Shown piece after piece: positions 1 through 53,942 of a stretch of DNA of 53,942 nt. Made by a program: the position numbers and the translations under genes. Origin of the DNA: Balneolaceae bacterium. Lineage in GTDB: Bacteria > Bacteroidota > Rhodothermia > Balneolales > Balneolaceae. The notes under the pieces were generated by a model, which saw nothing but the letters and a program-made list of their open reading frames with translations, was not told the origin of the DNA and searched no databases. Numbering within the stretch: position 1 is the stretch's first letter; each line of letters opens with the position of its first letter. The stretch spans positions 1 to 53,942 of the forward strand of contig RECI01000199.1 in the NCBI GenBank assembly GCA_007694095.1, written 5' to 3'.

Positions 1-41
1 GAAGAAACGTTATATTTGTGATCCTGTTAACAACTTTGCTG

Positions 42-1097
42 ATGAGCCCATTTTCTAAAAAAGAATATTACCTTCTGGCCATAATTTTTTTGATTGTAGC
101 CATATCTGTGTTTGCATCCCGAACATACAGGCTATACTATCCCGGTGCTGTTTATTCTGAAAACGGAAGTGTGATTTTTTTATATGAGCAATCTTCACTT
201 GAAGAACTTGCAGCAGTACTTGCAAATGACGATATAGGGATCAATATTAATGAAATGGTTTGGGCAGGCCAAACTCTTGGGTGGAGAAACTTCAGGCCGG
301 GGAGGTATGAAATCAACGGTAAACTTTCCTATAATGATGTATTATCTAAACTGGCAAGAGGGCTTCAGGATCCCGCACGGGTTACTATTCTACCGGGAAT
401 GGATGCCGGACGTATGTCTCAAAGATTGTCATCGCAACTAAGGGCCGACAGTGCTGCCTTCAGAAGCTTATTTTCCGACAGTTCCGTTGTGGCACTTGAA
501 GCCGGGTTGAGTGGTGAAGAGCTCTTTTCACGGATGATTCCCAACAGTTATGATTTTTACTGGACCACTACGGCGGATAACGTAGCGAGAAGAATTCTCA
601 CGGAATTCGACCGAACCGTCACTAATAACCTGGCTGATGAAATTAAAACCCATCCGCTTTCACTTGAAGAAATCATAATTCTGGCTTCCATAGTGGAATG
701 GGAGGCCAGTCACAACGAAGAAAAACCCCGGATTAGCGGATTATACCTGAACCGTCTGAACAGGAATATGATGCTCCAGGCAGATCCTACAGTAAACTAT
801 GCCCTGGGCGAGAGGCGCCGATTGTTTTTTGAAGATTACCGGGTGGATCATCCCTATAACACCTACAGGATCCAGGGGCTGCCACCCGGTCCTATTACAA
901 ACCCGGATCTTGCATCTATTCTCGCAGTTCTTCGGCCTGAAGAACACGATTATCTTTTTATGGTTGCAACACCGGAAGGAAATCACCGGTTTTCCAGGAC
1001 GTTTGATGAACACCGCAGGGCGAGTGAAGAATGGAGACGCTGGCTTCGGGAACAATACAGAATTAGGGACCAGCGGGAAAGGGAAGAGGACGGGTGA
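42..1097 (+). CDS. mltG: Endolytic murein transglycosylase MltG (YceG-like)
   Basis: Inner-membrane lytic transglycosylase that cleaves nascent glycan strands and is thought to set chain length by releasing new strands from their undecaprenyl anchor. From the ATG at 42 there is a short basic N-terminus and one membrane helix (about residues 5-28), then the periplasmic YceG domain. The catalytic signature is visible: the Glu of A-S-I-V-E near residue 219, followed by W-E-A, a P-R-I-S-G-L-Y-L-N-R-L stretch and L-Q-A-D-P-T-V-N-Y-A, all typical of the family. An in-frame GTG at 18 would add 8 residues; ATG 42 is preferred because it puts the short basic stretch directly before the helix. Total length (351 aa) is normal. 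It converges with the next gene, with 10 bases between the stop codons. Family call is secure; the start is less so. Confidence 0.93.
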   Translation: MSPFSKKEYYLLAIIFLIVAISVFASRTYRLYYPGAVYSENGSVIFLYEQSSLEELAAVLANDDIGININEMVWAGQTLGWRNFRPGRYEINGKLSYNDVLSKLARGLQDPARVTILPGMDAGRMSQRLSSQLRADSAAFRSLFSDSSVVALEAGLSGEELFSRMIPNSYDFYWTTTADNVARRILTEFDRTVTNNLADEIKTHPLSLEEIIILASIVEWEASHNEEKPRISGLYLNRLNRNMMLQADPTVNYALGERRRLFFEDYRVDHPYNTYRIQGLPPGPITNPDLASILAVLRPEEHDYLFMVATPEGNHRFSRTFDEHRRASEEWRRWLREQYRIRDQREREEDG

Positions 1098-1107
1098 AGT
1101 GAAACAA

Positions 1108-2823
1108 TCACTCTATACCAAGCCGTTCTTTTGCGCGGTTTGACAACCCGTTAATGTTGAGGTATTGATTCATTCGTTCACCATCAAAGCGTATCCTTAC
1201 TATAAGTCCATTGTATTGGGTATCAGTTCGCATGGCACGTGAAAGATATTCAGGATTACCGGCAATTTCGAAATTTCTGAAAAGGTAATTCCCTGTATCA
1301 AAACCGATTTTGGAGAACCTGTCAGGCATTCTGCCAAAACGGGTTTCATAATCCTGCCTGAAAAAATTCTGAGCTGAACGGTCAGCAATATCACTGAATG
1401 ACTGTGAATAATAAACCTCAAAGAAATTTTGCTGATATTCTGTAAGAGTAAAATTCTGCCATTCTTCTGTTCCCATAATAACCAGGTTACTTCCCATAGC
1501 TTCAAGGTCGTTCAGTAAGAGATTCATCATTGTTTGTGACGCCTGGCCGGAAAAGGGAGCATAAATTGCCTGGGATGGCGTAATATTTAGTGAATCGATT
1601 AAGGCGGCATCACGGGTAAATAGTTGTGTATATTCACTCAGGTCGTAACCAATAGGGGCAAAATTATCTTCAATAAAGTAGGTAATATTGGCGCCAAGCC
1701 GTTCTGCTTCGCGCTGGAAAGCCATTGCAGAAACCCTTCCCGCCATGCCTTGCTCAAGAAAAATTGCGATTCTGTTTAACCGTAACTGCTGAACAGCAAA
1801 CCGCGCCATTTGCCTGCCATGCGTTTCAAGTGTAGGATTGAGCTGAAACGTGTAATTATACCCTCTGTTTAAATCATCGGCGTTGGCGAGGGGTGCCAGC
1901 ATAGGTATCCTGTATTCTTCAGCTAGTTCAGCCAGCCTGATTGCAGGTTCAGAAAAGAGAGGGCCTACTAACGCACTTACACCCTTTGAGAAAACAAGTT
2001 CTTTAAAAACTGCCGCTGTGGTGTCGGGGTGTTCAGCAGAATTCCGGAATATCAGGTTTACTTTTTTTTCAGTATTCCGGCTATTGAAGTCATCGGCAGC
2101 AAGTAGCATTCCGAAATAAAGGTTTCTCGATATGGTAAAATCCGGATCATCCTCATCAAATGTGGGTAAAATAACACCGATATTATAGACGGTTCCAGGC
2201 GGGGCTGAAGGATAGCGAAAACGCACAGGCTGAAGGGTGACTGATGTTAATAACTCACGTTCAATTCTTGATTTTTCGGAGGAGTTGGCTGTCATTTTTA
2301 CCAGCTCGGAAACCATGTGCCTGTAGACGGCCGGATCCAAAAATGAGCGTGACCGGTTTACCAGGTCGTACCGTATTGCTTGTGACTCAATCCTGTACAA
2401 CAGGTCAAATCGTTGTTTTGCAGTTAAAAAATCGAGGACCTGGCCATAAAAATTCCTGGCATCAGCACGAAGGGTTCCGCGGCTGTTTTGGGCAATATTA
2501 TAAAGATAATGCAGGCTTTTATCGTAGTTTTTCAGTCCAAAATGAGTTAATGCGAGAGAGTACTCAGCTTCGTGCCGCAAGGTTTCCTGTGTTGATTGAG
2601 CAGCCGATTGAAGAAATGGCAGGGCAAGTGAAAATTCAGACAACGCCAGGTAACTTTTCCCGGCAAAAAGGAATGATTGCTCATCACTGAGTCCGGAAAA
2701 AAGTTCTGCCGCTTCAGCATATTGCTCATTGTTGTATAAATCCATGGCCTCATCAAACGATTGGCCTGAATGGGTACTTACAAGCAATAAGAATAATGAT
2801 AGAAATAGTAAAATAAACTTCAT
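1108..2823 (-). CDS. Secreted periplasmic-binding-fold protein with N-terminal helical repeats (LpoA / penicillin-binding-protein-activator-like)
   Basis: About 571 aa from the ATG at 2823, which directly precedes a signal peptide (M-K-F-I-L-L-F-L-S-L-F-L-L-L-V-S). A TPR-like helical region follows (about residues 20-190, with repeated Y-A-E-A-A-E-L-F and Y-S-L-A-L type helices). A type-1 periplasmic-binding domain of the Leu/Ile/Val-binding fold occupies about 210-560 (I-G-V-I-L-P, G-M-L-L-A-A-D-D-F-N, S-A-L-V-G-P-L-F-S-E, I-P-M-L-A-P-L-A). TPR plus this fold is the architecture of LpoA, the outer-membrane activator of PBP1A, and many Bacteroidota proteins of this type are annotated as ABC substrate-binding proteins. 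No permease or ATPase genes are adjacent, which favours a cell-wall role over transport, as does mltG next door. An upstream in-frame ATG at 2862 would add 13 residues before the signal and is unlikely. Lies 61 bases downstream of guaA, possibly cotranscribed. Confidence 0.75.
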   Translation of the reverse strand: MKFILLFLSLFLLLVSTHSGQSFDEAMDLYNNEQYAEAAELFSGLSDEQSFLFAGKSYLALSEFSLALPFLQSAAQSTQETLRHEAEYSLALTHFGLKNYDKSLHYLYNIAQNSRGTLRADARNFYGQVLDFLTAKQRFDLLYRIESQAIRYDLVNRSRSFLDPAVYRHMVSELVKMTANSSEKSRIERELLTSVTLQPVRFRYPSAPPGTVYNIGVILPTFDEDDPDFTISRNLYFGMLLAADDFNSRNTEKKVNLIFRNSAEHPDTTAAVFKELVFSKGVSALVGPLFSEPAIRLAELAEEYRIPMLAPLANADDLNRGYNYTFQLNPTLETHGRQMARFAVQQLRLNRIAIFLEQGMAGRVSAMAFQREAERLGANITYFIEDNFAPIGYDLSEYTQLFTRDAALIDSLNITPSQAIYAPFSGQASQTMMNLLLNDLEAMGSNLVIMGTEEWQNFTLTEYQQNFFEVYYSQSFSDIADRSAQNFFRQDYETRFGRMPDRFSKIGFDTGNYLFRNFEIAGNPEYLSRAMRTDTQYNGLIVRIRFDGERMNQYLNINGLSNRAKERLGIE

Positions 2824-2884
2824 GACTTTTGTTTTAATAACGCTAAAACATGTAGTATACATCTAACCGTTTGTTCCGTGAGTT

Positions 2885-4435
2885 TTATTCCCATTCAATA
2901 GTAGCAGGTGGTTTTGAGCTAATATCGTATACAACACGGTTTACCCCTCGAACTTCATTGATAATGCGGCTGCTTACTTCAGATAGAAAACTGTTTGGGA
3001 GGTGAGCCCAGTCAGCCGTCATTCCGTCAACGCTCGTAACCGCACGGAGGGCAATCGTAAACTCGTACGTTCTTTCATCACCCATTACACCTACCGACTG
3101 AACAGGCAATAAAACGGCAAGCGCCTGCCATACTTTATCATAAAGCTGGTGGTTTTTTAGTGATTCGATAAATATGGCATCAGCTTCACGCAGCAGATCC
3201 AGTTTTTGTTTGGACAGGCCTCCCAAAACCCTGATGCCCAGTCCCGGTCCGGGGAACGGATGGCGGCGAATAAAATTCTCAGGGATGCCCAGCTCGCGCC
3301 CAACCCTGCGCACTTCGTCCTTGAAAAGCTCCCTTACCGGTTCTATGAGCTTCAAGTTCATTTTTTCCGGTAAACCGCCAACATTATGGTGGGACTTAAT
3401 GGTTGCGGATGGCCCTTTAAATGAGATACTTTCAATTACGTCAGGATAAAGGGTGCCCTGGGCAAGGTATTTGAACCCATTTTCTTTGGAAATCGCATCA
3501 TCAAATACGTCGATAAACGTATTGCCGATAATCACACGTTTTTTTTCCGGGTCGTCCACACCCTCAAGCCTCGAAAGAAATTTTTCGGATGCGTCGATTC
3601 CCTTAACCGGAAGTTTCAGGTGTTTTTTATATGTGTCGAGTACATCCTGAAACTCATTTTTCCTGAGCAGGCCGTTATCAACGAAAATACATTGCAGCTG
3701 GCTGCCGATGGCTTTGTGAATGAGTGTTGCCACAACCGTTGAATCAACGCCACCTGAAAGGGCACAAAGAACCCTGTCGCTGCCTACTTGCTGCCTTATG
3801 GCTTCGATTTCCGTTTCAATAAAAGAGGCTGGTGTCCAGGTTCCGGCACAACCTGAGATTTCCTTAACAAAATTTTCCAGGATCTGTTTTCCCTGCTCTG
3901 TATGTACTACTTCAGGATGGAACTGAACACCAAAAATGGGTTTATTGGTATGTTTAACAGCAGCTACTGGTGCATTGGAGGTATGGGCGATCACTTTGTA
4001 AGGATCGGGCAGTTTTATGATATGGTCGCCATGACTCATCCAGACCACTGAGCCAGAATTTACTTTATTAAGCAGGTCGGAAGAATCATCCACGATAATT
4101 TTTGCTCTTCCAAATTCCCTTTTTTCAGCTTTTTCCACACTTTCGGGTTCAATGGAATGGGCAAGTGACTGAAGGCCGTAACAGATTCCCAGAACAGGTT
4201 TTCCGAGGTCGAGAAAATGAAGATTCAAAACTGGAGCATCATTATCATATACACTTTTGGGCCCGCCCGAGAGTACGATACCGTTCGGGGGATGTTCACT
4301 GAATGTATCCACAGGAACATTATAAGGGTGAATTTCGCAGTAAACGTTCAGTTCCCGTATTCTGCGAGCGATGAGCTGAGTATATTGAGAACCAAAATCA
4401 AGAATGAGAATCCACTCATCATGATGAGTATGCAT
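2885..4435 (-). CDS. guaA: GMP synthase, glutamine-hydrolysing
   Basis: Converts XMP to GMP using ATP and glutamine, the last step of guanine nucleotide synthesis in the cytosol. The 516-aa length fits the family. The N-terminal class I amidotransferase shows the nucleophile Cys85 in G-I-C-Y-G-L-Q and the His173/Glu175 pair in F-H-P-E. The ATP pyrophosphatase domain starts near residue 205 with the P-loop S-G-G-V-D-S at 227-232. The C-terminal dimerisation domain ends in P-P-A-T-I-E-W-E, the usual GuaA terminus. Upstream is a roughly 140-bp gap to gcvH, so it probably has its own promoter. The downstream neighbour on the same strand is the LpoA-like gene. Confidence 0.98.
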
Positions 4436-4575
4436 AAACTGTGTTTTTAAAAATAATAAAGTAATTATGTAACAGGCATCCCGATTTATACTGTCGGTTG
4501 CGGGAAATCAGGTATCATGAAGTATACTCGACTATGTTTTGCCTGGGTATCATCTTGAAACGTGTGGGAAATATG

Positions 4576-4956
4576 TTAACCGACCATTTCCTCATAATCG
4601 GTGGCCGAAAGCAGGGAATCAAATTCGGAGGGATCGTTCATTTTTATTTTTACCATCCAGCCTTTTCCGTAGGGATCGCTGTTCACTAATTCAGGATCAT
4701 CTTCAAGTGCAGAATTTAATTCCGTTATTTCACCGGAAACGGGTGAAAAAAGTTCCGATACCGTTTTTACCGCTTCAATGGTGCCAAATACCTCATCACG
4801 GTCAAATTCTGATCCTTCCGGTTCAAGTTCGACAAACACGATATCACCCAGTTCACCCTGGGCAAAATCGGTGATTCCAACCGTTACAGTGCCATCGCCG
4901 TTGTCACGAACCCACTCATGTTCTTTGGTATATTTGAGGTCTTCAGGAAATTTCAT
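4576..4956 (-). CDS. gcvH: Glycine cleavage system H protein (lipoyl carrier)
   Basis: Small lipoylated shuttle protein that carries the aminomethyl group between the P and T proteins of the glycine cleavage system. The 126-aa product begins with the typical E-H-E-W-V strand and carries the lipoylation lysine at about residue 64 in E-A-V-K-T-V-S-E. It is the last gene of a close run, beginning 9 bases after the accC stop, and no gcvT or gcvP is nearby. Its placement beside acetyl-CoA carboxylase genes suggests coexpression with fatty-acid synthesis, from which lipoate is made. H protein also acts as a lipoate relay in some bacteria; that role here is inference. Confidence 0.96.
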
Positions 4957-4965
4957 AAGTCAGTT

Positions 4966-6318
4966 TTAATCATATTCCGGGTTAAATTTAAATGATTTTT
5001 CAAGGTATTGAGTATTGAAATCACCTGATAGGAAACCTGGATCATCCATTAATTGCAGGTGATAGGGAATTGTGGTTTTGACACCCTCAATCACAAACTC
5101 CTCGAGTGAACGCTTCATTCGTTTGATTGCTTCGATGCGTGTAGGTGCGCTTACGATTAGTTTGGCAATCATTGAGTCGTAGTTTGGTGGAATTTTATAT
5201 CCTGCGTAGGCATGTGTGTCAACCCTTACGCTGCGCCCGCCGGGTATGTTAAACGTGGTGATGGTTCCTGCAGATGGCCGGAAATTATAAGCAGGATCTT
5301 CCGCATTAATTCTGCATTCAATGGCATGGCCACGCATTTTATACGGTTTGGTTCTTATTTTACCGCCTGAAGCGGCAACGATCTGTTCCAGTACCAAATC
5401 CGTAAATGTAATTTCTTCGGTAACCGGATGTTCAACCTGTATTCGGGTATTCATTTCCATGAAATAGAAATTGAGATCTTTATCAACAATAAATTCCACG
5501 GTTCCTGCACCTTCATAGTTGATAGACTTGCCGGCATTTACTGCAGCTTCACCCATTTTTTCCCGAACTTCCGGTGTCATTACCGGTGAAGGGGCCTCTT
5601 CCAGAAGCTTCTGATGCCTGCGTTGCAGAGAGCATTCACGTTCACCAAGATGAACCACATTCCCATGCTGGTCGCCGAGGATCTGTATCTCTATATGACG
5701 TGGGTTTATGATAAACTTTTCGATATATACCTCGGCATTTCCAAAAGCTGATTCAGCTTCATTGCGGCAAGTTACAAACGCACTTTTGAAATTAGCAGGT
5801 TCTTGAACCACCCGCATACCACGCCCGCCACCACCGGCTGTTGCCTTGATAATCACAGGAAAACCGATTTCTTCAGCGATTTTCTCTGCTTCCTGAAGAG
5901 TACTCACTATTCCTGCAGATCCCGGAACAACTGGTACATTATTTCTTACCATAGTAGCTTTTGCGGTGGCTTTGTCGCCCATGGTGCTAATCATCTCGGG
6001 GCTGGGGCCAATGAATTTTATATCATGTTCACCGCAAATTCGGCTGAATTCTGCATTTTCTGCCAAAAAACCATATCCGGGATGGATGGCTTCCGCATTG
6101 GTAATTTCGGCCGCGGCGAGTATGGAGGGAATTTTAAGGTAACTGTCTTTACTCGGAGGAGGGCCGATACAAACAGCTTCATCAGCGAATTTAACATGCA
6201 GGCTATTTTCATCAGCTGTTGAATAAACAGCTACTGTTTTAATCCCCATTTCTTTACAGGTACGTATTACCCTTAAAGCAATTTCGCCACGATTTGCGAT
6301 CAGTATTTTATTAAACAT
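4966..6318 (-). CDS. accC: Acetyl-CoA carboxylase, biotin carboxylase subunit
   Basis: ATP-dependent carboxylation of the biotin on AccB, first half-reaction of malonyl-CoA formation. 450 aa, close to the E. coli length. It starts with [11 protein letters not shown]. The ATP-grasp domain shows Lys158 and the glycine loop G-G-G-G-R-G-M-R (162-169), H-L-G-E-R-E-C-S near 223-230, and the metal/biotin residues in [11 protein letters not shown] (288-298). The start at 6318 lies 7 bases after accB, so the two are almost certainly cotranscribed and made in ratio. The carboxyltransferase genes accA and accD are not in the window. Confidence 0.98.
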
Positions 6319-6325
6319 AGATTGT

Positions 6326-6799
6326 TTAATCTTTTTTTATGATAAACAGCGGTTGATCGAATTCTACCGGTGACCCATTACTAACCATAATTTTTTGAAT
6401 AATACCGGAAAATTCGGACTCAATCTCATTCATGATCTTCATAGCTTCAATAATGCATAAGGGCTGACCTTTTTCAATGTGATCACCAACTTTTACAAAC
6501 GGATCGGAATCGGGTGATGGTGATTCGTAAAAAGTACCCACTATAGGGGATTTGATGATATCACCTTCAGTTTTTGAAACCGGCTCAGTCTGTCCCGGTC
6601 TTGCAGTTTCTGCGGGAGAAGGATTCGGATTCGATGCCGGCTGTGTTTGTGCAGGTACATGATATTGAACATGATGTGCAGCCGGGGTGTCGGATTGTTT
6701 CTTTACTTTAAGTTTGAAGTTTCCTTCTTCAATGGATATTTCATTTGCATCACTATCTGAAATCAGGTCAAGTAACTGTTTAACAAGTTTTAAGTCCAT
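6326..6799 (-). CDS. accB: Acetyl-CoA carboxylase, biotin carboxyl carrier protein
   Basis: Carries the biotin that shuttles CO2 from AccC to the carboxyltransferase. The 157-aa protein has the usual three parts: an N-terminal helical/beta segment beginning [10 protein letters not shown], a Pro/Ala/Thr-rich flexible linker (about residues 38-75), and a C-terminal biotinyl domain with the biotinylated Lys121 in E-A-M-K-I-M-N-E-I. It sits between efp (24 bases upstream) and accC (7 bases downstream). The efp-accB-accC order is common across bacteria and supports all three calls. Confidence 0.97.
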
Positions 6800-6823
6800 A
6801 ACAGGTAATTTATTTTTTTATGA

Positions 6824-7396
6824 TTATGATCTGACACGTTCAATGTAATTGCCGTTTCGGGTATCTACCTTTATTTTTTCTCCCTGATTAACAAAGAGCG
6901 GTACCTGTACCACGGCACCTCCGGATATCGTGGCAGGCTTGCTCCCTCCTTGTGCGGTATCTCCGCGAACACCGGGATCGGTTTCAATGACTTCAGCTTC
7001 GATATGATCTGGTGGTTCGGCATAAAGAATTCTTTCGTTTTCAACATCAACAACAAGGGTACAGACAAGGCCATCTGTAATATATTGTGACTTTTCAACA
7101 CGTGATTTTTCAAGTGGAATTTGTTCGTAGGTCTCCTGGTGCATAAAAAAATACATATCCCCGTCGGCATAGAGAAACTGGTAAGGATGCCTCTCAATAC
7201 GTACAGATTCAACATTTTCACCAGAGCGGTATGTTTTATCGATATTTTTATCGTTCTCCACCCCTTTTAATTTGGTTCGGACAAATGCCCCACCCTTGCC
7301 CGGTTTTACATGTTGAAACTCAACAATTGTATAAATCTCACCATCCACAATGATGTTCAAACCGTTGCGGAAGTCAGAAGTGTTAATTTTTGCCAT
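6824..7396 (-). CDS. efp: Translation elongation factor P
   Basis: Binds between the P and E sites of the ribosome and relieves stalling at polyproline stretches. 190 aa with the three beta-barrel domains of EF-P. The loop that reaches the peptidyl-transferase centre reads H-V-K-P-G-K-G-G-A-F, with Lys34 at the tip, the position that is beta-lysylated or otherwise modified in other bacteria. No epmA, epmB or other modifying enzyme gene lies in the window, so the modification type cannot be inferred. First gene of the run leading into accB, accC and gcvH. No clear Shine-Dalgarno is visible upstream. Confidence 0.97.
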   Translation of the reverse strand: MAKINTSDFRNGLNIIVDGEIYTIVEFQHVKPGKGGAFVRTKLKGVENDKNIDKTYRSGENVESVRIERHPYQFLYADGDMYFFMHQETYEQIPLEKSRVEKSQYITDGLVCTLVVDVENERILYAEPPDHIEAEVIETDPGVRGDTAQGGSKPATISGGAVVQVPLFVNQGEKIKVDTRNGNYIERVRS

Positions 7397-7455
7397 AAAT
7401 TTTTTTCAGTTAGTTTATCAAAATAACGCTGCTTCTGCTGTATAACAACCGGCAT

Positions 7456-8823
7456 TTACGTAATCAGACTCCAGATGGTCGTTATCAATACAAGAGCAAT
7501 TAAAATGGGAGAAATGTATTTAATTAGTATAATCCATAATGGACTAAAGTTACCATTTTCTACGTTTTTGTACCCGTCTTTTAGCTCAAGCAGAGCGTTT
7601 TCTGTTTTCCAGAAATATCCCAGGAAAATACAGATCATCAAACCACCCAAAGGCAGTCCGATTTCGTTAAAAATATTTACAAACACATCAATCAGGTACA
7701 ATTCATATGATACAACTACGCTGATTACACCAACCAGGCCCCCAACGAGCCATGCAGATTTTTTTCTATTTAGTCCATGTTCATCAATCACGTATGAAAC
7801 CGGCACTTCCAGCAGTGAAATGGATGATGTGAGCGCTGCAAGGCCAAGGAGTATAAAAAATGTAATTCCCATCAACAGCCCAATAATACCGCCAACGTTA
7901 TGAAACATCTCGGGCAGAACATCAAATACAAGGGTTACACTGGAGAAAAGCGCGCCTGTTTCAGGGTTAAATATTTGAACACCGCCGGCTTGTGCAACAA
8001 ACATGGCAGGAATTACGAGCAAACCTGCGATTACCGCAATGCCGATATCAAAAATTGTGACATAGGCAGCCGACTCTACAATATTTTGCTTTTTGTTGAG
8101 ATATGACCCGTAGGTGATTAATGCGCCCATCCCAAGAGAAAGTGAAAAGAATGCCTGGCCCAGTGCAGACAATAGCAGATTGGCATCAATTGTGGAAAAG
8201 TCTGGTTTGAAATACATCGCGACCCCCTCTCTTGCACCATCGAGGGTGAGGATGTAGACTATCAAAATCACAAGTATAGCCAGAAGAACCGGCATCAGGG
8301 TTTTTGTTGCCCGCTCAATTCCCTTGCTTACACCCCCTGTAACCACAAGGATAGTGAGAAGCATAAAAAAGAGTGTAAAAATCGAATTTTTAAAACCGTT
8401 GCTTAAATCGCCCACATACTGAGCTGCTGCCTCAAGCCCAAGAAAATAAAAAATTTCCTCGAACACATAAGCAAGAGTCCAGCCCGAAATAACTACATAA
8501 AACGATAGGATCATTACACCACAAATAACCCCCCAATACCCGATTAAAGGCACGAGTTTGTTGCCGTTACTAAGCGCTTTGAAAGCACCAACCGGGTTTT
8601 TCTGGGTTTTTCTTCCGATCGCAAGCTCGGCGATCATTACCGGGAAGCCAACCAGGAGGCAGCAGACCAGATATATCAGAATAAATGCTGCGCCTCCGTT
8701 ATCTGCAACCTGGGTAGGAAAACCCCAGATATTGCCAAGGCCAACGGCTGAACCGGCAGCAGCCAAAACAAATCCGAGTTTTGAGTTCCAGGAACCGCGT
8801 GGAGAATGTTGTGTTGTAGCCAA
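7456..8823 (-). CDS. Sodium-dependent neurotransmitter-symporter-family transporter (NSS/SNF)
   Basis: Inner-membrane Na+-coupled symporter of the LeuT-fold NSS family; bacterial members take up amino acids. The 455-aa protein starts at 8823 and has about 11 hydrophobic segments. TM1 carries the family signature G-S-A-V-G-L-G-N-I-W-G-F-P, where the more common form is N-I-W-R-F-P. The unwound TM1 region that binds Na+ and substrate is therefore present but with Gly in place of the usual Arg. An A-E-L-A-I-G-R motif follows TM2, as in the family. Substrate cannot be read from the sequence. It stands alone, 59 bases upstream of efp on the same strand and 52 bases downstream of the debranching-enzyme gene. 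Confidence 0.9.
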   Translation of the reverse strand: MATTQHSPRGSWNSKLGFVLAAAGSAVGLGNIWGFPTQVADNGGAAFILIYLVCCLLVGFPVMIAELAIGRKTQKNPVGAFKALSNGNKLVPLIGYWGVICGVMILSFYVVISGWTLAYVFEEIFYFLGLEAAAQYVGDLSNGFKNSIFTLFFMLLTILVVTGGVSKGIERATKTLMPVLLAILVILIVYILTLDGAREGVAMYFKPDFSTIDANLLLSALGQAFFSLSLGMGALITYGSYLNKKQNIVESAAYVTIFDIGIAVIAGLLVIPAMFVAQAGGVQIFNPETGALFSSVTLVFDVLPEMFHNVGGIIGLLMGITFFILLGLAALTSSISLLEVPVSYVIDEHGLNRKKSAWLVGGLVGVISVVVSYELYLIDVFVNIFNEIGLPLGGLMICIFLGYFWKTENALLELKDGYKNVENGNFSPLWIILIKYISPILIALVLITTIWSLIT

Positions 8824-8875
8824 TTTCGGTTTTTTCGTTAGGTTAATGAGAAAGCATTAAAATATTTCGTGAAAA

Positions 8876-10876
8876 CTAATGTCGCAACTTTCTGAGCAAT
8901 AATCCGCTTTGTGCCGGTATATCAGCCTTGCCACTTATAAAATTGAAAGATTGATGTGTGGCTATATTGTGATCAGCCATAACTTCCCATGTTCCGCGCG
9001 GCAATTCCTGCTCGTTTTGATGATATGCGTTTCCGTTGAGTATGATATAATAATCGTACACATCTGAAGTTGTGCCGCCAGAGACAAAAAAACTGAGCAG
9101 CAGCGGATCGCCATAGTAGTCGAAACAGATCTCTTCTGGAGCACATTTTCTCAGTGCCGGACTTTCTTTACGGATCTCTATAAGGCCCCGGTAATAATCG
9201 TAGAGACTGTTGTTTAGTTTTTGATGATGGAAATTGAGCCAGTTGGTTTCATTGTTTTTTTGATAGCTATTATGATCAATCTTCCCTTCATCAGGGTCTT
9301 CATATGGAGATTTCGCTATCACTTTTGACCGGGCAAATTCCTGGCCGGCGTGAATCATAGTGATTCCCTGTGCCGTAAACAAGGCGAGTGCCGCAAGTTT
9401 GGCAACCTTCATCTGGTGTTCATTCAGCTTTACATGGCTCACCATATCTTTCACAATTTGGTCGTGTATTTCCGGGTCGAGCCCTATCCTTATGAAATCG
9501 CCAAGAGTGTAACCATCATGGCTTTCAAGGTAGTTTACACTATGGTCAGATGAATTGTAAAGCCCGCCTTCCCCGTGATTCAGTGTCCCTTTCATAACAT
9601 TCTCGAGGCGTTCACGACGGGTTTCATGCTGCCAGTCGGAAAAAATAAACCCCCGATCGTGAAGCGGGTCAGACCCTTTGATGCTGTTCCTGATCCGGTC
9701 GTTCCACGAAGTCCAGTCGTGATTTGAAAAGTGATGAGGCGAGTAGTAACCACCCCATGGTTCAGCAATTAAAACTGCTTTCGGGTATTTTTCATGTATT
9801 TTCTTTTTGATGACATCCCATGAATCGCGATCGAGCAAAGCTGCGAGATCAAAACGAAAACCATCAATTTTATACTCCTCCATCCAGTAGAGAAGCGAGT
9901 CAATAATCAATTTTCTTGCTACCGGGTTTTCTGATTTAAATTCGTTGCCGGTACCGCTCCGGTTCATAAATTTGCCATTTTCATCGCGCCGGAGGTACAC
10001 ATCGGGCATAAGATGGGTAAGCGGATTCATATCAAAAAGGGAGGTGTGGTTATATACCACGTCCATTAAAACTGTGATTCCTTCTTTGTGGAGGCATTTT
10101 ACCACATTTTTGAATTCATCAACAGCCGCTGTGGTTTTCCCGGAAAAACGGTGGCTGAAATCGGATGCCATGGAGCTTTCGGGTGCAAAAAAGTATGAGG
10201 TCATGTAGCCCCAATAATTTGCCGAATATACATTCCAGGAATTCAGAAACCCTTCTTTGGTTTCAGTTCCATATGGGGGCTCGATATGTGCAAATTTTTG
10301 AAGTGGAAGAAATTCTACACAATTTATACCAAGCTTTTTCAGGTATACAATTCCGCCCTTTTGATCCGGATCAACAAATTTTTCGTAACAGGCTTTTCCT
10401 TTGGCTTCACTTGTTGGATGGGCTACGAGGTCTTTTAGATGTGTTTCATAAATGATAAGGTCCCTGAGATCATCCGGAAAAACATGATCAGTGTCTTCCC
10501 AGTCAAAATTGTGTTCGAAGATGTAGCTTCGGGCCTCCATCCTGTAATTATTTTTTACGGCAACATGCCTGCTGTAGGGATCTGCAAAAACTTTATCGGT
10601 GTAAGGTGATTCGGGCCGGTTTTTTTCTTCAAAAACAGCTTTATAACCGTACCACTTTCCGTTCAAATTAGCATGAACAGTTAGTTTCCAGTTTCCATGT
10701 TTGTCTTTATCCATAGGATGCATGGTATTCTCTTTACCCTCATGAGAATTGAACAAAACACAATACACCTTTTTGGCCTTGGGGCAGTGGAAGCAAAAGC
10801 TTGTCTTGTTTTTTCCAAGGGTAACCCCCATTTTTTGTGATTTAACAGCTTCTTTAATTTCAATCATTTGCTTCAT
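8876..10876 (-). CDS. GH13 alpha-glucan debranching enzyme (pullulanase / isoamylase type)
   Basis: Predicted to hydrolyse alpha-1,6 branches of glycogen-type glucans. An N-terminal CBM48-like domain (about residues 15-105) precedes a (beta/alpha)8 catalytic domain with the GH13 conserved regions: D-V-V-Y-N-H (272-277), G-F-R-F-D-L with nucleophile Asp343, L-I-A-E-P-W-G with acid/base Glu372, and Y-L-E-S-H-D with Asp454. The N-Y-W-G-Y motif near 220-224 resembles the Y-N-W-G-Y signature of type I pullulanases. There is no signal peptide, so it should act on cytosolic glycogen. Its ATG overlaps the metG stop by 4 bases (ATGA), so translation is probably coupled. No glgA, glgB, glgC or glgP is near. 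Exact linkage specificity (pullulanase versus GlgX-like) is not resolved. Confidence 0.85.
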   Translation of the reverse strand: MKQMIEIKEAVKSQKMGVTLGKNKTSFCFHCPKAKKVYCVLFNSHEGKENTMHPMDKDKHGNWKLTVHANLNGKWYGYKAVFEEKNRPESPYTDKVFADPYSRHVAVKNNYRMEARSYIFEHNFDWEDTDHVFPDDLRDLIIYETHLKDLVAHPTSEAKGKACYEKFVDPDQKGGIVYLKKLGINCVEFLPLQKFAHIEPPYGTETKEGFLNSWNVYSANYWGYMTSYFFAPESSMASDFSHRFSGKTTAAVDEFKNVVKCLHKEGITVLMDVVYNHTSLFDMNPLTHLMPDVYLRRDENGKFMNRSGTGNEFKSENPVARKLIIDSLLYWMEEYKIDGFRFDLAALLDRDSWDVIKKKIHEKYPKAVLIAEPWGGYYSPHHFSNHDWTSWNDRIRNSIKGSDPLHDRGFIFSDWQHETRRERLENVMKGTLNHGEGGLYNSSDHSVNYLESHDGYTLGDFIRIGLDPEIHDQIVKDMVSHVKLNEHQMKVAKLAALALFTAQGITMIHAGQEFARSKVIAKSPYEDPDEGKIDHNSYQKNNETNWLNFHHQKLNNSLYDYYRGLIEIRKESPALRKCAPEEICFDYYGDPLLLSFFVSGGTTSDVYDYYIILNGNAYHQNEQELPRGTWEVMADHNIATHQSFNFISGKADIPAQSGLLLRKLRH

Positions 10877-12903
10877 GTAATGGGACTTCCGGGTTCAGCT
10901 TCAGAAGTAACAAAATGAAGCATGCCTTCGCTGTCTTCAGCCATCAAAACCATTCCTTTGCTTTCAATACCCATCATTTTTCTTGGAGCCAGGTTAACTA
11001 CAACGCACACTTTCTTGCCAATGATCTCTTCAGGCTCATAAAATGCGGCTATTCCGGATAACATGGAACGGATTTCGAAGCCAAGATCAACTTTTATCTG
11101 TATCAGTTTGTTTGATTTTTTAACTTTTTTGGCTTCGATGATGGTACCGGTGCGTAAATCCAGTGATGCAAATTCATCGTATTGAATGATATTTTTAAGA
11201 GCCGGGAATGGGCTTTTCTGATCTGAGGATTCGGCAACACGCTTGTTTAATTTTTCGATCTGTTTTTCAATGAGTTCATCCTCAATTTTTTCAAAAAGGA
11301 TTTCCCCATGGCCGATCAGCTGGCCGGCACTTACCAGATGTTCGTTTACATCCTGCCATTTCGTTGCCTCAGGAACCCCGATCTGGTTTCTTAGCTTTGC
11401 CATTTTACCCGGCAATACCGGTTGAAACATGACGCTGATGGCAGCACAAATCTGGAGGCATACGTAAAGTGTATTACCGCAGGCTTCGGGATTAGTATTC
11501 CGGGTTTTCCACGGTTCGGTTTCAGTAAAATATCGGTTGCCTATCCGCGCAAGCTGCATGGTTTCAATTATGGCTTCCCTGAATTTAAATGTGTTGTATG
11601 CCGTTTCAATTTTTACTTTCTGGATTCCAATCTGTTCAAGGGTTTCCAAATCGAGTGCACCCGGATTTGTAAGCATGGGTACTACCCCATTAAAAAAGCG
11701 GTGCATGAAACTGGTTGTCCGGAAAACGAAATTGCCGAGGATGTCTGCCAGTTCGCTGTTTACCCGGCTTTGGAAATCTTTCCACGAAAAATCGGAATCT
11801 TTGGTTTCAGGGAGGGTGGAACCCAGTACAAACCTTAGCAAATCGGGCTCGAATTCATCGAGGTACTCGTGCAGCCAGACCGCCCAGCCTTTTGAGGTGG
11901 AAAGTTTTTTCCCTTCAAGGTTAAGAAATTCGTTTGCAGGGACATTTTCCGGGACCACAAACTCACCATGCTGTTTCAGCATGGCGGGGAACATAATACA
12001 ATGGAACACAATGTTGTCTTTGCCGATAAAGTGGACAAGTGATGTGTCCTCATCCTGCCAGTATGTTTTCCAGAGTTCCGGATTGCCTTGTTTTTCAGCC
12101 CACTCTTTTGTTGCAGAAATGTATCCGATTGGGGCATCGAACCAGACATAGAGCACCTTTCCTTCGCCTTCGGGAAGGGGAACCGGCACGCCCCAGTTCA
12201 GGTCGCGAGTTACGGCGCGCTCACCCAGGCCAGCATCAAGCCAGCTTTTGCACTGACCCATAACATTTGTTTTCCAGCCGGTTTTGGAAGCAAGCCATTC
12301 TTCCAGCCAGGGTTGGAAATCGCCCAGGGGAATAAACCAGTGTTCTGTTTCTTTTAACAATGGTTTATTGCCGGTAATAGAACTTACCGGATCAATCAAA
12401 TCTGTGGGGGATAGCGATGTACCACATTTTTCACACTGGTCACCAAAAGCCTCGGGATGGCTGCACACAGGGCAGGTTCCCTTCACGTAACGGTCTGGAA
12501 GAAACATGGCAGCTTCTTCATCATAAAATTGTTTCTGCACCTTTTTGGTAAACACCCCCTGTTCATGAAGCCTGAGGAAAAAATCTTGTGACGTTTTGCG
12601 GTGGGTCTCAGAACTTGTCCGCCCGTAATAATCAAAATCAATCCCGAATTTTTCAAATACTTCTTTATTGCCGGTGTGGTAGCGTTCAACAATTTCCTGG
12701 GGGGTAACACCTTCTTTTTCTGCCGCGATGGTAATGGGTACACCGTGCTCATCAGAGCCGCATATATGTATGATATCCTTGCCATTGAGCCGTTGAAACC
12801 GTGTATAAAGATCTGATGGCAGATAAGCCCCGGCAAGGTGGCCAAGATGAATAGGCCCGTTTGCATAGGGCAGGGCCGATGTAACTAAAATTCTTTTCGA
12901 CAT
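10873..12903 (-). CDS. metG: Methionyl-tRNA synthetase
   Basis: Class I synthetase charging tRNA-Met. 676 aa: Rossmann catalytic domain with the HIGH motif as H-L-G-H (19-22), a zinc knuckle with Cys144, Cys147, Cys157 and Cys160 (C-P-V-C ... C-E-K-C), the KMSKS loop as K-L-S-T-S (333-337), a helical anticodon-binding domain, and a C-terminal tRNA-binding OB domain (about 575-676, F-A-S-L-D-L-R-T-G ... N-L-A-P-R-K-M-M-G-I-E-S-K-G-M). The C-terminal extension matches the dimeric E. coli type. It heads a two-gene unit with the debranching enzyme. Confidence 0.98.
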   Translation of the reverse strand: MSKRILVTSALPYANGPIHLGHLAGAYLPSDLYTRFQRLNGKDIIHICGSDEHGVPITIAAEKEGVTPQEIVERYHTGNKEVFEKFGIDFDYYGRTSSETHRKTSQDFFLRLHEQGVFTKKVQKQFYDEEAAMFLPDRYVKGTCPVCSHPEAFGDQCEKCGTSLSPTDLIDPVSSITGNKPLLKETEHWFIPLGDFQPWLEEWLASKTGWKTNVMGQCKSWLDAGLGERAVTRDLNWGVPVPLPEGEGKVLYVWFDAPIGYISATKEWAEKQGNPELWKTYWQDEDTSLVHFIGKDNIVFHCIMFPAMLKQHGEFVVPENVPANEFLNLEGKKLSTSKGWAVWLHEYLDEFEPDLLRFVLGSTLPETKDSDFSWKDFQSRVNSELADILGNFVFRTTSFMHRFFNGVVPMLTNPGALDLETLEQIGIQKVKIETAYNTFKFREAIIETMQLARIGNRYFTETEPWKTRNTNPEACGNTLYVCLQICAAISVMFQPVLPGKMAKLRNQIGVPEATKWQDVNEHLVSAGQLIGHGEILFEKIEDELIEKQIEKLNKRVAESSDQKSPFPALKNIIQYDEFASLDLRTGTIIEAKKVKKSNKLIQIKVDLGFEIRSMLSGIAAFYEPEEIIGKKVCVVVNLAPRKMMGIESKGMVLMAEDSEGMLHFVTSEAEPGSPIT

Positions 12904-12951
12904 ATAATATGCTTCAGGTATATGAGCGCGCGGAAATTAACACATAAGCAT

Positions 12952-12959
12952 CAAATTTA
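12952..12959 (-). promoter_or_regulatory. Candidate -7 promoter box upstream of metG
   Basis: On the minus strand this octamer reads TAAATTTG, an exact match to the Bacteroidota -7 consensus TAnnTTTG, 49 bases before the metG start. No good TTTG -33 element is seen at the expected distance, so this is a weak call made from position and consensus alone. Confidence 0.3.
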
Positions 12960-12990
12960 CCAATTCATCTGACAACTTGCTGTGGGAAGT

Positions 12991-13515
12991 TTAACCGGAT
13001 TCCTTCATCAAAAACGCGTAAAGTGCCACTCCGGCTGCTACCGACACATTAAGGGAATGCTTCATTCCGAACTGGGGAATTTCAACAGTTGCATCAAGAT
13101 GATCAAGCAATTTACTGTCGATGCCGGTTACTTCGTTGCCAAGAATCAGACAAACCGGATTGCCGGTGGTTTCAAGATCCCGGATCAATATGCTGCTGTC
13201 TGTCTGCTCCAAACCTAAAACCAGGTAACCGTTTTTTTTTAGTTCGCTGATCGCTGCAATTTCGTCGTCAATTTTTTTCCAAGTGACATACTCTTCCGCA
13301 CCTATGGCTGTTTTTGTTATTTCAGACCGCGGAGGCACGGGAGTGAACCCGGAGAGCCATAACTCCCTGATACCAAACGCATCCGCACATCGGAAAACAG
13401 CACCCACATTATGCAGGCTGCGGATATCGTGTAACCAGAGGATAAAGGAATCCTTTAGCGGAGAGGACCGTTTCAAATTTTGTTGAAGAATCTCTTTGGT
13501 AGTTAGCTTTTTCAA
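12991..13515 (-). CDS. SpoU/TrmH-family RNA 2'-O-methyltransferase
   Basis: SPOUT methyltransferase that should transfer a methyl group from SAM to a ribose 2'-OH in tRNA or rRNA. The 174-aa product shows all three family motifs: motif 1 N-V-G-A-V-F-R-C-A-D (catalytic Asn and Arg, near residues 36-45), motif 2 L-I-L-G-N-E-V-T-G-I-D, and motif 3 I-P-Q-F-G-M-K-H-S-L-N-V-S-V-A, which forms the knotted SAM site. It lacks a separate N-terminal substrate-binding domain, so it resembles short TrmH/TrmL-type proteins more than RlmB. The target nucleotide cannot be assigned. It lies 87 bases upstream of metG on the same strand. Confidence 0.92.
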   Translation of the reverse strand: MKKLTTKEILQQNLKRSSPLKDSFILWLHDIRSLHNVGAVFRCADAFGIRELWLSGFTPVPPRSEITKTAIGAEEYVTWKKIDDEIAAISELKKNGYLVLGLEQTDSSILIRDLETTGNPVCLILGNEVTGIDSKLLDHLDATVEIPQFGMKHSLNVSVAAGVALYAFLMKESG

Positions 13516-13693
13516 ATTTTATCCGCTGTTCCAGTTGGTTTCAGGTGCGTTATTGAATGATCAGATTTACCTTGCTGGCTCCTAATTTAGAAATAGTGGC
13601 CATAGAGTTAAACTTTTTTTTGCAACAGGAAATTCATCCATAGATATTTACATCTAATTGATATATTTACCGTTTAATAAAATGGGGGACCCA

Positions 13694-14893
13694 ATGGTTG
13701 TTGTGTTTAAAAAAATTTCTTTAACCCGGGCTTTTTTGTTTTCCATGTCTTTTTTGGCCTGGTACTGCCCTGCAAGTCTGCTTGTAGCACAGGAGCCGCT
13801 GCTTTCAGCAGGACATTATTTTACCGAAGAGGAAGGAGCTGCATTTCTATCTGAAATGCGCCAAAGCTATCAAACCATTGAGCAATGGGAAGTGAGAAGT
13901 GAAATGATCCGGAAGAGAATTCTTACCGGTTCCGGTTTGGATCAATTTCCGGAAAGAAACCCGCTAAACCCGGTTTTTGGTAAAAAACGGATGTATGATG
14001 GCTATTTCGTACAAAATGCCGGGTTCGAGAGTCTTCCGGGTGTTTATGTTACAGGCAGTATCTATGCTCCGGCTGATCCTGGTGAAGCAGCACTTCCCGG
14101 TATTTTAAGCCCTCACGGGCATTGGACGGAACCCGGAGAGGTGGGCCGATACCGCCCGGAAGCACAAAAACGGTTTGCAGCCATGGCACGCATGGGTGCT
14201 ATTGTATTCGCTTTTGATATGGTTGGTTACGGTCAGTTAGCTGAAATCGGATGGGAACATCACCACCCCGATGCTTTCAGGCTGCAGCTTTGGAATAATA
14301 TTCGGGCCTTGGATTTTTTGCTTGAACTGGGTGCCGACCCGGAGAGAATTGCATCAACCGGTGCGTCAGGCGGTGGCTCACAGACATTTTTTCACACCGC
14401 CATTGACAGCCGCATTTCAGTATCTGCTCCGGTTGTGATGGTTTCTGCTCACTTTTTCGGTGGTTGTGTTTGTGAAAGCGGCATGCCTGTTCACAGAACA
14501 GAAGAATTTCAAACCAATAATGTAGAAATAACCGCCCTGGCAGCACCACGTCCGCTGCTGCTGGTTTCTGTTGGCGGCGACTGGACCCGGAATACGCCGG
14601 ATGTTGAATATCCCCACATCAAGCACATCTATCAATTGTATGGCGTGCCGGATAATGTTGAAAATGTCCATTTACCGGATGAAGAACACGATTATGGTGT
14701 AAGTAAACGGAGGGCTGTTTACCCTTTTCTGGCAAAACACCTTGGATTGGACCTGTTAAAAGCAGTAAACCATGACGGGAGCCTGAATGAGAAAGGAATC
14801 GTAATTGAAACCCAGGAAACACTCTATGTTTTTGATGATCAAAATCCTCTCCCGGAACACATTGTGAGGCATAATGAGGATATACAATGGTGA
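13694..14893 (+). CDS. Secreted alpha/beta hydrolase (acetyl xylan esterase / dienelactone hydrolase-like)
   Basis: Exported serine hydrolase with an acetyl-xylan-esterase-like fold. From the ATG at 13694 the N-terminus F-K-K-I-S-L-T-R then a hydrophobic run to V-A-Q looks like a signal peptide. The nucleophile elbow is G-A-S-G-G-G-S (Ser225). The oxyanion region reads S-P-H-G-H-W, and the likely catalytic His lies in E-E-H-D-Y-G near the C-terminus, with an Asp in the G-G-D-W-T region or nearby. An alternative ATG at 13682 and a TTG at 13658 exist; 13694 is preferred because GGGGG precedes it and the signal peptide follows directly. The substrate is unknown. No polysaccharide utilisation genes flank it. 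The following GMC oxidoreductase is 191 bases away and may be functionally linked in sugar-derivative use. Confidence 0.8.
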   Translation: MVVVFKKISLTRAFLFSMSFLAWYCPASLLVAQEPLLSAGHYFTEEEGAAFLSEMRQSYQTIEQWEVRSEMIRKRILTGSGLDQFPERNPLNPVFGKKRMYDGYFVQNAGFESLPGVYVTGSIYAPADPGEAALPGILSPHGHWTEPGEVGRYRPEAQKRFAAMARMGAIVFAFDMVGYGQLAEIGWEHHHPDAFRLQLWNNIRALDFLLELGADPERIASTGASGGGSQTFFHTAIDSRISVSAPVVMVSAHFFGGCVCESGMPVHRTEEFQTNNVEITALAAPRPLLLVSVGGDWTRNTPDVEYPHIKHIYQLYGVPDNVENVHLPDEEHDYGVSKRRAVYPFLAKHLGLDLLKAVNHDGSLNEKGIVIETQETLYVFDDQNPLPEHIVRHNEDIQW

Positions 14894-15084
14894 TTTACAG
14901 GTAACATTTACCTTGGTGGGGTTTTATGATCCGTATTGATTATTTCAAAATTATGGCCATCGAAAGAGAACATTTCAAAAATGAAACATGTTAGCCTGCG
15001 TTACAGATGTTGATTTAAATCTTGAAACCCAAGCCTGATATAGAATAATTGCTGGACGGGTTATTAATCGAAAAAAAAGTCCTG

Positions 15085-16803
15085 ATGAATATTAACGGTA
15101 AAGCTCGTGAAAACAGAACATTTGATGCCATCGTGATCGGATCGGGAATAAGTGGCGGATGGGCTGCAAAGGAATTGTGTGAACGCGGTTTGAAAACTAT
15201 CGTTCTTGAGAGAGGGCGTCCGGTAAAGCACCGCAAAGATTACCCTACAGCCGGAAGTGATCCCTGGCATCTTGATTATCGTGGAAGGATTCCCCAGGAT
15301 GATATTGACCGAAACCCGATTGTTGCCCGGTGTTATGCCTATAATGATGCCACCAAACATTTTTTTGTGAAGGACGAGGAGCATCCCTACATCCAGGAGA
15401 AACGGTTCGACTGGATCCGTGGTTACCAGGAAGGGGGGAAATCCCTGATTTGGGCCCGCCAGGGACAGCGATGGAGCCGTTATGATTTTGAAGGCCCGGC
15501 CCGGGATGGCTACGGGATAGAGTGGCCAATCACTTATGATGAACTGGCTCCATGGTACAGTCGTGTGGAGACCTTTGTGGGATGGTCAGGGAATAAAGAC
15601 GGACTGGACCATCTTCCGGACGGCGAGTTTCTGCCCCCTTTTGATATGACGTGTGTTGAAAAACACATCAAAGGAAAAGTTGAGGCGGCTTTTCCGGGGC
15701 GCCATGTTCTTCACGGACGCTGCGCACATCTCACGGAAGTGAAACCAATTCACCGTGAGCAGGACAGGGGCCAATGCATGGCGCGTTACCTGTGCTACAG
15801 GGGATGCCCGTATGGTGCATACTTCAGTTCGAATTCATCAACTCTACCATGGGCAGAGAAAACGGGTAATCTCACAATACGTACACATGCAGTAGTTGAA
15901 TCGATTATCTATAATGAAGCATCCGGCAAAGCTTCAGGAGTACGGGTAATTGATGCAATCACGAAAGAAGTTTCCGAATATTATGCGGAAATCATTTTTT
16001 TAAATGCCGCTTGCCTGAATTCAAACCTAATTCTCCTGAATAGCAGATCGAACCGTTTCCCGAACGGGCTTGGCAACGATAACGGCTTGCTTGGCAGATA
16101 TATCGCCTTTCACAATTACCGTGGTTCACTTACGGCAACAATCGATGGTTTTGAAGACCAATATTACTACGGAAGAAGGCCAACACAACCGATTATGCCA
16201 TCCTACAGGAATGTGTACAGTCAGGATTCCGACACCGATTTCCAGGGAAAATATCTGATTGCATTCGGTGCTGCACGATCCGGCTGGCAGCGCGGGGTGA
16301 GGTCGGAAAATATCGGCATTGATTTGAAGCAGGAGGTTTCAGAGCCCGGCAGCTGGGGTGTTTTTATGATGATGCAGGGTGAAACGGTGCCAATATATGA
16401 TAATCATGTGAGGCTTAGTGAAACTGAAAAAGACCCTTGGGGGATTCCGCAGCTGATAACTTCAGTAGATTATACTGCTAATGATGAGAAACTGATACAG
16501 GATTTTCTTGAGAGCGGCGCCGAAATGATCGAGGCAGCCGGTGGTAAAAATATCATTCAAAATGATGATGGAAGGGCGCCAGGGTTGGATATCCACGAGA
16601 TTGGAGGGGCAAGAATGGGCAAAGACCCCGCTACATCTATCCTGAACAACTGGAACCAGGTACATAACTGTAAAAATGTATTTGTAACGGATGGTGCCTG
16701 TATGAGTTCGGTTGCGATCCAGAATCCATCACTCACCTTTATGGCTCTCACGGCTCGGGCAGCAAATTATGCGGCTGATGAACTTGCGAAAGGGAATCTC
16801 TAA
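15085..16803 (+). CDS. GMC-family FAD oxidoreductase (sugar/gluconate dehydrogenase-like)
   Basis: FAD-dependent dehydrogenase acting on alcohol or sugar substrates. The N-terminal dinucleotide motif is I-V-I-G-S-G-I-S-G-G (residues 17-25), followed by I-V-L-E-R-G for FAD ribose. The C-terminal GMC domain carries the catalytic-type H-E-I-G-G-A-R-M-G and Q-N-P-S-L-T segments. A Cys-containing stretch (C-Y-R-G-C-P-Y-G-A) sits mid-protein as in gluconate/sorbose dehydrogenase alpha chains. The ATG at 15085 directly precedes conserved sequence; a TTG at 15049 would add 12 residues. No twin-arginine or Sec signal is seen at the N-terminus, and no gluconate-dehydrogenase subunit 3 or cytochrome subunit gene is adjacent, so location and electron acceptor are open. 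Confidence 0.85.
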   Translation: MNINGKARENRTFDAIVIGSGISGGWAAKELCERGLKTIVLERGRPVKHRKDYPTAGSDPWHLDYRGRIPQDDIDRNPIVARCYAYNDATKHFFVKDEEHPYIQEKRFDWIRGYQEGGKSLIWARQGQRWSRYDFEGPARDGYGIEWPITYDELAPWYSRVETFVGWSGNKDGLDHLPDGEFLPPFDMTCVEKHIKGKVEAAFPGRHVLHGRCAHLTEVKPIHREQDRGQCMARYLCYRGCPYGAYFSSNSSTLPWAEKTGNLTIRTHAVVESIIYNEASGKASGVRVIDAITKEVSEYYAEIIFLNAACLNSNLILLNSRSNRFPNGLGNDNGLLGRYIAFHNYRGSLTATIDGFEDQYYYGRRPTQPIMPSYRNVYSQDSDTDFQGKYLIAFGAARSGWQRGVRSENIGIDLKQEVSEPGSWGVFMMMQGETVPIYDNHVRLSETEKDPWGIPQLITSVDYTANDEKLIQDFLESGAEMIEAAGGKNIIQNDDGRAPGLDIHEIGGARMGKDPATSILNNWNQVHNCKNVFVTDGACMSSVAIQNPSLTFMALTARAANYAADELAKGNL

Positions 16804-16899
16804 TTTTTTTTCACGAGTATCATGATGAATTGTTTGAATGAGGCAAATAATGTAAACCGGGGCGACGAAAAAGGGCAATGATTTCCTGCGCGTTGTTGG

Positions 16900-16940
16900 C
16901 CCGGAATCTTGGTGAGAAATCCGGGTTAGCTTTTTGTTTT
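16900..16940 (+). terminator. Probable intrinsic terminator after the GMC oxidoreductase
   Basis: CCCGGA (16900-16905) pairs with TCCGGG (16920-16925), with a possible inner TCT/AGA helix, followed within 6 bases by a T-rich tract CTTTTTGTTTT. It sits about 100 bases after the GMC stop and just before the convergent RNase D stop. Confidence 0.45.
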
Positions 16941-16948
16941 CGTCAGGT

Positions 16949-18118
16949 TCAGGTCAACAGGTCCGAAACCGCGGATGTGTCCAATCCAAGTTCAGCGGCG
17001 CATCGGTAAAAAAGTTCTTTCTTGTAATTTTCCAGCTGGCCGTATTGCCCGGTAATGATGTCTGCAATAGTACGGTTGCTGAGAACAAAATTTGCGGTTT
17101 CGGCACCATATACCTCCGCAATTTTATTCTTTACCGGGTCGAAAAAAACCTTTCGATGCTCTGAGATAGCTTTCTTGTCAGAGATGATTTTACGATGCTC
17201 TTCCCTGGTGAGTGGTTTTTGTGCCGGCTGCGATTCGGATAAGCCAAGATCATTCGCTTCATTTCTGCCATCTTTCAGCAAACTGTTAACCTGATTTGCG
17301 TATTGACTGGTTTTAATTTTTTTATAAATCCCTGTCATACTCTGCCACTCAACCCCGCTTGAAGCATTTTTTGCAAGGGTTGCAAGACTTTGTTTATTGA
17401 TAAGCTGGAAGTCGGGTTTGTTATATTTTCTGGCAAGGTCATGCCGCCAGGTGACCAGCTTTTTGTAAATGTGCCATTCCACCTCATTGAACTCCCGCTT
17501 GTCTTTTTCTTTGATGATATGGTTGTTGGCTATATTACTGTAATCAAGGGTTTCCAGTAACCTGTTCTCCTCTTTTATCCAGCTTTCTGCCGGTTTACCG
17601 GCTGCCATACTTTTGAGGGTTTTTTTAAGTTCCGGTAGATGAAGTACGTCATTGGCGGCATAGCTTATTTGTTTTTTCGTTAGTGGACGCGTATACCAGT
17701 TGCTGCGTTGTGATGATTCACCCGGATCTGTATCAAGTACTTCGATCAATAGGTTTGTAAGCGACATTGCCGGGTAATTCAGCAGCCGTGATGCAATATC
17801 TATATCATGGAGGTTCATTGGAAAACATCCTATTGAATGCAGCAGACGAAGATCTTCATCAACCGAAAAGCATATCTTAGTGATATTCCTGTTTTCAAGG
17901 ACCGGGAAAATTTCAGAGATATTGAGTTTTCTGCTTAAGGGATCAACCAGGTAACAGGTTTCACCATCAAAAACCTGGATAAGGCAGAGATTAAATCCAA
18001 AACGGTAGTAATTTTTATCAAACTCAAGGTCAAAGGCAATTTCAGCCTTTGAACTAAGCTGGTCAATACAAAGTTCTAATTCATCAGAATTACTGACTAA
18101 TTTTATTGGGATATCCAT
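16949..18118 (-). CDS. rnd: Ribonuclease D
   Basis: 3'-5' exoribonuclease of the DEDDy class that trims tRNA and other stable RNA ends. Exo I is F-D-L-E-F-D (Asp30, Glu32), Exo II includes Asp89 in C-F-S-V-D-E-D-L-R-L-L, and Exo III is Y-A-A-N-D (Tyr153, Asp157). An HRDC domain spans about 215-295 (W-R-H-D-L-A-R-K-Y-N-K-P). The 389-aa length matches the family. It is the last gene of a minus-strand run paaZ-HAD-rnd, 37 bases after the HAD gene. Confidence 0.93.
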   Translation of the reverse strand: MDIPIKLVSNSDELELCIDQLSSKAEIAFDLEFDKNYYRFGFNLCLIQVFDGETCYLVDPLSRKLNISEIFPVLENRNITKICFSVDEDLRLLHSIGCFPMNLHDIDIASRLLNYPAMSLTNLLIEVLDTDPGESSQRSNWYTRPLTKKQISYAANDVLHLPELKKTLKSMAAGKPAESWIKEENRLLETLDYSNIANNHIIKEKDKREFNEVEWHIYKKLVTWRHDLARKYNKPDFQLINKQSLATLAKNASSGVEWQSMTGIYKKIKTSQYANQVNSLLKDGRNEANDLGLSESQPAQKPLTREEHRKIISDKKAISEHRKVFFDPVKNKIAEVYGAETANFVLSNRTIADIITGQYGQLENYKKELFYRCAAELGLDTSAVSDLLT

Positions 18119-18155
18119 TTGTTTATCAATAACTTTTTAGCATAAATGGCTAACT

Positions 18156-18818
18156 TCAACAATCATCAATTACGTTATCGATATTCAAATCCCTGAAATC
18201 AGTTATTCTGAAATCGGCCTGCGTTAAATCCTGGTTCCCGGAGTTTGGATTCATAAATCCTATACATTTCATTCCGGCAGCTTTGGCAGCGGTAACACCG
18301 TGATTTGAATCTTCAATTACCAGGCATTGTTTGGGCTCAGCATGGGCTAGGGCGGCAGCTTTAAGAAAAATCATTGGGTGCGGTTTTGATTTGGGCAATT
18401 CGGCTCCACTGACAATATGAAGAAAATAGGTTCTGATATTCAGTCTCCGGAGTATGAATTCGATTTGTTCCCGCGAAGATGATGAGGCAAGTACCAGTTT
18501 TTTCCCCGATTGAAAGAGAGACTTGATCAATTCCTTAACACCATCAATTACAGGCAGCATTTTTAATGTTTTAAGATACCGGATGTACCGCTCATGATTT
18601 GTATGTGTGATTTCAGCAGGCGATATTTCCAGTTGATTTGCTTTGATGATCTCTGTCCACATTTCAACTGATGAAGTACCGGTGTAGGTTTTATGCTGGT
18701 CGTCTGAAATATTCAGACCGAGTTCGGTAAATATTTCCTTTTCTATTTTTCGGTGAACAGGTTCACTGTCGATGATAACTCCATCCATATCAAAAATTAC
18801 CGTGCAAATACCAGCCAT
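18156..18818 (-). CDS. HAD-superfamily phosphatase / beta-phosphoglucomutase-like hydrolase
   Basis: Subclass IA HAD hydrolase, 220 aa. Motif I is F-D-M-D-G-V-I-I-D-S-E (nucleophile Asp10, acid/base Asp12), motif II the L-A-S-S-S-S loop, motif III the Lys in P-K-S-K-P-H-P, and motif IV I-E-D-S-N-H-G. The helical cap between about residues 17 and 85 is of the beta-phosphoglucomutase/phosphoglycolate-phosphatase type. The substrate cannot be read from sequence. It begins 6 bases after the paaZ stop, so the two are cotranscribed, which might mean a detoxifying or metabolite-repair role; that is inference. Confidence 0.88.
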   Translation of the reverse strand: MAGICTVIFDMDGVIIDSEPVHRKIEKEIFTELGLNISDDQHKTYTGTSSVEMWTEIIKANQLEISPAEITHTNHERYIRYLKTLKMLPVIDGVKELIKSLFQSGKKLVLASSSSREQIEFILRRLNIRTYFLHIVSGAELPKSKPHPMIFLKAAALAHAEPKQCLVIEDSNHGVTAAKAAGMKCIGFMNPNSGNQDLTQADFRITDFRDLNIDNVIDDC

Positions 18819-18824
18819 TTACAA

Positions 18825-20858
18825 TTATTTGTCGATGTCGAGCCTGTTTTTTCTCTTTACAAGTGTAAGGATTGTATATTCTGCAACCAAATCATTTTCA
18901 CTGTTGGTAACTTCCACATCCCACCAAACCATACCGTAAGGCTCTTTATCAGTTTTTCTTTGCTGACGCCTTGTTTTTCGTTTTACGATCAGTTTGGCGC
19001 GAATTGAATCGCCCGGAGCAACCGGAGCCAGGAACCTAAGGTCTTCCAGCCCGTAATTCAGCAAAACCGGTCCCGGATCCGGATGTACGAACAACCCCGC
19101 TGCTGCCGAGAGAACAAAATAGCCGTGAGCCACTCTTTTTTCAAAGAGCGATTTTTTTGCTGCCTCTTCGTCAAAATGAGCATAAAAATGGTCACCGGTT
19201 AAATTCCCGAACTGCACCACATCCTCTTCGGTTACCGTGCGTGGGTGGGTTGTCAGAGCCTCACCGATATTCAACTCTTCAAAGTACTTCTTAAACGGAT
19301 GAACGGTGGCCTCTGTGGTTTCGGCGCCTTTGATATATTGACCTGCAATATTCATCAGTGTTGTCGGCGAACCCTGGAGGGCAACCCGCTGCATGTAGTG
19401 AAGTACTGCCCTGGCGCCGCCAAGCTCTTCACCTCCGCCTGCCCGTCCCGGCCCGCCGTGTACGAGCGAGGCAATGGGTGAGCCGTGGCCGGTAGATTCC
19501 CCCGCACTATACCGGCTGATCACCATAAAACGTCCGTGATAAGGAGCACACCCATGCGTTATTTGCCTGGCAATCTCATCATCGGCTGTGAACAGGGAGC
19601 CCACAAGCGAGCCATCAGACTTGTTGGCAATTACTACTGCTTCTTCAGCTGTCTCATATGGCATGATGGTGGTCATAGGACCGAAAGCTTCGATAGTATG
19701 GATCTCACTAACTTGTACCGGTTGATGGCAAATGAGAACACGGCAACCGGCAAAGGCTCTGTCTGATATGCCCTGGGAGTAAACTGTATCTGTAATATCT
19801 CTCAGTTGCTGAAGTTTGCTTAGGAAACGCTTCTGCTGTAATTCACCGGCAAGCGGGCCCATCGTTGTTTCTTTATTGGCCGGATCGCCGATAACGGTTC
19901 TTTCAAGGCGTTTTTCCAGTGCTTTTGCCACATCATCAACCCTCTCTTTCGGCACAATAACACGGCGAATGGCAGTACATTTTTGGCCGGTTTTGGCCGT
20001 CATTTCGGAAGCCACCTCTTCGATAAAAAGCCGGAATTCTTCCATATTAGGTGTCACGTCCGGGCCGAGAATTGCAGCGTTGAGCGAATCAGCTTCAAGA
20101 TTAAAACGAACATTATTTGCAATGATATTGGGATGGCTTTTTAGCTTCAGACCCGTTTCGGCAGAGCCGGTAAAAGCAACAGAATCCTGGCTTGTTAGGT
20201 GATCAAGAAGGTCGCCCGGTTTATCGGCTGCAATAAACTGAACGGCACCCTCGGGCAGAAGGCCGGAATGGATCATATCCTGAAAAACGGCATGGGCAAG
20301 GTATGATCCCAGCGGTGATGGTTTGATGATGGATGGTAACCCTGCAATAAAAGCGGGAGCAAGTTTTTCGAGCATGCCCCAAACGGGGAAATTGAACGCA
20401 TTGATCTGAACGGCAACCCCATGGCGGGGAACACAAATGTGCTGCCCTGAAAATGTACCTTTCCGCGAAAGGGTAACCGTGCCGCCTTCCACATGCCAGG
20501 GCAGGTCGGACAGATTTCTGCGTGCCTGGCTCGAAATACCAAACGCCGTAATGATGCCGCCTTCAATATCAATCCAGGAATCTTTGCGGGTAGCTCCGGT
20601 ATGGGCCGATAGTTCATAATACCTTTCTTTTCGTTCAAGCAGGTATTGTGCCAGGAATTTGATAATAAATGCACGCTCGTGTATGGTTAACGAACGGAGC
20701 TTGGGCCCACCTGTCTCTTTTGCATAGTTGCACATGGCACGGTAATCGGGATCAGATTCTATCAATACTGCCACCGTTTTGCCGGTAACCGCGCTAACCA
20801 GCTCAACCGGTTTGCCTTTATTAATCCATTTACCCTGAGAGTAGGTAGTTACATTCAT
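18825..20858 (-). CDS. paaZ: PaaZ-type bifunctional enoyl-CoA hydratase / aldehyde dehydrogenase
   Basis: In phenylacetate degradation PaaZ opens the oxepin-CoA ring (MaoC-like hydratase half) and oxidises the resulting semialdehyde with NADP (ALDH half). 677 aa, matching the roughly 680 aa of E. coli PaaZ. The ALDH domain covers about 1-515 with the general base Glu255 in F-N-L-E-A-D-S-L-N and the nucleophile Cys294 in T-G-Q-K-C-T. The MaoC domain is about 535-677 with the hydratase motif G-D-H-F-Y-A-H-F-D. Both active sites look intact. None of paaABCE, paaG, paaK or other pathway genes are in the window; instead an HAD phosphatase and RNase D follow. It is divergent from the glycerophosphodiesterase gene across a 171-bp region holding an 18-bp dyad. 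Confidence 0.93.
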   Translation of the reverse strand: MNVTTYSQGKWINKGKPVELVSAVTGKTVAVLIESDPDYRAMCNYAKETGGPKLRSLTIHERAFIIKFLAQYLLERKERYYELSAHTGATRKDSWIDIEGGIITAFGISSQARRNLSDLPWHVEGGTVTLSRKGTFSGQHICVPRHGVAVQINAFNFPVWGMLEKLAPAFIAGLPSIIKPSPLGSYLAHAVFQDMIHSGLLPEGAVQFIAADKPGDLLDHLTSQDSVAFTGSAETGLKLKSHPNIIANNVRFNLEADSLNAAILGPDVTPNMEEFRLFIEEVASEMTAKTGQKCTAIRRVIVPKERVDDVAKALEKRLERTVIGDPANKETTMGPLAGELQQKRFLSKLQQLRDITDTVYSQGISDRAFAGCRVLICHQPVQVSEIHTIEAFGPMTTIMPYETAEEAVVIANKSDGSLVGSLFTADDEIARQITHGCAPYHGRFMVISRYSAGESTGHGSPIASLVHGGPGRAGGGEELGGARAVLHYMQRVALQGSPTTLMNIAGQYIKGAETTEATVHPFKKYFEELNIGEALTTHPRTVTEEDVVQFGNLTGDHFYAHFDEEAAKKSLFEKRVAHGYFVLSAAAGLFVHPDPGPVLLNYGLEDLRFLAPVAPGDSIRAKLIVKRKTRRQQRKTDKEPYGMVWWDVEVTNSENDLVAEYTILTLVKRKNRLDIDK

Positions 20859-20946
20859 ACTTTGGCGGGATGTTTCTAATCTCTACTTTTCACTTTTCAA
20901 ATAAAGGAGATTGTCATTAATTCAGAAAGGTAGAAAAAATATGCAA

Positions 20947-20964
20947 CTGTTCTAAAATGAACAG
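20947..20964. promoter_or_regulatory. Operator-like perfect dyad CTGTTC-N6-GAACAG in the divergent promoter region
   Basis: Perfect 6-bp inverted repeat with a 6-base AT spacer, 89 bases upstream of paaZ and 66 bases upstream of the divergent glycerophosphodiesterase gene. The geometry suits a dimeric regulator, but no regulator gene is nearby. It could also fold as a small RNA hairpin. Confidence 0.35.
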
Positions 20965-21029
20965 AAAAACCGGTTTTTTTAAAGATTTTAGTGTAATTAT
21001 TTAATATGAATGTATCCTAAGGCCGCAAA

Positions 21030-21785
21030 ATGGTATTTGGCAGAAAATTTTTGGTGATTGCACACCGGGGGGCGAGTTTTGATGCCCCTGAAAACACAAT
21101 GGCAGCATTTCATCTCGCCCACAGATTACAGGCAGATATGATAGAACTGGATGTTCAGCTCTCTTCAGACGGAATTCCTGTTGTATTTCATGATTCAAAA
21201 CTGGACAAAAAAACCAATGGAACAGGGAGAATAAGTAACTATTCTTTGGAAGAACTGAAAATGCTGGATGCTGGCAGCTGGTTTTCTGATGCATTCGCAG
21301 GGGAACGGATACCAAGATTGGCTGAAGTGCTTAATTGGGCTAAGGACAAAATACTGGTAAACATTGAAATAAAACCAGAAGCGGTATCTGATGACGCAAA
21401 GGATGGAATCGAAAAAAAAACGACTGTACTGGTTAAAGATTTTGGGATGGAAAATGAAGTAATTATTTCCGGTTTTGATTACAGAACCATCAGGAGGGTC
21501 AAAGAATTTATGCCTGCTGTACATACAGGGCTGCTTTATCACAGGGAAGTATCAAAAGGTTCTGATTATGATAAACTTGTGCAACAAAACAAGGCAGATT
21601 TTTTCCATTGCAGCTGGAGGGAGATAGGTGAGAGACAGGCAAAGTTATTAAACAATGCAAATGTTCCATTTTTGATCTATACTCTAAACAGTACAAAATT
21701 AATGAAAAAGATGATCCGCATCGGAGCTTCCGGAATATTTACCGATAAACCGGGTTTATTGCGTCGTTTGATCAACAATGAATAA
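21030..21785 (+). CDS. Glycerophosphodiester phosphodiesterase
   Basis: Hydrolyses deacylated phospholipids to glycerol-3-phosphate and an alcohol. The 251-aa GDPD TIM barrel shows I-A-H-R-G (catalytic His12), P-E-N-T, E-L-D-V-Q (metal ligands Glu39 and Asp41), H-D near residue 54, and I-E-I-K. It ends with D-K-P as in most family members. No signal peptide, so it is cytosolic like UgpQ rather than periplasmic GlpQ. It is monocistronic by appearance. A perfect 16-bp palindrome lies just after the stop. Confidence 0.93.
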   Translation: MVFGRKFLVIAHRGASFDAPENTMAAFHLAHRLQADMIELDVQLSSDGIPVVFHDSKLDKKTNGTGRISNYSLEELKMLDAGSWFSDAFAGERIPRLAEVLNWAKDKILVNIEIKPEAVSDDAKDGIEKKTTVLVKDFGMENEVIISGFDYRTIRRVKEFMPAVHTGLLYHREVSKGSDYDKLVQQNKADFFHCSWREIGERQAKLLNNANVPFLIYTLNSTKLMKKMIRIGASGIFTDKPGLLRRLINNE

Positions 21786-21802
21786 GTATTCAAAATGCAT
21801 TG

Positions 21803-21818
21803 CGCTAAGCGCTTAGCG
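21803..21818. repeat. Perfect 16-bp palindrome CGCTAAGCGCTTAGCG
   Basis: Starts 18 bases after the glycerophosphodiesterase stop and ends 151 bases before pyrG. It could form a 6-bp hairpin with a GCGC loop followed by AT-rich sequence (weak terminator) or be a protein-binding site. No T-tract follows, so the terminator reading is weak. Confidence 0.4.
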
Positions 21819-21956
21819 TATAAATAACTGTACGATATTCACACGTTTTTACTTTGACTAATAATTTATCACGGTTTTGCATAAGTTTTTTCAGAATTTT
21901 TGCTTTTGGTTTGAATAGGATGAACCAGCCTGCTATTTTCTCTTTTCACCAACTAA

Positions 21957-23612
<1,656 letters not shown>

Positions 23613-23614
23613 CA

Positions 23615-24094
23615 TTGGCTACTGCGATTTACGAAAATATTCTGCGTAACAGGGCTTGTGCCATTATCATGAGTGATAACTGGATATTGCTGGCGAAGCA
23701 GCGGGCACCTACCCGTAAAGGGCCTATCTGGATGCCTCCGGGCGGCGGTTTGATATTTGGAGAAACACTTCAAACCGCCCTGAAAAGGGAAGTATTCGAA
23801 GAAACCGGTCTTTTGGTAGAGCCCGGTCGCCTGCTTTGGATTCATGAATTCATTGAAAAGCCTTACCATGCCATAGAGTTTTATTTCGAATGTTCGGTTG
23901 CAGGTGGCGCTTTAAAGCTGGGAAGAGATCCGGAAAGGGACTCCGATGACCAAATTCTTCTCGACCTGAAATTTATTTCATTTAAGGAATTAGCATCTCT
24001 GAATGTATATCCGCGTTTCCTGAAAAATGGAATCATTAAAGATGGTAAAATGCCATTTCATCTCACGCACGTGATTTCAGATGCCGGTGTTTGA
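23615..24094 (+). CDS. Nudix hydrolase
   Basis: 159-aa pyrophosphohydrolase of the nudix fold. The full nudix box is present at residues 44-66: G, five residues, E50, seven residues, R58-E59-V60-F61-E62-E63-T-G-L. TTG at 23615 is taken as start because it lies 2 bases after the pyrG stop, and the next in-frame ATG (residue 19) would cut into the first beta strand (A-C-A-I-I-M). Initiation therefore probably depends on ribosomes finishing pyrG. The substrate (nucleotide, nucleotide sugar, ADP-ribose) is not determinable. Coexpression with pyrG and nadE suggests nucleotide housekeeping. Confidence 0.88.
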   Translation: MATAIYENILRNRACAIIMSDNWILLAKQRAPTRKGPIWMPPGGGLIFGETLQTALKREVFEETGLLVEPGRLLWIHEFIEKPYHAIEFYFECSVAGGALKLGRDPERDSDDQILLDLKFISFKELASLNVYPRFLKNGIIKDGKMPFHLTHVISDAGV

Positions 24095-24165
24095 AATTAT
24101 ACATGATTCTCTCCGGTTATGTGATACGATATGTTCAGGCATTAGTAAAAAATTATCCTGATGTG

Positions 24166-25839
24166 ATGCGTGCAGAAACATTATTTGTAACATTAATCCT
24201 GGTGTTATTTATGTCTTGTGCTGAATCCGGCATAGACAATGGCTTCATTATTCATAACATAAATGGTTATACGTTCAACTCTGCAGGAGAACTCAACAGA
24301 TTTGAAGCGATAGGAATTAAAGATGGAAGGATTGTTGAAACCGGTACTTCTGCATTGTTGTTTCAGAACTATCCCGGTTATCGGCTTGTTGATGGTGAAG
24401 GCAAATCACTGCTCCCCGGCCTGATTGATGCGCACGCGCATGTGATGGGACTTGGAGTGAGGGGACTTGATCTCAACCTTGCAGGTATCCGCTCCCTTGA
24501 AGAGAGCATTGAAGCCGTCCGAAGGTTTGCTGCGGAAAATCCCGACAGGGAGTGGATCACCGGAAGGGGGTGGAACCAGGTACTCTGGGGAGAAAATGAA
24601 TTTCCGGCAGCATCTGATTTAGACCGTGTGGTTCCCGACAGACCGGTGTACCTTACCCGCGTAGATGGCCACGCCGCTTGGGTGAACAGTGAAGCCCTGC
24701 GGCTTGCAGGTATAGATCAAGACACACCAAACTTGCAGGGAGGCGTGATTATTCGCGATGCTGATGGAGCAGCAACGGGCATTTTTGTAGATGCGGCTAT
24801 GAGATATATTCTTGAGGTAATCCCGGACAAAACCGCTGAAGATTATGAGCTTGCACTGGAACTGGCTCTAGAGGAAATGGCCAGGTATGGAATCACATCT
24901 GTTCATGATGCAAGTACGGATGTAGATGAATGGGCGCTTTACAGGATGTTTGCCGATTCGGGCAAATTAACTGCCCGGATCTATGCTATGGTGGCCGGCA
25001 CCGGGGCTATATTTGACGAAATGGCCAAAGAGGGGCCCATTCGCAGCTACGCTGACGATTTGTTAAGCCTGAGAAGTGTTAAAATCTCAGCTGATGGCGC
25101 ACTTGGCAGCCGTGGTGCCGCTCTCCTCGAAGATTATCATGATGACCCAGGGAATAATGGCCTTCTTTTTTATACTCAAGATGAACTGAACGCTATGGTG
25201 CTCAAAGGTGCATCGGCAGGCTTCCAAATGAATATCCATGCAATTGGTGATGCTGCAAATCGCCAGGTACTGAATGCTTTCGACCATATCAACCAGAAAC
25301 TGGATAACCAGGATCTAATGCGGCACCGAATAGAACATGCACAGGTTGTAGCTCCCGCAGATATACCGAGATTTGCAGAACTTGGCCTTATTGCATCAAT
25401 ACAGCAAATCCATGCAACAAGTGATATGAACATGGCCAAAGACCGCGTGGGACCTGAACGAATGAAAGGTGCATATGCCTGGCAGTCATTTCTCGACCAG
25501 GGTACTATTATTGCCGGTGGTTCCGATTTCCCGGTGGAACATGTAAACCCGTTTTATGGACTGTATGCTGCAGTTACCCGGCAAGATCATGGCGGCATGC
25601 CACCCGGAGGCTGGTACAGCGAGCACAAAATGAGCCGCATTGAAGCCTTGCGGTCATTCACGCTTGATGCGGCATATGCAGCATTCCAGGAAGATGTGAT
25701 TGGAACTCTTGAAACAGGCAAATGGGCGGATTTTATACTGATTGACCGAGATTATTTTGAAGTTCCAGCCGATGATATCTGGAAGATCGACGTTCTGGAA
25801 ACCTGGCTTGCCGGTGAAAAAATTTTTTCTGCAAACTGA
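24166..25839 (+). CDS. YtcJ-like metal-dependent amidohydrolase, putative lipoprotein
   Basis: TIM-barrel amidohydrolase (Amidohydro_3 type). The metal site is seen as L-I-D-A-H-A-H near the start of the barrel, with later H-A-I-G-D-A-A-N, E-H-A-Q and G-G-S-D-F-P segments, and the K-I-S-A-D-G-A-L-G-S-R-G signature typical of the YtcJ group. The ATG at 24166 gives M-R-A-E-T-L-F-V-T-L-I-L-V-L-F-M-S-C, a signal followed by Cys, suggesting a periplasmic lipoprotein. An upstream ATG at 24103 and a TTG at 24091 overlapping the nudix stop would add 21-25 residues and spoil the signal. The stop shares its last base with the nadE ATG. Substrate unknown. Confidence 0.85.
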   Translation: MRAETLFVTLILVLFMSCAESGIDNGFIIHNINGYTFNSAGELNRFEAIGIKDGRIVETGTSALLFQNYPGYRLVDGEGKSLLPGLIDAHAHVMGLGVRGLDLNLAGIRSLEESIEAVRRFAAENPDREWITGRGWNQVLWGENEFPAASDLDRVVPDRPVYLTRVDGHAAWVNSEALRLAGIDQDTPNLQGGVIIRDADGAATGIFVDAAMRYILEVIPDKTAEDYELALELALEEMARYGITSVHDASTDVDEWALYRMFADSGKLTARIYAMVAGTGAIFDEMAKEGPIRSYADDLLSLRSVKISADGALGSRGAALLEDYHDDPGNNGLLFYTQDELNAMVLKGASAGFQMNIHAIGDAANRQVLNAFDHINQKLDNQDLMRHRIEHAQVVAPADIPRFAELGLIASIQQIHATSDMNMAKDRVGPERMKGAYAWQSFLDQGTIIAGGSDFPVEHVNPFYGLYAAVTRQDHGGMPPGGWYSEHKMSRIEALRSFTLDAAYAAFQEDVIGTLETGKWADFILIDRDYFEVPADDIWKIDVLETWLAGEKIFSAN

Positions 25840-27527
25840 TGCTGATCCGAATTGAACAACTAAACCCGATCATTGGTGACCTTTCAGGTAACACGAAATT
25901 GATTCTGCAAGCTCTTGAAAAAGCAGAACTGGACAACGTCGGGTTGCTGATTTTACCGGAAATGGTGGTAACGGGATACCCTGCCCAGGACCTGCTCGAA
26001 AACGATTCTTTCCGAGATGCGTGCTACGATTATAACGGGCGTATCATCAGCCATTCAAAAAATTGTGCAATCTTGTTCGGCTCCATTATTCCGAACGAAA
26101 GCGGCCCGGGCCGGAAAATGTATAATTCGGCAATCCTGGCGAAGTATGGAAAACAGCTGGGTGTGGCATGTAAAACACTGCTTCCTACGTATGATGTATT
26201 CGACGACTTGCGCTATTTTGAACCGAATCATGATTTTAAGTGCCTCGATTTGGATGGGTTGCAGCTTGGCGTTACCATCTGTGAAGATATCTGGTATAAT
26301 CAAAATGAGGTGCAATACCACACATATTCTGTTGATCCGGCAAGAATATTGAAACAGAAAGGCGCGCAGATAATTATTAACATTTCGGCATCCCCTTATA
26401 CGAAATCGAAGCATGAAAACAGGGAGAAAATGCTCAGAAATCATGCCCGGAAACTGGGACTTCCCATGTTGTACAGCAACCAGGTTGGTGCACATACTGA
26501 AATTATTTTTGATGGCGATTCCATGGCGGTATCAGGAAGTGCTGAAGTCATTGCCCGTACTGAACCGTTTCAACCATCATTTGTTGATGTTTCCTGGAAT
26601 CAAAATATATGTGACATTAGACCGGTAACAGGTCAAAAATTGTCGGTGGTATATCCTCAAAGTGGTCCAGAGCGGCAATTCGAAGCCATTAGAACAGGCC
26701 TCAGGGATTACCTGGAAAAAACCGGGATTTCTGAGAAAGTGATTCTTGGCCTTAGTGGTGGCATCGATTCAGCGCTGGTTTGTGTTCTTGCAGCAGAAAC
26801 CCTTGGCCCGGATAATGTAGTGGCTGTAACCATGCCCGGAGAGTTTTCGAGCCAGGGAAGTATTGAAGATTCTGTAAAACTGGCAGCCAACCTGGGAGTG
26901 GGGCTGCACCAGATCGGAATTCAACAAACATTTGATGAGCTGGAAAACAGTTTGAGCCCATTTTTTGAAGGTCATCCGTTTGATGTAGCTGAGGAAAACC
27001 TCCAGAGCCGTATTCGCGGTACAATACTGATGGCACTCGCGAACAAGTTTAACTACTTTTTGCTTGCAACCGGCAACAAATCAGAATATGCCGTAGGTTA
27101 TGCAACTCTCTATGGTGATATGAACGGGGCTCTCGCCATCATTGGCGATCTGTATAAAACCGAAGTTTACGGGATGTGTGAATGGCTGAACAGGGATTAT
27201 TATCAAAAAGAGATCATACCGGCAGCCATTATCAAAAAAGCGCCAAGTGCGGAGTTGAGGCCTGACCAGAAAGACAGTGACAGCCTGCCCGAATACGACG
27301 TGTTGGATAACATACTTTATCGTTATATTGAGTTGCAGGAAAACCCGGGGCGTATTATTTCCGGAGGTTACCCGGCTGAAATCGTTGAAAAAGTGATCCG
27401 TTTAGTTGATTTGAACGAATTCAAGCGCTACCAGGCAGCGCCAATATTAAAGTTAAGTTCCAAGTCGTTTGGCTCCGGAAGAAGGTGGCCAATTGTACAG
27501 CGATGGACTTCAAATAATAAAAAATGA
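25839..27527 (+). CDS. nadE: Glutamine-dependent NAD+ synthase
   Basis: Final step of NAD synthesis, amidating deamido-NAD with glutamine. 562 aa in two domains. The N-terminal nitrilase-fold glutaminase has the triad Glu41 (L-P-E-M), Lys112 (C-K-T-L-L-P) and Cys148 (I-C-E-D-I-W). The C-terminal synthetase starts near 280, with P-loop S-G-G-I-D-S at 306-311 and the T-G-N-K-S-E motif. The glutaminase domain means it can use glutamine directly. The ATG overlaps the preceding stop as TGATG, so translation is probably coupled to the amidohydrolase. Confidence 0.97.
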   Translation: MLIRIEQLNPIIGDLSGNTKLILQALEKAELDNVGLLILPEMVVTGYPAQDLLENDSFRDACYDYNGRIISHSKNCAILFGSIIPNESGPGRKMYNSAILAKYGKQLGVACKTLLPTYDVFDDLRYFEPNHDFKCLDLDGLQLGVTICEDIWYNQNEVQYHTYSVDPARILKQKGAQIIINISASPYTKSKHENREKMLRNHARKLGLPMLYSNQVGAHTEIIFDGDSMAVSGSAEVIARTEPFQPSFVDVSWNQNICDIRPVTGQKLSVVYPQSGPERQFEAIRTGLRDYLEKTGISEKVILGLSGGIDSALVCVLAAETLGPDNVVAVTMPGEFSSQGSIEDSVKLAANLGVGLHQIGIQQTFDELENSLSPFFEGHPFDVAEENLQSRIRGTILMALANKFNYFLLATGNKSEYAVGYATLYGDMNGALAIIGDLYKTEVYGMCEWLNRDYYQKEIIPAAIIKKAPSAELRPDQKDSDSLPEYDVLDNILYRYIELQENPGRIISGGYPAEIVEKVIRLVDLNEFKRYQAAPILKLSSKSFGSGRRWPIVQRWTSNNKK

Positions 27528-27635
27528 AAAACAACATGAAATCTCTAATGATTTTATTCGTTTTGACTAAATTACAGACTGTCAACAGCTCTTTAACTAA
27601 CTTTAACCAAACCTTTCTTTTACGAATCACATAGT

Positions 27636-29636
27636 ATGAAACAGGCATTGCTATTTCTCACTTTTTGGATGATCGGAACCGCAACCCTCGCCAGGCAAAA
27701 TCAGCCAACAATTCCGGAAGTAGAAATGCCACCGGCTTTATTGCCCTATTCAAATCCCCTATTAGAATCCCGTGAAGAAACTGGTTTTCAGACTACACCG
27801 GTTATTAATGGTGAATTGGAAAGGGAGATACTCAGAAGGATTTCCAATGTTTATAAGAGGCACGTTCTTGCCATAGATGCACAGGTTTTGGGTGATCTTG
27901 TGTCAGCCGAGAATTATATAAACGAAGCATTTGCTGCCATACAGTCGTTGATGGATGATTATCCGGAAGTACAGTCCAATCGCCGGTTTACAGAGCTTTA
28001 CCGGTCGGTGATGGCTGAACACAGTGAGTTTTACGGAATTACCGAAATTCGAACTGAAACAGAGGGAGATATTTTTGACATCAGGGCAGAACTTTTTACA
28101 GAACAGGACGACTGGATTGCAGAGGGCTACGCACTGCCTGAGAATTTAACCTTCAACCAGACTCAGGTTCCGCTGATCCAAAACCAGCATGTGAACAGGC
28201 ACCTTATGTACTATACATTGAGAAGGCCCGATGTGATGGAAACCTGGCTGGAGAGATCGGAAAAATACTTTCCGATGATGCGCGAAATTTTTATTGAAGA
28301 AGGCGTACCCACCGAACTTATTCACCTGTCAATGATCGAAAGCGGACTTGTTCCAACTGCGCGAAGCTGGGCTGCCGCAGTTGGTTTATGGCAATTTATC
28401 CGGGCTACAGGCGCATTTTATGGCTTAGAGGTAAATTGGTGGATTGATGAGCGGCGCGATCCTATAAAATCAACCCGGGCGGCTGCGCAGCATTTGCGCG
28501 ATCTCTATGAATTTTGGGGAGATTGGCACCTTGCCCTGGCCAACTACAATTTGAGTCCAAGGGGCCTGCGCAGGGCTATTAATGCTGCAGGCGGAGTTCA
28601 GGATTACTGGGTCGCTTACCCGTTCCTGCCGCGTGAAACGAGAGGTTATGTACCTGGTTACATTGCCGCAACCATGATAGCCATGAACCCCCAGGAGTTT
28701 GGTTTCCAGAGAAATTATGGTGGTGAACCATACGCATTTGATGTTGTTGAAGTTGACGGGCTGATGCCGCTTGAAGATCTGGCAAAAGCTGCCGGTATTA
28801 GCGTTGATGAACTGAGAGCAAAAAACCCTGAATTACTGAGATGGGCAACTCCCCCGGTCGATAAATACCCGCTAAAGCTGCCAAAAGGTGTGATGGATGA
28901 TTTTTTAGTGGCATACAAGGAAATACCTGTAGAAAACCGTGCACAGGAAATTGCCATGCACACAGTTAGCCGGGGTGAAACACTCGGTTTTATTGCTCAG
29001 CGTTATGGCACCTCAGTTCGCGCGTTATATGAATCGAATGAAGGCCTGTCAAGTCTGATACACCCGGGACAGCGAATAATTGTGCCGGTAGCAGCGAGTA
29101 CTGTATCAAGCATAGCAGCCAACAGACCCTCGAACCCATCCACACCCGTTGCAGCGACTCAGCCCCAGCGACAGCAACAACAGGCACAGCCACAGACACA
29201 GGCTCCTTCAAATACCACACCGATTACCTATACCGTTAAAAGTGGAGATACGATAGGACACATAAGCGAATGGTATGATGTACGTTCCTGGCAAATTCGC
29301 CAATGGAATGGGGTATCAGACATAATCAGGGTTGGACAGAGGTTAACCATTCACGTTCCTACTTCGCGTATTGATTATTACCGACAGATTAATGATTTGA
29401 CTTTTGCACAAAAACAGGAACTTGAGCGCCGGCAACGTGCAGGTGAGGATATTTTTGCACTGCGATTTGACGGGTCTTCATCCGGCACTACAGTTACATA
29501 TACCGTACGCCGTAATGACACGTTAATCGGAATTGCCGGCCGGCACGGAGTTTCAGTTTCGGACATTCAAAATGAAAACAACCTCAGCGGTACTCGGATA
29601 TATGCGGGCCAGCGATTAAGGATAACAAGAAGATAA
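27636..29636 (+). CDS. mltD: Membrane-bound lytic murein transglycosylase D with three LysM domains
   Basis: Exported lytic transglycosylase cutting glycan strands of peptidoglycan. 666 aa: signal peptide (M-K-Q-A-L-L-F-L-T-F-W-M-I-G to about 19), an N-terminal helical extension, an SLT domain (about 215-345) with catalytic Glu235 in S-M-I-E-S-G-L and the downstream G-L-W-Q-F and A-N-Y-N motifs, then three LysM repeats at about 442-484, 532-574 and 622-664. The linker at 490-530 is rich in Pro, Gln, Ser and Thr. A degenerate LysM-like segment may lie at 372-415. No lipobox Cys is seen, so it may be soluble or held only by LysM. It lies 5 bases before ctpA, so the pair is probably an operon. 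Confidence 0.93.
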   Translation: MKQALLFLTFWMIGTATLARQNQPTIPEVEMPPALLPYSNPLLESREETGFQTTPVINGELEREILRRISNVYKRHVLAIDAQVLGDLVSAENYINEAFAAIQSLMDDYPEVQSNRRFTELYRSVMAEHSEFYGITEIRTETEGDIFDIRAELFTEQDDWIAEGYALPENLTFNQTQVPLIQNQHVNRHLMYYTLRRPDVMETWLERSEKYFPMMREIFIEEGVPTELIHLSMIESGLVPTARSWAAAVGLWQFIRATGAFYGLEVNWWIDERRDPIKSTRAAAQHLRDLYEFWGDWHLALANYNLSPRGLRRAINAAGGVQDYWVAYPFLPRETRGYVPGYIAATMIAMNPQEFGFQRNYGGEPYAFDVVEVDGLMPLEDLAKAAGISVDELRAKNPELLRWATPPVDKYPLKLPKGVMDDFLVAYKEIPVENRAQEIAMHTVSRGETLGFIAQRYGTSVRALYESNEGLSSLIHPGQRIIVPVAASTVSSIAANRPSNPSTPVAATQPQRQQQQAQPQTQAPSNTTPITYTVKSGDTIGHISEWYDVRSWQIRQWNGVSDIIRVGQRLTIHVPTSRIDYYRQINDLTFAQKQELERRQRAGEDIFALRFDGSSSGTTVTYTVRRNDTLIGIAGRHGVSVSDIQNENNLSGTRIYAGQRLRITRR

Positions 29637-29641
29637 AATTT

Positions 29642-31288
29642 ATGAAAGTTACCCGTAATTATGCGGTTCTGATTTTGTTCGCTGCGTTTTTAATCATTAC
29701 AGCGGCATTTGTGAAAAGCAATGATCTGTTTTTTCAGATCAAAAAACAGCTTACCATTTTTAGCGATGTCTACAAGGAGGTAGCTACTCAGTATGTTGAC
29801 GAAATAGGGCCTGAAGAGTTGATGAAGCGAAGTATTCATGCCATGCTCGACGAACTTGACCCATATACCGTATTTATTGATGAGGGAGAACAACAGCAGA
29901 TGGAAATACTCTCATCAGGTTCATACGGCGGCATTGGTATAGAAGCCGGATACCGGGGTGATGATGTTGTAATTATCGCACCACTTGATGGTTATCCGGG
30001 ACAGCGAGCAGGTTTGCGTGCCGGAGATATCATCGAGCAAATCAATAATGTGAATGTGAGGGGTATGTCGCCGGAAGAAGTTCAGCAGCTCACGGTTGGT
30101 GATGTTGGAACCGGCATTTCGATCACTATCAGAAGACCGGGTATTGATGAAAGTATCACTTTTCATTTGATCCGAGAGCGTATTGAGGTAAAAAATGTGA
30201 ATGTAGCGGCAAGGCTCGGCGATAACAATCAGTACGGCTATATCCAGCTTTCACGGTTCGGCCATAATGCTGCAGAAGAAGTGAGGCGGGAGTTGGCTGA
30301 AATGAAAAGAACCGGTGATGTCCAGGGACTGATACTCGATTTGCGCAATAATCCCGGCGGCCTTCTGAATGAAGCCATAGAACTTGTTGATAAATTCGTG
30401 GAACCCGGAGTAACAATAGTGGAAACACGTGGCAGGCTCAATTCTCACAATACCACGCTTGCCACCAGTGAACCGGCTATGTTCGAAGACCTTCCACTGG
30501 TAATATTAATCAACCACGGAAGCGCAAGTGCATCTGAAATTGTTGCTGGGGCACTTCAGGATCTTGACCGTGGTGTTGTTATTGGTGAAAACAGCTTTGG
30601 AAAAGGTCTCGTACAAACCATCCGGCCGTTGTCTTATAATACATCTCTGAAAATTACGATCTCCAAATATTTTATTCCGAGTGGACGAAGTATTCAATCT
30701 ATTGATTATTCTCAGCGGGATGCTGACGGAAACAGCAACGCGGTATTCTCACCACGAAGAGCATTTGAAACTAAAAATGGCAGAGTGGTTTTTGACGGGC
30801 GCGGAATAGAACCGGATATTCGTGAAACCCAGGCTGCCTCTTCGCTGATTGACCTTGCACTGCAGCGCAGTAACATGTATTTCTTTTTTGTGAATGATTT
30901 AATCAGGGATTCAGCAGAGAAACATACGGATATGCCACAGGATCTTTTTAACAGGTTTACAAGTTACCTGATCGGGCAAAATTTTTCTTTTGAAACACCT
31001 GCCGACAGACATTTAAATTCCCTGGAATCAAATCTTCAGAACTTTTCAAAAGAGAGTACTGCTCTTAAAAATATTGAAGAACTGAAAGCGCTGCTCAGGG
31101 ATTACAAGATTGCACAAATATATGAAAACCAGTCAATAATTGAGGAAAACCTGAAAAGAGAGTGGATATCACAATCATTGGTCAATAAAGAAAGGGATAT
31201 TGCCATGCTCTCTATAGATAGAATTGTAAACCGTGCAATGGAGGTACTGGAAGACCGATATCAGTACCAGGTTGTTTTAATGCCATAA
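29642..31288 (+). CDS. S41 C-terminal processing (tail-specific) protease with PDZ domain
   Basis: Envelope serine protease, 548 aa, anchored by an N-terminal helix (residues 7-24). A PDZ domain spans about 88-175 (S-Y-G-G-I-G, R-A-G-L-R-A-G-D). The S41 core carries L-R-N-N-P-G-G, the catalytic serine region S-A-S-A-S-E (294-299) and Lys321 in S-F-G-K-G-L-V-Q-T. A C-terminal helical extension (about 400-548) goes beyond the minimal CtpA. The next gene begins 3 bases after the stop in the same reading frame. A role in turnover of murein hydrolases, as shown for Prc/CtpA with hydrolases in other bacteria, would fit the adjoining mltD; that link is inference. Confidence 0.92.
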   Translation: MKVTRNYAVLILFAAFLIITAAFVKSNDLFFQIKKQLTIFSDVYKEVATQYVDEIGPEELMKRSIHAMLDELDPYTVFIDEGEQQQMEILSSGSYGGIGIEAGYRGDDVVIIAPLDGYPGQRAGLRAGDIIEQINNVNVRGMSPEEVQQLTVGDVGTGISITIRRPGIDESITFHLIRERIEVKNVNVAARLGDNNQYGYIQLSRFGHNAAEEVRRELAEMKRTGDVQGLILDLRNNPGGLLNEAIELVDKFVEPGVTIVETRGRLNSHNTTLATSEPAMFEDLPLVILINHGSASASEIVAGALQDLDRGVVIGENSFGKGLVQTIRPLSYNTSLKITISKYFIPSGRSIQSIDYSQRDADGNSNAVFSPRRAFETKNGRVVFDGRGIEPDIRETQAASSLIDLALQRSNMYFFFVNDLIRDSAEKHTDMPQDLFNRFTSYLIGQNFSFETPADRHLNSLESNLQNFSKESTALKNIEELKALLRDYKIAQIYENQSIIEENLKREWISQSLVNKERDIAMLSIDRIVNRAMEVLEDRYQYQVVLMP

Positions 31289-31291
31289 TTT

Positions 31292-32137
31292 TTGGGGCGG
31301 GCTGATTTACATACACACACCTCAGCATCAGATGGAGAGTTAACCGCGAAAGAGCTTTTAGATAAGGTGAAATCAAAAGGGCTTTCAACACTATCAATTA
31401 CCGATCACGATACAATTGACGGCTATATTGATGCTTTAGATAAATCTGAAAAAATGGGTATTGAACTTATTCCGGGGGTGGAATTATCCACCATTTGGAA
31501 AAACAGGGAAGTACACCTGCTGGCTTACGGGTTTGACCCGGAAAGTGCCAGTTTGAGAAACCTGCTGTTGAGACAGAAACGGGCTAGAAAACTCAGGATG
31601 CGTGAGATCGTTCATGTACTTAATAAAAAAGGCCTTGAGGTAGATTATGACGAAATAACGGCATACGCAAGAGGCGCTAATATCGGCAGGCCCCATGCGG
31701 CTGCAGTGTTGATTAAAAAAGGATACGCCGCAAATGTTGCTGATGCTTTTATTCGTTATCTTTCCATGGATGAAATACTGAAAATTAACACCGAATACAC
31801 TGATATTGAATCAGCGGTCAGGATTGTAAAAGAGTCCGGAGGGGTTCTTTCGGTAGCACATCCCGGGCCGCTCTATTCAACTGATGAGTTAAAAGAAATG
31901 ATTCTTGCCGGGATAGATGGAATAGAGTGTATCCATCCGAGCCATAATTTCAATGTTCAAAAAGTATTTACAGAAATGGCTAAATCGATGAACCTGCTTA
32001 TTACCGGGGGAAGTGATTTTCATGGTTCGCCAAAATCGGATTATGATCCTTATCTTGGGGTAGTAACACTCGGTACTCAGCATGTAGAAGCGTTAAAAAG
32101 AACTTGTAATAATCGAAAAGCACTGCTTAAAGATTAA
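31292..32137 (+). CDS. PHP-domain metal-dependent phosphoesterase (RNase AM / YciV-like)
   Basis: 281-aa PHP protein likely to act on phosphate esters such as 3',5'-bisphosphate nucleotides or RNA 5' ends. Metal-binding motifs are present: D-L-H-T-H-T-S (His7, His9), T-D-H-D-T near 37-41, a P-G-V-E loop, A-H-P-G and S-D-F-H-G. TTG at 31292 is the only possible start: the preceding in-frame codons are TTT and the ctpA TAA, and the first internal ATG (residue 55) would remove the His-x-His motif. Translation probably depends on termination of ctpA. It is followed by ribH after 17 bases. Confidence 0.88.
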   Translation: MGRADLHTHTSASDGELTAKELLDKVKSKGLSTLSITDHDTIDGYIDALDKSEKMGIELIPGVELSTIWKNREVHLLAYGFDPESASLRNLLLRQKRARKLRMREIVHVLNKKGLEVDYDEITAYARGANIGRPHAAAVLIKKGYAANVADAFIRYLSMDEILKINTEYTDIESAVRIVKESGGVLSVAHPGPLYSTDELKEMILAGIDGIECIHPSHNFNVQKVFTEMAKSMNLLITGGSDFHGSPKSDYDPYLGVVTLGTQHVEALKRTCNNRKALLKD

Positions 32138-32154
32138 TTTTATAAACAGGAAAA

Positions 32155-32634
32155 ATGAAAACCGGACAAATTGAACATGTAGATTGGTCGAGAATTAAAA
32201 TTGCAGTTGTTGCAGCCAAATGGAATTCGTTCATAACCGATGAGATGATGGAGGCAGCAGTAAATGCAATCAAAAAAAAAGGGATTCTGCATAAAAATAT
32301 ATTCGTATCAAGATGTCCCGGGTCATTTGAATTACCCCTTGCGTGCAAATGGTGCCTGGAACACCTGGGTGTTGACGGGGTAATTGCAATAGGTGCCGTG
32401 ATTCGCGGGGGTACACCTCACTTTGATTATGTTTGCGATGCGGTAACCCGGGGTATTACAGACTTGAATTTGCAGTCAGGCAAACCGGTTTCTTTTGGTG
32501 TTTTAACTACAGATACCGTTGAACAGGCAATAGAACGCGCCGGTGTGGATAAAGGGAACAAAGGTGCGGAAGCCGCATTAGCCTTATGTGAAATGATTGC
32601 ATTAGAAAGTTTTATAAAGAGCCAAAACAGTTAA
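32155..32634 (+). CDS. ribH: 6,7-dimethyl-8-ribityllumazine synthase
   Basis: Penultimate step of riboflavin synthesis, condensing 5-amino-6-ribitylaminouracil with dihydroxybutanone phosphate. 159 aa with P-G-S-F-E-L-P (phosphate/ribityl site), G-A-V-I-R-G-G-T-P-H-F-D-Y-V containing catalytic His89, and G-V-L-T-T-D-T-V-E-Q-A-I-E-R-A-G. Other rib genes are not in the window. It sits 17 bases after the PHP gene and is followed by a small stem-loop before uppS. Confidence 0.97.
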   Translation: MKTGQIEHVDWSRIKIAVVAAKWNSFITDEMMEAAVNAIKKKGILHKNIFVSRCPGSFELPLACKWCLEHLGVDGVIAIGAVIRGGTPHFDYVCDAVTRGITDLNLQSGKPVSFGVLTTDTVEQAIERAGVDKGNKGAEAALALCEMIALESFIKSQNS

Positions 32635-32658
32635 TTTGAGCTTGAATTCCGTCAGGAT

Positions 32659-32679
32659 AAGCTCTAATTTAGAGAGCTT
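32659..32679 (+). other. Intergenic stem-loop between ribH and uppS
   Basis: AAGCTCT (32659-32665) pairs with AGAGCTT (32673-32679) over a 7-base loop. No T-tract follows, so it may stabilise or partly attenuate the message rather than end it; function is inferred. Confidence 0.35.
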
Positions 32680-32696
32680 TAAAAATATATAATATC

Positions 32697-33530
32697 ATGG
32701 TAAGCGATCCATTAACAAATGCCCGGGCCAACCAATCTGAGGATGATATCGAGCTTCAAAATCAGTTAAAAGCCTCAGGCAAATTGCCTTCACATATTGC
32801 CATCATTATGGACGGCAATGGCCGGTGGGCTCAGAAAAAAGGTAATATCAGGCTTCACGGGCACAAGGCTGGCGTTAAATCTGTTCGAGACATTACAGAG
32901 TCATGCGCACAAATTGGGGTTAATTACCTAACATTGTATGCGTTTTCTACCGAAAACTGGAACAGGCCTGCCTCCGAAATTAACGGGCTTATGAAACTTC
33001 TTGTTCAGTCACTGAGAGATGAGACTGAAACTCTCCAGAAAAACGATATAAAACTTATCACGATTGGACAGATCGACCGATTACCTGCCAAATGCCGTTC
33101 TCAGCTGCAGGAAGTTATGGATTTAACTAAAAACAACAAGCGGATGCAATTATGCCTAGCCTTGAGTTATTCGGGCAGATGGGATATCACAGAAGCGGTT
33201 AGAAGCATTACCCGCGAGGTTCAAAAAGGAAATATTGAACCCGATGATGTGAATGATGATCTTATTGGTTCATTTCTATCCACGGCAAACATTCCCGATC
33301 CGGACCTTATCATCAGAACAAGCGGTGAATACAGAATCAGCAATTTCCTGTTGTGGCAGCTTGCATATTCAGAGTTATATATTACCCAAACCTACTGGCC
33401 TGATTTTAGAAGAGATGAACTATATGAAGCCATTCGTTCTTATCAAACCAGAGAGCGCCGGTATGGAAAAGTGAAAAACGGATATAACAAAAGTATTGCG
33501 ACAACAGTTATAAACCATATTACATCGTAA
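32697..33530 (+). CDS. uppS: Undecaprenyl diphosphate synthase (cis-prenyltransferase)
   Basis: Adds eight isoprene units to farnesyl diphosphate, making the lipid carrier for peptidoglycan and other envelope glycans. 277 aa with an N-terminal extension of about 32 residues before the conserved H-I-A-I-I-M-D-G-N-G-R-W (catalytic Asp39). Other signatures are H-G-H-K-A-G, Y-A-F-S-T-E-N-W and the C-terminal R-T-S-G-E-Y-R-I-S-N-F-L-L-W-Q. It lies 22 bases before bamA, a pairing common in bacteria. cdsA and dxr, often between them, are absent. Confidence 0.97.
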   Translation: MVSDPLTNARANQSEDDIELQNQLKASGKLPSHIAIIMDGNGRWAQKKGNIRLHGHKAGVKSVRDITESCAQIGVNYLTLYAFSTENWNRPASEINGLMKLLVQSLRDETETLQKNDIKLITIGQIDRLPAKCRSQLQEVMDLTKNNKRMQLCLALSYSGRWDITEAVRSITREVQKGNIEPDDVNDDLIGSFLSTANIPDPDLIIRTSGEYRISNFLLWQLAYSELYITQTYWPDFRRDELYEAIRSYQTRERRYGKVKNGYNKSIATTVINHITS

Positions 33531-33552
33531 ACGGAAGTAAAGTTTCTACTGC

Positions 33553-36066
33553 GTGTTCAGAAAAAAAAATCTACTACATTACACCATTTTATTGATTATC
33601 GCGTTGGCGTTTGTTCAAGAGTCTTACTCCCAGAGTTCGGGAAGCATTACTATTGAAGACCCAACCCGCACCACACAAAGAGAATTCGAAATTCGTGAAA
33701 TAACGATAACCGGTCTTATCTCCGCGAGAGAATCTTTCCTGTTAAGCAGCAGCGGACTACGTGTGGGAGAGAGGATTCAAATTCCCGGAGATGCGATTTC
33801 CAATGCGATACGCCAGCTTTTCAGGACCGGATTGTTTTCCGACGTTACAATAGATTATGAAAGGGTAGGAGGGAACGGTGTACATATCTTCATGAATGTC
33901 CAGGAACAGCCCAGGCTGCACCGGTATGATATTGAAGGTGTAAGGCGTTCGCACCGCAGAGAACTTCGAGAGCAGTTGAATCTCCTTTCCGGATTCGCAG
34001 TAACAAATTCTGTAAGGCAGCAGGCGATTAATACCATTCAGCGTTATTACAGGGATAAGGGTTACTGGAACACCGAAATCGACATACGGGAAGAGATGAC
34101 GGATGACGGGCGAAACAGGGTTATCCTTACGTTTGTTATAGACCCGGGTGAGAGAATTAAAGTCCGGGAAATCAACTTCATCGGTAATGAAGAGTTCAGC
34201 AACCGCAGGCTGAGAAAAGAATTCTCTGAAATTAAACAGGATCGCTGGTGGAGAATATTTAAGCGGCATGTATTTACCCAGGATGATTACAACGAGGGTA
34301 TTTCAAATGTTCTGCAATATTACCGCGACAATGGTTTTCGGGATGTACGATTTTTAAGTGACACGGTTTATGTAGACGACTGGAGAAGAAAAGAGGGTGT
34401 CTATTTTGACATCAAGGTTGAAGAAGGTCCCCAGTATCGAATCAGGAATATTGAATGGGAAGGCAACACGGTGTATACTGATGAAGAATTGACCATGTTC
34501 CTGGAATTTGAAAAGGGCGATATTTTTAATGAAAGCCGGTTTGAGCAGAATGTGAACTACCGGAGAAATGAGAGTGATATCACCAGCCTCTATCAGAATA
34601 TCGGATACCTGTTCTTCCAGATTTATCCGCAAATACAAATAGTAGAAGGAGATTCACTTGATATAACCTTCGAAATTATTGAAGATGAAATTGCAACCAT
34701 TCGCCGTGTTTCTTTTACAGGCAACACTAAAACACACGATGATGTAGTCCGCCGAACAATACGTACCGTACCCGGACAAACGTACAGCCGTTCCAATATT
34801 GTTCGGTCGATACGTGAATTGGGTCAGCTCGGATATTTCAACCCCGAGGGGATTTCGCCTGACTTGCAGCCTGACAGGGAAAACCGGACAGTTGATATCA
34901 TTTATGATCTTGATGAAACACAGGGTACTGATAACTTTGAGTTTTCCGGTGGATTCGGGGGGCGCCAGATTGGGGTAATTCTTGCAGCAAGGGTAAACTT
35001 TAATAATTTTTCAGTTCGAAGAATGTTTGAACCCGGTGGATGGAATCCGATCCCATCCGGTGACGGACAGCGTCTTTCTCTTGGTGTACAGGTAACCGGC
35101 CGTGGTTACCAGAGTTACAGCTTTAGTTTTACCGAGCCATGGCTCAGGGGAAGGCCAACATCACTTGGCGTTTCGGTTTCCTACGATTTTCTGAACTTTT
35201 CGAGAACCCGATCTTTTGGTTTTGGTGGGTTTCAGCAACCAGATCGCAGAAATGAACTGTTCTCGGCAAGTGTAAGCCTTGGGAAAAGGCTCTCATGGCC
35301 GGATGATTTCTTCTCTCAACGGTTGATTCTTACCTACAACCGATTTAATGTTTTGGGATTCAGCAATATTTTTGAGGATGGAAAAGCAGATATTCTTTCC
35401 CTCAGAGGTGTGCTTGACAGAAGCTCCCTGGATAATCTGATTTCACCGCGCAGCGGATCAAAATTCAGTATTTCGGCAGAATCTGCCCTCCCCATACCCG
35501 ACTTTGCCCAGTTCTATAAGCTGCGAACGGAATATCAGCATCATCATACTATTGTGGGAAGGCTAACCCTTAGCGGTACAGCTGAATACGGCTATATGGG
35601 GTACTATAGCGACAGTAACAGAAGCAATTTTAAGCGCTTTTTCATTGGGGGTACCCAAATACAGCAACGGCAAAACTTTTTGAATGACAACATCGACCTT
35701 CGTGGTTTTCCGGGCGGTTTTAATGGGGTAATTTCACCACTTGATGACAATCAGAACCTGGTTGGTGGACGAGCATACAGTAAATACTCTCTTGAGCTAA
35801 GAATACCGGCCGTAAGTTCAGAGCAGATTCAGCTCATTCCATATACATTTTTTGATGCTGGTAATGCATTCAACAGTTTAACGGAATTTGATCCATTTAA
35901 AGTGAAACGTGCGGTTGGTTTTGGAGCAAGAATCTTTCTTCCTATCCTGGGTCTTGTTGACCTGAGTTACGGATACAGACTCGATGGCACACCGGCATCC
36001 ACAGAAGGTCCAGGCTTGCGTCCAGGTGAATGGGAATTCCTGTTTAACATCGGGGCACCATTTTAA
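33553..36066 (+). CDS. bamA: Outer-membrane protein assembly factor BamA
   Basis: Central beta-barrel of the BAM complex, inserting outer-membrane proteins. 837 aa: signal peptide ending S-Y-S-Q, POTRA domains across about 40-470 (I-R-E-I-T-I-T-G-type repeats, such as V-R-E-I-N-F-I-G-N and I-R-R-V-S-F-T-G-N), then a 16-stranded Omp85 barrel (V-R-R-M-F-E-P, F-S-F-T-E-P-W, F-F-I-G-G, R-G-F-P-G-G). It ends in ...F-N-I-G-A-P-F, a typical C-terminal aromatic outer-membrane signal. GTG at 33553 is the start: no ATG exists before the POTRA region and the signal follows directly. The downstream skp genes reinforce the role. Confidence 0.96.
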   Translation: MFRKKNLLHYTILLIIALAFVQESYSQSSGSITIEDPTRTTQREFEIREITITGLISARESFLLSSSGLRVGERIQIPGDAISNAIRQLFRTGLFSDVTIDYERVGGNGVHIFMNVQEQPRLHRYDIEGVRRSHRRELREQLNLLSGFAVTNSVRQQAINTIQRYYRDKGYWNTEIDIREEMTDDGRNRVILTFVIDPGERIKVREINFIGNEEFSNRRLRKEFSEIKQDRWWRIFKRHVFTQDDYNEGISNVLQYYRDNGFRDVRFLSDTVYVDDWRRKEGVYFDIKVEEGPQYRIRNIEWEGNTVYTDEELTMFLEFEKGDIFNESRFEQNVNYRRNESDITSLYQNIGYLFFQIYPQIQIVEGDSLDITFEIIEDEIATIRRVSFTGNTKTHDDVVRRTIRTVPGQTYSRSNIVRSIRELGQLGYFNPEGISPDLQPDRENRTVDIIYDLDETQGTDNFEFSGGFGGRQIGVILAARVNFNNFSVRRMFEPGGWNPIPSGDGQRLSLGVQVTGRGYQSYSFSFTEPWLRGRPTSLGVSVSYDFLNFSRTRSFGFGGFQQPDRRNELFSASVSLGKRLSWPDDFFSQRLILTYNRFNVLGFSNIFEDGKADILSLRGVLDRSSLDNLISPRSGSKFSISAESALPIPDFAQFYKLRTEYQHHHTIVGRLTLSGTAEYGYMGYYSDSNRSNFKRFFIGGTQIQQRQNFLNDNIDLRGFPGGFNGVISPLDDNQNLVGGRAYSKYSLELRIPAVSSEQIQLIPYTFFDAGNAFNSLTEFDPFKVKRAVGFGARIFLPILGLVDLSYGYRLDGTPASTEGPGLRPGEWEFLFNIGAPF

Positions 36067-36081
36067 TGTAGAATTTAGTCC

Positions 36082-36125
36082 TGAGACCTGAGGCATGAGA
36101 TTTTCTACTCACGACTCAGATCTCA
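36082..36125. repeat. Imperfect 18-bp inverted repeat between bamA and the first skp gene
   Basis: Arms at 36082-36099 and 36108-36125 pair at 15 of 18 positions around an 8-base loop. Each arm is built of TGAG-type steps (TGAGACCTGAGG...). It overlaps an in-frame ATG at 36095 and ends 8 bases before the GTG chosen as skp start. Confidence 0.55.
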
Positions 36126-36133
36126 CAACTCAA

Positions 36134-36670
36134 GTGGCGAAACATATATTACATACCATCTCAATTTTTTGTGTACTCAGTGCGGGTACAATTTATGCAC
36201 AGAATCAGAAAATCGGGTTTATAGATTCGGAATTGATTATGCAGCAAATGCCGGAATATACCGGTATTGAGCAACGTTTAAGCCTGTTGAGCGAGACCTG
36301 GAGGCAGGAAATACGCGAAAAAGAAAATGAAATTGCAGAACTTGAACGTGATTTTGAAGCCAGAGAAATATTATTTACTTCTGAAATACGTGAACAACGC
36401 CTGGGAGAAATAAACAGAAAAAAAACAGAACTGGAACGCCTGATTGAAGAAAAATTTGGCCCTCGAGGCGAATATTTTACAAGGCAAAAAGAATTACTAC
36501 TGCCTATACAAAGATTGATCTTTGATGCGTTAACACGCATAGCATCACGTGACGGTTTCGATTTTGTATTTGACAGATCTGATGGAACACGTTTTTTGTA
36601 TGCACGCCAGGAATGGAACTTAACAGAAGAAGTGATGTTAGAATTGGGTATAGATATTACAAGAAATTAA
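36134..36670 (+). CDS. OmpH/Skp-family periplasmic chaperone, paralogue 1
   Basis: Periplasmic holdase that escorts unfolded outer-membrane proteins to BamA. From the GTG at 36134 it is 178 aa with signal peptide A-K-H-I-L-H-T-I-S-I-F-C-V-L-S-A-G to about 22, a strand K-I-G-F-I-D-S-E-L-I-M, a long charged coiled-coil (about 45-110, E/K/R rich) and a closing D-F-V-F-D segment. The upstream ATG at 36095 lies inside the inverted repeat and would put 13 polar residues before the signal, so GTG is preferred. First of three tandem skp-like genes after bamA. Confidence 0.85.
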   Translation: MAKHILHTISIFCVLSAGTIYAQNQKIGFIDSELIMQQMPEYTGIEQRLSLLSETWRQEIREKENEIAELERDFEAREILFTSEIREQRLGEINRKKTELERLIEEKFGPRGEYFTRQKELLLPIQRLIFDALTRIASRDGFDFVFDRSDGTRFLYARQEWNLTEEVMLELGIDITRN

Positions 36671-36713
36671 CAGATAAAAATCTTATTTTTGGAGCTTAAC
36701 AAATTTTAGCCAT

Positions 36714-37235
36714 ATGAAAAAAATAATCATTGTAACTCTTTTTTTAATGATTCCAACTTTGGTCTCAGCTCAGCTCAGAGTGGGTATCATGAGCCCGGAT
36801 GATGTATTGGATGCAATGCCGGAAGCAGCCCAGGTACAATCGCAATTGGAAAATTTTATTCAGCAAAGACAGAATTCTTTCCAGACACGATACCAGGAAT
36901 GGATAGCTGAACTGACCGAATATGCGGAACTCATGGAAAATGGTACAATGAGCGATGCAGAACAAAGACGGAGAGAAGAAGCCCTTGCAGAAAAGCAGGA
37001 AGAACTCAATAGCCTTCAGCAACGAATTGAAAATCAAATTCAACAGCGTCAGGCAGAACTTTTTAATCCATTATTAGTAAAAGTAGAAGAAGCTATGGCG
37101 GAGGTTTCTGAAGAACTTGGCCTAGATTTTGTCTTAAATAAAACTTCAAATACAGGTGACCCGATCGTTTACTATGCATCACAACGGGCGGCAGACATCA
37201 CACAACGGGTAATTCAAAAACTTACACAAAATTAA
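36714..37235 (+). CDS. OmpH/Skp-family periplasmic chaperone, paralogue 2
   Basis: 173 aa with a clear signal peptide (M-K-K-I-I-I-V-T-L-F-L-M-I-P-T-L-V-S-A-Q), a first strand L-R-V-G-I-M-S-P-D-D-V-L, a Gln/Glu-rich coiled coil at about 45-120 and a terminal beta segment with L-D-F-V-L-N-K-T. It lies 43 bases after paralogue 1. The octamer TATTTTTG at 36684-36691 matches the TAnnTTTG box and might give an internal promoter, though no -33 element is seen. Sequence is clearly diverged from both neighbours outside the shared layout. Confidence 0.9.
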   Translation: MKKIIIVTLFLMIPTLVSAQLRVGIMSPDDVLDAMPEAAQVQSQLENFIQQRQNSFQTRYQEWIAELTEYAELMENGTMSDAEQRRREEALAEKQEELNSLQQRIENQIQQRQAELFNPLLVKVEEAMAEVSEELGLDFVLNKTSNTGDPIVYYASQRAADITQRVIQKLTQN

Positions 37236-37255
37236 TTCGAATAAGCTACAATACT

Positions 37256-37801
37256 ATGAAAAAAATAAGCACATTCAGTTTCATTCTTCTCTTAGCAATT
37301 ACTGCACTGATGGCTGCTCCCGAAGCTAAGGCCCAGGATATGAAAATTGGTTTTGTAGAGCCGAGAGCTATCCTGGAACGAATGCCGGAAATGAGGGCTG
37401 TACAGCAACGCTTACAAAACTTCCAGGAAAGAAAATTGAACGAACTCATCGAAAAGGAACGGGAACTGCAAACAGAAATTGAACTTTATCAACAAAAAGT
37501 CGGGGTAATTTCTGAACAGGCCCGCCAAAGTGAAGAGGAAAGGTTAACAAGACTTGACCAGGAATTCCGTCAATTGCAGGGTCAGGCCCAACAGGAACTC
37601 CAGGAACAGAGAGCACGCTTGATGGCACCTTTACTGGATCAGATACAGCAATCCATTAATAATGTAGCCGCACGAAAAGGCCTTGACTATGTTCTGAACA
37701 CCACTACTTCCACAGGTGATGTAATTATTCTCTACGTATCGCCACAGGTACAGGCTGAATATGATATTACATCAGATGTAATGGCTGATCTTGATATTTG
37801 A
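37256..37801 (+). CDS. OmpH/Skp-family periplasmic chaperone, paralogue 3
   Basis: 181 aa with signal peptide (M-K-K-I-S-T-F-S-F-I-L-L-L-A-I-T to A-K-A-Q), a strand M-K-I-G-F-V-E-P-R-A-I-L, a long coiled coil (about 50-130) and L-D-Y-V-L-N-T-T before the C-terminus, matching the L-D-F-V-L-N of paralogue 2. It starts 20 bases after paralogue 2 and is the last gene before a strong terminator. The shared D-Y/F-V-L-N-x-T-S-x-T-G-D-x-I/V core suggests paralogues 2 and 3 are the closer pair. Confidence 0.9.
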   Translation: MKKISTFSFILLLAITALMAAPEAKAQDMKIGFVEPRAILERMPEMRAVQQRLQNFQERKLNELIEKERELQTEIELYQQKVGVISEQARQSEEERLTRLDQEFRQLQGQAQQELQEQRARLMAPLLDQIQQSINNVAARKGLDYVLNTTTSTGDVIILYVSPQVQAEYDITSDVMADLDI

Positions 37802-37839
37802 CAGCTTTCTTAAAAACTCAGAAGAGAATTGATATAATT

Positions 37840-37871
37840 AAAGGCAGTCATTTTTTGGCTGCCTTTTTTTT
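37840..37871 (+). terminator. Intrinsic terminator of the bamA-skp run
   Basis: A 10-bp stem (AAAGGCAGTC with GGCTGCCTTT, one G-U pair) around a 7-base loop is followed by a run of Ts to 37871. It begins 38 bases after the third skp stop, in the right orientation. This is the clearest terminator in the window. Confidence 0.85.
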
Positions 37872-37883
37872 GGTTAATTACTA

Positions 37884-38364
37884 GTGTCGTGTCAACTGTA
37901 AAATTATGGGTAAAGCAAGAAAGTCTGTGTATAGTTGATAGAAAACCAACTTCAGAATCAGGGTAATCATTATCAGTTTTTTTAAACATGATGCAATCAG
38001 GGTAATCATTGGTATTCGTTCACTGCTATTATGGGGCAGGCGCGAACGATGTTTGGACGTAACCCCCTCGATTCTGATCAGCGCCCTAACGGGTTGTTCA
38101 CTCGGGGGCGGCAAGTTATGACTTTGTACCCCCGGGCTGCATTGGGCAAATCGCTACGCGATTACCGGCATTGCGCCCGGCGCTTTTCCCGATTTCAATA
38201 ACCACGCTTGTTTCAGAAAAGTCCTACAATTCCATGCCAAAGGTATCCTGCGCGACAGTTCAACGCCGTAGGCATCCCTGCGGGACGATTCCACAGTTTC
38301 AGGCATAGACATCCCGATGGGAAGATTCATTGCTTCACCCGTTCTTTTATATTTGACACGACAT
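37884..38364. mobile_element. Gene-less insertion-like element with terminal inverted repeats (MITE-like)
   Basis: The ends carry inverted repeats: TGTCGTGTCAA at 37885-37895 and TTGACACGACA at 38353-38363, 11 of 11 matching (13 of 14 if extended outward). A TA dinucleotide flanks each end (37882-37883 and 38365-38366), as expected of Tc1/mariner-IS630-type target duplication. The interior has no credible ORF. It holds a 16-bp direct repeat, an AATCGC/GCGATT hairpin near 38150, and imperfect units around CATCCCTGCGGGA (38273) and CATCCCGATGGGA (38310). It is visibly GC-richer than its surroundings from about 38020 on. Likely a non-autonomous or decayed element; the family assignment is inference. 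Confidence 0.55.
37956..38010. repeat. Two direct copies of AATCAGGGTAATCATT
   Basis: Identical 16-bp copies at 37956-37971 and 37995-38010, 39 bases apart start to start, inside the inverted-repeat element. They could be transposase subterminal sites or leftovers of nested insertion. Confidence 0.7.
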
Positions 38365-39035
38365 TAATTGCGGGTAATAATGGCGGAGAGAATGAAATAA
38401 TACAAAGGAAAATAGAGAGATAAGAGGGTGAGTAAAAGAGGGGTTTCTTCCAACATCCAAAGCATTGCTACGATCATAAAAAAGTAAGGCACACTCAATA
38501 ACAGGGTTGTTTTCTGCATGGTTTTTGTACGACTTGGATAGATGAATTTCAATGGGGCAAATATGAGTGCTGAACAGAAAATGAGAATCACTGATGAAAG
38601 CCAGGGCTCAAACTGAAAAAGCCAAAAGTAGAAAACAAGGAAGTTCCAGTATGAAGGAAAGCCCAGGAAATAGTGATCGCTTGTTTTTGCCTGGGTATGG
38701 CTGAATCCAAAAAGACTGGTAATCAACACAATGGCACATACCAGGAAATGGATATCTAAAAAATACCAGGCCCAGAAAATGGGTGCAAAAACCCAGGTTA
38801 CATAATCAACAAGGTTGTCGATCAATCCACCATCGGTATTGGGCGTATGGGTTTTAACATCCGCTTTGCGGGCAAGTGTTCCGTCAATGAAATCTATCAC
38901 CGCGGTAAGAGCAAGAACTCTCATCGCGTTACCGGCATCACCTTTAACAATCAGAACAATAGACCAGAATGCAAGTACTATCCCCGATGCCGTAAGCAGG
39001 TGTACTGCCATGGCTAAAGCTTTTTTATACATCAA
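38364..39035 (-). CDS. pcs: CDP-alcohol phosphatidyltransferase, phosphatidylcholine-synthase type
   Basis: Predicted inner-membrane enzyme joining CDP-diacylglycerol to choline. 223 aa with about seven to eight membrane helices. The active-site motif is D48-x2-D51-G-x2-A-R, then exactly 12 residues, then G69-x3-D73-x3-D77. The usual family spacing is 8-9 residues, while the x12 spacing is that reported for bacterial phosphatidylcholine synthases. Start is ATG 39035 or 39032. The stop codon at 38364-38366 coincides with the edge of the inverted-repeat element, so the C-terminus may have been altered by the insertion (rhizobial Pcs is about 240 aa). No choline transport or other lipid genes are adjacent. 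Function rests on motif spacing only. Confidence 0.75.
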   Translation of the reverse strand: MMYKKALAMAVHLLTASGIVLAFWSIVLIVKGDAGNAMRVLALTAVIDFIDGTLARKADVKTHTPNTDGGLIDNLVDYVTWVFAPIFWAWYFLDIHFLVCAIVLITSLFGFSHTQAKTSDHYFLGFPSYWNFLVFYFWLFQFEPWLSSVILIFCSALIFAPLKFIYPSRTKTMQKTTLLLSVPYFFMIVAMLWMLEETPLLLTLLSLYFPLYYFILSAIITRN

Positions 39036-39200
39036 TCAGGATTCACATTAATTAAATTAAAGAAAGAAAGGTACGTATGGAAATAGCAAGATGCTGTAGC
39101 TTTTTTTACCAGCGAAACTTTTTTCGGGCAATTAACTGGATTATGTTTCAGGGTGCTGCCAGCTGAATACGTAACGCAGGCTCTGAGTGGATTCGAATCA

Positions 39201-39232
39201 CCGGGAGGGTTGACCGCCGGGAGGGTTGACCG
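39201..39232. repeat. Perfect tandem duplication of CCGGGAGGGTTGACCG
   Basis: Two abutting identical 16-bp units in the 277-bp gap between pcs and the VWA gene, followed by CGAAGGGCGCGGGGAAGCGC. The patch is markedly GC-rich against AT-rich flanks, suggesting a small insertion or remnant of a dispersed repeat. Confidence 0.7.
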
Positions 39233-39312
39233 CGAAGGGCGCGGGGAAGCGCAAAGGTTATTTATTAATTGGAGAGAGATTAATAAAGTTTACATTTAAT
39301 AAAACTGGCGGG

Positions 39313-40425
39313 TTATCTCACATTTCGAATCCTGTTTTTGATGTAATCATGAAAGATATATCCACCCAGATTATTAAGAGAGGCAAAATAAGCTCTTCCT
39401 TTATTAGCTTCAGTGAATTCATGTACAAAATTTTGAAGATAGGGGTCACGGGCTATCATGAAAGTGGTAACATCAATCTGTTCCCGGCGGCATTTCACGG
39501 CTTCATCAAGCACTTTATTTACGATCTTGCGATCGAGGCCGAAACTGTTTTTATATAATCTGCCGTTTTCAAACATACAAGACGGCTTGCCATCTGTAAT
39601 CATAAAAATCTGCTTATTTGAGAATTTTTTTCTCTGCAGTATATGGCGTGCTACCTGCAAACCATGCAGTGTATTGGTATGGAATGGCCCTACTTTGAGA
39701 TATGGAAGGTCTTTGATTTCAATTTGCCAGGCTTCATTGCCAAATGCTACGATATCAAGGGAATCTTTGGCATAATTACTCATGATAAGTTCCGAAAGGG
39801 CCATTGCAACTTTTTTTGCCGGTGTGATTCGGTCTTCTCCATACAAAATCATGGAATGGCTCAGATCTATAAGTAATACAGTGGAAACAGATGTATAATG
39901 ATCCGTATCATGAACACTCAAATCGTCTTCACGAAGCTGAAACTGCTCTATATTGCTGTGTTTAAGCATATTCAGGATTGTTCCTGAACTGTCGATATGT
40001 GAAATATCCTCGCCTGGCTTCCATGGACGGGTTTCAGGTTGTCTCTCAAGCCCTTTACCGGCATGAACGGTTTTATGCTCTCCGGTACCGCCTTTTCTCA
40101 GTTGGTTAAAAATTTCATCGAGGGCTTTCTTTCGAATGCTGCGATCGGTTTTTGCAGTTGGCACCATAACCGATTGCTCGTCATCATATCGGATATATCC
40201 CCGTTCTTTCAATTCTTCGATAAAATCACCCATCCCATAATCACCATCAAATCGGCCCGTAATGTTATGCTCCTGGTCAATTTGGTTCATCCATCTCAGG
40301 GCTTGTGACACATCACCGCCGGCTATGGCAAGCAGCTCCTGGAAAAGGTCCCACAATGTATCGAAAGGTGAACGGGTTTGATTTTGCCTGAAGCGATCGT
40401 CCCATTCTGAGTATATAAAATGCAT
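39313..40425 (-). CDS. VWA-domain (MIDAS) protein, chelatase/MoxR-partner type
   Basis: 370-aa soluble protein. The C-terminal half is a von Willebrand A domain with an intact metal site: D187-L-S189-H-S191, a Thr in H-T-N-T-L near 255, and I-T-D-G-K-P-S. The N-terminal half is helical and charged, starting M-H-F-I-Y-S-E-W, with no signal peptide or membrane helix. Proteins of this layout usually work with an AAA+ ATPase of the MoxR or magnesium-chelatase ChlI type, which is not present next to it here. What it remodels is unknown. It stands between a repeat-bearing gap and the divergent rnhB. Confidence 0.82.
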   Translation of the reverse strand: MHFIYSEWDDRFRQNQTRSPFDTLWDLFQELLAIAGGDVSQALRWMNQIDQEHNITGRFDGDYGMGDFIEELKERGYIRYDDEQSVMVPTAKTDRSIRKKALDEIFNQLRKGGTGEHKTVHAGKGLERQPETRPWKPGEDISHIDSSGTILNMLKHSNIEQFQLREDDLSVHDTDHYTSVSTVLLIDLSHSMILYGEDRITPAKKVAMALSELIMSNYAKDSLDIVAFGNEAWQIEIKDLPYLKVGPFHTNTLHGLQVARHILQRKKFSNKQIFMITDGKPSCMFENGRLYKNSFGLDRKIVNKVLDEAVKCRREQIDVTTFMIARDPYLQNFVHEFTEANKGRAYFASLNNLGGYIFHDYIKNRIRNVR

Positions 40426-40530
40426 AACGTAAAATGTTTGTACAATTTCTTTGTCTTATAACCTATGATTACTTAAAATCATTGCACTGGTGATAAAGTT
40501 TGATGAAAATTAGGCAATTAATCCTTTTGA

Positions 40531-41154
40531 ATGAAAGACCGGTATCATTACGAAAAATTTTTATGGGCACAGGGTTTCAAGAGGGTCATGGGGCTCGATG
40601 AAGTTGGCCGCGGCTGTCTTTGCGGTCCCGTGGTTGCTGCCGGAGTAATTCTTAAACCGGGCGAAAAGCTGGATGAAAGGGTTGCGGACAGTAAATCAAT
40701 CGACCAGAAAACAAGAGAGCTATTGGCTGAAGAGATTAAATCAAAAACACTGTTTTGGACAATCAAGGAGTGTTCTTCAATAGAAATTGATCAACTGAAT
40801 ATTTTAAAAGCATCATTCAGGGCTATGATGAAATGTACTGAAGCAGTGAACGCCCGGCCTGATTATCTTCTTGTTGACGGAAATCGGTTTACAGCAACAG
40901 TTTTGCCCCATAGTTGCATAGTGAAGGGTGATGACCGTTCAGTATCAATTGCTGCTGCCTCTATTCTAGCCAAAGTTTCCAGGGATGAACTGATGAAAAA
41001 GCTTCATGATGAATACCCTCAGTATGGATGGGATAAAAATGTGGGATATCCTACAAAGAAACATTTTGAAGCACTGCTCAAATACGGATACACGAAATAT
41101 CACAGAAAAAGCTTTTCTCTCCGTACCGGAAAAGCGTTTATTGATGATGTTTAA
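40531..41154 (+). CDS. rnhB: Ribonuclease HII
   Basis: Cleaves the RNA strand of RNA-DNA hybrids and removes single misincorporated ribonucleotides. 207 aa with the family signature G-L-D-E-V-G-R-G (Asp23, Glu24), V-D-G (Asp116), and the D-D-R-S-V-S-I-A-A-A-S-I-L-A-K-V block with the fourth acidic residue near 134-135. The Y-P ... G-Y-P-T-K-K-H substrate segment is intact. It converges with rodA: the two stop codons overlap by 4 bases. Confidence 0.97.
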   Translation: MKDRYHYEKFLWAQGFKRVMGLDEVGRGCLCGPVVAAGVILKPGEKLDERVADSKSIDQKTRELLAEEIKSKTLFWTIKECSSIEIDQLNILKASFRAMMKCTEAVNARPDYLLVDGNRFTATVLPHSCIVKGDDRSVSIAAASILAKVSRDELMKKLHDEYPQYGWDKNVGYPTKKHFEALLKYGYTKYHRKSFSLRTGKAFIDDV

Positions 41155-42401
41155 CGGTATATACTGAACGTTCGTTTGTTAAAGTCCAGGTTCAGGCAGA
41201 TAGCCAGCATAATCGTATTTGTAAGGAAAGCAGTACCTCCATAACTGATAAAAGGAAGTGGTATTCCGATGATCGGTAGTACTGCTGTTGCGCTGCCAAT
41301 ATTGATAAGAAAATGGACAAAGTAGACAAATGTAACACTCACTATAACAAGTTGCGCGAAGGGATGCTTCTGATTAGAAGCCATGTTCAGCAATTTGAGA
41401 AAAAGAAAGATATATAGAAGTAAAACAATGGATGAGCCGATAAACCCGAATTCCTCTCCAACTACACAGAAAATAAAATCTGTCCATTGTTCAGGCAGGA
41501 AACGCAGCTGGGTTTGAGTGCCTTCCATAAAACCTTTCCCCTGAAGGCCACCGGAACCAATGGCAGTTTTTGCCTGCAGAACATTCCACCCTGAACCGAG
41601 CGGATCAAGCTGGGGATTGGTAAACGCTTCAATACGGGCACGCTGATGCGGTTGTAAAACATGGTGGAGTGCCACTTCAGTGCCAATAATTACAAGCGCT
41701 CCGAATACAAGCGATGTTACCGTAAGCCAGGTTCTGCGCTGTAGGAAAAAAATAACAATTGTAATGATAATTGCAGCCAGTATTCCCCATTTCCAATTCA
41801 GAACGGTGAAGTAGCCAATTAGCGCGGGAGCCACCATCAATAACGAGATGCCATAAGGAAGCCCTGACCAAAAAAGGACAACCGGCAAAATTCCGATATA
41901 AACTATGGCAACTCCGGCTTCATTTTGTAATAACAGTAACACTACCGGTACGGCAAAAATCATAACTGTCACAAACGCTGTTTTCAGGTTCTCTGAAGTT
42001 ATGTTTCGTCTGCCTGTAAGGTAACTTGCTGCTGCCAGGATTGTTGTTAACTTGGTAATTTCCCCGGTTTGAAAATTGATGGGCCCAATTCGAAGCCAGC
42101 TTTTGGAACCGCTAACCTCTACTCCAAAAAAGATGGTAATGATCATTAATAGTATTGAAATAGCATAAAAAAAGTATGCTCCTTCCTGGAAAATGCGGGG
42201 CGAAATGAACTGTATCGAAACAAGTGCCACTATAGATAAGGCAATCCATAGAGTTTGCCGGTAAAAATTATCCTGAATAAAGGAAGGCAGGAACTGCGAT
42301 ACAGGCCCTTGTGTAGCACTGTATATGGCAATCAAACCAATACTGAAAAGCCCTGCCCAAATGAAAATTACAATCCAGCTAAATTCTCTTTTGTCATTCA
42401 T
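41151..42401 (-). CDS. rodA: Rod-shape SEDS glycosyltransferase RodA
   Basis: Polytopic SEDS peptidoglycan polymerase working with PBP2 in the elongasome. About 416 aa with roughly ten membrane helices. Signatures include W-N-V-L-Q-A-K-T-A-I-G-S-G-G-L-Q-G-K-G-F, then F-L-P-E-Q-W-T-D-F-I-F with the catalytic Asp of the extracellular loop, and P-F-I-S-Y-G-G. The ATG at 42401 is chosen over an in-frame TTG at 42407; it overlaps the mrdA stop by 8 bases (ATGAATGA), implying coupled translation. Last gene of the rod operon. Confidence 0.96.
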   Translation of the reverse strand: MNDKREFSWIVIFIWAGLFSIGLIAIYSATQGPVSQFLPSFIQDNFYRQTLWIALSIVALVSIQFISPRIFQEGAYFFYAISILLMIITIFFGVEVSGSKSWLRIGPINFQTGEITKLTTILAAASYLTGRRNITSENLKTAFVTVMIFAVPVVLLLLQNEAGVAIVYIGILPVVLFWSGLPYGISLLMVAPALIGYFTVLNWKWGILAAIIITIVIFFLQRRTWLTVTSLVFGALVIIGTEVALHHVLQPHQRARIEAFTNPQLDPLGSGWNVLQAKTAIGSGGLQGKGFMEGTQTQLRFLPEQWTDFIFCVVGEEFGFIGSSIVLLLYIFLFLKLLNMASNQKHPFAQLVIVSVTFVYFVHFLINIGSATAVLPIIGIPLPFISYGGTAFLTNTIMLAICLNLDFNKRTFSIYR

Positions 42402-44235
42402 TTTCAACAGATCGCGCCAAAGGAATTTGAGGCCTGAAATTCATAACGTGGTTGTAAATGTGTTCACGTTTAATTTCGCCCGTCAAATATTTTTCTATGA
42501 TTAAAGAGGCAATCGGTGTTGCTGAAACTGAACCAAACCCGGAATTTTCCATTAATACCGCAATTGCAATCTGAGGATTATCGGCAGGGGCGTATGCGAT
42601 AAACCAGCCGTGGTTTTCACCGTGTGGATTCTGCGCTGTACCTGTCTTGCCGGCAATTGGGATTCCCGGTATATAGCCATAATACCGGGAACCGCCCTCC
42701 ATTAAGGCATTCATCATGGCCTGATTAATTAGCCGGAGATAGTCTGGCTGGATCCATTCAATTTTTTCAAATACCGGATTTGTATAGCTTATCTCACCGT
42801 TTGGTTCTTTCACTGCACTCACAATGTGCGGTTGTACCCGGTAACCGCCATTAGCGAGTGAAGCTGTGGCGACGGCCATCTGCAAGGGTGATACCGATAC
42901 CATTCCCTGTCCCACACCAAGGCTCATTAGGTCCCCAATCCCCCAGCGGCGTTCACCAAATGTCCGGTTCATATAGGTGCTGTCGGGTATAATGCCGGAT
43001 CTCTCGAACGGAAGGTCGATATAGTTTAATGGGCCCATTCCAAAATCCTGAATTAACGAAGACCATGTATTCAATTGACCGCGTGATGCGATTCGGTCCA
43101 TCATCCAGAAAAAATAGGTGTTACTTGATTTGGCAATTGCCCGGTCAAGATTATAGTTGCCGGGGTCGGCAAGGTCGCCATATCGCCTGCCTCGAAAATA
43201 AAATCCGGGGTTGTAGACCTGTGTTTGCGGTGTGATTAGCCCCATTTGCAGCCCAATAATTCCCATAAATGGTTTGAATGTGGAGCCGGGTGGCTGGCGT
43301 GCGGAAATAGCACGATTAAATAACGGACGTGAAGGATTGGTGTTAAGTTCCCGCCAATAGTTGGCATCAATGCGGCCTGAAAGTTTGGAGAGATCATATT
43401 GTGGGGCGCTAACCATAGCAATAATGCCTCCTGTGTGAGGGTCAATAGCCACAAGGCCACCCTGCTTATTTAGCATCAGTTTTTCAGCCAGTGCCTGTAT
43501 ATCTGCATCCAATGTGGTGATGAGGTCGGAACCTTTGACAGGCGGAATATCTAAAGCCCCATCATTATAAAGGCCTAATGCCTGACCATAGGCATTTACC
43601 CGAATATATTCAGTACCTCTTTCACCCCTGAGGTAGGATTCGTATATACGCTCTACCCCACTTTTGCCAATGTAGTCGCCCAGGCGAATGTAGTCGGATG
43701 CCTCCAATTCTTCCAAACTCGCCTCCCGGAGGTATCCGAAAAGATGCGACGCGTTTACATCGGTTGGATAGTGGCGTTTGCTTTCAATTGTGTGGCCAAT
43801 TCCGGGTAATTGCCAGAGGTTTTCCTGGATTGCAGAAAAAACTTCAAAAGAAACTTCGGTGAATAATCTGGAGGTTCGGTGCCAGGAGTAATTTTGTGCC
43901 TCCCTTATTCGCTGTATTACAAGTTCTTCATCAATCTGAAGTAAAGTTGAGAGGGTTGAAACTTTATGAGAATTAAACTTCGCCGGTGTAATTGTAATTG
44001 TGTAAATAGGTTGATTTTCAACCATTATGGTGCCTTTTCTGTCATAAATAAGGCCCCGTGCAGGTTTTACCCGCTCCATCCTGAGCGAATTCTGCATACT
44101 GAGCGGTGAATAGGTCTCATAGTCAATAATTTGAAGCTGTACGATTCTCCCAAACATTACCAAAAAGCCCAGGATTACAATTCCCTGCAGTACACGTATC
44201 GCCGTCTGGCTTTTTTCATTTTGTCTGTTTGACAT
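42394..44235 (-). CDS. mrdA: Penicillin-binding protein 2 (elongation transpeptidase)
   Basis: Class B PBP that cross-links peptidoglycan made by RodA during side-wall growth. 613 aa: N-terminal membrane anchor (about 12-34), dimerisation/pedestal domain starting R-G-L-I-Y-D-R-K-G, and the transpeptidase domain from about 255 with S318-T-F-K321 (active serine), S370-x-N372 and K530-T-G. A 113-base gap separates it from mreD upstream, and rodA overlaps its 3' end. Confidence 0.97.
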   Translation of the reverse strand: MSNRQNEKSQTAIRVLQGIVILGFLVMFGRIVQLQIIDYETYSPLSMQNSLRMERVKPARGLIYDRKGTIMVENQPIYTITITPAKFNSHKVSTLSTLLQIDEELVIQRIREAQNYSWHRTSRLFTEVSFEVFSAIQENLWQLPGIGHTIESKRHYPTDVNASHLFGYLREASLEELEASDYIRLGDYIGKSGVERIYESYLRGERGTEYIRVNAYGQALGLYNDGALDIPPVKGSDLITTLDADIQALAEKLMLNKQGGLVAIDPHTGGIIAMVSAPQYDLSKLSGRIDANYWRELNTNPSRPLFNRAISARQPPGSTFKPFMGIIGLQMGLITPQTQVYNPGFYFRGRRYGDLADPGNYNLDRAIAKSSNTYFFWMMDRIASRGQLNTWSSLIQDFGMGPLNYIDLPFERSGIIPDSTYMNRTFGERRWGIGDLMSLGVGQGMVSVSPLQMAVATASLANGGYRVQPHIVSAVKEPNGEISYTNPVFEKIEWIQPDYLRLINQAMMNALMEGGSRYYGYIPGIPIAGKTGTAQNPHGENHGWFIAYAPADNPQIAIAVLMENSGFGSVSATPIASLIIEKYLTGEIKREHIYNHVMNFRPQIPLARSVENE

Positions 44236-44348
44236 CTAAATCTTAATTAATGGGAAATGCATTTAACTTTCAAACGTGAAATTTAACAAATATGCTGAAT
44301 GTTTGAACGGTCTATATTTGAAATCTATAACCACTTAACGGTTTTTTC

Positions 44349-44825
44349 TTATATATCATCTCTCACAAGATGGAGAAAACTGCCTAAAAATGCAGTAAAT
44401 ATTGTTCCGGCTATAAGAAAACTCCAAACCATATAACCTGAAGAATAGAGTTCTGAAAAGTGACTTACTCCAAAAAAAATCAAATTATGTATAAATGAAG
44501 AAGCCAAGATTACCAAAAATACCTGCCAAAAGATGAATTTACTATGTGATATCCTGTTAAGGTAACTGTACAAAATGAACACCAACAAGGTTTTCGAAAA
44601 CATATTGAGCCCCCACAAATCAACCATCGCATCCTGGAGCAGGCCTAAAAACGCAGCATAAATAAGGCATTCCCGTCTTGACCTTCTGAGGCACAACCAC
44701 AGCAAAAACAAAAGGACAAGATCGGCCTCGCCACCGAAGATTCTGAGATGACGAAGTAATACCACTTGTATGGCAACTATTCCTATCCCGTATAAAAAGG
44801 TGCGTATATTTTCAGACCGGATCAA
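44349..44825 (-). CDS. mreD: Rod-shape-determining protein MreD
   Basis: Small integral membrane subunit of the elongasome, 158 aa with about five to six hydrophobic helices and few polar loops (R-R-S-R-R-E-C between helices 2 and 3). MreD sequences diverge strongly, so identity rests on size, topology and position. Its ATG overlaps the mreC stop by 4 bases and mrdA-rodA follow. A 113-bp AT-rich gap precedes mrdA. Confidence 0.9.
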   Translation of the reverse strand: MIRSENIRTFLYGIGIVAIQVVLLRHLRIFGGEADLVLLFLLWLCLRRSRRECLIYAAFLGLLQDAMVDLWGLNMFSKTLLVFILYSYLNRISHSKFIFWQVFLVILASSFIHNLIFFGVSHFSELYSSGYMVWSFLIAGTIFTAFLGSFLHLVRDDI

Positions 44826-45649
44826 AATAGCTCGTTTTGTTCATTAACCAGGTTTGTGATGGCCGTATCCGGTTCAAATTCCATGATAAACGCTTCCGCG
44901 AGAGAATTTAAATCTACGTATGCATTCAGATAGATGGTCAGTGTTTGAGTACCAATCCCCTGTTCAATCCGTGTAACTTCCCCGATCGGGATTCCTTCCG
45001 GAAATTGATTGCTTGCACCGGATGTTTGAATCACATGCCCGGGTTCTACCGTAACAGTTTCCGGTACATACTGCATAAGTAGTTCATGAGGAGATGATGC
45101 AGGCCATGAAATAATTCCATAAGCCCGGTTTTCCTGAATTTGTGCACTTACCCTGAACATGGAATTTGAATATGGCAATACCTGTGAAAATTTTCGGGTT
45201 GTGATAATAACCTGGCCTACGAGTCCATCTGAATTAATCACTGGCATTCCAACTTTAACTCCGTGATCGCTTCCTGCGTTAACTGTAATTGAACTGTTCA
45301 TGGTTGTAAGATCCTTGGCTACAACCCTTACCGGTATCAATGGTACAGCACTTTCCTCACGTAAATCGAGTAAACTACGCAACACACGGTTCTGCTGTTC
45401 GGCTGATCGAAGTCGGCTAAGTTCATCCTGCAAAAGAATGTTTTGACGGTGGAGGTAATTGTTGGTAGAAACAGCCTGGCGGTAAATCCTGATATTGGAT
45501 AGTGGTTGCTCAAGATAACTCAGAATGGTAACAGACGCTTTTCTGATATTCTGAAGCCCGCCATCATGCCTGTTAACCATCAGTCCGATGGCAAATACGA
45601 GTATAAACGCAGTTAAGATGTAATCTTGAACATCAGCGAATCGTTGCAT
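44822..45649 (-). CDS. mreC: Rod-shape-determining protein MreC
   Basis: Bitopic periplasmic scaffold of the elongasome that activates PBP2/RodA. 275 aa: one N-terminal membrane helix (about 10-25), a coiled coil (about 55-95: H-R-Q-N-I-L-L-Q-D-E-L-S-R-L-R), and a double beta-barrel domain with the M-N-S-S-I-T-V-N-A-G-S-D-H-G-V block and G-L-V-G-Q-V typical of MreC. It lies 18 bases after mreB. Confidence 0.95.
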   Translation of the reverse strand: MQRFADVQDYILTAFILVFAIGLMVNRHDGGLQNIRKASVTILSYLEQPLSNIRIYRQAVSTNNYLHRQNILLQDELSRLRSAEQQNRVLRSLLDLREESAVPLIPVRVVAKDLTTMNSSITVNAGSDHGVKVGMPVINSDGLVGQVIITTRKFSQVLPYSNSMFRVSAQIQENRAYGIISWPASSPHELLMQYVPETVTVEPGHVIQTSGASNQFPEGIPIGEVTRIEQGIGTQTLTIYLNAYVDLNSLAEAFIMEFEPDTAITNLVNEQNELF

Positions 45650-45667
45650 TCACAGTTAAACAGGTTT

Positions 45668-46732
45668 TCAGGAAATTACGGTTTTGTAGTAATTCAAATC
45701 TTCAAGAATTTCACCGGTTCCACGGACCACGGCAGTTAACGGATCTTCTGCAATGTGAACAGGCAGATCTGTTGTTTCCATTATCAGCTTATCGAGGTTC
45801 TTTAATAACGCACCACCACCCGTTAACATGATGCCCCGATCGAGAATATCAGCAGAAAGTTCGGGTGGGGTTTGCTCAAGTGATTTCGTGATGGCTTCAA
45901 CTATCGTGTTTACCGATTCTGAAATAGCTTCACGGACATCTTTTGAAGTTACCTGCCGGGTTCTCGGGACACCGTTTACCAGGTCACGCCCTTTGGTAAT
46001 CATTTCAAGTTCTACATCAAGTGGTGCAGCAGATCCGATTTCGCATTTAATTTTTTCCGATGTTCGTTCGCCAATCAGGAGGTTATGATTACGCCTGAAA
46101 TAGTTTACAATATCTTCGTTGAGTTCGTCACCGCCTAATCTCACGGATTGTGCATGTACAATTCCTGAAAGTGCAATTACTGCAATCTCGGTTGTACCAC
46201 CTCCTATATCCACTATCATATTGCCAACAGGCTCGTGTACATTCAGCCCGATTCCGATTGCAGCCGCCATTGGTTCATCGACAAGATAAACTTCTTTTGC
46301 ACCTGCATGCTCGGCACTGTCACGAACAGCCCTTCTTTCGACCTCAGTGATGCCGCTTGGCACACAAACCACCATCTGGCGGGTTGTGGAATACCATTTG
46401 ACCTTTACTTTTTTTATCATATCGCGGATCATCAGTTCAGCAACCTCAAAATCGGCAATTACTCCATCACGAAGCGGACGAACAGTCCTGATATTGCCGT
46501 GCGTTTTCTCATGCATCAGCCGGGCTTCATGTCCGGTTGCTACCGGTTCGTTCCGGTTATTTAGGGCTACAATCGAAGGTTCGTTCAAAACAATTCCCTG
46601 GCCCCGGGCGTAAACAAGAGTATTGGCAGTTCCAAGATCAATTGCAATATCGGTATACAGAAAATCGAATAGTCCGCTTTTCTTTTGGTTTTTTTTATTT
46701 CTTTTAGTTGTTTTTGTATAGATATCGGACAT
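45668..46732 (-). CDS. mreB: Rod-shape-determining actin homologue MreB
   Basis: Cytoskeletal ATPase directing side-wall synthesis. 354 aa with the actin-fold signatures: phosphate-1 loop I-D-L-G-T-A-N-T (31-38), connect and phosphate-2 motif V-D-I-G-G-G-T-T-E, and adenosine motif L-T-G-G-G-A-L-L. It has an N-terminal extension of about 20 residues rich in Lys and Arg before the conserved core (G-L-F-D-F-L-Y), longer than in E. coli and possibly a membrane-touching segment. First gene of the mreB-mreC-mreD-mrdA-rodA run. Confidence 0.97.
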   Translation of the reverse strand: MSDIYTKTTKRNKKNQKKSGLFDFLYTDIAIDLGTANTLVYARGQGIVLNEPSIVALNNRNEPVATGHEARLMHEKTHGNIRTVRPLRDGVIADFEVAELMIRDMIKKVKVKWYSTTRQMVVCVPSGITEVERRAVRDSAEHAGAKEVYLVDEPMAAAIGIGLNVHEPVGNMIVDIGGGTTEIAVIALSGIVHAQSVRLGGDELNEDIVNYFRRNHNLLIGERTSEKIKCEIGSAAPLDVELEMITKGRDLVNGVPRTRQVTSKDVREAISESVNTIVEAITKSLEQTPPELSADILDRGIMLTGGGALLKNLDKLIMETTDLPVHIAEDPLTAVVRGTGEILEDLNYYKTVIS

Positions 46733-46768
46733 TAGTTGAATTTCTTATCAAATTTTTGCAAACAGAAC

Positions 46769-46776
46769 CAAAAATA
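46769..46776 (-). promoter_or_regulatory. Candidate -7 promoter box of the mre operon
   Basis: The minus strand reads TATTTTTG, matching TAnnTTTG, 37 bases before the mreB start. A partial -33 element (TTCG for TTTG) lies 20 bases further upstream. Consensus match only. Confidence 0.35.
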
Positions 46777-46828
46777 CACTATTGCCTGTCTATTTGCGAA
46801 CATTTTTGTTTAGTTGAGTGCTAAATTT

Positions 46829-48403
46829 TCAGTGTTTAAAATGGCGTATATTTGTGAATACCATAGTCATATTGTGATCATTTGCAGCTTCAATGATCTC
46901 TTGATCCCTGACACTGCCTCCGGGCTGTATGATCGCGGATGCACCGGATTGTGCAGCAGCTATCACTCCATCGGGAAACGGGAAAAATGCATCGGAGGCA
47001 ATAACACTCCCCTTCAGGGATAATCCTGCATTCATTGCTTTACGTGCTGCAATCACCGAGCTTTCAACCCTGCTGGTTTGTCCTGTTCCGATACCGCATG
47101 TTGAACGATTTTTTGCGTATACAATGGCATTAGATTTTACGTGCTTCACAACTTTCCATGCAAACATCAGATCAGCAATTTCACTTTCATCGGGTTTACG
47201 TTTTGTTACAATTTTGAGGTCTTGAGGGATAATCATAGCATGATCGGCCTGCTGATATAGCGTTCCTCCAAATATTGTGCGAATCCTGAATTCTGATTTT
47301 TCCGATGGAAATCTGTTAATTGCAACAAGACGCCTGTTTTTTTTCTGTTTCAGAAAATCAATCACGCCATCGTCGTATGCAGGTGCAAGAATGATTTCGG
47401 TAAAAATTGAATCGATGGATTCAGCTGTTTGTAAATCGAGCGGCTTGTTAACTATCACAATTCCACCAAATGGTGATACTTTATCGGTGGCAAAAGCTCT
47501 CTTGTATGCATCATTTAAATTTTGATCTGCAGCAACACCGCAAGGAACTGTATGTTTGATGATTGCAACAGTTGGTTCATCGTCTTTAAAATCCGCCATT
47601 AATTCAAGGGCGCTGTCAATATCAAGATAGTTGTTGTAACTCAGTTCTTTTCCATGAAAACAATCAATAAAATCTGACTGATTTCCGTAAACCGAAGCTC
47701 GCTGATGAGGATTTTCACCATAACGAAGTTCACCTGATTTAGAAATCGACAAGGTAAGTTGATCCGGAAGTTCTATTCCTTCGTAATCGTTGAAATAGCG
47801 TGCGATATGTGAATCATAGTCAGCGGTATGCCCGAATGCCTGCCGGGCAAGAGAACGCCGGGTTTTAAAAGAAATAGATTGTTGCTGCTCAAATTCACTG
47901 ATAAACGTTTCGTATTGGCCGGGGGATGTAAGGATACAAACATGAGCGAAGTTTTTAGCCGCTGCACGCACCATTGCAGGTCCGCCGATATCGATATTTT
48001 CTATGGCCTCTACCGGGGTGACATTCTTTTTTTCAACGGTTTTTTTAAACGGGTATAGATTAACAACAACGAGCTCTATTGGATTTATATTAAGCGAACG
48101 AAGCTCATTCATATCAGTTTCAAGGCTGGTTCTGGCCAATATACCCCCGTGAATTTTTGGGTGTAATGTTTTTACCCTTCCACCCAGGCTTTCGGGAAAT
48201 CCTGTAAGTTCGTTCACATCTGTTACGGGAATTCCTTCTTTTCTAAGTTTGTCAGCCGTACCGCCGGTACTGATAATTTCAACACCGTGCAGATGAAGTG
48301 TTTTAGCCAGTTCTGAAATTCCGGACTTGTCAGACACCGATAGGAGCGCTCTCTTAATTGTCAGAGGGTTTTCAGGAAATGAAGAAAGTGGTTGTAATGG
48401 CAC
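46829..48403 (-). CDS. purH: Bifunctional AICAR formyltransferase / IMP cyclohydrolase
   Basis: Last two steps of de novo IMP synthesis. 524 aa: an MGS-like cyclohydrolase domain (about 15-155, L-L-S-V-S-D-K-S-G, I-S-T-G-G-T-A, G-G-R-V-K-T-L-H-P-K-I-H-G-G) and the AICAR transformylase domain with the catalytic Lys-His pair in I-I-K-H-T-V-P-C-G and the C-terminal S-D-A-F-F-P-F-P-D. It ends in R-H-F-K-H, as usual for PurH. It starts 4 bases after the purN stop. The mre operon lies downstream on the same strand after a 96-bp gap. Confidence 0.98.
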   Translation of the reverse strand: MPLQPLSSFPENPLTIKRALLSVSDKSGISELAKTLHLHGVEIISTGGTADKLRKEGIPVTDVNELTGFPESLGGRVKTLHPKIHGGILARTSLETDMNELRSLNINPIELVVVNLYPFKKTVEKKNVTPVEAIENIDIGGPAMVRAAAKNFAHVCILTSPGQYETFISEFEQQQSISFKTRRSLARQAFGHTADYDSHIARYFNDYEGIELPDQLTLSISKSGELRYGENPHQRASVYGNQSDFIDCFHGKELSYNNYLDIDSALELMADFKDDEPTVAIIKHTVPCGVAADQNLNDAYKRAFATDKVSPFGGIVIVNKPLDLQTAESIDSIFTEIILAPAYDDGVIDFLKQKKNRRLVAINRFPSEKSEFRIRTIFGGTLYQQADHAMIIPQDLKIVTKRKPDESEIADLMFAWKVVKHVKSNAIVYAKNRSTCGIGTGQTSRVESSVIAARKAMNAGLSLKGSVIASDAFFPFPDGVIAAAQSGASAIIQPGGSVRDQEIIEAANDHNMTMVFTNIRHFKH

Positions 48404-48407
48404 AGGT

Positions 48408-48986
48408 TCAATTTGTTTGGGTGAATAGTTTTTTTATAACTGAGGGGAGCAGTTCATGTTCCGCCTTTAATACACGTTTTGCTAAACTTTCGGGTGAATC
48501 CGTAGAATAAACAGGAACCTCTTTTTGTTCGAGGATCTGTCCCCGGTCATATTCATTATTTACGTAATGAACCGTACAACCGGATGTTTTCTCTCCGGAA
48601 TTTATAACCGCTTCATGAACCCGGAGTCCGTAAAATCCTTTGCCTCCGAATTTTGGAAGTAAAGCGGGATGAATATTAATGATCTTGTTCGGGAAATCAT
48701 TTACAATTTCGGCAGGGATTTTTTTTAAAAAACCCGCCAAAACAATTAGATCAGGTTGCCATTTTTTTAACTGATCAGCCAATTTTCTTTTGAAAAGCTG
48801 TTCATCAGTTTCGTTAATCACGTTGACAGGGATGCGGTTTTTTATTGCGCGTTCAATCGCACCTATCCCATCACGATTTGTGATTAAACCTGCAATTTCA
48901 ACATTCAATTTTTTTTGCCTGACAGCATCGATAATAGCCTGAAAATTGCTTCCGGAACCGGAAGCAAAAACAACAAGTTTTTTCAC
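48408..48986 (-). CDS. purN: Phosphoribosylglycinamide formyltransferase (folate-dependent)
   Basis: Third step of purine synthesis, formylating GAR with 10-formyl-THF. 192 aa with the phosphate loop S-G-S-G-S-N-F-Q-A-I and the catalytic trio Asn104 and His106 (I-N-I-H-P-A-L-L-P) and Asp147 (E-Y-D-R-G). The G-x-H-V-E-A of many homologues appears as G-L-R-V-H-E-A. Paired with purH 4 bases downstream, so both act in one pathway and one transcript. Confidence 0.97.
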   Translation of the reverse strand: MKKLVVFASGSGSNFQAIIDAVRQKKLNVEIAGLITNRDGIGAIERAIKNRIPVNVINETDEQLFKRKLADQLKKWQPDLIVLAGFLKKIPAEIVNDFPNKIINIHPALLPKFGGKGFYGLRVHEAVINSGEKTSGCTVHYVNNEYDRGQILEQKEVPVYSTDSPESLAKRVLKAEHELLPSVIKKLFTQTN

Positions 48987-49017
48987 CCTTTAATTTGCTT
49001 GCGAAATTTAGCTCGCA

Positions 49018-49025
49018 CAAAGATA
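49018..49025 (-). promoter_or_regulatory. Candidate -7 promoter box of purN-purH
   Basis: The minus strand reads TATCTTTG, an exact TAnnTTTG match, 32 bases before the purN start. A near-match TTTC to the -33 TTTG lies 22 bases upstream. The best of the three such boxes seen. Confidence 0.4.
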
Positions 49026-49088
49026 ATGAAAAGCAGTGGTTTTTTTTGAAAGTTTTCGTCTCTTTGCCGGATTATTTTTGAGCAGCAA

Positions 49089-50171
49089 TTACATCTTTGC
49101 AGATTCACGCCCGCCTTTTAAAACGTGGTAGTGATTGAAACTCCAGGAAATCTGGTTAATTGTAATTTTGATAACCGTAGCAATCGGGATGGCAACCAGC
49201 ATGCCTAATATTCCTGCTGTCTGCGCACCAATCATAATGATGAACAAAATGGCTACCGGGTGAATGTCTGCCGATCTCGAAAAGATGAGTGGTTGAAAAA
49301 CCACATTATCAAGAATTTGGACTAACATTACGGCAAGAATACAGGGAATAACCAGTGAAAAGTCACCTGTTTCGATAATCGCAATTACAATGGAGAGAAG
49401 ATACCCGATAATTGGCCCGAAGTACGGGATAGAATTTGCCACTCCAATGGCAAGACCCACGGCACCCGCATTGTTGAGACCAGCTACAGAAAGTGCCAGC
49501 CAGGATACAATACCCACCAATGTACATTGTACCAGTACGCTTCTGAAATAATGGCCAAGACGTGTTTCGATTTTATCGACAAGGCTCAGGGTTGTTTCAA
49601 AGTATTTATTTGGGACAAGTTGCAGAATGTCGCGGCGAATTTTATGACCATCTTTCAGGAAAAAGAATGTGGCAAAAGGAATAACAAGAAAAGCGGCAAA
49701 CAGATTTGTGAAAATTCCGATCATATTGCCAATGATGTCGGAAACCCTGCCGAAATCAAAAATATTATCCACAAAAATTGCGACATTATCCCTAAAATAT
49801 CCCTGGGGTATAAAATCAAAATTTGCCCGAAGTTGAATTTCAATCTGGTTAGCAATCATGATCAGATTTTCGGCATGAAGCTGCCGTGTGAGAAAGGCCA
49901 TTCGATTTGCAACAATGGGTATGATACTCGTTGAAACCCAGATCACCACGAGAAGTACTGTAGCCAGTACTATGGAGATAGCCAGTGTTCGGTCAATTCC
50001 GGCAGCCTGCATACGGTTTACAATGGGATCAAGCAGGTAACTGAAAATCAGTGCAATTAAAGCATAGATGGCTAGATTACTGTAATAGTAAATAATAAGG
50101 ACAACCAATACCAGCCCGGCAATAAAGAGGGCGGATTTAACAATTTTTTCTAATGTTAAATTTTTAAACAT
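49089..50171 (-). CDS. AI-2E-family (UPF0118) membrane transporter
   Basis: 360-aa polytopic inner-membrane protein with about seven to eight helices and a soluble helical insert (about 90-150) between helices, the layout of the YdiK/TqsA/PerM family. Signatures include F-F-F-L-K-D-G and S-I-P-Y-F-G-P-I-I-G. Family members export autoinducer-2 or act as Na+(Li+)/H+ antiporters, so the substrate is not fixed by sequence. Its ATG overlaps the recX stop by 8 bases, so it is translated with recX although the link to DNA repair is obscure. Confidence 0.9.
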   Translation of the reverse strand: MFKNLTLEKIVKSALFIAGLVLVVLIIYYYSNLAIYALIALIFSYLLDPIVNRMQAAGIDRTLAISIVLATVLLVVIWVSTSIIPIVANRMAFLTRQLHAENLIMIANQIEIQLRANFDFIPQGYFRDNVAIFVDNIFDFGRVSDIIGNMIGIFTNLFAAFLVIPFATFFFLKDGHKIRRDILQLVPNKYFETTLSLVDKIETRLGHYFRSVLVQCTLVGIVSWLALSVAGLNNAGAVGLAIGVANSIPYFGPIIGYLLSIVIAIIETGDFSLVIPCILAVMLVQILDNVVFQPLIFSRSADIHPVAILFIIMIGAQTAGILGMLVAIPIATVIKITINQISWSFNHYHVLKGGRESAKM

Positions 50172-50841
50172 CTAATTGAGCCGTGATGACAGTCAAAGAT
50201 TTTACTATTGCTGTACCGGAGAACCCGCGTCCGGCCAGATAATTGTATATTTTTTGTTTCCGTTTAATTGGGTCTTGCTCCCTGAGAAAATGTTTCTTCC
50301 TCTTTAACGCCAAATCTACACAAATCTGTACTTGTGGCAAATTTTCTTCGATTTTTTTTATCGATTCTTGAACAATTTCCCTCTTCAGGCCTTTTTGATA
50401 AAGTGCAGCCTTAATTTTTTCAGGCCCCCATTGGTGTATATTGGCTTTTTCTGTGCTGTAATTAAAAGCAAATACTGTGTCGTTGAGATAGTTTTTTATA
50501 AACAGTTCGTCAATCACTTTGTCAATAATTGATTCGTCAAAACCTTTTTTTCTTAGTTTATTCCGGATTTCGAATGAAGTGTGATCCCTTCGTTCAAGGT
50601 ATCTCAGGCCGCTTGATTTTGCCGCTTCATATTCTTCTGCCAACAAGATTTGTTTGAACAAAAAAGGCGTCAGTTCAACGCCTTTTTCAAGTGAAAAATC
50701 AAATCTTGTTTTAATGCTTATTCCAAAAAGGAACTCTTTATTACTGAAAAGTGAAACCCGGCTGCCGTTATTCTTTTGAACCTGTATTTCCGTTATTTCC
50801 AGGGGAAGTTTTTCCAGAATGTGGTTTGAATCTTGTTTCAC
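50164..50841 (-). CDS. recX: Regulatory protein RecX
   Basis: Binds RecA filaments and limits recombinase activity. 225 aa with three-helix repeats: A-L-R-Y-L-type segment G-L-R-Y-L-E-R-R-D-H-T-S-F-E-I-R near 85-100, W-G-P-E-K-I-K-A-A-L-Y-Q-K-G-L, and K-I-Y-N-Y-L-A-G-R-G-F-S near the C-terminus. An N-terminal extension of about 80 residues forms a beta-rich part, longer than in E. coli RecX. It begins 19 bases after the recA stop, the standard recA-recX arrangement. Confidence 0.93.
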   Translation of the reverse strand: MKQDSNHILEKLPLEITEIQVQKNNGSRVSLFSNKEFLFGISIKTRFDFSLEKGVELTPFLFKQILLAEEYEAAKSSGLRYLERRDHTSFEIRNKLRKKGFDESIIDKVIDELFIKNYLNDTVFAFNYSTEKANIHQWGPEKIKAALYQKGLKREIVQESIKKIEENLPQVQICVDLALKRKKHFLREQDPIKRKQKIYNYLAGRGFSGTAIVKSLTVITAQLDV

Positions 50842-50860
50842 GCATTCGGGCCGTTAACTG

Positions 50861-51919
50861 TTATTCATCAGCTTCTACAAGCTCTGCATTCCCTGCTACT
50901 TTTGCAGCGGGCGTCGCAGGTTCTTTGGGCATTAATTTTTCTCTTACTATGGCTTCAATTCTATCGCATAATTCATTGTCTTCTTCGAGAAACTGAATGG
51001 CCGCATCAGTACCCTGGCCGATAGGTTCACCATCATAGCGGTACCAGCTGCCTCTTTTTTCGATGATATCGTACTCAACAGACAGGTCAAGAATTTCTGA
51101 AATCCGTGATATTCCCTGGCCATAAAGGATGTTGAACTCCACCACTTTAAACGGAGGTGCCACTTTATTTTTGGCGATCTTCACTTTTGTCCGGTTGCCT
51201 AAAACTTCTTCACCTTTTTTGATTGCACCGATCCGGCGGATGTCGATCCTGACGGATGAGTAAAATTTGAGAGCCCGCCCGCCGGTTGTTGTTTCAGGAT
51301 TCCCAAACATAACCCCGATTTTTTCACGAACCTGGTTAATGAAAACACAGGCCGTACGGGTTTTGCTTACCACACCGGTAATTTTTCTGAGCGCCTGCGA
51401 CATCAGGCGCGCCTGGAGGCCCATATGCGAATCACCCATTTCTCCCTCAAGCTCGGCACGCGGCACCAGTGCGGCAACAGAGTCCACAACAATAACATCA
51501 AGTGCCCCGGAACGGATAAGGGTTTCAGTTATTTCCAGGGCCTGTTCACCACTGTCGGGCTGAGAAACCAAAAGCTCATCTGTATTGATTCCCAGTGCCC
51601 GCGCATATTTTGGGTCGAAGGCGTGCTCGGCATCAATAAATGCGGCATAACCACCTGCTTTTTGGGCTTCGGCAATTACCTGCAGTGCCAGGGTGGTTTT
51701 ACCACTGGCTTCCGGCCCATAGATTTCTGTGATTCGTCCGCGCGGGATACCATTTACGCCAAGGGCATAATCCACCATGATAGAGCCTGTGGAAATTACG
51801 GCAACTTCAGTTGCAGCATGATCGCCAAGACGCATTACCGTGCCTTTTCCATGTTGTTTTTCTATCTGTCCGATCGCAATGTCTATTGCTTTTTTTCTTT
51901 CGTCTTTAGAAGCTGCCAT
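50861..51919 (-). CDS. recA: Recombinase RecA
   Basis: DNA strand-exchange ATPase and SOS co-protease. 352 aa with Walker A G-P-E-A-S-G-K-T (68-75), Walker B V-I-V-V-D-S-V, loop L1 around [10 protein letters not shown] and L2 with [22 protein letters not shown]. The C-terminus is acidic with an Ala/Pro-rich stretch. An operator-like dyad lies 54-69 bases upstream. Downstream recX and an AI-2E-type permease gene complete the run. Confidence 0.98.
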
Positions 51920-52260
51920 AATAGTTTGAAAAGTTTGTTTCTGTTTATCTACCGGAAATTAGTGAATGATTGTGACAACATTGTGTCATACATCAAATCT
52001 GGAATAAAAATTATTTGAATAAGCCACACCGGATGATAGATTTTACTTCAAATATTACCGGCTGACAATCTTAATCCGAATATATGTATAAGATATGTAT
52101 GAACCAAATCTCACTCAATCCAATTATTGAAAAAGCGTGGGTTTCAAGACAATTTTTCAATTTATCGAAAACCGGTTTATACTGCTTACTTATATGAACC
52201 GAAAATGCCGGATTTCTTACAAACTTTTTATGTTGATTTTTTCAGTCGCGCACTCACGGT
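51920..52260. other. Gene-free region upstream of recA
   Basis: 341 bp with no credible gene. It holds the dyad at 51973-51988, two direct copies of ATATGTAT (52082-52089 and 52093-52100), and a 9-bp inverted repeat ATTGAAAAA / TTTTTCAAT (52126-52134 and 52153-52161) with an 18-base loop. No terminator for the kynureninase-like gene could be drawn. Confidence 0.6.
51973..51988. promoter_or_regulatory. Operator-like dyad TGACA-N6-TGTCA upstream of recA
   Basis: Perfect 5-bp arms with a 6-base spacer, 54-69 bases before the recA ATG. It does not match the E. coli CTGT-N8-ACAG or Bacillus GAAC-N4-GTTC SOS boxes. The position makes it a candidate site for the local LexA or another recA regulator. 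Confidence 0.35.
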
Positions 52261-53466
52261 TCAGACAGTATGACTGTTTGATGAGATAATCTTCAGATTT
52301 TTAAATAGTGCCTTTATCATTTTTTGGCATTGCAATGAGGTGGTATAAGGTGCCGGACCAATTCGGATGATTTCGTTTCTGGCATCGGTAAAGATATGTT
52401 CATCCAAAAGCATTGAACGAAGTTTTCGGGCATAAACAGTACGCAGAGCCATAAATCCGCCTGATTCCTCAGCCGGTCTCTGGTTCGCATGTTCAACAGC
52501 GGAATCAGTGAAGTTGGCATCATCAAACAGGTTTCTCAGGTAGGTTAGCTGAGATGAATACTGATGGCGCAGAATATCTGGCGTGAGACCCTGGCTGTTG
52601 AAAAACTGCGCAACGGCAGCTGACCGATATTGTGATATCGGATCGTATGTTCCGGTGGCAAATTTCTGGTCACCATCGTCAAAATACAATGTATTGTTAT
52701 TTTTTGGTTTATCAAGCTGTTGAAATGCAGAAAACCATCCGGTAATTACCGGTTTCAGTTCACAATTTGCCGGATACCTGAGAAAACAGTTGGCTTCGCC
52801 CCATTGGAGGTATTTATACCCCCCGATCAGGATATAAATGTGTTCCATATCTTCATTTTGCAGTGAGAGGGGAACAACGTTGGTTCCATGATAATCATCA
52901 ACTAAAAGAGGAATGCCTGCCTGTTTTGTTACCCGGGCTATTTCGGGCAATTTTGTATTGATTTCTGCTGTTTGATAATAAACCCGTGAAAGCATCACAG
53001 CGGAGGTTTTTTCATCCAGCTCTTTCTTGATTGCTTCTAAGAGAGCTGAATCATTTTGATGGGGCAGGAAAACAATATTGAGCCCGGCTTCCTGAAGGCT
53101 GCGGAGCTGGCGGGACATGGAGTGGAATTCGCCGGTTGTGGTGATAATTTTGGGTTTGTTCTTCAAATCGAGGGCCGAAAGCCAAGAAACCAAAAGAACG
53201 TGAGTGTTTTGTTCGCGGCAGTATTTTCCCGAAGGATCGTCATAGAAGTTTCGAAGGTATTCCCGCAAGATTTCAGTTTTCTCAAATGCGAATTCCCACT
53301 TTTTATCTACCTGCTCCGCAACCATTTTCGAATATTCGAGGATGCCTGCAAAAGCAGCATCGGGCCAGGCCTGGTGGGAATGGCCGGTGAACAGCAGGCG
53401 GTTGGTAACGTTGAAGTGTGAATAATGAGGGTGAAGCGAGAGAGCTAATTTGTCGAATTCCTGCAT
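52261..53466 (-). CDS. Kynureninase-like PLP enzyme (aminotransferase class V fold)
   Basis: 401-aa fold-type I PLP enzyme. The Schiff-base lysine is Lys218 in G-G-Y-K-Y-L-Q-W-G, resembling the Y-K-Y-L-N-A-G site of kynureninase. Asp190/Asp191 and His193 in V-D-D-Y-H-G-T fit the cofactor-binding loop. The N-terminus has T-G-H-S-H-Q-A-W-P, where kynureninases have a G-N-S-L-G-type motif, so the substrate may differ. No tryptophan-degradation genes (kynA, kynB) are nearby. It is monocistronic by appearance, with a 235-bp gap to the next gene. Confidence 0.7.
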   Translation of the reverse strand: MQEFDKLALSLHPHYSHFNVTNRLLFTGHSHQAWPDAAFAGILEYSKMVAEQVDKKWEFAFEKTEILREYLRNFYDDPSGKYCREQNTHVLLVSWLSALDLKNKPKIITTTGEFHSMSRQLRSLQEAGLNIVFLPHQNDSALLEAIKKELDEKTSAVMLSRVYYQTAEINTKLPEIARVTKQAGIPLLVDDYHGTNVVPLSLQNEDMEHIYILIGGYKYLQWGEANCFLRYPANCELKPVITGWFSAFQQLDKPKNNNTLYFDDGDQKFATGTYDPISQYRSAAVAQFFNSQGLTPDILRHQYSSQLTYLRNLFDDANFTDSAVEHANQRPAEESGGFMALRTVYARKLRSMLLDEHIFTDARNEIIRIGPAPYTTSLQCQKMIKALFKNLKIISSNSHTV

Positions 53467-53529
53467 GAAATGGATTGAATTTAAAAATCTGACATGTTAT
53501 CAAAATGTAATCAATAATGCCATGGAGAT

Positions 53530-53561
53530 ACGGAAAGTTCTGTGTTTATCCGTGTTTCCGT
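53530..53561. repeat. Short inverted repeat ACGGAAA ... TTTCCGT
   Basis: 7-bp arms (53530-53536, 53555-53561) around an 18-base loop in the gap before the DUF433 gene. The loop and right arm contain GTGTTTATCCGTGTTTCCGTGG, a phrase that looks like a dispersed intergenic repeat; this is impression only. Confidence 0.35.
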
Positions 53562-53701
53562 GGCAATAAATTTATTTTTTTTCACATGAACTTTATTGAT
53601 GCACAATTACGAATCTACATGCACCGGTTTCGGATTTTCTCCACGGCAATTTAATATTTAATGTGGGTTAAAACATTCAACCAATTATTTTATATTTAAC
53701 T

Positions 53702-53938
53702 ATGAACTGGCAGGAACATATCGTATCTGATAAAAAAATATTGATGGGTAAACCGACCATCAAAGGAACGCGCATTTCTATTGAGCTGATCCTTGAACTA
53801 TTGTCAGCCGGGTGGACCGAAGTTATGATACTTGAAAGCTATCCAAATATTACCGATCAGGATTTAAAAGCAGTGTTTTCTTATTTGAAAGAGGGGTTGG
53901 AAAATGAAATGTATTTGTCTTTATCAGATGAAAGCTGA
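53702..53938 (+). CDS. DUF433 domain protein, putative antitoxin
   Basis: 78-aa DUF433 protein with a complete domain: I-L-M-G-K-P-T-I-K-G-T-R-I-S-I-E-L-I-L-E-L-L-S-A-G-W near residues 13-38 and the helix-turn-helix-like L-E-S-Y-P-N-I-T-D-Q-D-L-K-A-V-F-S-Y-L. Such proteins are commonly paired with a DUF5615 PIN-like toxin encoded immediately downstream. Here the TGA stop shares its last base with an ATG at 53938 (TGATGAA), just before the window ends, as expected for an overlapping toxin start. The pair itself cannot be confirmed from this window. Confidence 0.85.
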   Translation: MNWQEHIVSDKKILMGKPTIKGTRISIELILELLSAGWTEVMILESYPNITDQDLKAVFSYLKEGLENEMYLSLSDES

Positions 53939-53942
53939 TGAA

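Follow-up and report, generated by a model that had tools for sequence, protein, structure and literature searches.

A probable IS630-type MITE inserted at the stop codon of a CDP-alcohol phosphatidyltransferase gene in a Balneolaceae bacterium

We analysed a 53,942-nucleotide stretch of a Balneolaceae bacterium (contig RECI01000199.1; here called the window) and found that a 481-bp element lying between two convergent genes is very probably a MITE of an IS630 subgroup (Tc1/mariner-like) that entered the stop codon of the gene for a CDP-alcohol phosphatidyltransferase (Table 1). We favor this reading because the element has matched ends and TA flanks, its ends belong to a multicopy family, the orthologous site of a related species is free of it, and sister species harbor transposase-bearing elements whose ends are the same. 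The element is short and carries no transposase gene, its inverted repeats exceed chance, and multiple copies share its ends, as expected of a MITE, for which a size range of 50 to 500 bp has been given (PMC10969869). The TA duplication and the ends held in common with a transposase-bearing element of the IS630 family are those of an IS630-derived MITE.

Table 1. Features of the element and its surroundings (positions in the window)
Feature	Position	Strand	Basis or remark
Element (very probable MITE)	37884..38364	.	481 bp between two TA; absent from the orthologous site in G006
Left copy of TA target duplication	37882..37883	.	Context C-TA-G; sequence
Right copy of TA target duplication	38365..38366	.	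Within stop codon of - strand gene; sequence
Left arm, 37 bp with TA included	37882..37918	+	Inverted-repeat alignment, shuffles, end family
Right arm, 37 bp with TA included	38330..38366	-	Inverted-repeat alignment, shuffles, end family
Two direct copies of AATCAGGGTAATCATT, 39 bp apart	37956..38010 (37956-37971, 37995-38010)	+	Sequence comparison
GC-rich dispersed repeat, element positions 177-315	38060..38198	+	About ten other genomic copies without the element's ends
Second dispersed repeat, element positions 372-440	38255..38323	+	Also present in G018
Left neighbor, OmpH-like periplasmic protein gene	37256..37801	+	PF03938
Intrinsic terminator belonging to the ompH-like gene, close to but outside the element	37840..37871	+	Terminator prediction
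Right neighbor, CDP-alcohol phosphatidyltransferase gene	38364..39035	-	PF01066; stop codon overlaps insertion point

An earlier note, made from the sequence alone, had described terminal inverted repeats matching at 11 of 11 positions, a TA at both flanks, and an interior that is richer in GC and devoid of coding sequence. All of these features are present, although the arms turned out to be longer than described. The left end reads TGTCGTGTCAA at 37885-37895 and is followed by its exact inverse, TTGACACGACA, at 38353-38363; these 11-bp ends are each other's sole matches in the window at up to 1 mismatch. The outermost base pair of the element is unmatched (G at 37884, T at 38364), and the right end is altered, with TAATGTC in place of TAGTGTC. 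With the TA included, the inverted arms extend over 37 bp, of which 30 are matched. When the region was subjected to 200 dinucleotide-preserving shuffles, the best ungapped 37-bp inverted repeat reached 24/37, and none of the 200 reached 30. Neither of the two small open reading frames in the element (77 and 71 amino acids) matched a Pfam family, and no tandem repeats were found in it.

The earlier note had further proposed that a full-length relative might mobilize the element and had named a transposase gene with matching ends as the thing to look for. This was found in sister species. G006 is the closest relative that has both neighboring genes, and a 1.2-kb element there has TAGTGTCATGTCAA at each end and two overlapping frames with matches to HTH_32, DDE_3, and the NCBIfam IS630 transposase. 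Similarity between our element and this insertion sequence is limited to the ends. Related transposases are present in G004, G015, G016, G022, and G026; they adjoin the same ends in G015, G016, and G022 and, in G004, at one of two fragments. The transposase genes of G026 are only distantly related (26% identity), and inspection of one of them showed no such ends. Named genomes (Bacteroidota, Chlorobiota, archaea, and others) supplied 80 related transposase loci, and at 45 of these a pair of such ends, each with at most 2 mismatches, lies 1.18 to 1.22 kb apart. The 14-bp ends of this 1.2-kb subgroup in congeners and named genomes, TAGTGTCRTGTCAA, and its TA flanks (mostly CTAG) are those of the element, the difference being that the subgroup encodes a transposase and the element does not. 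The arms of the element lean slightly to the downstream end of the full IS630 elements; a derivation of both arms from the 3' end of the insertion sequence was considered and not adopted, there being just a weak tendency in that direction.

We observed that the subgroup, with its near-constant length (∼1.2 kb) and ends, occurs in Bacteroidota, Chlorobiota, Deltaproteobacteria, methanogenic archaea, and others, and this wide range of hosts, together with the near-constant ends, may interest specialists of mobile elements. In G006 (C345), G016 (C124), G022 (C22), and G015 (C91), the transposase consists of two overlapping frames split at a run of eight A's (AAAAAAAACG), an arrangement that looks like programmed -1 frameshifting. 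A literature search on IS630 in Balneolales and on IS630 frameshifting returned nothing specific.

The other half of the proposal, a full-length relative in the home genome itself, did not hold. The subgroup transposase and PF13358 gave no match in the home assembly, its matches to NF033545 all lay far below the cutoff, and no transposase gene was seen within 1.5 kb of the home-genome end motifs (neighboring open reading frames judged by reading). As this assembly yielded no IS630 transposase, the home copy is probably immobile at present, although a collapsed transposase copy could be missing from the assembly, since it consists of 324 contigs. A partner transposase in the same genome bears on current mobility and is not needed for membership among MITEs. 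The same-ended IS630-type elements of sister species could move this MITE family; since the full-length relative was found in congeners only, mobilization here and now is offered as a proposal.

If the element moved as IS630 elements are known to, a transposase acting in trans would have bound both ends, excised the element, and placed it in a TA, duplicating that dinucleotide. The target TA would have belonged to the stop codon of the CDP-alcohol phosphatidyltransferase gene; this codon now reads TAA and reads TAG with the element removed, so that the protein is left unchanged. For ISY100 of Synechocystis, an IS630 element, cut-and-paste transposition into TA with TA duplication has been reported in vitro (PMC2170065); what it has in common with our element is this mechanism class, and ISY100 is autonomous, unlike the element. 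The closest described parallel is RUP of Streptococcus pneumoniae, linked to IS630-Spn1, which is likewise short, noncoding, and TA-flanked, with ends that match an IS630-family insertion sequence (PMC2229807). RUP measures 107 bp and has 108 copies, whereas sizes and interiors are variable and copies fewer here, and its proposed partner is known in the same species, whereas none was found in the home assembly. By description, the element can also be likened to Correia/NEMIS of Neisseria, a MITE with inverted ends, terminal TA, and size variants, although at 107 to 155 bp it is shorter than the 481 bp found here (PMC2229807). As an ordinary new case of a well-known type of genomic parasite, the element leaves existing knowledge of MITEs unaltered, but a MITE family and its likely source insertion sequence are now documented in one genus. 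This is useful for annotation and accounts for recurrent inserts between genes and for some contig breaks.

The GC content of the interior (∼38020-38319) is 0.51 to 0.58, compared with 0.32 to 0.38 in the A+T-rich DNA just outside and 0.33 to 0.49 in the neighboring genes. Going beyond what the earlier note described, the interior is, as judged by sequence comparison, largely made up of other dispersed repeats, and since its GC-rich part is a separate dispersed repeat also found without the element's ends, the element is a mosaic. This GC-rich repeat is ∼130 bp long, forms two putative hairpins (CCCCC ... GGGGG and CCCCGGGC ... GCCCGGGG), and has about ten copies in the home genome. The end motif lies beside none of the copies read, with the exception of a partial relative of the element on contig C25 whose ends are decayed. 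This second-best place in the home genome is 88% identical over element positions 25-297 and lacks intact ends; it has the left part as well as the repeat core in common with the element. It is conceivable, if rather unlikely, that a composite element captured the GC-rich hairpin repeat as cargo and that the C25 copy is a remnant of such a move; if so, an otherwise unrelated repeat family could be spread by IS630-type ends.

The interior also bears on the main alternative, namely, that a complete 1.2-kb IS630 element lost its transposase by internal deletion and drifted, without ever being mobilized as a short element. An IS630 origin would suit the ends and the length class, and the slight lean of the arms points the same way. 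However, neither tblastn nor blastn detected a transposase remnant in the element, the interior consists of repeats also found elsewhere, a second locus, on C25, holds a related composite piece, and many other short copies exist in the home genome. We therefore consider such a decayed insertion sequence improbable.

The earlier note had named empty sites as a check. The ompH-like gene is conserved across the genus, and in G006 the same convergent genes are parted by a short, terminator-bearing spacer that lacks the element. When the element is removed from the home sequence and one TA is kept, the remainder aligns to this spacer with a gap-free join. G006 reads TT at the exact position of the TA, which is expected for a diverged species and makes it an imperfect stand-in for the preinsertion sequence. 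A second home element, on C44, gave the same picture, its orthologous spacer in G006 being likewise element-free. The G010 spacer also lacks the element but is longer and different. In G022 (C74), the spacer between the ompH and CDP-alcohol transferase genes holds an independent member of the end family that differs from the element and is decayed, as read by eye.

It is very improbable, and already contradicted by the data, that the element is a conserved regulatory or structured RNA region with merely complementary ends. Its strand does fold better than its shuffles (z = -4.0), and a location between convergent genes would suit such a region, but the sequence is missing from the spacers of both G006 and G010, an Rfam scan of the whole window gave no match, and the ends recur, TA-flanked, at unrelated places.

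With regard to copy number, it is the ends rather than the whole unit that recur. Searches of the home genome (4.56 Mb) returned the full 481-bp unit once, and among 92 family genomes (E ≤ 1e-8) it matched the home genome and, by its core only, G006. The terminal motif TAGTGTCGTGTCAA occurs at 39 places in the home genome at up to 2 mismatches, versus 26 for the reversed control; nine of the real places have at most 1 mismatch. The longer pattern TAGTGTCRTGTCAANNNTAAANTGNCGGGTRA, which includes the subterminal part (≤3 mismatches), has 15 places in the home genome and 74 in G022 by itself; 12 of the 28 genomes of the genus are positive, and the reversed control pattern gave 0. The counts for this longer pattern, together with the absence of 30/37 arms from all 200 shuffles, refute a chance inverted repeat, an idea favored only by the shortness of the 11-bp motif. 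The further TA-flanked copies that the earlier note had suggested looking for were thus found, many of them complete short elements with both ends present and mostly in a CTAG context. Short paired copies in the home genome include those on C44 (138 bp), C237 (197 bp), and C261 (216 bp). At G000:C261:3915-4268, the 216-bp MITE abuts another of ∼140 bp, with one TA common to both, as if one MITE had entered the target TA of the other.
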